Program-made: the position numbers and the translations under genes
Notes under the pieces: model-generated
Database searches by the model: none
What the model was told of the DNA's origin: nothing
Seen by the model: only the letters and a program-made list of their open reading frames with translations
Assembly: GCA_938045955.1 (NCBI GenBank)
Contig: CALIBK010000039.1
Coordinates: 1 to 46,201 of the forward strand
From: an uncultured bacterium
GTDB lineage: Bacteria > Desulfobacterota > BSN033 > UBA1163
Length of the DNA stretch: 46,201 bases
Direction of reading: 5' to 3'
Shown: one piece after another, positions 1-46,201 of the stretch
Layout: every line of letters begins with the position of its first letter
Position numbering within the stretch: the stretch's first letter is position 1

Positions 1-39
1 AAGGCTAACAACTTCTGGTACATTAATTTCTACTTTCAT
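1..39 (-). CDS. 5' end of a truncated CDS running off the window (MKVEINVPEVVSL...)
   Basis: Reverse complement reads AAAGGAG-8nt-ATG AAA GTA GAA ATT AAT GTA CCA GAA GTT GTT AGC CTT; good RBS and open frame to the window edge. Confidence 0.5.
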   Translation of the reverse strand, partial: MKVEINVPEVVSL

Positions 40-145
40 AGGCGCTTCTCCTTTCTTTTTAGGTTTTGGGTCAAATCCTATTTAAAAGGAAAAGCGCCTT
101 TCTTTCAATCTCAGAATTTACACAAAATATTATACACTACCGTGT

Positions 146-571
146 GTGTTTAAGACCAAAAATACAGAGAATAAGACCATTCCTATGAATGGGACAGTGT
201 TTGAGATGCTGAAAGAGAAGGCGAAAGTCAGGTCCGTTAGAACGACTCTCGTTTTTTACAATGAATTGCACAAACCCCATTTAAAAACCAGTGTGGACCA
301 TGCCTTCCAGAAAGCTTTAAAAAAGGCAGGAATAAAGGACTTTCGGTTTCATGATCTTCGGCACACTTTTGCAACCAGGCTGATTCAGGCAGGTGTAGAC
401 TTCTATAAGGTTCAGAAGTTACTTGGTCATAAAACTTCCCAGATGACCATGAGGTATGCTCATCACTATCCAGAATCTTTGAGGGATGCTATGGAAATTT
501 TAGAAAAAAAGTGTCACAATTTGGTCACAATTAGGGATAAGACGGTTGGGGATAGTTTTGTAATTACTTGA
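146..571 (+). pseudogene. C-terminal fragment of a tyrosine recombinase/phage integrase (N-terminus missing)
   Basis: FRFHDLRHTFATRLIQAGVDFYKVQKLLGHKTSQMTMRYAH carries the HxLRH...LGH...TxxYAH catalytic signature; only about 140 aa, no N-terminal DNA-binding domain upstream. Confidence 0.8.
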
Positions 572-585
572 AATATTAAGATAAT

Positions 586-660
<75 letters not shown>

Positions 661-678
661 ATGATTCTCGCTCAAAAA

Positions 679-1212
679 TTACTCCACTAAGATTACCCCA
701 TAAAAATTTCTTTCTTCCTCGTGAGACCGGATGACGTGAATAGGGAAGCCGTTCTCTCTCGCGGTTTTATACACATCAATGCCACAGGCTTCCATTGAGG
801 GGCGAGCCCTCTCTCCATGTTTGCAAAGGCTTTCTGTATTACACTCCTTACACAGGCGGCAGGGACCTGCTCCCATACTCCATGCCTTGTAATATCCGTC
901 CAGAAAGATTTCGATTTCAAGACCTACCACAGCCTGATTAAAATTGAAATTTTTCATCTTCTCTTTATCTCTTTCTTTTTTATATTGGAGATGAAGTAAT
1001 ATGGCTTTTTCATATGAATCTATTATTTTTCGGGTCTGGGATGGAGAGGGAGTATAAGGGGGACAGGAGAGTCTTTCGCCGTAGCCAGGACAACCAAACT
1101 GACATTTCATTCTTACCCACTCCGCTGTGACAATGGAGCGAGGATCAATCACCTTTGCTCCGGTCATCCCTAACTCGATGGCTTTTTGACAATATAGCTT
1201 TAAATTCTTCAT
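679..1212 (-). CDS. DUF2284-type predicted metal-binding protein
   Basis: Cys motifs CQFGCPGYGERLSCPPYTPSP and GPCRLCKECN...C; typical DUF2284 layout. Confidence 0.75.
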   Translation of the reverse strand: MKNLKLYCQKAIELGMTGAKVIDPRSIVTAEWVRMKCQFGCPGYGERLSCPPYTPSPSQTRKIIDSYEKAILLHLQYKKERDKEKMKNFNFNQAVVGLEIEIFLDGYYKAWSMGAGPCRLCKECNTESLCKHGERARPSMEACGIDVYKTARENGFPIHVIRSHEEERNFYGVILVE

Positions 1213-1402
1213 CTTTCTCCTCCGTGTAAGAAAGGTCTATTTTAATTTAAAATACCAAATCATAAAGCTTTTTGTAAACCCTTATTTGGAGATATAATTA
1301 TTAAAATCAGGATCGATCCGTTTGAGTAGAATCCGTAATGATGTTAAAATTAGCCAGGAAATTATTAACCGGTCTAATGATATTTCATAGGAGATAAAAA
1401 AT

Positions 1403-2863
1403 ATGAAGATACGACCTTTCTTTTTTCTTTTCCTATTTTTTGCTGGAGTAACAGGGATCCTCTTTTTATTTCCTTCCTGTGCAGTCAATCCAGTGACAGG
1501 GAGACAGGAACTCATGCTTTTGAGCGAAGAGGATGAGATTCGTTTGGGTCGGGAAACGGATACCGAAATCATCAAGCAATATGGCCTTTATGAAGATTCA
1601 AAATTAAGTGGGTATCTTAATGAGATCTGTCAGCGAATTGCAAAGGTTTCGCATCGCCCTCAATTGAATTATCAATTAAAGATTATTGATGCCTCGGTCG
1701 TGAATGCCTTCGCCGTTCCGGGAGGTTTTCTTTACTTCAGCCGAGGGATCTTAGCCGCATTGAATAATGAGGCAGAGCTTGCAGGAGTGATGGGTCATGA
1801 GATCGGACACATTGCTGCCCGCCATTCTGCCCAGCAGTATAGCAAAGCCCAATTGGCTCAAATTGGTTTAGGATTGGGTTCCATAATTATAGATTCCCCA
1901 ATTTTAACCGGGTTGGCACAGTTTGGGGTAGGGATGCTCTTTCTTCGATTCAGTAGAGAGAACGAAAGAGAGGCAGACCGTCTGGGAGTCGAGTATGCGA
2001 GTAAGGCCGGATACGATGCTTCGCAGCTGGCCAATTTTTTTGAGATGTTGAATCGGATGAATCCGGGTTCGGATAGAAGTGGGCTTCCAGGCTGGTTCTC
2101 CACACATCCAAGCCCTGAGGACCGAATTCCCATGGTTCGGACGAACGCTAAGGAATGGCAACAGAAACTTTCTTTCAGGGAATATAAAGTGGACCACGAG
2201 AGATATTTAAAAAAGATCGATGGCCTCGTTTATGGAGAAGATCCCCGTCAGGGATATGTGGCCGATCAGACCTTTTATCATCCGGTCTTAAAATTTCAAT
2301 TTCCAGTCCCTACTTCGTGGAAAGTAAGGAATAAACCTTCTCAAGTGGAAATCATTAATGAATCAGGAGATGCCCTGATTCTCTTTTCGATTTCCCCTCA
2401 TCCTTCGGCAAGAGAGGCTGCAAGGTCCTTTATATCCAAAAATCGACCCATCGTGATTCAATCCGAACCGATTGAGATCCAAGGGTTTTCTTCTTATCGG
2501 CTCCTCTCAGAGGTTCGAACTCAGAAGGATGCCCTTCGGATCCTTTCTTACTTCATCGAAAAGGACAAAAAGGTCTTTGTATTCCATGGGGTCAGTACCC
2601 CCGGTCGATTTCCAAATTATGTAAGGGTCTTCGAAACGAGTATCCATGGATTTAAAGAATTAAGTGACCCGAGGAAAATAGAGGTTTCTCCCCAAAGGAT
2701 TAGAATTCGTCGGGTTGAAATGACGGATAAAATCGAGTCTCTCCTTCATTCCTATGGTGTTCCTGAAAAGAAAATAAAAGAAAATACGTTGATCAATGGG
2801 TTGAGTCCCGGTCAACTCGTTCCTTCCCATTCTTTCATTAAGGTTATCGAGAAGGGTTCATAA
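1403..2863 (+). CDS. M48-family metalloprotease, lipoprotein-like
   Basis: HEIGH zinc motif (VMGHEIGHIAARHS), downstream ENEREADRLG, N-terminal signal with FPSCAVNPVTGRQELMLLSEEDE. Confidence 0.9.
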   Translation: MKIRPFFFLFLFFAGVTGILFLFPSCAVNPVTGRQELMLLSEEDEIRLGRETDTEIIKQYGLYEDSKLSGYLNEICQRIAKVSHRPQLNYQLKIIDASVVNAFAVPGGFLYFSRGILAALNNEAELAGVMGHEIGHIAARHSAQQYSKAQLAQIGLGLGSIIIDSPILTGLAQFGVGMLFLRFSRENEREADRLGVEYASKAGYDASQLANFFEMLNRMNPGSDRSGLPGWFSTHPSPEDRIPMVRTNAKEWQQKLSFREYKVDHERYLKKIDGLVYGEDPRQGYVADQTFYHPVLKFQFPVPTSWKVRNKPSQVEIINESGDALILFSISPHPSAREAARSFISKNRPIVIQSEPIEIQGFSSYRLLSEVRTQKDALRILSYFIEKDKKVFVFHGVSTPGRFPNYVRVFETSIHGFKELSDPRKIEVSPQRIRIRRVEMTDKIESLLHSYGVPEKKIKENTLINGLSPGQLVPSHSFIKVIEKGS

Positions 2864-2874
2864 ATTATTTTTCT

Positions 2875-3372
2875 ATGATAGGTGAGATGAAAATCAGGCC
2901 CCTCGTCAGAGAAGATAGGGATAGATTGAGAGAGATTCTCCTTCGAACCCAGGTGTTTTATCCAGAAGAGATTGAAGTGGCAATGGATCTGATCGATACT
3001 GTTCTTAACCGTTCAGATCAGAAAGATTATGAAGTCTACTGCTTCGTGGATGAAAAGGATCTCCCTTTAGGATATATCTGTTTTGGTCCTATCCCGATGA
3101 CCAGAGGTGCCTTTGACCTTTACTGGATTGTGGTGGATCCCAGATATCAGGGCAACAGGATTGGTTCAAGGCTTTTAGATTTCATAGAAATGAAAGTTAG
3201 AAATTTAAATGGAAGGATGATTCTGATCGATACCTCCTCTCTTCCTTCCTACGAAAAGGCTCAGAGGTTCTATCAGGGCAAAGGATATCAGGAGGTGGCC
3301 AGAGTTCCTGACTTTTACTGGCCCGGGAATGATCGGATCACCTATTGTAAAAAGCTCAGGAATGGAGATTAG
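2875..3372 (+). CDS. GNAT-family N-acetyltransferase
   Basis: YWIVVDPRYQGNRIGSRLLDFIE acetyl-CoA binding motif; SSLPSYEKAQRFYQGKGYQEVARV. Confidence 0.85.
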   Translation: MIGEMKIRPLVREDRDRLREILLRTQVFYPEEIEVAMDLIDTVLNRSDQKDYEVYCFVDEKDLPLGYICFGPIPMTRGAFDLYWIVVDPRYQGNRIGSRLLDFIEMKVRNLNGRMILIDTSSLPSYEKAQRFYQGKGYQEVARVPDFYWPGNDRITYCKKLRNGD

Positions 3373-3397
3373 GGATTGAAAAATATAGGGGGAGACC

Positions 3398-4507
3398 ATG
3401 GAGAAGAGAAGAATCGGTGTATTGACAGGGGGAGGCGATTGTGCCGGGTTGAATCCAGCCATTAAATGGGTGGTCAAGACTGCTCTTGATGATCGACTCC
3501 GAAAGACAAGGAAGATAGAATATGAGGTTCTGGGAATCCGAGACGGATGGAAGGGGCTGATTTATCCAGAAGGGGATGATGATTTTTTAGGGCCGAGGAT
3601 TCTCACGCTTACTGAGGAAATGGTCAGGACCTGGGATCGCTACGGAGGAACAAATCTTGGAACGTCCCGGACCAATCCTTTTGATCCCAAGAATGATCGC
3701 TCTCAGATTGTTTTAGAAAATCTTGAACGGTATCGTATTGATTACCTGGTGGCCATCGGGGGCGAGGATACACTCGGGGTGGCCAATAAACTTTATCGCC
3801 AGGGGGTTAAAGTTGTTGGAATCCCAAAAACCATTGATAAAGACCTATCCGGTACGGATTATACCCTCGGGTTTGAAACCGCTCTTAATGTCATTACAGA
3901 AGAGATTGACCGGTTAAGAACCACTGCAGGGTCTCATAAAAGAATTTTCGTCGTTGAGACTATGGGGCGGCATGCCGGTTGGTTGGCTCTTGAGGGAGGA
4001 GAGTCCAGCGGCGCCTATATTATCCTTATCCCTGAATACGACTTTGAAATGGAGAGAGTCTATGAATTGGTCTTAGAGGGAAGAAGGAAAGGGACTCGAT
4101 ACGATATAATTGTGGTAGCAGAGGGAGCCAAGCCAAAAGGAGGAAGTGAGATTCTAAAAGAGGAAGGAGTAGATAGTTTCGGCCATAAAATATTGGGAGG
4201 AATAGGAGAATATTTGGCCAAAGAGATTATGAAATCCACAGGGATTGAAACGCGAAGTATTACATTGAGTCATCTCCAGCGGGGAGGAGCTCCCTGTGCC
4301 TATGACCGCAGAATGGGAAGGTATTTTGGAATTGCAGCGGTGGATTTAATCGTGAATGAGGATTTTGGTAAAATGGTCAGCTACCGAAACGGAAGGATTA
4401 CCTCTGTGGGGCTTGAGGAAGCAGTGGGAAAGTTGAATTTGGTGGATGTGGAGACTCAATATGATACGGAGCGATATAATGGGCGAAGGACTATCTTAAA
4501 ATATTAA
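3398..4507 (+). CDS. pfkA/pfp: 6-phosphofructokinase, likely pyrophosphate-dependent
   Basis: GVLTGGGDCAGLN, VAIGGEDTLGVA, GIPKTIDKDLSGTDYTLGFETA, VETMGRHAGWLA. Confidence 0.9.
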   Translation: MEKRRIGVLTGGGDCAGLNPAIKWVVKTALDDRLRKTRKIEYEVLGIRDGWKGLIYPEGDDDFLGPRILTLTEEMVRTWDRYGGTNLGTSRTNPFDPKNDRSQIVLENLERYRIDYLVAIGGEDTLGVANKLYRQGVKVVGIPKTIDKDLSGTDYTLGFETALNVITEEIDRLRTTAGSHKRIFVVETMGRHAGWLALEGGESSGAYIILIPEYDFEMERVYELVLEGRRKGTRYDIIVVAEGAKPKGGSEILKEEGVDSFGHKILGGIGEYLAKEIMKSTGIETRSITLSHLQRGGAPCAYDRRMGRYFGIAAVDLIVNEDFGKMVSYRNGRITSVGLEEAVGKLNLVDVETQYDTERYNGRRTILKY

Positions 4508-4509
4508 AA

Positions 4510-4674
4510 CCTAAATTGAGTGATTTTTCGTCATTCATTGAATCAAATATACTGGGATTCCTGCTTCCGCGGGAATGACGACTGCCACCCAATGAATGAA
4601 AATGTCATTCCCGTGAAAACGGGAATCCAGAAGGGGTTTATCTTTAAATAATACTAAGAATCGCTCAATTTGGG
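4510..4674. repeat. REP/MITE-like inverted-repeat element between pfk and groEL
   Basis: Outer arms CCTAAATTGAGTGATTTTT (4510-4528) and AAGAATCGCTCAATTTGGG (4656-4674), about 16/19 complementary; inside, CTGGGATTCC..GGAATGAC (4552-4579) and GTCATTCCC..GGGAATCCAG (4604-4630) hairpins. Confidence 0.75.
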
Positions 4675-4675
4675 T

Positions 4676-4709
4676 AAAAAAAAAGACGGGTCAATGACCC
4701 GTCTTTTTT
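4676..4709. terminator. Bidirectional rho-independent terminator between pfk (+) and groEL (-)
   Basis: A-tract + GACGGGTCAATGACCCGTC + TTTTTT. Confidence 0.9.
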
Positions 4710-4717
4710 GTGATCTA

Positions 4718-6331
<1,614 letters not shown>

Positions 6332-6361
6332 TCATACCTCCTTTCAAAGTTTTAGTCCCTT

Positions 6362-6649
6362 TTATTCCAAGATCGCCAGGACATCATCCTCTTTCATGAT
6401 CAGATATTCTTCCCCATCAATTTTCACTTCGGTCCCTGCGTATTTGGAGAAGAGGATTCGATCGTTTTTCTTCACTTCGAGAGGGATCTTGGTACCATCT
6501 TCTTTAATTTTTCCATCACCCACCGCAATGACTCTACCTTCAATGGGTTTTTCTTTCGCAGTGTCTGGAATGATAATCCCTCCCTTTGTTTTCTCCTCTT
6601 CCTCCAACCTCTTAACGATTATTCGATCATGAAGGGGCCTCACGTTCAT
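6362..6649 (-). CDS. groS: Co-chaperonin GroES
   Basis: [44 protein letters not shown]; immediately upstream of groEL. Confidence 0.99.
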
Positions 6650-6744
6650 ACAAAAACCTCCTTTCCTCTTAAAATTTTATTCTGCCCGGAATCGGGACAT
6701 TAAGAACACCTGGGGATTTTAAGGAAGAATTAAAAACCAAAAAA

Positions 6745-6773
6745 AAATTAAGTATCGAATTCTATTTTGTCAA
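6745..6773 (-). promoter_or_regulatory. Putative groESL promoter (TTGACA-N17-TAATTT)
   Basis: Minus strand CCTTGACAAAATAGAATTCGATACTTAATTTTTTTTTGG; no CIRCE element upstream. Confidence 0.55.
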
Positions 6774-6924
6774 GGCTCTCAAGGGTCACCGGGATACTAC
6801 AATTCGGTCAAATTTATTTTAACTTATTGATATTTAAAGATATTTTAATATTTGATTTTACCTTAAAACAAAATTATTTTTATGTTTGGAAGTCCCAAAA
6901 TCAGGAAAGGGGAGGGGGATAAAA

Positions 6925-7251
6925 ATGACTAGCGTAAAGACCAAACGATTAGAATCTCTAAAAAAAAGGGGGAACTTCCCTATATCGAAAAAGAAGATAG
7001 GTCGGGTTCGGAGACAAGAGGGGGAAAAATTAAAAAAGGAGATTCAATTATTAAGGGAGAACCTGGCTTGCAAGGAGGCTGAATTAAATCAACTCAAAGA
7101 ACAGCTGAGATATAAAAATCAGCAATTGGCCTCCAAAGATTTGGAATTCGAAAGTTATAAAAAGATTTCCGAAGAAAAGATTATTTTGCTTGAGGCAAAG
7201 ATTAAGGAACTTGAATCGAAACTCAAAAAATCCACTTCCTCTAAAGAATAA
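6925..7251 (+). CDS. Small basic coiled-coil protein of unknown function
   Basis: ORF track start 6886; ATG 6925 preferred because it follows GGGGAGGGGG RBS; Lys/Glu/Leu-rich heptads EKLKKEIQLLRENLACKEAELNQLKEQLRYKNQQL. Confidence 0.6.
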   Translation: MTSVKTKRLESLKKRGNFPISKKKIGRVRRQEGEKLKKEIQLLRENLACKEAELNQLKEQLRYKNQQLASKDLEFESYKKISEEKIILLEAKIKELESKLKKSTSSKE

Positions 7252-7255
7252 AAAA

Positions 7256-7277
7256 GGGGTGCTTTCTAAAGCACCCC
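7256..7277 (-). terminator. Rho-independent terminator of the minus-strand hsp20 gene
   Basis: GGGGTGCTTTCTAAAGCACCCC hairpin followed on the minus strand by TTTTTTATT. Confidence 0.8.
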
Positions 7278-7313
7278 ATGGAAAGTATGAAGATGTTGGT
7301 ATTATCAACAGGA

Positions 7314-7766
7314 TTATTCAACTTTAATTTTGATCTCTTTCTTTTTAGCCTCTTCAGATTTAGGGAGCGTGATTTTCAAAACACCATTTTTATAGGAAGC
7401 ACTGATTTTGTCACTTTGAACCTCTCGGGGAAGTCTAATGGACCGAGTGAAGGACCCGTAGCTTCGCTCAATGATATGATAATTTTCCTCTTTTTCCTCT
7501 TTTTCCTGTTTCTTTTCTCCTTTAATTGTCAGAATGTCGTTCGCCAGTGAAATGTCGATATCCTTTGGATCGATTCCCGGAATTTCGGCTTTCACCACAA
7601 AATCGTTTTTTGTCTCAGAGAGATCCAGAGAAGGTAACCATTCACTGGCCTCTTCCACCCTCCATCTCGGTCTTTCCTCAAAGAACGAATCCCAGAGTCG
7701 ATCCATCTCCCTACGCATCCTTTCTAATTCTTTGAATGGTCTCCATATCGTTAACTCTTTTGCCAT
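7314..7766 (-). CDS. Hsp20/alpha-crystallin small heat-shock protein (copy 1)
   Basis: FVVKAEIPGIDPKDIDISLANDILTIKGEKK...YGSFTRSIRLPREVQSDKISASYKNGVLKITLPK; IXI-like tail IKIKVE. Confidence 0.97.
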   Translation of the reverse strand: MAKELTIWRPFKELERMRREMDRLWDSFFEERPRWRVEEASEWLPSLDLSETKNDFVVKAEIPGIDPKDIDISLANDILTIKGEKKQEKEEKEENYHIIERSYGSFTRSIRLPREVQSDKISASYKNGVLKITLPKSEEAKKKEIKIKVE

Positions 7767-7805
7767 AGGTCATCCCTCCTTTTGATTAATTTAAAATCCA
7801 ACCAA

Positions 7806-7833
7806 AAAATAATCCCTTTTTTTGGATTGTCAA
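7806..7833 (-). promoter_or_regulatory. Putative hsp20 copy-1 promoter (TTGACA-N16-TATTTT)
   Basis: Minus strand GCTTGACAATCCAAAAAAAGGGATTATTTTTTGG, closely similar to the promoter of copy 2. Confidence 0.6.
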
Positions 7834-8024
7834 GCAAAAATATAATCCCTCACCCATGAAGGGAGAATAGGCCTGAATCCATTCGCATTCCAGGGATTTC
7901 GAAAATACTCTGTCAAATGAATATGATGAGAGCTCTGAAAAAGTCCCTGGAAGCCTGCGGAGGTAGGGTTTCTCCTGATTCCCACCCTTTACGGAGAGAT
8001 TACTCTTTTATTCGAATTTCAGAC

Positions 8025-8861
8025 TCAGGATTTGTGAGAAGGTCCCCGAAATCTCGGGATGGGGAGATATTCGACAGAAGGGGTATGCCTAACCGGTTGA
8101 GGGTAAAGATTCATCAACTCATAGAGTTCTGAGGGAATTTCTTTACTGACATGGAGGCCCAATTTTTTTGCTTCCTCATAAGTGATGGGATAGTCATGGG
8201 TCCATCTTCCTTCTGTAAGGATTCGTGCAATTTCTTCAGCCTTTTCACTGGGGTATTTGTCTCCTAAGAGGAATTTCACCTGTTCCCTTAATTGGTCAAT
8301 CGCCTTCCTTCCCATATCGGCGAGGATCCATGTCCGATCATCAATCTCTGCAACAGGTTTATTTTCGAGGAGTTTAAGAAGGGATACAGCCGGGTATTCT
8401 CCCAATTGGGGGTCTACTGGTCCAAGAACGGCATGTTCCCCCATCACGATTTCGTCAGCCGCTAAAGCAATCAGGGTACCGCCGGACATGGCATAGTGAG
8501 GGACAAAAGCGGTGACTTTAGCCGGGTGGAGTCGAATCGCATAGGCGATTTGATAGGAGGCTAATACGAGTCCTCCAGGGGTATGAAGAACAATATCGAT
8601 TGGAATCTCAGGATCGGTCATATGGATTGCCCGGATGACTTCCTCCGAGTCATTGATATCAATATATCTTAAAATAGGAAAACCGAGGAGGTTCATGGAC
8701 TCCTGTCGGTGGACCAAAAGAATCACCCTTGAATTTCTCTTCTTTTCGAGTTTAAGGAGGCATCTTTGGCGATTCGCCTGAAGAAAACGTTTTTTTAAAA
8801 GGGGTTGTAAAGCCGCCACCATAAAGAAAATCCAGAAAAGACTCGAGATATCAAACGCCAT
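8025..8861 (-). CDS. Membrane-anchored Clp/SppA-like serine protease, SDH (DUF114) family
   Basis: N-terminal hydrophobic segment; IDIVLHTPGGLVLASYQIAYAIRLHPAKVTAFVPHYAMSGGTLIALAADEIVMGEHAVLGPVDPQ. Confidence 0.85.
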   Translation of the reverse strand: MAFDISSLFWIFFMVAALQPLLKKRFLQANRQRCLLKLEKKRNSRVILLVHRQESMNLLGFPILRYIDINDSEEVIRAIHMTDPEIPIDIVLHTPGGLVLASYQIAYAIRLHPAKVTAFVPHYAMSGGTLIALAADEIVMGEHAVLGPVDPQLGEYPAVSLLKLLENKPVAEIDDRTWILADMGRKAIDQLREQVKFLLGDKYPSEKAEEIARILTEGRWTHDYPITYEEAKKLGLHVSKEIPSELYELMNLYPQPVRHTPSVEYLPIPRFRGPSHKS

Positions 8862-8956
8862 CTCTTTTTCCTCCTTTGAAACCTAAAGGTTAAGTGTTTA
8901 TATCATAAAAAAGGATCAAATCGCAAACTTTCGTTAACAAAACGTCTCATCGCCTC

Positions 8957-8984
8957 TTGACAAAATCAAAAAAATGATTATTTT
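8957..8984 (+). promoter_or_regulatory. Putative hsp20 copy-2 promoter (TTGACA-N16-TATTTT)
   Basis: CTCTTGACAAAATCAAAAAAATGATTATTTTTGGG. Confidence 0.6.
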
Positions 8985-9028
8985 TGGGTTGAAAAATTAA
9001 GCAAAAATTGATTTGAAAGGAGGGATCG

Positions 9029-9481
9029 GTGATGGTATGGGAGATTGCTCCTTGGAGACCCTTTAGAGAATTAGACCGAATCAGAAGGGAGATGGACCGG
9101 CTATGGGATTCGTTCTTTGAAAGAAGACCTTCGAGAGTGGAGGAGGTTTCAGAGTGGTTCCCTTCGCTCGATGTGTCTGAGACGGATACCGATTATATTG
9201 TAAAGGTGGAGGTTCCTGGGATTGATCCTAAAGACATGGATATCTCCCTGACGAACAACACGCTCACCATCAAGGGGGAGAAGAAACAGGAGAAGGAAGA
9301 GAAGGATGAGAATTATCACCTCATCGAGCGAAGCTATGGGTCCTTCACTCGTTCCATTCGAATCCCGAGCCAGGTTCAGAGTGATAAAATCAATGCCACC
9401 TATAAAAATGGGGTATTGAAGATCACCCTTCCAAAAACCGAAGAGGCAAAAAAGAAAGAGATAAAGATCCAAGTTGAATAA
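9029..9481 (+). CDS. Hsp20/alpha-crystallin small heat-shock protein (copy 2)
   Basis: 150 aa; near-identical over most of its length to the 7314-7766 product. Confidence 0.97.
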   Translation: MMVWEIAPWRPFRELDRIRREMDRLWDSFFERRPSRVEEVSEWFPSLDVSETDTDYIVKVEVPGIDPKDMDISLTNNTLTIKGEKKQEKEEKDENYHLIERSYGSFTRSIRIPSQVQSDKINATYKNGVLKITLPKTEEAKKKEIKIQVE

Positions 9482-9510
9482 TTCGGTCAGCCTATTGGCT
9501 GTCCTCTGAA

Positions 9511-9536
9511 GGGCACCCTCGGCGGGTGCCCTTTTT
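9511..9536 (+). terminator. Rho-independent terminator after hsp20 copy 2
   Basis: GGGCACCCTCGGCGGGTGCCCTTTTT. Confidence 0.9.
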
Positions 9537-9552
9537 ATTAAGAGCCTCAGAA

Positions 9553-9927
9553 ATGCCTGACTATTTAACATTGATCCAGTCAAAAGCCTTTCGTGTTATC
9601 CCAGGAATTGATTACAATAGAGTTTCCTATGAGCTCAGGGAAAAAGGGGAAGGATCTTTTCTTCTCTATGAGATTGTGATAAAGGAGAATGAGCGATGGG
9701 AGTACTTAAGAGATTATGTTTATCCCAGGCTGGTAAGATATCTTAAGGAGAAAGGATTGGATCCTTCCTCAGGGGAAGGGGTGATAGTAGCCGTTTTTTT
9801 TAAAGAAAAGGTCTATTTCCTTCGGGGAGTTGAGTTTTTTAAAATTTTCTGTGAGATGGAAGGCCTTAATTTTTCAGCTTTCCATTTTAGAGTATTAAGG
9901 TGGCTTTCTGAATTACCTCTCCAATGA
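9553..9927 (+). CDS. Hypothetical protein
   Basis: ATG 9553 chosen over 9526, since the earlier start lies inside the terminator; MPDYLTLIQSKAFRVIPGIDYNRVSYELREKGEGSF. Confidence 0.5.
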   Translation: MPDYLTLIQSKAFRVIPGIDYNRVSYELREKGEGSFLLYEIVIKENERWEYLRDYVYPRLVRYLKEKGLDPSSGEGVIVAVFFKEKVYFLRGVEFFKIFCEMEGLNFSAFHFRVLRWLSELPLQ

Positions 9928-9984
9928 AGACTTCTGGGGACCGAAAAATTTTTGATAGAATGAGCATAGGGAGATAAGGAATCA

Positions 9985-10611
9985 ATGTCGGGAGTTGAGA
10001 ATTTAATCAACTCATTCTTATCTTTTAAAATATTTCTTCCTTTTATCCCCTTTTTTGTGGCTTTTGATCCACTGGGGATTCTTCCTATTTTTGTCACTCT
10101 TACTTCAGAAATGGCCGAAACGGATCGTAGAAAGGTGATTCGACAATCCACCCTCACGGCTTTTCTTGCTGGGTTAGGTTTTCTCTTTGCAGGCCGTTCT
10201 ATCTTCAGGTTGCTTGGAATCACGATTTCAGATTTCAAAGTTGCAGGGGGAATCCTTCTCTTTATTTTAGCCATTGTGGATTTAATTTTCTCAGAGAGAA
10301 CCAGAACCTTCCCTAAAGAGACCTTGGGAGTGGTTCCCATCGGAATCCCCCTGATGGTTGGGCCTGCAGTCCTTACATTACTTCTGATCAGTGCCCCGGC
10401 ATATGGATATTTTTCTACGATCCTCTGTTTCATTCTAAATCTTCTCCTCACCTGGTTTGTCTTCAGCCATTCCTCTCAAATTATGAAATATTTGAAAGAA
10501 GGAGGAACAAAGGGGATTGGAAAGGTTTTTGCCCTCCTTCTGGCTGCCTTTGCGATGATGATGATTCGAACTGGAATAATGGAGTGGGTAGAAGCCATCC
10601 ATCGACCGTAA
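9985..10611 (+). CDS. MarC-family integral membrane protein
   Basis: FVAFDPLGILPIFVTLTSEM; GIPLMVGPAVLTLLLI; multiple TM helices. Confidence 0.88.
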   Translation: MSGVENLINSFLSFKIFLPFIPFFVAFDPLGILPIFVTLTSEMAETDRRKVIRQSTLTAFLAGLGFLFAGRSIFRLLGITISDFKVAGGILLFILAIVDLIFSERTRTFPKETLGVVPIGIPLMVGPAVLTLLLISAPAYGYFSTILCFILNLLLTWFVFSHSSQIMKYLKEGGTKGIGKVFALLLAAFAMMMIRTGIMEWVEAIHRP

Positions 10612-10634
10612 TACCCTAATCGATGGAATAAGAA

Positions 10635-10994
10635 ATGGAAGAAAAAAATTTTAAAGAATTGGAAGAAGCCAAGGAGAAAAGAAATTTTGTAAGAGCTGCA
10701 AAGATTGCAGAAGATTTAGGGATGTCCCCAGAGGAGGTTAAAAAGCTTCAGCTCCAGGCTATTAAACAATTTATCGTGGAGTACCGAAATCCTCAAGGTG
10801 CCATAACCCTTCTTAAAGAATATCAATTAAATCGAGAAGAATTAAATCATTTCCTGCAGGAGATTCTTCGAGAATTGAAAGAGAGAGGAGATAATGAGAG
10901 GAGGCAATTCGACATCCAAACGATGGACTATTTGACCCTCGAGAAATGGATTGATCAATATTTAAAAAAAGTTAATAATTTTATTAAATTATAA
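10635..10994 (+). CDS. Hypothetical helical protein
   Basis: 119-aa ORF, downstream of marC, charged helical composition. Confidence 0.55.
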   Translation: MEEKNFKELEEAKEKRNFVRAAKIAEDLGMSPEEVKKLQLQAIKQFIVEYRNPQGAITLLKEYQLNREELNHFLQEILRELKERGDNERRQFDIQTMDYLTLEKWIDQYLKKVNNFIKL

Positions 10995-11012
10995 GAGAAT
11001 TCCTGCCCAATC

Positions 11013-11041
11013 TTGACAATTTAAAGGTGAATGACTAATTT
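11013..11041 (+). promoter_or_regulatory. Putative promoter for the NEW3-ABC operon (TTGACA-N17-TAATTT)
   Basis: TTGACAATTTAAAGGTGAATGACTAATTT. Confidence 0.5.
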
Positions 11042-11146
11042 TTAATTGGAATTTTATTTTTGGTTACCTATCAGTTTATCTAAATCATTCAATTTTTAAA
11101 ATCCTCTTTTTAAACCATTCTTAAATTTTATCGAGGAGGTGGTTTC

Positions 11147-12373
11147 ATGTTGAAACGAATCAAAGGTGTCCGTAGGGTGTTGTTTTCTGCGTTCATGGCA
11201 ATCTCTTTTCTTCTGCTCACTCCGGTTCTGAGTTTAGGGGATCAGAAGACTGATGAAGGGAAGAAACCAGAAAGGTTAATAGAAATGGCCGTTGAATATC
11301 CCGTGGTGGTCGTGGCTCCAAAAGAAGAGGTGAGTATGGATATCATTTTTCATAATCGAGGACGCTCTAATGAGGATGTAGAGGTCTGGATTGATTCACA
11401 GCCGAAGAACTGGAAGGCAAAGATTAAGACCTATCGTTATGGAATTAGAGGGGTTCATGTTCCTTCGGATCAAACCAAAACGATTACCTTTGAAGCCACT
11501 CCTGAGAAGGAAATGAAATTGGGTGAATATAAGTTTGAGATTAAAGGAAGGACGGTGGATGGGAATTTTAATTTTCACAAGACCATCTTAGTGAAGGTAG
11601 AGGAGAAAGAAAAGGGAACGGTTGAGGCGAAAGGGGTGAAATTGACCACCTCCTATCCTGTCCTTCAAGGTCCCTCGGATGCAAAATTTGAATTCTCGAT
11701 GGAAGTTGAAAGCAAATTGGACAAGGAAGCCGTTTTCGATCTTTCCGCCCAATGCCCGGAAGGATGGATCGTCAATTTTAAACCCCGATGGGAAGAGAAA
11801 TATTTCTCAAGTATCCGACTGAAAGCGAATCAAAGTGAAACCGTTGCAGTGGAAGTGAAACCGATGCCACTGGCAAAAAGTGGAGAGTATCCTATTACGA
11901 TTCGAGTCAGTTCTGGAGATGCCCGAGCCGAGGTAAAATTAAAAATCATTATTACCGGGACCTACGCTCTTGAAGCCGGGACTCCTACAGGTCTTCTCTC
12001 CTTAGAAGCAAGGCAGGGAAAACCTGCGAATATCTCTTTTTATATCAAAAATACTGGAACCGCTCCAAATCGAGATATTAAATTTGTCTCATTTAAACCT
12101 GAGAACTGGAAGGTGGAGTTTAATCCTGAAAAGATCCCCGCCATTGAGCCTGGGGATCTGAAACAGGTTGAAGCCATCATTACTCCCTATGAAGAGGCTC
12201 TGGTTGGGGACTATTCCGTAGGGGTGAGCATAGAAGGGGAGAAGGTCAAGAAGAATCTGGAATTCCGTGTTACAGTCCGGCCTTCGACGGCATGGGGCTG
12301 GATCGGGATTGGAATTATTATTGTCGTGGTAGGAGGTCTTGCAGGATTGTTCCGCTGGTTGGGGAGGCGATAA
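11147..12373 (+). CDS. Exported membrane-anchored NEW3-domain (COG1470-like) protein
   Basis: Signal peptide; repeats of beta-sandwich type PENWKVEFNPEKIPAIEPGDLKQVEAIITPYEEALVGDYSVGVSIEGE; C-terminal TM WGWIGIGIIIVVVGGLAGLFRWLGRR. Confidence 0.8.
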   Translation: MLKRIKGVRRVLFSAFMAISFLLLTPVLSLGDQKTDEGKKPERLIEMAVEYPVVVVAPKEEVSMDIIFHNRGRSNEDVEVWIDSQPKNWKAKIKTYRYGIRGVHVPSDQTKTITFEATPEKEMKLGEYKFEIKGRTVDGNFNFHKTILVKVEEKEKGTVEAKGVKLTTSYPVLQGPSDAKFEFSMEVESKLDKEAVFDLSAQCPEGWIVNFKPRWEEKYFSSIRLKANQSETVAVEVKPMPLAKSGEYPITIRVSSGDARAEVKLKIIITGTYALEAGTPTGLLSLEARQGKPANISFYIKNTGTAPNRDIKFVSFKPENWKVEFNPEKIPAIEPGDLKQVEAIITPYEEALVGDYSVGVSIEGEKVKKNLEFRVTVRPSTAWGWIGIGIIIVVVGGLAGLFRWLGRR

Positions 12374-12374
12374 T

Positions 12375-13127
12375 ATGGAGAATCGAATTGTGATAGAAAC
12401 GGAGGAACTGACCAAGGTTTACAACAGTGAGGTGGCAGTCGATCATCTTACCTTCCAGGTCAGAGAAGGAGAGGTATTTGGATTTCTTGGTCCAAATGGT
12501 GCAGGGAAGACCACCACCCTGCTGATGCTTCTGGGCCTCACAGAACCTACAAGTGGAAAGGCAAGAGTGTTGGGGGTGGATCCGGTTAGAGATCCCATCA
12601 AGGTGAAGGGGATGATCGGTTATATGCCTGAGAATATGGGTTTTTATAGAGATCTGGACGCAATCCAGACTCTTCGTTTTGTGGCTGAGCTCAACGGGTT
12701 TCCAAAAGATATAGCAGAGGAACGAATTGAGAAGGCGCTAAAAACCGTTGGGCTCTTCGAGGATTCAAAGAAGAAAGTAGGGGCCTACTCGAAGGGGATG
12801 AGACAGCGGCTCGGGATTGCTGAACTCCTGATTAAGGAACCAAAAGTGGCTTTTCTGGATGAGCCTACCCTGGGACTGGATCCTGATGGAACGAATCGGA
12901 TGATGGAGTTGATTGAGCGGTTAAGCAGAGAGGGAAGGATGACCGTGATCTTAACCTCTCATCTCCTCCATTTAGTTCAGAGGATTTGCCATCGAGTTGG
13001 AATCATGATCAAGGGGAAGATGGTGGCCCAGGGACCGATGGAGCAGTTGGCCAAAGAAAAGTTGGGGGTAGGCGCTGAGAAATACACTCTCGAAGAGATT
13101 TATATGAAATATTTTAAGGAGGCATAG
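12375..13127 (+). CDS. ABC transporter ATP-binding protein
   Basis: Walker A GPNGAGKTTT, signature YSKGMRQRLGIAELL, Walker B VAFLDEPTLGLDP; ATG 12375 preferred over track start 12339. Confidence 0.95.
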   Translation: MENRIVIETEELTKVYNSEVAVDHLTFQVREGEVFGFLGPNGAGKTTTLLMLLGLTEPTSGKARVLGVDPVRDPIKVKGMIGYMPENMGFYRDLDAIQTLRFVAELNGFPKDIAEERIEKALKTVGLFEDSKKKVGAYSKGMRQRLGIAELLIKEPKVAFLDEPTLGLDPDGTNRMMELIERLSREGRMTVILTSHLLHLVQRICHRVGIMIKGKMVAQGPMEQLAKEKLGVGAEKYTLEEIYMKYFKEA

Positions 13128-13129
13128 AG

Positions 13130-14086
13130 ATGCACGGGCTTAAAGCCATCTTTAAGAAAGAGCTTTCGGATCATTTCAGCAGTTATCGCTTTATGATCCT
13201 TTTTGCTTTGATCACCATGGTCAGCCTGATCATTGCCTATATGGTCGGGATGACCATGAGGGAAGAGTTAGCCAGTGTGGCCAAGCCCAAGTATGTCTTT
13301 CTTATGCTTTTTACCTCAAGGGGAGGCCTTTTTTCTTTAGTTCAATTTATAGCCTTTTTTGGCCCTCTGATTGGTTTGATCCTTGGATTTGATTTGATTA
13401 ACAGAGAACGAAATGAGGGCACCCTCAGTCGGTTGCTTTCTCAGCCTGTTTATCGGGATTCGGTGATCAATGGGAAGTTTCTGGCAGGAGTGGTGACGAT
13501 CAGTATCATGATGCTCTCCATCGTCCTGCTGATCACAGGGCTTGGACTCAGGATGGCAGGGGTGATTCCAGGGCTGGATGAGATTTGGAGAATGGGGATT
13601 TATTTAGTCATCAGTATCATTTACATCTCTTTTTGGCTGGGAGTTGCAATTCTTTTCTCGATCCTCTTTCGCGGGATTGCCACCTCCGCGCTTGCTGCTT
13701 TAGCCGTCTGGATTTTTTTCTCCTTCTTTGTTCCCCTGGGAGCAACCATTATCGCGGATGCCTTTGTTCCTGACCCGAATCCAAACAACCCAGAGGCCAT
13801 TTTAACCCATGCCAAGATCCAGAAGGCGATCTCTCTGGTTTCTCCGATGCAGCTTTATTCGGATGCGACCGGGACGATTATCGATCCAACGCGAAAAACA
13901 ACCCGAACCGTTATTCTGATGGGACCCTTAGAGAAACTCTCTCAGGCCCGTTTTGCTGGACCATTGACCCTCGGGATGAGTCTCTTCGTGGTGATGCCAT
14001 ATATTCTTCTTCTGATCGCCATTACTGCCATCTGTTTTGCCATCTCCTATACGATTTTTATGAGACAGGAGATCCGATCTCTCTAA
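13130..14086 (+). CDS. ABC-2 type permease (NosY-like)
   Basis: Multiple TM helices; FDLINRERNEGTLSRLLSQPVYRDSVINGKF. Confidence 0.9.
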   Translation: MHGLKAIFKKELSDHFSSYRFMILFALITMVSLIIAYMVGMTMREELASVAKPKYVFLMLFTSRGGLFSLVQFIAFFGPLIGLILGFDLINRERNEGTLSRLLSQPVYRDSVINGKFLAGVVTISIMMLSIVLLITGLGLRMAGVIPGLDEIWRMGIYLVISIIYISFWLGVAILFSILFRGIATSALAALAVWIFFSFFVPLGATIIADAFVPDPNPNNPEAILTHAKIQKAISLVSPMQLYSDATGTIIDPTRKTTRTVILMGPLEKLSQARFAGPLTLGMSLFVVMPYILLLIAITAICFAISYTIFMRQEIRSL

Positions 14087-14114
14087 AGTTGGGTTTAGAA
14101 GGGAGAGATCAAAG

Positions 14115-14273
14115 ATGAGGTGCCCTCGTTGTGATGGACAGATGAGTTATGAATGGTTCCCAAGCCATGAAGGGAATTATTGGGGCTGGAGGTGCCTCTT
14201 TTGTGGAGAGATTATCGATCCCACGGTTCTGGAGAACCGCCGACGTTCAAAGGCAAATGAAAAATCGAAATGA
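14115..14273 (+). CDS. Small zinc-ribbon protein (52 aa), absent from the ORF track
   Basis: MRCPRCDGQMSYEWFPSHEGNYWGWRCLFCGEIIDPTVLENRRRSKANEKSK*; two CxxC knuckles; GGGAGAG RBS upstream. Confidence 0.7.
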   Translation: MRCPRCDGQMSYEWFPSHEGNYWGWRCLFCGEIIDPTVLENRRRSKANEKSK

Positions 14274-14350
14274 ACCGGATCGGTCTTGAATGAGGATGAA
14301 AAGGATGAGAAGGAATGACAGGTCCGAGAAAGGAAAGGGGGTGGGATATC

Positions 14351-14560
14351 ATGAAGAACCTTTACTATCTCATGGGATTCCAGATCCTTGTTGGGCTATG
14401 GCTCATGATCTCTCCTTTCATCCTTGGATTCAGAGAGTTCACGGGCATAGTCGCCAACAATTTGATCTTCGGAGCCATTGTCCTCCTCCTTGGAATCGGA
14501 GCTCTATACTATCAGAGGACCGCCCCAGGGATAGAGGGAATGGCTAAGAAGGTCGCCTAA
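14351..14560 (+). CDS. Small SPW-repeat-like membrane protein
   Basis: MKNLYYLMGFQILVGLWLMISPFILGFREFTGIVANNLIFGAIVLLLGIGALYY; ATG 14351 follows GGAAAGGGGGTG. Confidence 0.6.
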   Translation: MKNLYYLMGFQILVGLWLMISPFILGFREFTGIVANNLIFGAIVLLLGIGALYYQRTAPGIEGMAKKVA

Positions 14561-14663
14561 ATCCTTTCTCATTCTCTCTTCTCAAATCCTTTAAAGTCGA
14601 AGGATCTGTTCTTCCTTCCATCCTTTGTCATCCTCTCCTTTAACCTCCACCCATTTAGGAACC

Positions 14664-14681
14664 ATTAAACAGGTGTTTAAT
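14664..14681. promoter_or_regulatory. Operator-like palindrome upstream of ino1
   Basis: ATTAAACA-GG-TGTTTAAT, 8-bp perfect arms, 20 nt before the ino1 start codon. Confidence 0.5.
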
Positions 14682-14701
14682 TCAGAAGGAGGTGATCGTT
14701 G

Positions 14702-15907
14702 ATGGGAAAGATTCGAACCTGCCTGATTGGAGTAGGGAATTGTGCCAGTTCTTTCGTCCAGGGGTGCTTCTATTATAATGACCCAAATGCGGATATCCCT
14801 GGACTGATTACAAAGAATTTTGGGGGATATCGAGCTTATGATATCCAATTCGTTTCGGCCTTTGATGTGGACGAAAGAAAGGTAGGTCGGGATCTTTCGG
14901 AGGCCATTTTTGCCAAACCTAACTGTACCACCATCTTTCAAAAAGAGATTCCCTACCTGGATTGTCCGGTTGAAATGGGGTTTATTATCGATAGCATCCC
15001 CCCTCACAACGAGCAATTTCCTGAATCGGTTAGGTTTAAACCTTTAAAGAACATTTATGAAACTCCTGAGGAAGCCAGGCGAGCTATTGTCCGGAGTCTT
15101 AAAGAGAAAGCTGTGGATGTCGTGGTGAACTACCTTCCTGTGGGGAGTGAAGAGAATACCCTTTTCTATGCGGAATGTGCCCTGGAGGCGGGTTGTGCCT
15201 TTGTCAATGCCATCCCTGTGTTTGTTTCCAAACTCTATGGGGAGAGGTTTCGAAAGGCGGGCCTTCCAATCTTGGGGGATGATATTAAATCTCAAGTCGG
15301 AGCAACGATCATTCATCGGGTATTGACCAGACTCTTTGAAGATCGAGGGCAGAAAATCAAGCGATCCTACCAGTTGAATTTCGGCGGGAATACAGATTTT
15401 CTGAATATGCTTGATCGAGAGAGACTGAAGAGCAAAAAAATCAGTAAAACCCAATCTGTTCTCAGTCAGATGAACGATAGCTATTTTGATCCTCAAAACA
15501 TTTATATCGGCCCCAGTGATTATGTTCCCTGGTTAAAGGATAATAAAATCTGCTTCATCAGAATTGAGGCCGAACAGTTTGGTGGGGTTCCAATGAATTT
15601 GGAAATTCGCCTTTCTGTGGAGGACTCTCCAAACTCTGCAGGAGTGATTATGGATGCAGTGCGGGCAGCTAAAGTGGCTCTTGATCGGGGACTCTCAGGG
15701 CCCATTATTGAGGCCAGTGCTTATCTTTTTAAATCTCCTGTCCAACAGTTCGAGGAGAGTGAAGCAAGGGAGATGCTTAAACGATTTGCTCGACCTGAAG
15801 AAGAGGGATTGAAGGAAGAAGAAAAATTCTTTAAGCCCTTTAAGAAGCATCCTTCCTACGAAAAGAGTTCTGTGAAAACGGGATATATGGGATCACTGGA
15901 GGTCTGA
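14702..15907 (+). CDS. ino1: myo-inositol-1-phosphate synthase
   Basis: IRTCLIGVGNCASSFVQGCFYY; NYLPVGSEENTLFYAECALEAGCAFVNAIPVF; LGDDIKSQVGATIIHRVL; GPSDYVPWLKDNK; strong RBS GGAGGTGATC. Confidence 0.93.
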   Translation: MGKIRTCLIGVGNCASSFVQGCFYYNDPNADIPGLITKNFGGYRAYDIQFVSAFDVDERKVGRDLSEAIFAKPNCTTIFQKEIPYLDCPVEMGFIIDSIPPHNEQFPESVRFKPLKNIYETPEEARRAIVRSLKEKAVDVVVNYLPVGSEENTLFYAECALEAGCAFVNAIPVFVSKLYGERFRKAGLPILGDDIKSQVGATIIHRVLTRLFEDRGQKIKRSYQLNFGGNTDFLNMLDRERLKSKKISKTQSVLSQMNDSYFDPQNIYIGPSDYVPWLKDNKICFIRIEAEQFGGVPMNLEIRLSVEDSPNSAGVIMDAVRAAKVALDRGLSGPIIEASAYLFKSPVQQFEESEAREMLKRFARPEEEGLKEEEKFFKPFKKHPSYEKSSVKTGYMGSLEV

Positions 15908-15922
15908 AAGGAGGGATCCAGA

Positions 15923-17104
15923 ATGAAGATCGCCATGATGTCGGCATGGAACACGGATTCAGGGGTCTCCGTCCACGCCGAGTTGATTGGTCGGGAATGG
16001 GTCAAGATGGGACACCCATTACAAGTGTTTACCTTTCTTCCTTCAGATTTTCATGGAACCACCATAGTGGGAGAGGATGAACCCTATGTCATCCGTTGTT
16101 TTACCACCTCGAACTGTCATCGACCCTACCTTGATCCAAGGCCTTTCCTTTCAGGAGAATACGAGGTTTTTGTCGTTCAGGATCTCGGGATGCTTCCCAT
16201 GGATGAACTGGCAAAGATCTTTTTCCACATCCGAAGAAAAGCAGTGACCTTAAATATCATCCATGATAATCGACCCTCTTCCAATCCCTCTTTTTACCAA
16301 TTCGATTGGGACCGGATCGTCTGCTTTGATCCACGATATGAGGCATTCCTTCGAAAATACCATCCACCAGAGAAGATTCAGATCATCCCTTTTCCCTGTC
16401 ATCCCTTGAAGAAAGGAGACCAAAAGGAGGCAAGGGCGAAATTGGGGCTTCCCATGGAGAAAAAGATCATTTTGATCTTTGGCCAAAGAATGAAAGAGTA
16501 TTTTCCCTTATGGCCTCTCCTTCGGGAGCTGGCCTCTGACCATCAGTTTCTCCTTCTCATCGTTTCCCAGAAGGAGATCGAAGGGCTCGAGATGCTCGAG
16601 GGAGTGGAGAGGGAGATTCGAAGAGAATCTCCCTCTCTTGACCTCCTCTATGAATACCTTTATGCCTCGGACGTGTTGATTCTCCATCGAGATCCATGTG
16701 ATGGGGTGGTTGTTTCGAGTTCAGCCTTTCAATGTCTCGGTTCAGGGTGTCCGATTCTTGCCAATCATTCATCCTTCTTTGAGACGCTTAAAGAAGTCGT
16801 CCTTATTTATTCCGATCTCAGGGAGTTTAAAGAAAAGTTATTAGATCTATTGAGTCATGGAGAGGGATACCAAAGGATCCAGAAGGCTCTCCAACCATTC
16901 ATCGAGAGGAATAGTGCCGAAGTGATCGCCAAACAATATCTCCTTCTCTTTGAGAGATTATGGGAGGAGAGAAGATCGGGGGAATTTGATCGATTCTCCC
17001 GGATCTTTAAAACCATGGAGGCTCTTCCGATTCCCGAGCAAAAAGAGGAGAGGGGTTTTCCGCTCCTTCAAGAATCAAAACAGGGAAGACTCCATCCCCA
17101 ATGA
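15923..17104 (+). CDS. Glycosyltransferase, GT4-like (cluster-specific type A, copy 1)
   Basis: MKIAMMSAWNTDSGVSVHAELIGREWVKMGH; DVLILHRDPCDGVVVSSSAFQCLGSGCPILA. Confidence 0.8.
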   Translation: MKIAMMSAWNTDSGVSVHAELIGREWVKMGHPLQVFTFLPSDFHGTTIVGEDEPYVIRCFTTSNCHRPYLDPRPFLSGEYEVFVVQDLGMLPMDELAKIFFHIRRKAVTLNIIHDNRPSSNPSFYQFDWDRIVCFDPRYEAFLRKYHPPEKIQIIPFPCHPLKKGDQKEARAKLGLPMEKKIILIFGQRMKEYFPLWPLLRELASDHQFLLLIVSQKEIEGLEMLEGVEREIRRESPSLDLLYEYLYASDVLILHRDPCDGVVVSSSAFQCLGSGCPILANHSSFFETLKEVVLIYSDLREFKEKLLDLLSHGEGYQRIQKALQPFIERNSAEVIAKQYLLLFERLWEERRSGEFDRFSRIFKTMEALPIPEQKEERGFPLLQESKQGRLHPQ

Positions 17105-17141
17105 TCGCAGGTTTGCCTCCATTTCCAAGGAGGTGAGAGAA

Positions 17142-18476
17142 ATGGTGAGTTTTGTCTCCACCTTTCCACCCGCTATGTGCGGGATTGGAACCTATACAAA
17201 ATATTTAACCGACTGGATGTCTGAAGCTCAGTGGAATGTCATTACTTTTAAGCCCGATGAATTCTCCATTGACAGAGGAGAATGGAAGAATCAGAGAAAG
17301 GATAGGATCTATCCCTGGATCACTCTTGAAGATCCTTCCCTCCCCGAAGAGATTCCGGAAGGAATCCTTTGGTTTCAGCATTCCTTCGGAATGTGGGGGA
17401 GGGTCAATACATCCTTCTTAAAATTGATTGAAGAAGGAAAGAGAAGAGGAAGAAAAGTGGGCGCAAGTTTTCATACGATTCATTTTCAATCGAATGAGAC
17501 TCCATGGGGGATGCAAGAGAAAGAAAGGGAACTTTTAGAAGAAGCTCTCCCATTGTTGGACTTTGCAACGGTGTTTACTTCCGGAGCAAGGAGAGCTGTG
17601 ATCGAGACTTTCCCCCAATACAGGGATAAAGTTTTGGTTCTCAGACACGGCGTTCACCGATATCCTGTGGTGAGTCAAGAGGAAGCAAGGGAGAAGCTCT
17701 TCTCCTATCTTTACCAAAACCCTTCTCTTACCCTCCGAGATAAGACTAATTTGATGAAGTTGAAGAAGTTCCTTTCTAAGAAAGAGGCAATTCTGATAGG
17801 AAACTATGGGTTCATCACCCAGGATAAGGATCCTATTCAACTCTATGAGATAGGGGGTCTTTTACAGAAAAGGATTCCCCATCAGAGGGTCGTCACCCTC
17901 TTCATCGGGAAGATCCAGGAGAGGAAGGATAAGAAGAGGGAGGTTTGTCTCCCAATCCTGGAAAAATTAAAGGCCCTTCACGATGGGGAGACAAATCTTT
18001 TTTATGAAGATTATCTTCCTGAAGAGATATTCCCTTTTGCCTTCAGGGCACTGGATGTGGCGGTATTCTGGTGCAGTAATGCGACCCAATCCGGGAGAAT
18101 GGCTCACGCTCAAGGAACAGGGGTAGCCATCGCTGGGCGGGACTTGGAGGGAATTGGAGAGACACTGAGACTTTCAGGTCTTCCTTCCTCTCTAACGATG
18201 GAGGAACTCTCTGAGAAGATCGCTGAAGTCCTTTCTGAATCAAGGCTCAGGAGAGAGATGGAAGGGAAAAGTAAAAAATATGCCCTGCGATTCTCATTTT
18301 ACAATCAAGCCCAGAAGCACCTTCTGGTGGAGAAAGCCCTCTTGATGGGAGATCCACTTCCTTTACTGGATGGAGAGATGGAAGATGACCTACATATTGG
18401 AGAGATTGGCTTTAGGAGATTTGAAGGATTTAGAAGAACCCGAGGAGGGAGTGACCTCTATTCTCAATGTCGCTGA
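17142..18476 (+). CDS. Glycosyltransferase, GT4-like (type B)
   Basis: MVSFVSTFPPAMCGIGTYTKYLTDWM; AAGGAGG RBS before ATG 17142 (track start 16950 overlaps the upstream gene). Confidence 0.75.
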   Translation: MVSFVSTFPPAMCGIGTYTKYLTDWMSEAQWNVITFKPDEFSIDRGEWKNQRKDRIYPWITLEDPSLPEEIPEGILWFQHSFGMWGRVNTSFLKLIEEGKRRGRKVGASFHTIHFQSNETPWGMQEKERELLEEALPLLDFATVFTSGARRAVIETFPQYRDKVLVLRHGVHRYPVVSQEEAREKLFSYLYQNPSLTLRDKTNLMKLKKFLSKKEAILIGNYGFITQDKDPIQLYEIGGLLQKRIPHQRVVTLFIGKIQERKDKKREVCLPILEKLKALHDGETNLFYEDYLPEEIFPFAFRALDVAVFWCSNATQSGRMAHAQGTGVAIAGRDLEGIGETLRLSGLPSSLTMEELSEKIAEVLSESRLRREMEGKSKKYALRFSFYNQAQKHLLVEKALLMGDPLPLLDGEMEDDLHIGEIGFRRFEGFRRTRGGSDLYSQCR

Positions 18477-18789
18477 GGAGGTAGAGGTTCACCATCCCAA
18501 TCTGAATTATCATAAAATTCCTCTGAAGGATGGAGTCCCTATCCCTGTGGATAGGATGAGAGAGGCTATCCGATGGATAAAGACACATATTTCATCGGAT
18601 AAGGTACTTGTGGCCTGTCATTGGGGGGTGGGGAGATCGGCTTCGATTGTGATCGGTTATCTATGCAGTTTAGGGTTTGGATATGAAGAGGCGCTCAACT
18701 TTGTTTCTTCTAAAAGACCAGGGGTGAATCCTATTCCAGGATTAAAAGAGACCATTCAGAATCTCAATCATGAAGGGGGAGAGAGATAA
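18385..18789 (+). CDS. Dual-specificity/cysteine phosphatase
   Basis: CX5R loop VACHWGVGRSASIVIGYL; ATG 18385 follows GGAGAG; overlaps upstream GT by about 92 nt in another frame. Confidence 0.85.
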   Translation: MTYILERLALGDLKDLEEPEEGVTSILNVAEEVEVHHPNLNYHKIPLKDGVPIPVDRMREAIRWIKTHISSDKVLVACHWGVGRSASIVIGYLCSLGFGYEEALNFVSSKRPGVNPIPGLKETIQNLNHEGGER

Positions 18790-19845
18790 ATGCATATTGC
18801 AATGATGACCGCTTGGAATACAGATTCCGGAGTGGCTGTTCACGCTGAACCCATCGGAAAAGCCTGGATCGAAATGGGACACCAGGTGACGATCTTCAGC
18901 CATGTTTCCTATGACTATCATGGAGAAGGATTTACAGGGAAGGATGAAGACTATGTGGTGAGATGTTTTGGGACTCAGCGGACTAACTTCCTGGATCCTC
19001 GTCCTATTCTTACCACCAATTTTGATCTCCTTGTCGTTCAGGATTTAAGGATGCTTCCGGTGGAAAATTTTGCCAAGATCTTTCCTCTTCTCAGGAGGCG
19101 AGCAAGGATTGTTCATGTGGTCCATGAAAATAGACTTCCTGAGGAGCCCTGGTTTTATCAATTCTTATGGGATGGGGTGGTCTATTTCGATGAGAGACAG
19201 GAATTTCTTAAAGAGGTTTATCCAAACGCAAAATTGATTCCCTTCCCATGTTTTCCTATTCGAAGGGGGGATAAGATCGAAGCACGGAAAAGATTGGGTC
19301 TCCCCATTGATAAAAAGATCATTTACATTTTTTGCCATCGAGGATATGAACCTTTTCTTCGAAATATCCCGGAAGAACTTGAGGGTCAGGCCATTTTACT
19401 TTTTGTGGTACCTCCGAATTATCAGATGGTCGAAAGGGGTAGGATTCCTCCTTGGATGATCATTCGTGAGGAGAGGGTTCTCTCAAAAGAAAGATTTGAT
19501 GAATACCTTTTCGCCTCGGACGTCGTGATTCTTCATAAGTTTCAGAGTCTGTTTTTGGGAGTCGTCTCTTCCACAGCGTTTCAGGCCCTGGGGGCGGGGT
19601 GTCCGATGTTCGTTCCGGCCCTCTCTGACTATTTCAAGCCTTTGGAGAACGAGGTCGTCCATTATCATGATATCGACGATCTCGGCGATCGACTGGTTGA
19701 ACTTCTTTTAAAAGATGGTGAGAGAGAGCGGTCCTTGATTGACCTTGCGGATGGATTCTGTTCGGTCAATTCTCCTCAGATCATCGCCAAGAGGTTTATT
19801 GATTTCTTCGTAGAGCTTGGGAAACCTTTATGGGGGCATCCATGA
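18790..19845 (+). CDS. Glycosyltransferase, GT4-like (type A, copy 2)
   Basis: MHIAMMTAWNTDSGVAVHAEPIGKAWIEMGHQ, similar to copies at 15923 and 21878. Confidence 0.8.
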   Translation: MHIAMMTAWNTDSGVAVHAEPIGKAWIEMGHQVTIFSHVSYDYHGEGFTGKDEDYVVRCFGTQRTNFLDPRPILTTNFDLLVVQDLRMLPVENFAKIFPLLRRRARIVHVVHENRLPEEPWFYQFLWDGVVYFDERQEFLKEVYPNAKLIPFPCFPIRRGDKIEARKRLGLPIDKKIIYIFCHRGYEPFLRNIPEELEGQAILLFVVPPNYQMVERGRIPPWMIIREERVLSKERFDEYLFASDVVILHKFQSLFLGVVSSTAFQALGAGCPMFVPALSDYFKPLENEVVHYHDIDDLGDRLVELLLKDGERERSLIDLADGFCSVNSPQIIAKRFIDFFVELGKPLWGHP

Positions 19846-20762
19846 GAGGAGATCGATTTCCGATCGGTCCATTTCGAGATTATGATGGCAATCCCATCCT
19901 TCAACCCCAAAAGGGTTTTTTTTCAAAAGGACTTTATAATCCTTCGGTATGGAGGGAGGGGAATCATTTTTACTTATTCTTTAGAGGGGAGAGTGAGGAC
20001 GGGTTGACGGGAAGGATTGGCCTGGCTATGAGTGAGGATGGATTTCATTTTACCTGTCATGAGGAACCTGTGATTGTTCCCAGTGAAGAATACGATCAAG
20101 GAGGCTGTGAGGATCCGAGAGTTGTTAAATTGGAGGATACCTACTACCTTCTTTATATAGGGAATAGCAGGCGTTACCATGTATCCAATATCTGTATCGC
20201 GAGATCGGAGGACCTGACTCACTGGGAGAAACTGGGAAGGATTCTTTCTCCAAAACCGGGGAGCTGGGCCAGCGGACAGCTGAAGGCAGGAGTGATACTT
20301 CCTGAACGGGTGAATGGATACTATGTGATGTATTTTATGGGAGAGAAAGAACCCTGGAAGACCGGGATCGGTATTGCCTATTCTGAAAATTTAAGGGACT
20401 GGTTTGAACCTGTGAATCAACCTGTGATGACTCCTCGTTCGGGTTATTTTGACAGTCAGGGGGTAGAGCCGGGGCCGACTCCTCTTATAATCGATGAAGG
20501 GATTCTTCTCATCTATAATGGGTGGGGGAAGGACTGTGTTTATAAACCTGGGGGAGTCCTCTTTTCAAAGAAGGATCCCGCTCTCATTTTAAAAAGAACA
20601 GAAGAGCCCCTTATTTGTCTTGAGAAGGATTATGGAAGAGAGTTTGGACTGTCGAATCATTGTGTAGCCGAGGGACTTGTGCGAGAGGGAGAGCGCTGGC
20701 TTCTCTATTATGGAGCTGCAGATCGATTCTGTTGTGTAGCAATCTGGGAGGAGGAAAGATGA
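19830..20762 (+). CDS. GH130-like protein 1 (divergent, possibly hydrolytic)
   Basis: GGCEDPRVVKLEDTYYLLYIG; LLYYGAADRFCCVAI; five-bladed-propeller style repeats. Confidence 0.8.
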   Translation: MGASMRGDRFPIGPFRDYDGNPILQPQKGFFSKGLYNPSVWREGNHFYLFFRGESEDGLTGRIGLAMSEDGFHFTCHEEPVIVPSEEYDQGGCEDPRVVKLEDTYYLLYIGNSRRYHVSNICIARSEDLTHWEKLGRILSPKPGSWASGQLKAGVILPERVNGYYVMYFMGEKEPWKTGIGIAYSENLRDWFEPVNQPVMTPRSGYFDSQGVEPGPTPLIIDEGILLIYNGWGKDCVYKPGGVLFSKKDPALILKRTEEPLICLEKDYGREFGLSNHCVAEGLVREGERWLLYYGAADRFCCVAIWEEER

Positions 20763-21634
20763 GACTGAAACGATTTTTGAAAAATCCTATTTTACGGCCC
20801 AAAAGAGAAAATGACTGGGAATCGAAACTGGTTTTTAATCCCGCAGCATTATACGAGAATGGTCTATTTCATCTCCTCTATCGGGCGATTGGAGAGGATA
20901 ACATCTCGAGAATCGGTTATGCCGTAAGTTCCAATGGATATGAATTTTTCCGCCTGGATAAACCTGTATTTACCCCCATGGGAATTCTTGAGAGTAAAGG
21001 TTGTGAGGATCCAAGACTGGTTTCATTGGAAGGAAAGTTCTATATGACCTATACGGCCTATTCGATGAAGGGGGTCAGGGTTTCGCTTGCCTCGACCCGT
21101 AATTTTATTCAATGGGAACGTTATGGAGTGGTTCTTCCGGATATGGAGAATAAGGATGCGGTTCTCTTTCCTGAAAAGATTGGAGGAAGATATGTGATGC
21201 TTCATCGCCCGATGGATCCTCCCCGAAGCATCTGGATTGCCTATTCGAACGATCTGGTGAAGTGGGGAGATTTCAAAAAGGTGATGGCTCCGATCGAAGG
21301 AAGGTGGGACGGTATTGGGATTGGGTCCGCAAGCCCTCCTGTGAAAACCGAGAAGGGGTGGTTACTCATTTATCACGGGATTGACAAAGATGGGGTCTAT
21401 CGATTGGGGGCCGCTCTTTTGGATCTCGAAGACCCCTCTCGAGTCTTGGGAAGGCATCCGGAGCCTATCCTTGAGCCCGAGGAGGATTATGAACTTCGGG
21501 GAGAGGTCAGAGAAGTTGTTTTTGGATGCGGGATCTGCGAGGTGGAGGATAAATACTTCATCTATTATGGGGCTGCCGATAAGGTCATCTGCGGGGCAAC
21601 CGCAGAAAAGAGAGAACTCTTAAATCTATTTTAG
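20759..21634 (+). CDS. GH130-like protein 2 (phosphorylase-like)
   Basis: KGCEDPRLVSLEGKFYMTYTAYS; NKDAVLFPEKIGGRYVMLHRPM; GWLLIYHGIDKDGVYRLGAALLDLEDPS; FIYYGAADKVICGAT. Confidence 0.9.
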   Translation: MRLKRFLKNPILRPKRENDWESKLVFNPAALYENGLFHLLYRAIGEDNISRIGYAVSSNGYEFFRLDKPVFTPMGILESKGCEDPRLVSLEGKFYMTYTAYSMKGVRVSLASTRNFIQWERYGVVLPDMENKDAVLFPEKIGGRYVMLHRPMDPPRSIWIAYSNDLVKWGDFKKVMAPIEGRWDGIGIGSASPPVKTEKGWLLIYHGIDKDGVYRLGAALLDLEDPSRVLGRHPEPILEPEEDYELRGEVREVVFGCGICEVEDKYFIYYGAADKVICGATAEKRELLNLF

Positions 21635-21666
21635 GAGGCTGTTCAATAGCAGAGGGGGTTTAAGGC

Positions 21667-21774
21667 GTCATTCCTGCGAAACTTGTCCCTGCAGGTCTTA
21701 AGCAGGGAGCAGGAATCCAGAGAGAAACAAAAAATCTTTAAAAAAACTAGATTCCGTGTCAAGCACGGAATGAC
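21667..21774. repeat. REP-like inverted-repeat element, second copy
   Basis: GTCATTCCTGC..GCAGGAATCCAG (21667-21720) then CTAGATTCCGTGTCAAGCACGGAATGAC (21747-21774). Confidence 0.75.
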
Positions 21775-21877
21775 GGACTGCGGTAAGCGAAAAATTAATG
21801 GCCCCTGCGAAGCCTTGTCTTACAATGATTTGTGAATTATTGAAAAGGCTCTATTTTAAACTTTGGAGGTGAGGGAG

Positions 21878-22984
21878 ATGAAGATCGTCATGATGAGTCG
21901 ATGGAATATTCCATGTGGAGTATCGATTCATGCGGAATTGGTGGGAAGGGCCTGGGTGGCGATGGGACATGAACTTGAGGTACTGGCTCCCTGTGAATGG
22001 GAGGATTATAAGAGTGATGTCGATGAACCTTTCGTCAAACGATGTTATCGTTTGCCCAAACCTGAGAGGAAGGAGGGCTATTTCTTTGATGAGAGGTCTT
22101 TTAGAGATCTCCATTGCGATGTTTTTGTAGTCCAGAATCTTGAGATTCTTCCCATGGAGGATCTTTATAGAGTTTTTCCTTCCATTCGAGAGAAGGCAAA
22201 GACGGTCTTTGTCGTCCATGAGGGGAAACCTCCAAAGGACCCTATCTTTTATCGATTTGAGTGGGATGCGGTCGTGTGCTTTGATGAAAGATATAAGCGA
22301 TTTTTGGAAAAGATTTATCCGAAAGAAAAAATATTCGTCATCCCTTATCCTTGCCATCCTCTCCATTATGGGGACAAAATGAAAGCACGAAAGGAATTAG
22401 GGCTTCCTTTGGACAAAAAGATTCTTTTCAACTATGGCATCGGGGTATATCGTCACCTCCATCTCCTTCCCACCATTGAAAGAGTTCATCAAGAATACCC
22501 TCTTATCCTTCTTACGCTCACCCATATTCCGGAGTGGTATGATCTTTTTGAAAGTGTTCGACATCGATATCCTTTTATTGAATTGAGAAAAGGAGACATT
22601 CCAATTCCACAACTCTATACTTACCTTCATGCTTCTGACGCATTGTTAGTTCATAAGGATTCGGCTGAAGCTGTAGTGGTTCCCTCAACCGCATTTCTCT
22701 GTCTGGGGTCTGGGTGCCCGATTTTGGCTTACGATACAAACTTCTTTGAAACCTTTGATAAGGAAGTGATCAAATATAGTGATCTTGGTGAAGTCTTAAG
22801 AGAGGTTTTTCAGGGGAGCGAAAGGGTGAAGGAGACACTCAGGAGGGCTGAGACGTTTGTCCAAAATCATTCTTCCACAGTAATCGGAGAGAAATTTATT
22901 TCACTGTTTAACTCTCTTCAGTCCTCCCGATATGAGGTTTCATCTTCCCTTTCCCGAGAATATTACCCTCTTCCCCATCCATGA
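21878..22984 (+). CDS. Glycosyltransferase, GT4-like (type A, copy 3)
   Basis: MKIVMMSRWNIPCGVSIHAELVGRAWVAMGHE; GGAGGTGAGGG RBS. Confidence 0.8.
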   Translation: MKIVMMSRWNIPCGVSIHAELVGRAWVAMGHELEVLAPCEWEDYKSDVDEPFVKRCYRLPKPERKEGYFFDERSFRDLHCDVFVVQNLEILPMEDLYRVFPSIREKAKTVFVVHEGKPPKDPIFYRFEWDAVVCFDERYKRFLEKIYPKEKIFVIPYPCHPLHYGDKMKARKELGLPLDKKILFNYGIGVYRHLHLLPTIERVHQEYPLILLTLTHIPEWYDLFESVRHRYPFIELRKGDIPIPQLYTYLHASDALLVHKDSAEAVVVPSTAFLCLGSGCPILAYDTNFFETFDKEVIKYSDLGEVLREVFQGSERVKETLRRAETFVQNHSSTVIGEKFISLFNSLQSSRYEVSSSLSREYYPLPHP

Positions 22985-23035
22985 AAAAAATGATATGGAT
23001 AAGAAAATTCAATTTGTTAAAGAAGAAGGGGTACG

Positions 23036-23422
23036 GTGAGGAGAAAGGTGAGATTGGACGGAGAGGGAAAAGGAATTTTATCAGAGGAGAGACCATGGGG
23101 TGGGTTCATTGTTCTGGAAGAAAGAGTTACCCATAAGGTCAAACGAATCTGGGTCCATCCCGGGCATCGATTAAGTTACCAGAAACATCGTTTCCGGAAC
23201 GAGCACTGGTTGATCGTTGAAGGAGAGGCAAAGGTGATCCTGGATGGAAAGGAAATCTCTCTAAAACCAGGGGGTTCAGTGGATATTCCGATTGGGGTAG
23301 CTCATCGGATCGAAAACATAGGAAGTGGAATTCTTACCTTTATCGAGGTGCAGAGAGGAGAAGATTTTTCTGAGGAAGATGTGATTCGACTTGAAGATGA
23401 CTATGGGCGAGTTCGTCCTTAA
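23036..23422 (+). CDS. Stand-alone phosphomannose-isomerase-type cupin (ManC C-terminal-domain-like)
   Basis: ERPWGGFIVLEE; HPGHRLSYQKHRFRNEHWLIVEGEAKVILDGKEISLKPGGSVDIPIGVAHRIEN. Confidence 0.88.
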   Translation: MRRKVRLDGEGKGILSEERPWGGFIVLEERVTHKVKRIWVHPGHRLSYQKHRFRNEHWLIVEGEAKVILDGKEISLKPGGSVDIPIGVAHRIENIGSGILTFIEVQRGEDFSEEDVIRLEDDYGRVRP

Positions 23423-24590
23423 TCGGAAGGATCATTATCTCTTAGGTCTTAATTATTGGCCCATCGATTCAGGGCCTTACTGGTGGCGCTCTTTTGATCA
23501 GGGGGTTATCGAAGAGGATTTTTCAAGAATCAGGGAGGCGGGGTTTGAGACCCTTCGAGTATTTCTCCTCTGGGAGGATTTCCAACCCGAACCTCGAAAG
23601 GTCTCTATTCCGTCCATCCATCATCTGGTCAATGTAATAGAGACGGGTTATAAAAAAGGACTCCAGTTCGTGGTCACTTTCTTTACCGGACATATGGGTG
23701 GAGTCAATTTTCTTCCTCCGTGGATGGTTGAATTCGGGGAAGGGGACCTTCGCTTTCCTATTTTTACGGATGGGAAGAGAAGAAGAGGAAAGAGTATAAA
23801 TTTTTATTCGAACAGAGAAGTCCAGAGGGCCCAAAAATTACTCCTTGGTGAGGTTTCGGAAGCACTGAAGGGACATCCAGCTCTCTGGGCATGGGATCTT
23901 GGGAACGAACCCTCTAACCTCGTTCAGCCGAATTCTAAGGAAGAGGCAGAAGGATGGCTCGAAGAGATGGTCTCGGAGCTTAAAAAGAGAGATGAGTCGA
24001 TCCTGGTGACCTTAGGACTTCACCAGGAAGACTTAGAAGAGGATCGAAGAATGGGGCCTAAAGAAGTGGCCCGCTGGTGCGACTTCTTATCTATTCATGC
24101 CTATTCCATTTATGCTTCCTGGACCAATGACCAAATGGATGAATCTGTTGTTCCTTTTCTTGGCCTCTTGACCTGGTGGCTTGGTTCCAAAGAGGTGTTC
24201 ATCGAAGAGGTGGGGATTCCTTCTTCAAATGATTTTAAAGGAGAAAAGATCGTTTCGGAAGAAGTGGCTTATTCCTATTATGAAAGACTTCTTCCATGGA
24301 TGAATCGTTATCCTTTTCTGGGAGTCCTTTTCTGGTGTTATGGAGATTATTCAAAGGCCTTATGGGAAAGACCTCCTCTGGATGAGGCTCCCCATGAACG
24401 TTATTTTGGACTATTTCGGGAGAATCGTTCTCCAAAATCCTTCCTTCCTCTGTTCTCTCTGATTCAGAGAGAGAGACCGAGGACGGAGGTTAAATTGGAT
24501 TGGATAGAGATGGAACCCGATGAATACTTCAGAAACCCCAAAGAACACCTTTCTCGGCTCTTTTGGAGATTTAAAGATCAGGAAGGTTAA
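23391..24590 (+). CDS. GH5-like/clan GH-A glycoside hydrolase
   Basis: LNYWP..GPYWW; PALWAWDLGNEPSN acid/base; VFIEEVGIPS nucleophile; true start could be 23397 or 23403. Confidence 0.75.
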   Translation: MKMTMGEFVLNRKDHYLLGLNYWPIDSGPYWWRSFDQGVIEEDFSRIREAGFETLRVFLLWEDFQPEPRKVSIPSIHHLVNVIETGYKKGLQFVVTFFTGHMGGVNFLPPWMVEFGEGDLRFPIFTDGKRRRGKSINFYSNREVQRAQKLLLGEVSEALKGHPALWAWDLGNEPSNLVQPNSKEEAEGWLEEMVSELKKRDESILVTLGLHQEDLEEDRRMGPKEVARWCDFLSIHAYSIYASWTNDQMDESVVPFLGLLTWWLGSKEVFIEEVGIPSSNDFKGEKIVSEEVAYSYYERLLPWMNRYPFLGVLFWCYGDYSKALWERPPLDEAPHERYFGLFRENRSPKSFLPLFSLIQRERPRTEVKLDWIEMEPDEYFRNPKEHLSRLFWRFKDQEG

Positions 24591-24599
24591 GAAGGGAGG

Positions 24600-25685
24600 T
24601 TGGGGACGATGGTTTTTGTGATCATGGGAGGGGGTTCAGGAACGCGGTTCTGGCCAGCCAGCAGAGAAGCCTGTCCCAAACAATTTTTAACCATTTATGG
24701 GGCTCATCCTCTTATTTATGAGACCTATCGTCGAGTGGCCTCGCTGGTCGAGGATCAGAGGATCATCTTAGTCATCAACCGAAAGCATCGCCCTCTGGTG
24801 GATCAGATCTTCCATGCACATCAGGTCCGGGTGATCGAGGAGCCAGAAGGGAAAAATACCGCTCCCTGTGTTGGACTGGCCTCCCTTTGGGTGAAGAAGG
24901 AATTTGGGGATCAACCGGTTGCTTTTCTCCCAGCCGACCATTATGTCGGTCGTGAGGAACTTTTTCAAAAAGCCCTCCACACGGGCCTCTCTTTTGCTGA
25001 GAAAGGGGGAATCGTTTTACTGGGGGCCACTCCAACCTATCCTGAAACGGGATATGGATATATCGAGAAAGGAGAAAGGGTCTCTTCCTCTGAAGAATTA
25101 TCCATTTACGAGGTAAAACGATTTGTTGAGAAACCTGATTCGGAGATGGCGAAATTATATTTCAATAACCAAAATTTCTTCTGGAATATGGGGATCTTTA
25201 TTTTTAAACCCAGCCTCATCCTTTCAGAAATTGAACGCCATTTACCTTCGTTGAGTCAGGGGCTGTTGAAGATTGGAGCGGCGTTGGGATCTGATCGATA
25301 CCCTTCCATCCTTGAGGAAGTCTATCGATCTCTTTCTCCCATTTCGATTGATTACGGAGTGATGGAAAAGACGTCTCAGAAGACCTATCTCATTCCCGGA
25401 GAATATGGTTGGAGTGATGTGGGGAGCTGGAATTCCCTTTTTCAGATCAAAGAGAAAGAGAGGGATCCCCAGGGAAATCTCGTTCAGGGGAATGCGATTC
25501 TTTTGGATACAGAAGACTCCCTGATTTATTCTAAAAATGGAAGGTTGATCGGGGTACTCGGATTAAAGAACGCGCTCGTGGTGGATACAGAGGATGTCCT
25601 GTTAATCTCGAACCTCGATCGATCACAGGAGTTGAGGCAGTTTCCAGAAATATTGAGCAAGCGAGGATGGACACAATGGATTTAG
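24600..25685 (+). CDS. manC: Mannose-1-phosphate guanylyltransferase (no fused cupin domain)
   Basis: IMGGGSGTRFWPASREACPKQFL; FVEKPDSEMAKLY; WNMGIFIFKPS; SIDYGVMEKT..YGWSDVGSWNSL. Confidence 0.95.
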   Translation: MGTMVFVIMGGGSGTRFWPASREACPKQFLTIYGAHPLIYETYRRVASLVEDQRIILVINRKHRPLVDQIFHAHQVRVIEEPEGKNTAPCVGLASLWVKKEFGDQPVAFLPADHYVGREELFQKALHTGLSFAEKGGIVLLGATPTYPETGYGYIEKGERVSSSEELSIYEVKRFVEKPDSEMAKLYFNNQNFFWNMGIFIFKPSLILSEIERHLPSLSQGLLKIGAALGSDRYPSILEEVYRSLSPISIDYGVMEKTSQKTYLIPGEYGWSDVGSWNSLFQIKEKERDPQGNLVQGNAILLDTEDSLIYSKNGRLIGVLGLKNALVVDTEDVLLISNLDRSQELRQFPEILSKRGWTQWI

Positions 25686-27316
25686 AAAAAAGGGGTCTTC
25701 CATCTCAAGGAGACTCGATTCAGATACAGAAGGTTCTTTCTTCTATCCTTTCCTTACCGGGGAAGGAGAGAATGGAGGCTATCCTGTCCCTGGAGAATGC
25801 TCGAGAGGTCTTCCAGTCCATGCCAGAAGAGGAAGCCTATCTGACCATTAAAGAGATCGGTGACCATGATAGCCTTCCTCTTCTCTCTCTCATGTCGAGT
25901 GATCAGTGTCAGTATCTTCTGGATCTTGAACTCTGGAAAGGATATGAGTTTCAACCCGAAAGAGTGGAGCACTGGCTTCCCCTACTTCTGGCCTGTGAAG
26001 AGGAGGCCCTGGAGGAGTGGCTGAAAGGGATTGATCTGGATACCCTTCTTCTTCTTTTAAAGAAGCATATTCGAATCCATCTGAAAGAGAGAGAGGACAT
26101 TTCCTCGCAGGAGGAACATCCTCCTTTCTTTACCCTTGATGGAACCTATTATATTGAAGTCTTAAGACCCGCTCTTCAGGAATCAATGGAAAGGCTGTTA
26201 AGACATCTCGCCGCTCAGGATCTCTCTTTTTACTGGAGGGTCTTGGAGCAAGTTCAAGCAGAGATCGAGGTGGAACTCGAGGAGAGGGCCCTTCATTTCA
26301 GGGAGGCAAGACTTGAGGAGAGGGGTTTCCCGAGGATGGAAGACGCTCTTTCCCTTTATCAATATCTCAATCCCAAGAGACTCAGGCAAATGATGGAACA
26401 AAAGGAGATCCATTTCCCAGGACTTCCGGCAGATCTTCCTCCTCCTTCTTTTCCCATGGTCCTTCAGGATCAGAAACTCTTTTTTTCTTTGTGTTTGAGA
26501 GAGGTTGAAGGAGGCCCTTTCATGGATCGACTGAAGATGGAGCTTGCCTATATGGCGAACCAGATCACGGTGGCTGATCAACCCGAGAGGATCGACCTTT
26601 CTACTCTCCAGGAAAGCTTAAGAAAAGTCGGAGGATATCTTAGCATAGGTTTAGAGCGGCTCACGGGTGGGGAGATTCAGAAGGCAAGGGGCGTGCTTGA
26701 AGAGATTCCGTTGAAATTTATTTTTCAAGTAGGATACGGTGCAACCCTTGAACTCAAATGGAGGGCCGAAAGAATATGGAAAAAGGGCTGGTTTTCTGAG
26801 AACAAGGTTCCCTTCTCTTTTTTAGATTCCCCCTGGGAAGAGAGAATAGAGGGTTTAGTTAAAAAGAAGAGACCTCTCTTCTATGACGAAGAGAAAGGGG
26901 CATTTCGTGAATTCCGTTCTTATTCCGAAATCCAAATCCTTCATAAGGATTTGGATCGACTCGAACTCTTGGGAAGAATCTTACAATCCTTACCCAATTT
27001 TTCTTACTTTTTGGGATGGACTTGGAAGGAATTTCTATTTCACGCATTTCTTCGTGAGACAATTCCGTCGAGCATTGAAACCCCAATGGATACAATAGAG
27101 GAAAAGGTTTCCCTTTTAAAAAGTCTCTACTCCGAGGAGGAGTTAAGAAAGAGTTTCATTGCTTGGCTTTCAAGTAAAGGGAATCTTTCCTACGAAAGGG
27201 AAAATTCTCTTCTTCATGAGATATTCGATCTCCTTTTCAAAACCTTCACCAATCATAAAGGGTTAGATCAGGAGCCCGAGGAGATGGTCAATCAATTAAT
27301 CTCTAAATCTGAATAG
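25676..27316 (+). CDS. DUF6178-like protein of unknown function
   Basis: EEEAYLTIKEIGDHDSLPLLSLMSSDQCQYLLDLELWKGYEFQPERVEHWL resembles DUF6178; alternative start 25667. Confidence 0.65.
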   Translation: MDLEKRGLPSQGDSIQIQKVLSSILSLPGKERMEAILSLENAREVFQSMPEEEAYLTIKEIGDHDSLPLLSLMSSDQCQYLLDLELWKGYEFQPERVEHWLPLLLACEEEALEEWLKGIDLDTLLLLLKKHIRIHLKEREDISSQEEHPPFFTLDGTYYIEVLRPALQESMERLLRHLAAQDLSFYWRVLEQVQAEIEVELEERALHFREARLEERGFPRMEDALSLYQYLNPKRLRQMMEQKEIHFPGLPADLPPPSFPMVLQDQKLFFSLCLREVEGGPFMDRLKMELAYMANQITVADQPERIDLSTLQESLRKVGGYLSIGLERLTGGEIQKARGVLEEIPLKFIFQVGYGATLELKWRAERIWKKGWFSENKVPFSFLDSPWEERIEGLVKKKRPLFYDEEKGAFREFRSYSEIQILHKDLDRLELLGRILQSLPNFSYFLGWTWKEFLFHAFLRETIPSSIETPMDTIEEKVSLLKSLYSEEELRKSFIAWLSSKGNLSYERENSLLHEIFDLLFKTFTNHKGLDQEPEEMVNQLISKSE

Positions 27317-27337
27317 AATTGAAAGGAGGGAGTCATC

Positions 27338-27628
27338 ATGGAAGAGAAGAGAATGGAGTTACCCATTGCTCCAAAATGGCAAACCACAGTGAGTACATTG
27401 AAATGTGACCATATTGATGAATATGTCTCCATTATGGTCAAAAATGATTGGACCTCCACCTGTACCTGGTACAGGCAGTATAAGGAGGTCCTTTCCGGGG
27501 ATAAGGGAAGGGCAAAACCGGATAAAAAGATCAGGAAGAAGATCCCTTTATGCCAGGGGCCTCTATGCTCCTATGTTACAGGGTATAGGGATCAACTCAT
27601 AAAAGAAGAACAGGAAACAAGATCGTAA
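27338..27628 (+). CDS. Hypothetical protein
   Basis: GAAAGGAGGGAG RBS; 96 aa, several Cys. Confidence 0.55.
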   Translation: MEEKRMELPIAPKWQTTVSTLKCDHIDEYVSIMVKNDWTSTCTWYRQYKEVLSGDKGRAKPDKKIRKKIPLCQGPLCSYVTGYRDQLIKEEQETRS

Positions 27629-27772
27629 AAGATTTTAACGTCTTTCTTCCTATTTCAACCCTTTCAAACCCTATCTAAGCTAATAGGGGATAAGGCTTCC
27701 TGACTTTTATTGATCCCGATAAAAGCGATCGGGACCATCAAGAATTATTTTCTCAAAAGGAGGATTAAGACT

Positions 27773-28021
27773 ATGATTACCAAGATGATCTTAATCTTCT
27801 TTGCAGGAGTGATTATAGATCTTCTATGTACGCGTTATACGAGGAGTGTCGCAGAACGAAGATTATGGGCCGCTACCCTGCTCAGTGGGTTGATCACAGT
27901 GACCCATTTTGTGTTGTTGAGCATCATCCTCCAGGGAAGTTTGGAAGAAGGGCTCCTGAATATTTTAGCCTATGCCGGAGGGAATACGGTGGGAACCTAC
28001 ATTGCATTAAAAAAAGTTTAA
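27773..28021 (+). CDS. Small two- or three-TM membrane protein
   Basis: MITKMILIFFAGVIIDLLCTRYTRSVAERRLWAATLLSGLITVTHFVLLSIIL; AAAAGGAGG RBS; track start 27710 spans a hairpin. Confidence 0.7.
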   Translation: MITKMILIFFAGVIIDLLCTRYTRSVAERRLWAATLLSGLITVTHFVLLSIILQGSLEEGLLNILAYAGGNTVGTYIALKKV

Positions 28022-30483
28022 TATCCCGTTAGAGAAGAGGGAGGTTCTAAAGAAAATCTTTCTCCGGGTTGAATTTTTAAAATGGTTTTTTCTTTAGGTT
28101 TGATTCGTTCCTCCACCGGGGCGAGTCCTTCCGGGAAAGCTTCAAGAATCGTGTCGGGTGAACTTCCATCCGCAGGAAGTCCTGTTTCAAGATTCACTCT
28201 CATCAAAACCACCCCTTCTGGTACCTTGAAGTGCTCCACAGGAGTACCTCGCAATGCCCTTTCCATAAAGGAGATCCAGATTGGAAGCGCTGCTCTCGCT
28301 CCTGTCTCGTTTTGGCCTAAAGAGGTTTTGTCATCAAAGCCCACCCAAACCGCAGCCAGAAGAGAGGGGGTGTATCCGATAAACCAGGCATCAGCGTAAT
28401 CACTGGAAGTCCCTGTCTTTCCAGCGACGGGTCGTCCAAGCACTTTTGCCCTTTGACCCGTCCCATGTTGAACCACCCCCTCGAGGAGATGGGTCATGAT
28501 GAAGGCATGCTGAGGAGAGAGGACCTGTTCTTTTTGGGAAGAGGGAAAAGAACCTTCTTCGTCTCCCTCGTCTCCTTCCCCATTTTCTTCTTCCTCGAAA
28601 GAGATATTTTCTTCAAGGACCTCTCCTCTCATCGTCACGATTTTCTTAATATAGATTGGTTTGATCTTTTCCCCACCATTGGCAAAGATACTGAAAGCCG
28701 AAGCAAGCTCGAGCATAGAAACACCTGAGGTACCTAAGGCAATGGAGAGATTCCTTTGAATGGGAGATTCAATCCCCATTCTTTTTATAAACTTAAGGGC
28801 ATGGTCGATTCCGATCTCCTCAAGAATTTTAACGGTGACGACATTTCGGGAATGAGCCAGAGCGTTCCGGAAGGTGATGGGGCCTAAAAAGTTTTTATCG
28901 TAATTTTTTGGAGCCCAGTAAGACCCTCCATCATAATTCGGATATTCTACCGGGGAATCCATAAGGATGGTAGAAGGAGTATACCCTTTTTCTAAGGCTG
29001 CGGCATAGATTAGAGGTTTGAAGGCAGAGCCTGGTTGACGACGGGAATAAACGACGCGATTAAACTGGCTTTCGCTAAAGTCTCGACCTCCCACCATGGC
29101 TTTAATATATCCTGTTTTCGGATCCAGACAGAGTAAGGCTCCCTGAACGAGAGGTTTTTGTTCAAGAGAGAGAATGAGGGATTGATCCTTGGGGGAGACC
29201 TCTTTAATTTTGACCTGAATGAGATCCCCGGGTTGGAGAAGATCACCAGGGCTCTTTATTTTTGAGGGTTTAAAATGAGAGGTGGGTTTTACCTGAAGGG
29301 CCCAGTGCATCTCGGAATAGGGAAGGATTCCTTTCCGATCCTCCACCCAGACTGTATAGATTTTTTTAGACTCTTCCTTTGAAAGAATGATCCCTTCAAA
29401 GATTTCATTCAAAGGAAGTGGGGAAAGGATCATTTTTTTCCGGTTTAGAAGTTCCTTTAGCTCTTTTTCAGAGACTCTGTCTATGGGTCCTCTAAATCCC
29501 TGCCGCTTATCCAATTCTCTCAATCCAGCTTCAATCGCCTGTTGGGCCGCCCTCTGAAGGTGAAGATCGAGTGTGGTATAGATCCTTAACCCCTCTCTAT
29601 AGAGTTTCTCCTTCCCATACTTTTTTTCTACCTGCTGGCGGATGAATTCAGTAAAATAGGGAGCCTTGCTGAAGAAGATGCTTTCCTTAGATTGAATTCG
29701 AATAGGGGCTCGAAGGGCAGCCTCTTTTTGACTTTGAGTAATGTAGTTCAACTCAGCCATTCTTCCCAATACATAGGCCTGACGTTCTTTGGCTCGATTG
29801 AAATGGTGGATCGGAGAGTAACGAGTGGGGGCCTTCACCAATCCTGCAAGCATCGCCATCTCAGGGAGCGTCAATTGTTGGACCTTTTTGTTAAAGTAAC
29901 TTTCAGAGGCCGCTTCAATTCCATAGGCCCCATTCCCGAGATAGATATGATTTAAATAGAGATGAAGGATTTCTTCCTTTGTAAGCGTCCGTTCAAGGCC
30001 AAAGGCATAAGCGATTTCCTTAAGTTTTCTAAGGAGACTTTTTTGAGGCGTCAAGAAGAAGGTTTTGGCGACCTGTTGAGTGATGGTACTCCCTCCCTGA
30101 ACAATCTTTCCCGCCATTAAGTTTTTTATGAGGGCTCGAAGGATTCCCTTCATATCGATTCCAGGATGGCGAAAGAATTCGGAATCTTCAGCAGCCAGAA
30201 AGGCTTTGATCAGCATGGGAGGGATCTGTTCATAAGGAATGGGGATTCGATTATTTAATAGAAATTTTCCGATGACCTCATCTTCTTCGGAATAAACAAT
30301 GGAATAGGAATGAGGTGAATTTTCCTTAAGGGAGGTAAAATCAGGGAGATGATACGAGAAATAAAGAAAGAGGGATGTCCCAAGACCGAGAAATAAGAAT
30401 AGAATAAGAATAGGGACCAAAAAGAAATAAGAGAATGTCTTTTTTCGACCTCTCTTCTTTCCCTTTTTATGTTTTCTTTTCAT
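28018..30483 (-). CDS. mrcA: Penicillin-binding protein 1A family (transglycosylase/transpeptidase)
   Basis: AAEDSEFFRHPGIDMKGILRALIKNLMAGKIVQGGSTITQQVAKTFFL; RQPGSAFKPLIYAAALEKG; AGKTGTSSDYADAWFIGYTP. Confidence 0.97.
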   Translation of the reverse strand: MKRKHKKGKKRGRKKTFSYFFLVPILILFLFLGLGTSLFLYFSYHLPDFTSLKENSPHSYSIVYSEEDEVIGKFLLNNRIPIPYEQIPPMLIKAFLAAEDSEFFRHPGIDMKGILRALIKNLMAGKIVQGGSTITQQVAKTFFLTPQKSLLRKLKEIAYAFGLERTLTKEEILHLYLNHIYLGNGAYGIEAASESYFNKKVQQLTLPEMAMLAGLVKAPTRYSPIHHFNRAKERQAYVLGRMAELNYITQSQKEAALRAPIRIQSKESIFFSKAPYFTEFIRQQVEKKYGKEKLYREGLRIYTTLDLHLQRAAQQAIEAGLRELDKRQGFRGPIDRVSEKELKELLNRKKMILSPLPLNEIFEGIILSKEESKKIYTVWVEDRKGILPYSEMHWALQVKPTSHFKPSKIKSPGDLLQPGDLIQVKIKEVSPKDQSLILSLEQKPLVQGALLCLDPKTGYIKAMVGGRDFSESQFNRVVYSRRQPGSAFKPLIYAAALEKGYTPSTILMDSPVEYPNYDGGSYWAPKNYDKNFLGPITFRNALAHSRNVVTVKILEEIGIDHALKFIKRMGIESPIQRNLSIALGTSGVSMLELASAFSIFANGGEKIKPIYIKKIVTMRGEVLEENISFEEEENGEGDEGDEEGSFPSSQKEQVLSPQHAFIMTHLLEGVVQHGTGQRAKVLGRPVAGKTGTSSDYADAWFIGYTPSLLAAVWVGFDDKTSLGQNETGARAALPIWISFMERALRGTPVEHFKVPEGVVLMRVNLETGLPADGSSPDTILEAFPEGLAPVEERIKPKEKTILKIQPGERFSLEPPSSLTGY

Positions 30484-30502
30484 AAGAAATTTAGAAGGAA
30501 TA

Positions 30503-30539
30503 AAAGAGGGAATCCCGAAGAACAGGATTTTCCCTCTTT
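30503..30539 (-). terminator. Rho-independent terminator downstream of the coiled-coil lipoprotein
   Basis: AAAGAGGGAA...TTCCCTCTTT stem followed by TTATT-type tract on the minus strand. Confidence 0.6.
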
Positions 30540-30558
30540 GGTGAGAATGAACCGATTT

Positions 30559-30852
30559 CTATTTCTTCTTCTTTTTAGAGAGCTGGGCCTTCAACTCTTC
30601 GACCTGTTTCTTTAAGGCCTCATTTTCTGCGGTCAACTGGGAGAGGAGGGCTTCCTTTTCAGCCATTTTTTGAATCTCTTCTTTTAGTTTTTGAATCTCC
30701 AGGTTTAATTTATTGTTATCTGACTTCAGGGCAGCATTTTCTGCTTTCAATTTCTCATTTTCTGCTTTAATATCTACCCCACAACCCCCAAAGGTGATCA
30801 GAACCACACCGATCAAAAGAAATAGCAGAGGAACCGAAACCTCCTTTTTCAT
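30559..30852 (-). CDS. Coiled-coil lipoprotein (Lpp-like)
   Basis: Lipobox FGGC; leucine/alanine heptads KAENEKLKAENAALKSDNNKL. Confidence 0.75.
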   Translation of the reverse strand: MKKEVSVPLLFLLIGVVLITFGGCGVDIKAENEKLKAENAALKSDNNKLNLEIQKLKEEIQKMAEKEALLSQLTAENEALKKQVEELKAQLSKKKKK

Positions 30853-31009
30853 CTCGACCTCCCTCCATAAAAATTTTTACAAAAAAAATTATATCTTATT
30901 TTTGTTTTGAAAATCAACTTTTTGGGGATGATCTATTTTTCTTCATTTGGAGAGGATGGATTACCTTTATGGAATCCATCCCTCATGGTTGGGAAAGTCG
31001 TTTTTTTAT

Positions 31010-31038
31010 TTGACTTCGAGAGGTAATTTTTGTATAAA
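31010..31038 (+). promoter_or_regulatory. Sigma70-type promoter for the LysM-NlpC/P60 gene
   Basis: TTGACT-N17-TATAAA. Confidence 0.65.
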
Positions 31039-31125
31039 TATTGCAAAGTTTCTTTCCCATTTTTCGATCATTTAAATCGATTGGGCGAGAATGATCAAAG
31101 TTTATAGAATGAGAGGAGGGAGTGA

Positions 31126-32025
31126 ATGATGGGGAAAAGAAACTTCTTATGGATCTTTCTGAGCTTTCTTATTTTCACTTTACCTTCCTTTAACCCAGCA
31201 GGCGCGGAAGAACGGTATATAGTGAAACCTGGAGATTCTCTTTATCGTATTTCTAAGAGTTATGGGATTTCTATGGAATCTATAAAAGAAGCCAATGGAT
31301 TGAAAAGCGATCTCCTCAAGCCTAAACAGATACTCCTCATTCCTTTATCTCGTGATAATCATTTCATGGATCTATCCGAAGAAACGACTCCTTATCTTGT
31401 CAAGCCGGGAGAGAGTCTCTATCAAATTTCGAAGAGAACGGGTTGTTCGATTGAGGAGATTCGGCGGATCAATCGGCTCCAGTCAATCCATCTGAAGGCA
31501 GGACAGACCCTTCTCTTACCCAAACGAACCAATTCCACAGAAGAAGAAAGTGAAGAACTTGGGGATAGTGAAGAGTTTCAAGAGCCCATCGAGCCCGAAG
31601 GGAGTATCGGGGAGTCCAATGGGAAATGGAGTAGCCCTGAAGAGAGAAGTCTTTTTATTCGAGTGGTCAAAAGTTTTTTGGGCATTCCTTATCGCCTGGG
31701 GGGAACAACGATTCGAGGGATCGACTGTTCTGCTTTTGTAAAGAAGATTTATGAAATCTTTAATATCTCTCTTCCCCGTACCGCGAAGGAACAACTCCAA
31801 ATAGGGAAGAAGATCGAAAGGGAGAAACTCACGGAAGGGGATTTGGTCTTTTTTAAAACAAGGAGGCAAAACCACCCCCATGTAGGCATCTACATAGGAA
31901 ATAATGAGTTTATCCATGCTTCCTCCCGAGGGAAGGAAGTTCGAATTGATAGATTGGATGCCCCTTATTTCCATATTCGATTTATCAAAGGGGTAAGGAT
32001 TAAGGAGATGGAAGGAGAGAGTTAA
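31126..32025 (+). CDS. LysM (x2) + NlpC/P60 peptidoglycan endopeptidase
   Basis: YIVKPGDSLYRISKSYGISMESIKEANGL; YLVKPGESLYQISKRTGCS; GIDCSAFVKKIYEIF; PHVGIYIGNNEFIHAS. Confidence 0.95.
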   Translation: MMGKRNFLWIFLSFLIFTLPSFNPAGAEERYIVKPGDSLYRISKSYGISMESIKEANGLKSDLLKPKQILLIPLSRDNHFMDLSEETTPYLVKPGESLYQISKRTGCSIEEIRRINRLQSIHLKAGQTLLLPKRTNSTEEESEELGDSEEFQEPIEPEGSIGESNGKWSSPEERSLFIRVVKSFLGIPYRLGGTTIRGIDCSAFVKKIYEIFNISLPRTAKEQLQIGKKIEREKLTEGDLVFFKTRRQNHPHVGIYIGNNEFIHASSRGKEVRIDRLDAPYFHIRFIKGVRIKEMEGES

Positions 32026-32028
32026 ATT

Positions 32029-32637
32029 ATGATCATTTCTATCAATCCAAAGAATCCTCAGCCCAGACTGGTTCGGAAGGTCGTAGAAATCCTTGAAAGA
32101 GGAGGCCTCATCGGGTATCCGACCGATACCATCTATGGAATAGGATGCGATCTCTTTCAACCGGAAGCTATTCGACGAATCCATCATTTAAAAAAGATGG
32201 AGCCCAAAAAGCCTTTAAGTTTTATCTGTGCGAATTTAAAAGATATCAGCCTCTATGCCTATGTTTCCGATTATGCCTATAAGATCATGAAGCGTCTTCT
32301 TCCTGGTCCCTATACCTTTATTTTAAAAGCGACGAAATTGGTTCCGAAGATTGCAATGACAAAACAGAAGACCGTTGGAATCCGAGTTCCGGATAATAAG
32401 ATTTGTTTAGCCTTGGTCCAGGCCTTAGGCCATCCGATCATCAGCACCAGTGTATATAAACCGGATGAGACCCTCTATAATGACCCTCGAGAAATTGAGG
32501 AACGGTTTGGAAAACAGCTCGATTTAGTGATTGACGGAGGGATCATTCTTCCGGAACATTCCAGCATTATCGATCTCACCGATGAAGTCCCTAAGGTTAT
32601 CCGAAAGGGAAAGGGAGATGTAAGTCTCTTCCTGTAA
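32029..32637 (+). CDS. L-threonylcarbamoyladenylate synthase (Sua5/YciO/YrdC)
   Basis: GGLIGYPTDTIYGIGCDL; KKMEPKKPLSFIC; GPYTFILKAT; VGIRVPDNKIC. Confidence 0.93.
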   Translation: MIISINPKNPQPRLVRKVVEILERGGLIGYPTDTIYGIGCDLFQPEAIRRIHHLKKMEPKKPLSFICANLKDISLYAYVSDYAYKIMKRLLPGPYTFILKATKLVPKIAMTKQKTVGIRVPDNKICLALVQALGHPIISTSVYKPDETLYNDPREIEERFGKQLDLVIDGGIILPEHSSIIDLTDEVPKVIRKGKGDVSLFL

Positions 32638-32662
32638 AAAAGTTTCGAAAGGAGAATCGGGG

Positions 32663-33232
32663 ATGGGACGAAAAAGGTTACCCCCTACCCCTCTGCTCTT
32701 TCCAACCCCCGTAGTTCTGGTCACCAGTGTCGATGAGAAAGGGAAGGCCAACATCATCACTCTTGCCTGGACAGGAGTAGTGAATTCAGATCCTCCAATG
32801 GTGGGAATTTCTATTCGACCCGAACGATACTCTCATGGGAATATTCAGAGGATAAAAGAATTTGTCGTGAACATTCCGTCTCAATCACTTCTCAGGAAGG
32901 TGGATGCCTGTGGAGTCCTCTCAGGAAGAGAGGTCGATAAATTTTCACTGATGGGGCTAACCGCCGTTCCTTCTGAAAAGGTAAGACCTCCTTTGATCGA
33001 TGAGTGTCCGGTTCAAATGGAGTGTGAGGTCAAACAGATGATTTCGCTGGGAAGCCATGACCTCTTTTTGGGTCAAATCGTGGCACTCCATGTCCGAGAG
33101 GAGGTCCAGAAGGAAAAAGGGAGAATTGATATTCTAAAGGCCTTACCGATTGTATACTGTCCTGGAGCTCACGAATACTGGAGTCTTGGCCGATACCTCG
33201 GCCATTATGGTTTCACCAAAGGGAAACCATGA
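32663..33232 (+). CDS. Flavin reductase-family protein
   Basis: PVVLVTSVDEKGKANIITLAWTGVVNSDPPMVGISIRPERYSHGNI. Confidence 0.88.
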   Translation: MGRKRLPPTPLLFPTPVVLVTSVDEKGKANIITLAWTGVVNSDPPMVGISIRPERYSHGNIQRIKEFVVNIPSQSLLRKVDACGVLSGREVDKFSLMGLTAVPSEKVRPPLIDECPVQMECEVKQMISLGSHDLFLGQIVALHVREEVQKEKGRIDILKALPIVYCPGAHEYWSLGRYLGHYGFTKGKP

Positions 33233-34071
33233 TTATCGATTGTCACACCCATATCTTTCCCGAAGAGATTCGAGAGGATCGGAAGACTTTCTGGAAAAAG
33301 GATCAGGGGTTTTCATCAATCTATCAAGAGCCCAAATCGAAAATAGCCGGTGTCGAAGAGTTGATTGAATCCATGGATCGTTTAGAAATCGATCGATCGG
33401 TCATCTGTGGATTTCCATGGGTTGATCCGATCCTTCTTTCCTTCCATAATGAATATTTAATGGAATCAGCAAATCGCTTTTCAAACCGACTCCTCGCTTT
33501 TATAGGACTTTCCTTCACAAACCCTGATTGGTCTTGGCAGGAATTGGAGAAGAGATTGAAAGAGGGGGCGAAAGGGGTGGGGGAGATTGCTTTTTATCAT
33601 CGTCCGTTGACCTTTGAGGATATCGAACGGATGAAACCCGTTCTTAAAAAAATGGAAGAGGGAAGAATTCCTATTATGCTTCATACCAATGAACTCATTG
33701 GACACCCTTATCCAGGGAAAGGAAAAACGCCTCTTGAAATATTCTTTGAATTCGTCGTTTCTTTTCCAGAACTTCCTGTGATTTTGGCCCACTGGGGAGG
33801 AGGGTTGCCTTTCTATGAACTTATGCCTGAAGTCTCTAAAGCCTTTCATCATGTTTGTTATGATACCGCCGCCTCTCCCTATCTTTATTCCAACAAGATC
33901 TTTAGGATCGTAAGGGAGATGGTCGGGATCGAAAAGATCCTTTTTGGTTCAGACTATCCCTTAATTTCCCCCGAGAGATACTTTAAGGAATTAGAAGAGT
34001 CCGGTCTTTCCGAACCGGATCGGGAAAAGATCTTGGGTAAAAACTTCTTATCCTTTATAGGCTCTGCGTAG
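33229..34071 (+). CDS. Amidohydrolase-family (TIM-barrel metal-dependent hydrolase)
   Basis: MIIDCHTHIFPEEI; VILAHWGGGLPFYELMPE; KILFGSDYPLISP. Confidence 0.92.
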   Translation: MIIDCHTHIFPEEIREDRKTFWKKDQGFSSIYQEPKSKIAGVEELIESMDRLEIDRSVICGFPWVDPILLSFHNEYLMESANRFSNRLLAFIGLSFTNPDWSWQELEKRLKEGAKGVGEIAFYHRPLTFEDIERMKPVLKKMEEGRIPIMLHTNELIGHPYPGKGKTPLEIFFEFVVSFPELPVILAHWGGGLPFYELMPEVSKAFHHVCYDTAASPYLYSNKIFRIVREMVGIEKILFGSDYPLISPERYFKELEESGLSEPDREKILGKNFLSFIGSA

Positions 34072-34465
34072 GGGTTCGCATCAGAGTGGATTTTCCTTCT
34101 GCCAGAACGGTTCCATCCCTGGCTTTAAGGGTAGCTCTCGCCCTTACCCATCTCTTTCTTATCTCAACGATCTCTCCATAAACCTCAAGGGGTTCAAGGA
34201 TCGGGGCAGGTTTTTTGAATTTGATCTCGAGAGAAGCCGTAACCGTGTCGTACCCTAACTCATAGGAAAGTTTTGCCATGGCTTCGTCCAGTAAAGTGGC
34301 AATAATCCCACCGTGAACCAATCCATCCCAACCCTGAAAGGTAGCAGGAGAGATAAACGTCGTCTTCAGGGTCTTTCCCTCTGGATCAACCTCAAAATGG
34401 AGTCTCAATCCATTGGGATTCTTCTTGCCACAGACGAAACAGTTTCCATTCGTTTCGAATTTCAT
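34055..34465 (-). CDS. PaaI-family hotdog thioesterase
   Basis: CFVCGKKNPNGLRLHFEV; GLVHGGIIATLLDEAMA. Confidence 0.92.
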   Translation of the reverse strand: MKFETNGNCFVCGKKNPNGLRLHFEVDPEGKTLKTTFISPATFQGWDGLVHGGIIATLLDEAMAKLSYELGYDTVTASLEIKFKKPAPILEPLEVYGEIVEIRKRWVRARATLKARDGTVLAEGKSTLMRTPTQSL

Positions 34466-34561
34466 TTTATTTCCCCCGGTTTATTCCTTATCGATGAGAG
34501 ATAATAAGTTGACTAATTCTTATAAATTATCATATAGTTTTTTTAAAGAGGTTGTCAATGG

Positions 34562-35356
34562 ATGGAAAGAAATGAACGTTATCTTGAAGTAGCTGTGAAA
34601 GCGGCCAGAGAAGCAGGACGAATTCAGAAACTTTATTTTGGCTCTTCCCTTCAAATCGAATTTAAGGGAGAGATTAACCCTGTGACAGAAGTGGATCGGC
34701 TCTGTGATCGGGCCATTTCAGAAATCCTTCTTCAGACCTTTCCAGATCATGATCTGCTCACCGAAGAGAGTCCTTTCGAAAAAAAAGGTTCTCCTTATCG
34801 ATGGATTGTTGACCCTATGGATGGTACAACGAACTACCTTCATGGATACCCTTGCTTTTGTGTCTCCATTGCCCTGGAATTTGAAAAAGAGGTCATTCTG
34901 GGAGTCGTGTATAATCCCATCCTCGATGAACTCTTTATTTCGGAGAAAGGTAAAGGGGCCTATCTGAATGGGAAAAAAATTTCTGTCTCCCAAGAAAAGA
35001 ATCTCTTTCGAAGCTTCCTGTCGACTGGATTTCCCTATGATGTTCATGACCATGGAGATTTTTATCTCCGTTACTTTCGTGAGTTTCTCATCAGAAGTTT
35101 TGCCATTCGAAGGCCAGGATCGGCTGCCCTTGATCTCTGTTACCTCGCCGCTGGTCGATTCGATGGATTCTGGGAGTTGAAACTTCAGCCTTGGGACGTT
35201 GCAGCCGGGGCCCTCATGGTGATGGAGGCCGGAGGAAAGATCACCGATTTCAGGGGACAACCATTCCATATTTATTCCAAAGAAGTCCTTGCCTCTAATG
35301 GATGGATTCACTCTCAGATGCTCGAAACCATCAAAGAGGCAGAGAAGAATCTTTAA
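34562..35356 (+). CDS. Inositol monophosphatase-family phosphatase
   Basis: DHDLLTEES; WIVDPMDGTTNYLHGYPCFCVSIAL; WELKLQPWDVAAGALMVMEAGG. Confidence 0.95.
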   Translation: MERNERYLEVAVKAAREAGRIQKLYFGSSLQIEFKGEINPVTEVDRLCDRAISEILLQTFPDHDLLTEESPFEKKGSPYRWIVDPMDGTTNYLHGYPCFCVSIALEFEKEVILGVVYNPILDELFISEKGKGAYLNGKKISVSQEKNLFRSFLSTGFPYDVHDHGDFYLRYFREFLIRSFAIRRPGSAALDLCYLAAGRFDGFWELKLQPWDVAAGALMVMEAGGKITDFRGQPFHIYSKEVLASNGWIHSQMLETIKEAEKNL

Positions 35357-35377
35357 GGCACTCAGAAAGGAGCTTCA

Positions 35378-36727
35378 TTGAAGAGACAGGATAGCCTTTT
35401 TGATCGCAAGGCCCAAAAACTTTTTGAGCGAGAGTCCCCTCTGGCAGACCGGATGAGACCAAGGAATTTGAATGAATTTATCGGTCAGGACCATCTTTTG
35501 GGCCCCGGAAAGATTCTTCGGCATGCGATAGAATCCGATCAGATCCCTTCGATGATCCTCTGGGGACCCCCTGGCTCCGGAAAGACCACCCTCGCCATGA
35601 TTATCGCATCAACTACAGGGGCACACTTTATCTCATTTAGTGCGGTGCTTTCAGGGGTAAAAGAGATTAAAGAGGTTCTTCAAGAAGCTAAAGAGGAATG
35701 GAGATATCGGAATCGAAAAACCATTCTTTTTGTGGATGAGATTCATCGCTTCAATAAAGCCCAACAGGATGCATTCCTTCCTTATGTAGAGAAGGGGACG
35801 ATTATCCTCATTGGTGCGACCACTGAAAACCCTTCTTTTGAAGTCATCTCTCCTCTTCTCTCTCGCACCAAAGTCTTCACCCTTCGGGCCTTAACAGAAG
35901 AAGAGGTAGAAGAAATTTTAAAACGAGCCCTCATAGATTCAGAGAGAGGATTGGGACGATTCCAGGTGGAGATGGAGCCAGAGGTTCTAAAGGGAATCAC
36001 CCGGATCGCCAATGGAGATGCAAGAATCGCACTGAACACCCTTGAGATGGTAGTACTCACTAAACCTCCCGAGCCCACCGGAATCAGGAGGATTCAGAGG
36101 AGAGACCTGGAAGAAGTGCTGGAAAGGAAAAGTTTTCTCTATGACAAAGGGGGGGAGGAACACTATAATCTCATCTCTGCTTTCCATAAGAGTTTGAGAG
36201 GGAGTGATCCTGACGCAGCCCTCTACTGGCTTGGAAGGATGCTCGAGGCTGGGGAGGACCCTCTCTACATTGCTCGAAGGATGATTCGATTTGCTTCTGA
36301 AGATATTGGAAATGCAGATCCTCAGGCCCTTCAGGTAGCAGTCTCAGCCATGGAAGCCTTTCATTTTATTGGACTTCCAGAAGGGGATCTTGCATTAGCT
36401 CAGGCCGCTGTCTATCTTGCTACGGCCCCTAAATCCAATGCCATTTATATGGCCTATCAGCAAGTGAAAAGGGACATTCGAGAACTTGAGAATCTTCCCG
36501 TTCCTCTTCATCTTCGGAACCCGGTCACTCCTTTGATGAAGGAATTGGGATATGGGAAAGATTATAAGTACCCTCACGACTTTCCAGAACATTTCGTTAA
36601 AGAAGAATATCTTCCGGAGAACCTGAAGGGGAGGATCTATTACCATCCTACAGAACAGGGTTTTGAAAGGGAGATTAAAAGAAGATTAGGGAGGTGGAGA
36701 AGAAAGAAGAGAGAGGAAACGAGATGA
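35378..36727 (+). CDS. rarA: Replication-associated recombination protein A
   Basis: LADRMRPRNLNEFIGQDHLLGPGKILRHAIESDQIPSMILWGPPGSGKTTLA; AAA+ clamp-loader-like; starts TTG. Confidence 0.95.
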   Translation: MKRQDSLFDRKAQKLFERESPLADRMRPRNLNEFIGQDHLLGPGKILRHAIESDQIPSMILWGPPGSGKTTLAMIIASTTGAHFISFSAVLSGVKEIKEVLQEAKEEWRYRNRKTILFVDEIHRFNKAQQDAFLPYVEKGTIILIGATTENPSFEVISPLLSRTKVFTLRALTEEEVEEILKRALIDSERGLGRFQVEMEPEVLKGITRIANGDARIALNTLEMVVLTKPPEPTGIRRIQRRDLEEVLERKSFLYDKGGEEHYNLISAFHKSLRGSDPDAALYWLGRMLEAGEDPLYIARRMIRFASEDIGNADPQALQVAVSAMEAFHFIGLPEGDLALAQAAVYLATAPKSNAIYMAYQQVKRDIRELENLPVPLHLRNPVTPLMKELGYGKDYKYPHDFPEHFVKEEYLPENLKGRIYYHPTEQGFEREIKRRLGRWRRKKREETR

Positions 36728-36729
36728 GA

Positions 36730-37485
36730 TTATCTCTTCTTTTTAACACCTTCTCCGGTCATGGGAACAAAGATGACCGGAATAATATCCTTCGTTTCAA
36801 ATTGGCCATGGTGTTTGGTAATCTTTTTTAGCTCTTGGGAATAGGTTCCAACGGGAATGACAAGTCTTCCCCCTTCTTTTAACTGGTCCAGAAGAGGTTT
36901 GGGAATATGATCTGGAGCACATGTCACAATAATTGCGTCAAAGGGAGACGCCTCAGGCCACCCTAAATACCCATCCCCTGTCTTGACATAAATATTTTTA
37001 TAACCTAACTCTTTGAGAAGTTTTTTGGCGGAAGTGGCCAGGGTTTCGATAATCTCAATGGTGTAGACTTCCCTGGCCAATTCAGCCAGGATAGCGGCCT
37101 GATAGCCTGACCCTGTCCCAACCTCTAAAACCTTTTCTTCTCCTTTTAATTCCAAAAGTTCAGTCATTAAGGCCACAATATAGGGTTGAGAAATCGTTTG
37201 TCCTTCTCCGATCGGGAGAGGCTGATCATTATATGCCAAAGATTGATATTCCTTGGGGACAAAAAGATGGCGTTCAACCTTTAACATAGCTGATAACACA
37301 CGAGGATCTTTCACCCCCCTCGCCTTGATCTGAGATTCTACCATTTGTTCTCGCATGGCTTTAAAATCCCTTCTCTCACTGCTCTCAAGGCCCTTCTTTC
37401 CATTCCCACAGGTAGTGAGGAGGAAGAAAAGGGTGATGATTAAAGTTAAGAAAGAAAAGAACACCAAAACTTTTTTCATAATCAA
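36730..37485 (-). CDS. pcm: Protein-L-isoaspartate O-methyltransferase with signal/lipoprotein N-terminus
   Basis: [61 protein letters not shown]. Confidence 0.95.
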
Positions 37486-37566
37486 AAAATATCACAGTGA
37501 TTAAAACCTTGTCAATCCTTGACAATTCTTCCACGGATCTGATAACTTAAAAATAAGAATTCAAAA

Positions 37567-40500
37567 ATGAAAGGGAAAGGATTTAAATTTCTAAGCCTTT
37601 TTTTTCTCTCTTTAATTACCTTTTCTGTCTCCTTGATTGAAGGCCAGGATCAAAAACAGATCCCTTCGAAGATCACTCTGGTTGGAAGGGATTCCACCCA
37701 ATGGACGGCTAAAAGGGAAGTTCCTCTGCCAAATATCATAGCACCAGGGATCAAGGAGGAACCTGTCATACATGTGTTTGACCCCAGAGAAGAATCGATT
37801 GGACCCATGAGAAAGATGACCCCCTCTCTTTCTCAGCCGGGTTGTGCCTATAGGAGCGGGCTTACCCGTAGGGCAGTTACAGTAGCAGAAGGGGATAGAG
37901 GATATTATGAGAGAGGAAGGTATTTTTATCTTGAGAAACAATACGAAAATGCGATTCAAAGTTTCAATAAGTTAATTAAAGAGTATCCCGATAGTCCTTT
38001 AAGAGGCTCTGCCCTCTATTGGATGGGAGAAGCAAAATGGAATCAGGGAAGGGTGGAAGAGGCGTTCGTCCTTTTCCGGGAAGTAGTGGAAAGGTATCCT
38101 CAAAATGAGTATTTTGGCTATGCCCTCTATTCCTGTGGATGGATCCGGTTGACCAGAGGAGATTACGAAGAAGGATACCGATATTTCCACCGGGGAAAGA
38201 CTTTGTCAAAGGAGTCTCCAATCTTTCAATCCCTCCTTTTCTGGTCTGGGTTCTGTCTCCATGCTTTGGGTCGCTATCATGAATCGATCCAAGAATTGAA
38301 GACACTCCTTGGGGAGGTCCCCGAAGGAATATGGGAACCAGAGGCAGAGTATCTCATAGGAGTGAACTATTTTCGGTTAAATCAATTTAAGGAAGCCGCT
38401 CATCTCTTTCGGGATTTTCAAAAGCGATTTCCCAAACATTCCCTGATCGAAAGCGCGCGGTATGCTTTGGGTTGGAGTGAACTCTCTCTTGGAAATTTGG
38501 TGGAGGGGAGAAGAATCTTTGAAGAACTCCTCTTCGAGTTTCCTGCAAGTCGATTTTCAGACGCCATCTACTGGGGAATCCTCAAGAGCTATTTAGCAGA
38601 GGGAGAGGTGGAAAAGGCAACCCAGTATTACTTTCGATTTCTCTCCCTTTTTCTCCCTTCCCCTTGGAAAGAACAATGCCTTTTTGATATCGGTCAGTAC
38701 TATTTCGAAAGAAAGAACTACTCGAGCGCGGTTTCAACTTTTCGTCAGCTCCTGAAAACCTTCCCGGAAAGCGATCTTCAGGAATGGGCCTTTTTCATGA
38801 TCGGTGAATCTTTCTTTAATCAGAAGGAGTATCGTCATGCCATTGAGGCCTATCAGGAAGTTCTCTGGGGGAAAAAGAGATCCTCTTTGGAGGAGCAAAT
38901 CCTGTTGAGGATAGGTTATGCCTGTTTCTTTTTAAAAGAATACGAAGAAGCGATTCATTACTGGGAGAGGTGGTTGAAAGAGTTTTCCGCAAGCCCGGAG
39001 AGGAAAGAAACCCTTTATTGGCTTGCGGAGAGCTATCTTGCCAAGCAGGATTACCGAAGGGCGATCGAATACGTCGATCTTCTTAAGAGTGATCCAGAAT
39101 TCTATGCCAAGGGTTTAAATGCCCTTGGTTGGTATCATTTTCAGAGAAGTGAATGGAAAGAGGCAACCCACTATTTTCTAAAAATCTCCTCCGAATTTCC
39201 TCAGTACCGAACCACTCCTTCCGTTGATCTAATGATCGCAAAATCTTTTTTGAATCAGAGCAATCACGATCAGGCAAAAAGATATTTAAGTCGGCCCCTT
39301 GAATCTTTTGAAACCGAGGAAGACAGAGAAGAGGTGCTCTACCTTTTGGGGCGGATAAGCTATAGAGAAGAAAAGTTTGACGAAGCGATCCACTATTTTG
39401 AAAAATTAAAAGAAGGATTTCCGAGGGGAAGGTATGGAGCAGAGTCCCAATACTGGATTGGATGGGCTTATTTCCGAAAAAAGGATTATCCCAAAGCGAT
39501 TCAGACATTCCAAAACCTCATCCTTCAATTTCCTGAGAGTCCTTTTGTGGGTCCATCCTATCTTAAAATAGGAGACGGATATTATAACCTGAAAGAATAT
39601 GGGAAGGCGAGAGAGTCATATTCCCAGGTGACGAGGAAATATCCGAAATCTAAGGAGGCCCCCGAGGCAGAATTCGGGATCCTTCTTACCTTCCTTCAAG
39701 AGAAAAAGGATGAGGCCTTTGTCTCAAAGGTGGACTCCTTTATCCATCAGTATCCCCATCACCCATTGGCTCCCGAGGCCTTGATCCAGTTAGCCCAATT
39801 TTATCGAGACCTCCAATCGATCGAGAAGGCGATCAAAACCTATAAAGAAGTCATTCAACGCTATCCAAAGGATGAACGAGCGGGGGAGGCCCAATTTCGA
39901 ATGGGTCTTCTTTTAAAAGAAAAAAAGAGATGGAACGAAGCCCTTGAAGAGTTAGAGAGGTTTATGAAATCTTATCCCAGGCATCCTTTTCGTCATGAAG
40001 GTCAATTGGAATTGGGGGAAGTTTACCTTCATCTCAAAAATTATACAAAGGCATTGGAACAATTAAACGAGGCCAAAAAAAGTCTTCCCCATCCACATTT
40101 AGCCAGAAGGGTTTATTTTGGAATAGGCGAGGCTTATCACCAGTCAGGAAAGGTTGAGGAGGGTATAAGAATTTTGAAAGAATATCTGGGGAAATTCCAA
40201 CAGGAGGAGGGTAAATGGGAAGCCTATTTAAGATTGGGTCTTCTTTACATGGTGCAAAAAAGGTGGGAAGAGGCTCTCTCCTCCCTTTCTTCGGCACTTC
40301 ATAGCCCAGAGGAGCGAGTTTCAAGCCAGGCCCAGTTCAAATTGGGAGAAATTTATCAGGCCCTTGGGAATAAAGAACAGGCGATCCACCAATTTTCGAA
40401 GATTCTCTATCTGTATCCTCATCTCTCGGAGATGACCGAAGGGGCTCTCCTTCGATTAGGAGAGCTTTATCTTGAGGAGAGAAGATTTTCAGAAGCTAAA

Positions 40501-40599
40501 CAGGTTTATCAAAAACTCTTAAGTCAGAGTAAAAAGGAAGAGAATCGTCAGTTGGCCAAGAGAATGCTTGAGTCGATGAAGGAGAGGGGGATTCATTGA
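37567..40599 (+). CDS. Exported TPR-repeat protein (1010 aa)
   Basis: Signal peptide plus many TPR units (e.g. YFERKNYSSAVSTFRQLLKTFPESDLQEWAFFMIGESFFNQKEYRHAIEAYQEV). Confidence 0.9.
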   Translation: MKGKGFKFLSLFFLSLITFSVSLIEGQDQKQIPSKITLVGRDSTQWTAKREVPLPNIIAPGIKEEPVIHVFDPREESIGPMRKMTPSLSQPGCAYRSGLTRRAVTVAEGDRGYYERGRYFYLEKQYENAIQSFNKLIKEYPDSPLRGSALYWMGEAKWNQGRVEEAFVLFREVVERYPQNEYFGYALYSCGWIRLTRGDYEEGYRYFHRGKTLSKESPIFQSLLFWSGFCLHALGRYHESIQELKTLLGEVPEGIWEPEAEYLIGVNYFRLNQFKEAAHLFRDFQKRFPKHSLIESARYALGWSELSLGNLVEGRRIFEELLFEFPASRFSDAIYWGILKSYLAEGEVEKATQYYFRFLSLFLPSPWKEQCLFDIGQYYFERKNYSSAVSTFRQLLKTFPESDLQEWAFFMIGESFFNQKEYRHAIEAYQEVLWGKKRSSLEEQILLRIGYACFFLKEYEEAIHYWERWLKEFSASPERKETLYWLAESYLAKQDYRRAIEYVDLLKSDPEFYAKGLNALGWYHFQRSEWKEATHYFLKISSEFPQYRTTPSVDLMIAKSFLNQSNHDQAKRYLSRPLESFETEEDREEVLYLLGRISYREEKFDEAIHYFEKLKEGFPRGRYGAESQYWIGWAYFRKKDYPKAIQTFQNLILQFPESPFVGPSYLKIGDGYYNLKEYGKARESYSQVTRKYPKSKEAPEAEFGILLTFLQEKKDEAFVSKVDSFIHQYPHHPLAPEALIQLAQFYRDLQSIEKAIKTYKEVIQRYPKDERAGEAQFRMGLLLKEKKRWNEALEELERFMKSYPRHPFRHEGQLELGEVYLHLKNYTKALEQLNEAKKSLPHPHLARRVYFGIGEAYHQSGKVEEGIRILKEYLGKFQQEEGKWEAYLRLGLLYMVQKRWEEALSSLSSALHSPEERVSSQAQFKLGEIYQALGNKEQAIHQFSKILYLYPHLSEMTEGALLRLGELYLEERRFSEAKQVYQKLLSQSKKEENRQLAKRMLESMKERGIH

Positions 40600-41417
40600 T
40601 CCGTAAAAAGCTAAAGAGAATTCCAAGGCCTCTTATTTTATTTTCCATAATTGCCTTCACCTTATTGATCCCAATTTTTTTCTTTACCCCTAATCTTTAT
40701 CATGAGGCTCATCGGATCTGGAGGAATTTGGAGGAAGGAAGTAAGAGACTCCTTAGATTCGGAGGAAGAGGAATTTCTGTGGAGGAGAAGAGGATCAGAG
40801 AAGAGATTATCCTTAAAAAAATGGAGGAGGCCAATGCTCAGCAGGATTGGAAATCCCTTGCTCCAGAGTACCCAAAATTAAAAAAGACAGAAGGAGTTTC
40901 TGAGGAAGAGAGGATACGGAGTTTTAGAAATACCCCTGAATTTAAAGAGATTGAAAAGGAATGGGAGCGGTATGTGAAAAAGAGAGAGGAAGCATTCCTT
41001 CCTGAAGGTCCGCTCCCATCCTTGAAAGAATGGGTCAATGAATCATTATTATTAAAAGATAAAGGGGAGGAGAAAATTATAGAGAAACTTCAGATTAAAA
41101 AAGAAAGGGGTTCCTTAGCCCCTCCGTTAGAAGAGAACCTTCGATTAGGAATCAAAGGCCCTCTGGCTTCGAGAAAAATCTTGCTTAGACCCCCACCTCC
41201 ACTGGTGGATATCAGGATAGAAGGGGAAGTAGAGGCAACCCTCTGGGTACTCCCGGATGGAACGGTCGATCGGGTGATCCCCTTGATCAAGATGGATTCC
41301 GAACTGGAACAAATTGCGATTCGATACTTAAAACAATGGCGATTTGCTCCACTTGCCAAGGATCAGGAACAGGTGGAACAGTGGGGGAATATTCCTATCA
41401 AATTTAAAATTCAATAG
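40596..41417 (+). CDS. Single-TM protein with TonB-like C-terminal domain
   Basis: N-terminal TM; GEVEATLWVLPDGTVDRVIPLIKMDSELEQIAIRYLKQWRFAPL; overlaps TPR stop (TTGA). Confidence 0.75.
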   Translation: MIRKKLKRIPRPLILFSIIAFTLLIPIFFFTPNLYHEAHRIWRNLEEGSKRLLRFGGRGISVEEKRIREEIILKKMEEANAQQDWKSLAPEYPKLKKTEGVSEEERIRSFRNTPEFKEIEKEWERYVKKREEAFLPEGPLPSLKEWVNESLLLKDKGEEKIIEKLQIKKERGSLAPPLEENLRLGIKGPLASRKILLRPPPPLVDIRIEGEVEATLWVLPDGTVDRVIPLIKMDSELEQIAIRYLKQWRFAPLAKDQEQVEQWGNIPIKFKIQ

Positions 41418-41432
41418 GATTCACTTAATTTA

Positions 41433-41714
41433 ATGAGAAAGAGACCTATTCTCCTGTTATTCCTTTTCTTATTTCTCCTGTTTGGTTTTTTTACCTTTTT
41501 TGGGGATAAAGGGCTCTTTCATCTTCTCAAATTAAAAAAAGAGATGGAGCGAATCAAAGAGACCAATCTTAAAATTGAAGAGGAAAATCAGAAGCTGAGG
41601 GAGGAGATCCGGAGATTAAAACAGGATAAGCGTTATATTGAGGAGATTGCACGAAAGGAGTTAGGAATGGTCAAAGAGGGAGAAATCCTTTATCAATTTG
41701 ATCTTAAAGATTAA
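41433..41714 (+). CDS. FtsB/DivIC-family septum formation initiator-like protein
   Basis: TM + coiled coil; IEEENQKLREEIRRLKQDKRYIEEIARKELGMVKEGEILYQF. Confidence 0.85.
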   Translation: MRKRPILLLFLFLFLLFGFFTFFGDKGLFHLLKLKKEMERIKETNLKIEEENQKLREEIRRLKQDKRYIEEIARKELGMVKEGEILYQFDLKD

Positions 41715-41728
41715 GGAGGAGACCCCCA

Positions 41729-42604
41729 ATGAAATATGAGGGAATGATCTTTCGACCTCCGAGTGAAGCAGAGAGTTTAATTCTCCAGGTCACCGTAGGT
41801 TGTTCCTATAATCGATGTACCTTCTGTGGGGCTTACCGAGAGAAAATCTTTAGGATCAAATCATTTGAAGAGGTGAAAGAGGATATTGATGAAGCGAGTA
41901 GATTTGGGGGAAGCATAAGAAGGGTTTTTCTCGCCGACGGAGATGCCTTGGCTATTCCACAGAAGGATCTCTTAAGAATTCTTGAATATATGAAATCCAA
42001 GTTCCCTTACCTCGAGAGGGTAGGAATCTACGCAAATGCAAACGATATTTTAAAAAGGGATGGAGATGAATTAAAGGCTCTTAAAGATTTAGGTCTGGGG
42101 ATTATTTATATGGGACTGGAGTCAGGGAATCAAGAAGTTTTAAGAAGAGTGAAGAAGAATGCCACCATCGGGCGAATGGTCCAGGCTGCAAGGAGGGTTA
42201 AAGAATCTGAGATTCTTCTCTCTGTCACTGTCATCTTAGGACTTGGAGGCGTCGAATACAGTTTAATTCATGCGAAAGATACGGGAATAGTCCTTTCTGA
42301 AATGGATCCAGATTACGTAGGAGCGCTCTCCTTGATGGTGATTCCAGGAACTCCCATCGCAAAGGAGATCGAGGAAGGAAAATTCCTCCTTCCCGACCCA
42401 TTTGGTTTGATCAAAGAACTTGAAGTCATGGTTGAGCATCTGGAGGTGACCAGTTGCTTTTTTGCCTCCAATCATGCCTCAAACTACCTTCCTCTTCGAG
42501 TACGCTTACCAGAAGGGAAAGACGAGGCATTGAGACGTATCCGAGAGGTTTTACGAAGAAGAGATCCGGCATTGTTAAGACCTGAATTTCTGAGGGCACT
42601 GTAG
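41729..42604 (+). CDS. Radical SAM protein
   Basis: CSYNRCTFCGAYREK (Cx3-5Cx2C cluster); IIYMGLESGNQEVLRRVKKNAT. Confidence 0.9.
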   Translation: MKYEGMIFRPPSEAESLILQVTVGCSYNRCTFCGAYREKIFRIKSFEEVKEDIDEASRFGGSIRRVFLADGDALAIPQKDLLRILEYMKSKFPYLERVGIYANANDILKRDGDELKALKDLGLGIIYMGLESGNQEVLRRVKKNATIGRMVQAARRVKESEILLSVTVILGLGGVEYSLIHAKDTGIVLSEMDPDYVGALSLMVIPGTPIAKEIEEGKFLLPDPFGLIKELEVMVEHLEVTSCFFASNHASNYLPLRVRLPEGKDEALRRIREVLRRRDPALLRPEFLRAL

Positions 42605-42611
42605 GGAGAGA

Positions 42612-43034
42612 ATGATGGAGACAGTGGATGTGGACATCCGGGTGAGATATGCGGAGACGGACCAAATGGGGGTGGCCTATTATGCGAATTATCTGGTTTG
42701 GTTTGAAGTCGGCCGAACAGAGCTCTGCAGAAATAAAGGATTTCGTTACAGGGACTTAGAAGAGTTGGGGTATCGATTGGTGGTCACCGAGGTTTATTGC
42801 AAATATAGAAACTCAGCAAGATATGATGAAATAGTAACCGTCCGGACCCATCTCAAAGAGGTTAATAAGAGGAGGGTAACCTTCGGATATCAAATCCTGC
42901 GAAAGGACGGGAAGGAACTGATTGCTGAAGGTGAGACTCGACATATCTGTGTGAATGATAAAGGAAAAACGAAAAGCCTTCCCGATAGGTTTTTAAAGTG
43001 TCTAACCCGTTCATCCTTTACAGGAAGTCCTTGA
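42612..43034 (+). CDS. Acyl-CoA thioesterase, YbgC/FadM hotdog family
   Basis: IRVRYAETDQMGVAYYANYLVWFEVGRTEL. Confidence 0.92.
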   Translation: MMETVDVDIRVRYAETDQMGVAYYANYLVWFEVGRTELCRNKGFRYRDLEELGYRLVVTEVYCKYRNSARYDEIVTVRTHLKEVNKRRVTFGYQILRKDGKELIAEGETRHICVNDKGKTKSLPDRFLKCLTRSSFTGSP

Positions 43035-43079
43035 CAGAGTTTATTGAAAATGGGTATTTGATAGAATAATCTCTCTTCA

Positions 43080-44141
43080 ATGAAAGAAAAAAGAATTTTA
43101 GTTATAAGATTGAGTGCCATTGGAGATGTAATTCGAACCCTTCCCGCTGTACAGGCATTAAAAAAACAACTTCCCTCCATCATCTCCTGGGTTGTTGAAG
43201 AACCTTCAAAAACCTTTCTCGAAAGTCAGCCGGAGATTGACGAAGTAATCCTCTTCCCAAGGAAGAGATGGACAGAAGGAATAAGATCGATTCGAAGGTT
43301 GAAAAGGTCCATATTGGAGATGGTGGAGTTGATTTTTTATCTTCGAGGGAAAAACTTCGATATAGCCCTCGATTTTCATGGGATCCTGAAAAGCGGTCTC
43401 CTCTCCCTCTTTTCAGGGGCTTTCCAACGGGTTGGATTTGCCCGAAGATGGAGTAAAGAGGGGAACTTTCTTTTTTCGAACATTAAGGTGAATCTTCCGG
43501 AAGAAAGAATCAGTCGATATCAAAGGAATTTTGCCCTTCTAAAAGGGATAGGATTAGATGCGACAGATCATTCCTTTCAACTCCATATTCCTCATGAAGA
43601 TAGACTGTATGTGGATTCATTCTTCTCTCAGCTTCCCAACCCTCTCAGAAAACCCTTAATTGCGATTCATCCTGGTTCAAGTCCAAAGACGATTTATAAA
43701 AGATGGATGCCGGATCGATACGGAATGCTGGCAGATCAATTAACCCGTGAATTTAGAGCCACCGTCCTTTTCACATGGGGTCCGGAGGAGCTGGAAGAAG
43801 TAAAAGCAATACAGAGTAAAATGAGGGAGTTATCATTTTTAGCTCCTCGAACCCATTCTTTGACTCAGTTGGCGGAGATATACCGGCGTTGTAATCTTTA
43901 TATCGGGGGGGATACCGGCCCTACCCATATTGCTTCATTGGTAAATGTACCCGTAGTGGTCATTTTTGGGCCCACTGACCCTGTTGAGAACGAACCTTTG
44001 GGTTTTCATAAGAAGGTGAGGAAAGAAGTAGGATGTAATCCCTGTCGGAACAGATCTTGCAAAAAAATCACCTGCTTAAAAGCCATCGAAGTAGAAGAGG
44101 TGTTCAAAGCAGTAAAAGACATTTTAAATCCAACTATTTGA
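43080..44141 (+). CDS. GT9-family LPS heptosyltransferase
   Basis: ILVIRLSAIGDVIRTLPAVQALKKQLP; LYIGGDTGPTHIASLVNVPVVVIFGPTDP. Confidence 0.92.
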   Translation: MKEKRILVIRLSAIGDVIRTLPAVQALKKQLPSIISWVVEEPSKTFLESQPEIDEVILFPRKRWTEGIRSIRRLKRSILEMVELIFYLRGKNFDIALDFHGILKSGLLSLFSGAFQRVGFARRWSKEGNFLFSNIKVNLPEERISRYQRNFALLKGIGLDATDHSFQLHIPHEDRLYVDSFFSQLPNPLRKPLIAIHPGSSPKTIYKRWMPDRYGMLADQLTREFRATVLFTWGPEELEEVKAIQSKMRELSFLAPRTHSLTQLAEIYRRCNLYIGGDTGPTHIASLVNVPVVVIFGPTDPVENEPLGFHKKVRKEVGCNPCRNRSCKKITCLKAIEVEEVFKAVKDILNPTI

Positions 44142-44200
44142 TTTTATTTATAAATTATTGTTGATTTTAAGCTCATTATAGTGTATTTATATTACTCATT

Positions 44201-45241
44201 ATGAAGGATGGAATAAATTTACAAAAGGTGAATCGCCTGTTAATTAGAGGAGTAAATTGGGTTGGAGATACTATTCTCACTTATCCCTCAGTTCAACAAT
44301 TAAGAATCCTCTTTCCCCGATCTCACATCGCCATCCTTGTTGTGGATCATTTAGTGGATTTATGGAGGACCTCCCCCTATATTGATGAAGTTATATCTTT
44401 TCGCAAGGAAAAGAAAACGAATCCACTCTGGGGGGATTTAAAACTTATTCAAGCTTTAAAGAAGAAGGGTTTTGATCTGGCAATCATTTTCCCCCGCTCT
44501 CTCCATTCTGCCCTTCAAATATTTTTGGCCGGTGTTCCCATTCGGGTTGGTTATCAATCGGGAGGACGTTCGCTCCTTCTCACCCATGGAATCCCCCGAA
44601 CAGAAGAGGTCCTCAACATCCATCGAATTTATTATTATCAAAAGCTGATTGAGTTATTTGGGAAAATAGAAACCGCCCTCACCCCAAAATTATTCCTGAG
44701 AACAGAAGATCGCCTTTGGGCTGATCAAACTTTAAAAAATTTTGGGGTCATGAATGGAGAGCTTTTAATCGGAATGAACCCTGGTGCCACCTACGGGATG
44801 GCTAAATGTTGGCCTCCTGAAAGATTCGGAGAATTAGGAAGGAAGCTTTCGGAGAACTTTCGAGTAAAAATCCTTTTATTCGGAAAGAAAGAGGAACAAT
44901 CTATGGTTGGAGAAATTGGTAAGTTTCTTGGAAGAAAAGGAATCGATTTGGCAGGAAAAACCAGTTTACTTCAGTTAGCTGCCCTTTTAGAACGATGTCA
45001 TCTCCTGATCACCAACGATACCGGAACAATGCATATGGCAGCAGCCGTGGGAACTCCTGTGGTGGCGATCTTCGGTTCAACCAATCCTGTGACTACAGGC
45101 CCATGGGGAGTAGGACACACCATCGTGAGAAAAGAGATCCCCTGCAGCCCTTGTTTTAAGAGAATGTGTCCAACTGACCATCGATGTATGAAATTAATTA
45201 CTGTTAACGATATATTAAAGGAATGTGATAAGTACTTATGA
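44201..45241 (+). CDS. waaF: LPS heptosyltransferase II
   Basis: LLIRGVNWVGDTILTYPSVQQLR; LLITNDTGTMHMAAAVGTPVVAIFGSTNPVTTGPWG; PCSPCFKRMCPTDHRCM. Confidence 0.93.
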   Translation: MKDGINLQKVNRLLIRGVNWVGDTILTYPSVQQLRILFPRSHIAILVVDHLVDLWRTSPYIDEVISFRKEKKTNPLWGDLKLIQALKKKGFDLAIIFPRSLHSALQIFLAGVPIRVGYQSGGRSLLLTHGIPRTEEVLNIHRIYYYQKLIELFGKIETALTPKLFLRTEDRLWADQTLKNFGVMNGELLIGMNPGATYGMAKCWPPERFGELGRKLSENFRVKILLFGKKEEQSMVGEIGKFLGRKGIDLAGKTSLLQLAALLERCHLLITNDTGTMHMAAAVGTPVVAIFGSTNPVTTGPWGVGHTIVRKEIPCSPCFKRMCPTDHRCMKLITVNDILKECDKYL

Positions 45242-46086
45242 GCATAACTTTAACTCCTCATGAGCTTTCGGTTTTATCTCAAAATCCGATCTCCGCTTGT
45301 ATTATATGCTTCAATGAGGAAGATAATATTCGGAGATGTTTGGAGAGTTTAAAATGGGTAAAAGATTCTGGAGGAGAAATCATCGTGGTAGACTCCTATA
45401 GCACAGACAGAACCGTGGAGATTTGTCATAAATTCACAGATAAGGTTTATCAAAATGAATGGCCTGGATATGTGAACCAGAAGAATTATGCTCTTTCCTT
45501 AGCTTCGAATGAATGGGTTCTTTCATTGGATGCAGATGAAATGATTTCCACCCAAGCTCGAGATGAGATTATTAAAGAGTGGAAAAATAATGGGTATGAA
45601 GTCTTTGACGGTTATTATTTTAGACGTCATACTTATTACCTCGGAAAGTGGATTAATCATGGGGGATGGTATCCGGATTATAAATTAAGGCTTTTTAGAA
45701 AGAGTAAGGGGAGATGGGGTGGAAATGATCCCCATGATCGAGTGATCATGCATAAATCAGCCCTTCTTAAAAAGTTTCAAGGCGAGATCCTTCACTTTAC
45801 TTATAAAAATATATCCCATCAACTAAAAACAATAGATCGATTTTCAGATGCTGCTTTAGAATCTCTCTTAGGACAGAAAAATATAATTACTTTTTTTAAT
45901 CTTCTTTTTAGACCACCTGTCAAATTTTTAGAAACTTATTTTTGGAAAGCAGGATTCTTAGATGGTCTTCCAGGTTTTATCATCGCTATTCTTTCGAGTT
46001 ATTATGTCTTTATCAAATATGCAAAACTATGGGAATTTAGAAAGGATAAAGAGAAATGGGAGACTACTCCTTTTGATGCCTTTTAG
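45238..46086 (+). CDS. GT2-family glycosyltransferase (LPS core, WaaE/KdtX-like)
   Basis: ISACIICFNEEDNIRRCLESLKWVKDSGGEIIVVDSYSTDRTVEI; SLDADEMIS. Confidence 0.92.
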   Translation: MSITLTPHELSVLSQNPISACIICFNEEDNIRRCLESLKWVKDSGGEIIVVDSYSTDRTVEICHKFTDKVYQNEWPGYVNQKNYALSLASNEWVLSLDADEMISTQARDEIIKEWKNNGYEVFDGYYFRRHTYYLGKWINHGGWYPDYKLRLFRKSKGRWGGNDPHDRVIMHKSALLKKFQGEILHFTYKNISHQLKTIDRFSDAALESLLGQKNIITFFNLLFRPPVKFLETYFWKAGFLDGLPGFIIAILSSYYVFIKYAKLWEFRKDKEKWETTPFDAF

Positions 46087-46095
46087 GGAGATGCG

Positions 46096-46201
46096 TTGAA
46101 GATCCTACATCTTTTTAGCGATTGGAAATGGACAGGTCCTTCAGAACCAATTATAAATTTATGTAATGAATTGGGAAAAAGAGGTCACGAAGTTGTCCTT
46201 G
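46096..46201 (+). CDS. 5' end of a glycosyltransferase (GT4-like), truncated by the window edge
   Basis: TTG start after GGGAG; MKILHLFSDWKWTGPSEPIINLCNELGKRGHEVVL.. Confidence 0.75.
   Translation, partial: MKILHLFSDWKWTGPSEPIINLCNELGKRGHEVVL

Follow-up and report, generated by a model that had tools for sequence, protein, structure and literature searches.

A candidate gene cluster for the synthesis and recycling of a beta-mannosylated inositol compound in an uncultured Desulfobacterota bacterium and its relatives

We propose that a gene cluster in an uncultured Desulfobacterota bacterium directs both the synthesis and the recycling, in the cytosol, of a beta-mannosylated inositol compound, a reading that we hold with about even confidence. 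The product is probably a beta-mannosylated inositol or inositol phosphate, a solute related to mannosyl-DIP; a role as a stress solute is likely and use as a reserve is possible. The original prediction, an intracellular mannose glycan or mannosyl-inositol turned over by phosphorolysis, remains the best-fitting reading and gains from recurrent linkage of ino1 and GH130, while its central claim is still one that we infer. More tentatively, the cluster may belong to a solute pathway that is undescribed yet widespread among anaerobic bacteria and archaea. In it, members of a new GT-B-fold family lacking EX7E would form beta-mannosides on inositol phosphates, and each of their genes would be paired with that of a recycling GH130 enzyme. 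The host product would then be an oligomannosyl-inositol, made from inositol-1-phosphate via DSP and without DIP.

Gene content and enzyme classes

The cluster lies in a 46,201-nucleotide stretch of DNA (the window). The tight co-directional run first described from the sequence is confirmed, with all named genes present in one direction, at unchanged coordinates, between 14702 and 25685. Junctions overlap or are tight. ATGA overlaps can be read from the sequence at the GT-B/GH130a and GH130a/GH130b junctions; by ORF coordinates, GT-X and DSP overlap by 92 bases and the cupin/GH5 and manC/DUF6178 overlaps are short. GT-A, GT-B and GT-C are gene labels for paralogues 1–3 and GT-X for the second glycosyltransferase (GT) type; as labels they do not denote folds.

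14702..15907, +, ino1: member of the inositol-1-phosphate synthase family; a divergent second copy dedicated to the cluster (PF01658, 127 bits)
15923..17104, +, GT-A: GT4-like, GT-B-fold glycosyltransferase paralogue 1 (45% identity to GT-B)
17142..18476, +, GT-X: second type of GT-B-fold glycosyltransferase, from model and profile; overlaps the DSP gene
18385..18789, +, DSP: dual-specificity-type phosphatase (PF00782, DSPc, 49 bits), CX5R active site intact
18790..19845, +, GT-B: GT4-like, GT-B-fold glycosyltransferase paralogue 2 (model pLDDT 93.8)
19842..20762, +, GH130a: GH130, apparently hydrolase-type; phosphate-binding residues lost, Lys199 equivalent kept
20759..21634, +, GH130b: GH130, predicted beta-1,2-mannoside phosphorylase type, from solved relatives and residues
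21650..21850, strand., dispersed repeat in the GH130b–GT-C intergenic region
21878..22984, +, GT-C: GT4-like, GT-B-fold glycosyltransferase paralogue 3 (38% identity to GT-B)
23036..23422, +, mannose-6-phosphate isomerase (PMI)-type cupin (PF01050, MannoseP_isomer, 103 bits)
23403..24590, +, GH5-like protein related to beta-mannosidases/beta-mannanases (PF00150, 26 bits, weak)
24600..25685, +, manC: mannose-1-phosphate guanylyltransferase (PF00483, NTP_transferase, 141 bits; PF22640, ManC beta-helix, 42 bits)
25667..27316, +, DUF6178 protein (PF19676, 424 bits); overlaps manC, probably outside the pathway

The element initially called a REP is a real dispersed repeat, with 27 matches across the host genome (~17 long). 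DUF6178, originally counted in the run, is present; among the loci fetched it adjoins the cluster only in G002, the one same-family relative, and so may not belong. A promoter scan of the cluster gave no signal above shuffles. None of the cluster enzymes has a hydrophobic stretch like those of membrane helices or signal peptides. The best-fitting reading is that they are cytosolic, which we count in support of intracellular synthesis and turnover.

The structure model, Foldseek and alignments make GT-A, GT-B and GT-C paralogous members of a single GT4-like family with the GT-B fold. Model and Foldseek thereby rule out the GT-A fold initially assigned to them. Top Foldseek matches of the GT-B model are MshA, glycogen synthase, PimA and BshA. 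Those of GT-X (pLDDT 80) are MshA, glycogen synthase and trehalose-6-phosphate synthase, and GT-X has a profile match to a GT4 family in archaeal relatives. Neither GT-B nor GT-X, searched by sequence against the PDB, gave a match at E up to 1. The family has the GT-B fold and GT4-like profiles, with weak Pfam matches in 17/56 members. No invariant or nearly invariant Glu of the EX7E motif of retaining GT4 enzymes was found across 56 sequences in the C-terminal-domain stretch, which was located by eye. The closest folds by Foldseek are retaining, alpha-forming enzymes, and this counts against a beta-mannoside product. The CX5R motif of DSP is conserved in all six aligned sequences.

Only one of the two GH130 proteins (Pfam scores 150 and 254 bits), GH130b, looks like a beta-1,2-mannoside phosphorylase. 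Its closest solved relatives are Teth514_1788 (9fj8, E 8e-91) and Teth514_1789 (7fip, E 9e-80), and it has the same phosphate-binding residues as both (an HR pair and a His). By alignment it also has equivalents of Lys199 and Asp142, which confer beta-1,2 specificity and act in catalysis, respectively (PMC4599007). GH130a and the close homologues aligned with it have FM in place of HR and Asn in place of His, so the basic phosphate-binding residues are gone. GH130a carries equivalents of Glu268 and Lys199 of the BT3780-type beta-1,2-mannosidase and resembles hydrolase-type GH130s. At the Glu227 equivalent the MAFFT column holds other residues, while pairwise alignment to 3taw places the Glu of FMGE there. 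The idea of phosphorolysis by a tandem pair thus survives in part: both genes are present and GH130b keeps the phosphorylase residues, but two phosphorylases are rejected, since GH130a lacks the phosphate site. The best solved relatives of the GH5-like protein are the endo-beta-mannanase 7bob and GH5_18. ManC scores 304 bits against TIGR01479, under a cut-off (373) set for a longer two-domain protein.

The closest solved structure to the cluster ino1 product is M. tuberculosis Ino1 (1gr0, E 2e-112), and the cluster protein scores 426 bits against the mycothiol INO1 model TIGR03450, under the curated cut-off of 638. The host has a second ino1 at G000:C45. In a tree, the cluster copy and those of G002 and G017 form a separate long-branch clade (100/100), apart from the housekeeping clade.

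Distribution of relatives and co-occurrence with IPCT/DIPPS

Scanning 84,980 genomes yielded 77 related loci, spread over many lineages of bacteria and archaea, with many uncultured anaerobes among them. A GT gene followed directly by GH130 recurs in 52/76 loci, again across many bacterial and archaeal lineages, which excludes chance as the source of the pairing. ino1 lies within 10 kb of the cluster in phylogenetically scattered loci (L013, L017, L021, L068, L072, L076 and L087). Conservation outside the host genome, the test attached to the original prediction, is borne out, since other lineages also show ino1 linked to GH130. GH94 and pantothenate kinase lead the neighbour families with five members each, and no other accessory family is dominant. 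Raw counts place Cpn60 close by in 6 loci and MscS in 4 others or the same, which is suggestive of stress physiology.

The di-myo-inositol-phosphate synthase IPCT/DIPPS adjoins the cluster in five loci (L017, L072, L076, L081 and L087); its identity is backed by a match to 4mnd (E 2e-54). Genomes G018 and G304 have the GT cluster and, elsewhere, an ino1-IPCT/DIPPS-DUF4202 operon, and the gene is present in the cluster-bearing relatives L017, G018, G304 and G017. It is enriched among GT-carrying genomes across lineages (20/49 vs 25/290). Counting related genomes as independent, tests within the phylum found IPCT/DIPPS in 4/7 GT genomes vs 29/297 overall (p=0.002), ino1 in 7/7 vs 167/297 (p=0.017) and at least two ino1 copies in 3/7 vs 14/297 (p=0.003). 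Since relatives of the cluster carry IPCT/DIPPS, adjacent or elsewhere, the system appears related to DIP-type solutes. Di-inositol phosphate is a known heat-protecting solute. ino1 is also frequent in the phylum (167/297) on grounds unrelated to the cluster, which counts against our explanation.

Full-length matches to IPCT/DIPPS are absent from the assemblies of the host (91.7% complete) and of G002 (95% complete). Two host candidates were rejected, one a weak nucleotidyltransferase match (28.7 bits) and the other (E 1.5e-11) most likely a PIPS-like CDP-alcohol gene. Neither the host nor the closest relative that bears the cluster has IPCT/DIPPS, but both have the second, divergent, cluster-borne ino1. 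The mannosyl-DIP route, set aside at the outset on the absence of this enzyme, was correctly judged for the host assembly but dismissed too early, given its presence in cluster relatives. No ino1 was detected in 16/49 GT genomes, many of them small and probably incomplete assemblies. As neither ino1 nor IPCT/DIPPS is universal, the acceptor may vary.

Proposed pathway and alternatives

The sequence itself establishes gene content, linkage, residue classes, co-occurrence and the lack of IPCT/DIPPS in the assembly; from these we infer the individual reactions and their order, the acceptor, the anomer formed and the biological role. The PMI-type cupin and ManC would supply GDP-mannose, and the dedicated Ino1 inositol-1-phosphate. 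Inositol phosphate would be mannosylated by one of the GTs, perhaps GT-X (its gene overlaps that of DSP), and DSP would then strip the phosphate, as in other synthase/phosphatase pairs of solute pathways. Co-occurrence of GT-X and DSP with DIP operons (L017, G018) counts against this role. The three GT paralogues would add further beta-(1,2-)mannoses. GH130b would phosphorolyse beta-1,2-Man-Man to Man-1-P, reused by ManC without ATP, and GH130a and the GH5-like protein would hydrolyse. In genomes with IPCT/DIPPS the mannoses would be placed on di-myo-inositol phosphate, as in Thermotoga MDIP/MMDIP; in the host, inositol or its phosphate would itself be the acceptor.

A rather unlikely alternative, though the strongest, is a free cytosolic beta-1,2-oligomannan reserve, which the GTs would build and GH130b would mobilise, with inositol at most a primer or unrelated. 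In Leishmania, GDP-Man-dependent transferases extend a stored beta-1,2-mannan from a phosphorylated primer (PMC3290622). The apparent phosphorylase type of GH130b, the predicted cytosolic location and the 16/49 GT genomes without detected ino1 all agree with a reserve. A plain mannan would not be expected to show the recurrent linkage and enrichment of ino1 and IPCT/DIPPS, nor a dedicated second ino1. It is improbable that Ino1 feeds phosphatidylinositol for mannosylation as by PimA/PimB. The GT fold does resemble PimA and PimB', and the host has a PIPS-like CDP-alcohol phosphotransferase (L096), but this scores below curated cut-offs (154 bits against 180 for the archaetidylinositol phosphate synthase model). 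Moreover, PIM mannoses are alpha-linked and GH130 substrates are beta-mannosides, the enriched co-occurring pathway gives a water-soluble inositol product, and the cluster has no membrane protein.

Less probable still is a salvage pathway that turns imported beta-mannosides into GDP-mannose. This role was proposed for a Thermoanaerobacter GH130-GH130-ManC-GT4-GH5 cluster described in 2014 (PMC4264767), whose gene content the window shares. No ABC transporter for oligomannan or sugar-binding protein lies in 14.7-27.3 kb, and an upstream ABC-2 cassette is not of the sugar importer type. Transporter families are rare near relatives (2 matches each among 118 neighbours), and salvage leaves four GTs, Ino1 and DSP unexplained. 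Multiple GTs with ManC and PMI are typical of surface polysaccharide/O-antigen loci, but a surface locus with an incidental GH130 pair is the least probable reading and was rejected: the cluster and the leading neighbour families of relatives lack a flippase, a polymerase, a chain-length regulator and any gene for polysaccharide export, and a beta-mannoside phosphorylase and Ino1 do not fit.

A beta-mannosylated inositol product, if correct, would join the Thermoanaerobacter beta-1,2-mannoside phosphorylases, whose natural substrate source is not known, to the mannosylated inositol solutes of Thermotoga and Aquificales. It would provide candidate biosynthetic transferases for both, so far described separately, and widen the known range of these solutes to include ANME-1, Desulfobacterota and many deep-branching anaerobes. 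It would also make available GT-B enzymes that form beta-mannosyl linkages, for which chemistry offers no easy substitute.

Comparison with known systems

The system was first thought undescribed, but its core of GH130, ManC, GT4 and GH5 had been reported in Thermoanaerobacter sp. X-514 (Teth514_1786-1796; PMC4264767). Both clusters group two GH130s with ManC, GT4 and GH5, and window GH130b is nearest to the beta-1,2-oligomannan phosphorylase of that strain. The window differs in having no ABC transporter, in adding Ino1, DSP, the PMI cupin and three more GTs, and in one GH130 without a phosphate site. The mycothiol pathway begins in a comparable way (Ino1, MshA, phosphatase): the window has a mycobacterial-type Ino1 and a phosphatase, and both GT types have MshA as one of their nearest folds, a generic similarity. 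However, window Ino1 falls short of the mycothiol model (426 vs 638) and the donor is presumably GDP-mannose. Compared with the Leishmania mannogen system (GT108; PMC3290622, PMC8950772), the window has separate GT-B transferases, GH130 enzymes and Ino1.

The MDIP and MMDIP of Thermotoga maritima bear beta-1,2-linked mannose (PMC3124967), and their pathway, like the route proposed here, uses inositol-1-phosphate and GDP-mannose. Relatives of the cluster adjoin IPCT/DIPPS, although the host lacks it. By description, the MDIP synthase of Thermotoga has no relation to known GTs; the cluster GTs, in contrast, belong to the GT4-like superfamily. The known Thermotoga pathway includes no GH130 recycling, whereas the window has GH130s.

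Gene content of the cluster and its glycosyltransferase family

The run of genes in the original prediction is real: ino1, GT-A, GT-X, DSP, GT-B, GH130a, GH130b, GT-C, cupin, GH5-like and manC are tightly packed on the + strand at 14.7-25.7 kb of the window. Pfam and PDB searches identify two GH130s, a PMI-type cupin and ManC, and give M. tuberculosis Ino1 as the nearest match of the cluster Ino1. The DSP (dual-specificity-type) phosphatase has an intact CX5R site, and the nearest solved relatives of the GH5-like protein are beta-mannanases and beta-mannosidases. Hydrophobic segments of membrane-helix or signal-peptide type are absent from all cluster enzymes. A DUF6178 gene overlaps manC, but just one of the fetched relatives has it after the cluster. 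The repeat that separates GH130b from GT-C is dispersed, with 27 matches in the host genome. Next to the cluster, both the host (window 11147-14086) and G018 (L014:16871-19849) have a NEW3-domain/ABC ATPase/ABC-2 permease cassette, its relative orientation differing between the two. An inositol monophosphatase family gene (window 34562-35356, 228 bits) lies 9 kb downstream, with a second gene of this family elsewhere in the genome.

GT-A, GT-B and GT-C are three paralogous transferases (38-50% identity to GT-B); GT-X is of a different type. The paralogues had been assigned a GT-A fold, which modelling rejects: the GT-B protein (model pLDDT 93.8) has a GT-B fold and not a GT-A fold, its closest structural neighbours being MshA, glycogen synthase, PimA and BshA. 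A PDB sequence search with GT-B found no relative, and PF13439 matches weakly in 17 of 56 family members. The EX7E glutamates that serve catalysis in retaining GT4 enzymes show no conservation across these 56 sequences; this would allow for an inverting, beta-forming transferase without demonstrating one.

Relatives and the GH130 partners

The GT alignment, used in a single search of 84,980 genomes, yielded 77 related loci. Bacterial hosts include Desulfobacterota, Spirochaetes, Planctomycetota, Chloroflexi, Clostridia, WOR-3, Aminicenantes and Atribacterota, among others; archaeal hosts are Methanosarcinales, Methanophagales (ANME-1), Bathyarchaeota, Archaeoglobaceae and Thermoproteota. The family is rare in the phylum sample (7/297 genomes, counting matches >100 bits). 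GH130 directly follows the GT in 52 of 76 loci, linkage counts being lower bounds because many loci lie on short contigs. G002, identified through its match to L030 as Syntrophaceae bacterium L.E.D.62, and G018 have nearly complete counterparts of the cluster.

The predicted tandem GH130 pair is present, with phosphate-binding residues in GH130b that GH130a has lost. The nearest solved relatives of GH130b are Teth514_1788 and Teth514_1789, and it also has the beta-1,2-specific lysine; GH130a keeps this lysine and has the equivalent of Glu268 of the hydrolase BT3780. A third GH130 class among the relatives is marked by Arg at position 199 and by LR. At L029:2347-5910 (contig shared with L103) a GH130 phosphorylase-type domain sits within a frame of ~1,188 residues and so may belong to a large fusion protein. 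Genes of GH94, a beta-glucoside phosphorylase family, lie near the GT in ANME-1/Methanosarcinales loci (L025, L067, L070, L085, L089) and may represent a glucosyl equivalent of the GT-GH130 pairing.

The link to inositol

Loci with ino1 no more than 10 kb from the GT also occur outside the host (L013, L017, L021, L068, L072, L076 and L087), upholding the predicted association. A bifunctional gene for IPCT/DIPPS, the di-myo-inositol-phosphate (DIP) synthesis enzyme (best solved match 4mnd, E 2e-54), adjoins the GT locus in L017, L072, L076, L081 and L087. In G018 and G304 the GT cluster lacks ino1, and an ino1-IPCT/DIPPS-DUF4202 operon lies elsewhere in the genome. Full-length IPCT/DIPPS is found in 4/7 GT genomes versus 29/297 of the phylum sample (p=0.002), and is commonest with the third GH130 class (11/16 genomes versus 9/33, p=0.012), both counts taking genomes as independent and so overstating significance. 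It occurs in 20 of the 49 GT genomes reached via other loci, a set not matched to the phylum background.

The host and G002 both lack IPCT/DIPPS, which the original prediction had not seen in the window; host completeness is 91.7%, so the absence rests on two incomplete genomes. Both carry two ino1 genes, and same-family genomes without the cluster carry one (where ino1 was found). In the tree, the cluster ino1 of host, G002 and G017 share a long branch with full support, apart from housekeeping copies. The G002 cluster ino1 is split over two overlapping frames (L013:5291-6458), either a gene frameshift or an assembly error.

In G017 (L132:4913-7033, contig C133) a single 707-aa frame encodes a fusion of IPCT/DIPPS with a HAD-type phosphatase domain at the C-terminus; frames of like length (about 690-707 aa) occur in G314, G309, G044 and G176. 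The HAD-type domain is a candidate for the step from phosphorylated DIP to DIP. In several lineages the gene immediately after IPCT/DIPPS encodes a DUF4202 (HD-domain) protein (L017:11563-12138, L076:8224-8856, L126:6745-7338, L127:11492-12109), possibly the unfused form of the same step.

Proposed pathway and comparison with known systems

We read the cluster as a cytosolic pathway that makes and recycles a beta-mannosylated inositol compound, and infer all its reaction steps. The PMI cupin and ManC, together with one of the two PMM/PGM genes that the host carries outside the cluster, would supply GDP-mannose, and Ino1 would provide inositol-1-phosphate. One GT and the DSP phosphatase may form a synthase/phosphatase pair, with chain extension by the paralogous GTs. 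Man-1-P released by GH130b would go back to ManC, as was proposed earlier for Thermoanaerobacter (PMC4264767). Lineages that have IPCT/DIPPS would use DIP as the acceptor and make solutes like the mannosylated forms MDIP and MMDIP, whose mannoses are beta-1,2-linked (PMC3124967).

Within 10 kb of GT-GH130 genes lie chaperonin Cpn60 in six loci (L014, L017, L039, L070, L087, L091), Hsp20 in one (L101:9679-10140) and MscS channels in four (L037, L070, L076, L087), neighbours that hint at heat or osmotic stress physiology. On a Dehalococcoidia contig a mannosylglycerate-hydrolase-like GH63 gene (L037:7510-8859) adjoins two GT genes, a hint of solute turnover.

No published account of the GT-GH130-ino1 combination was found in the literature searched, in which subscription journals are sparsely covered. 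Three known systems share parts with the cluster and yet differ from it: the Thermoanaerobacter salvage cluster, since the window cluster has no transporter; the known MDIP pathway, since the host has no DIP synthase; and the Leishmania system, since the window cluster has no GT108.
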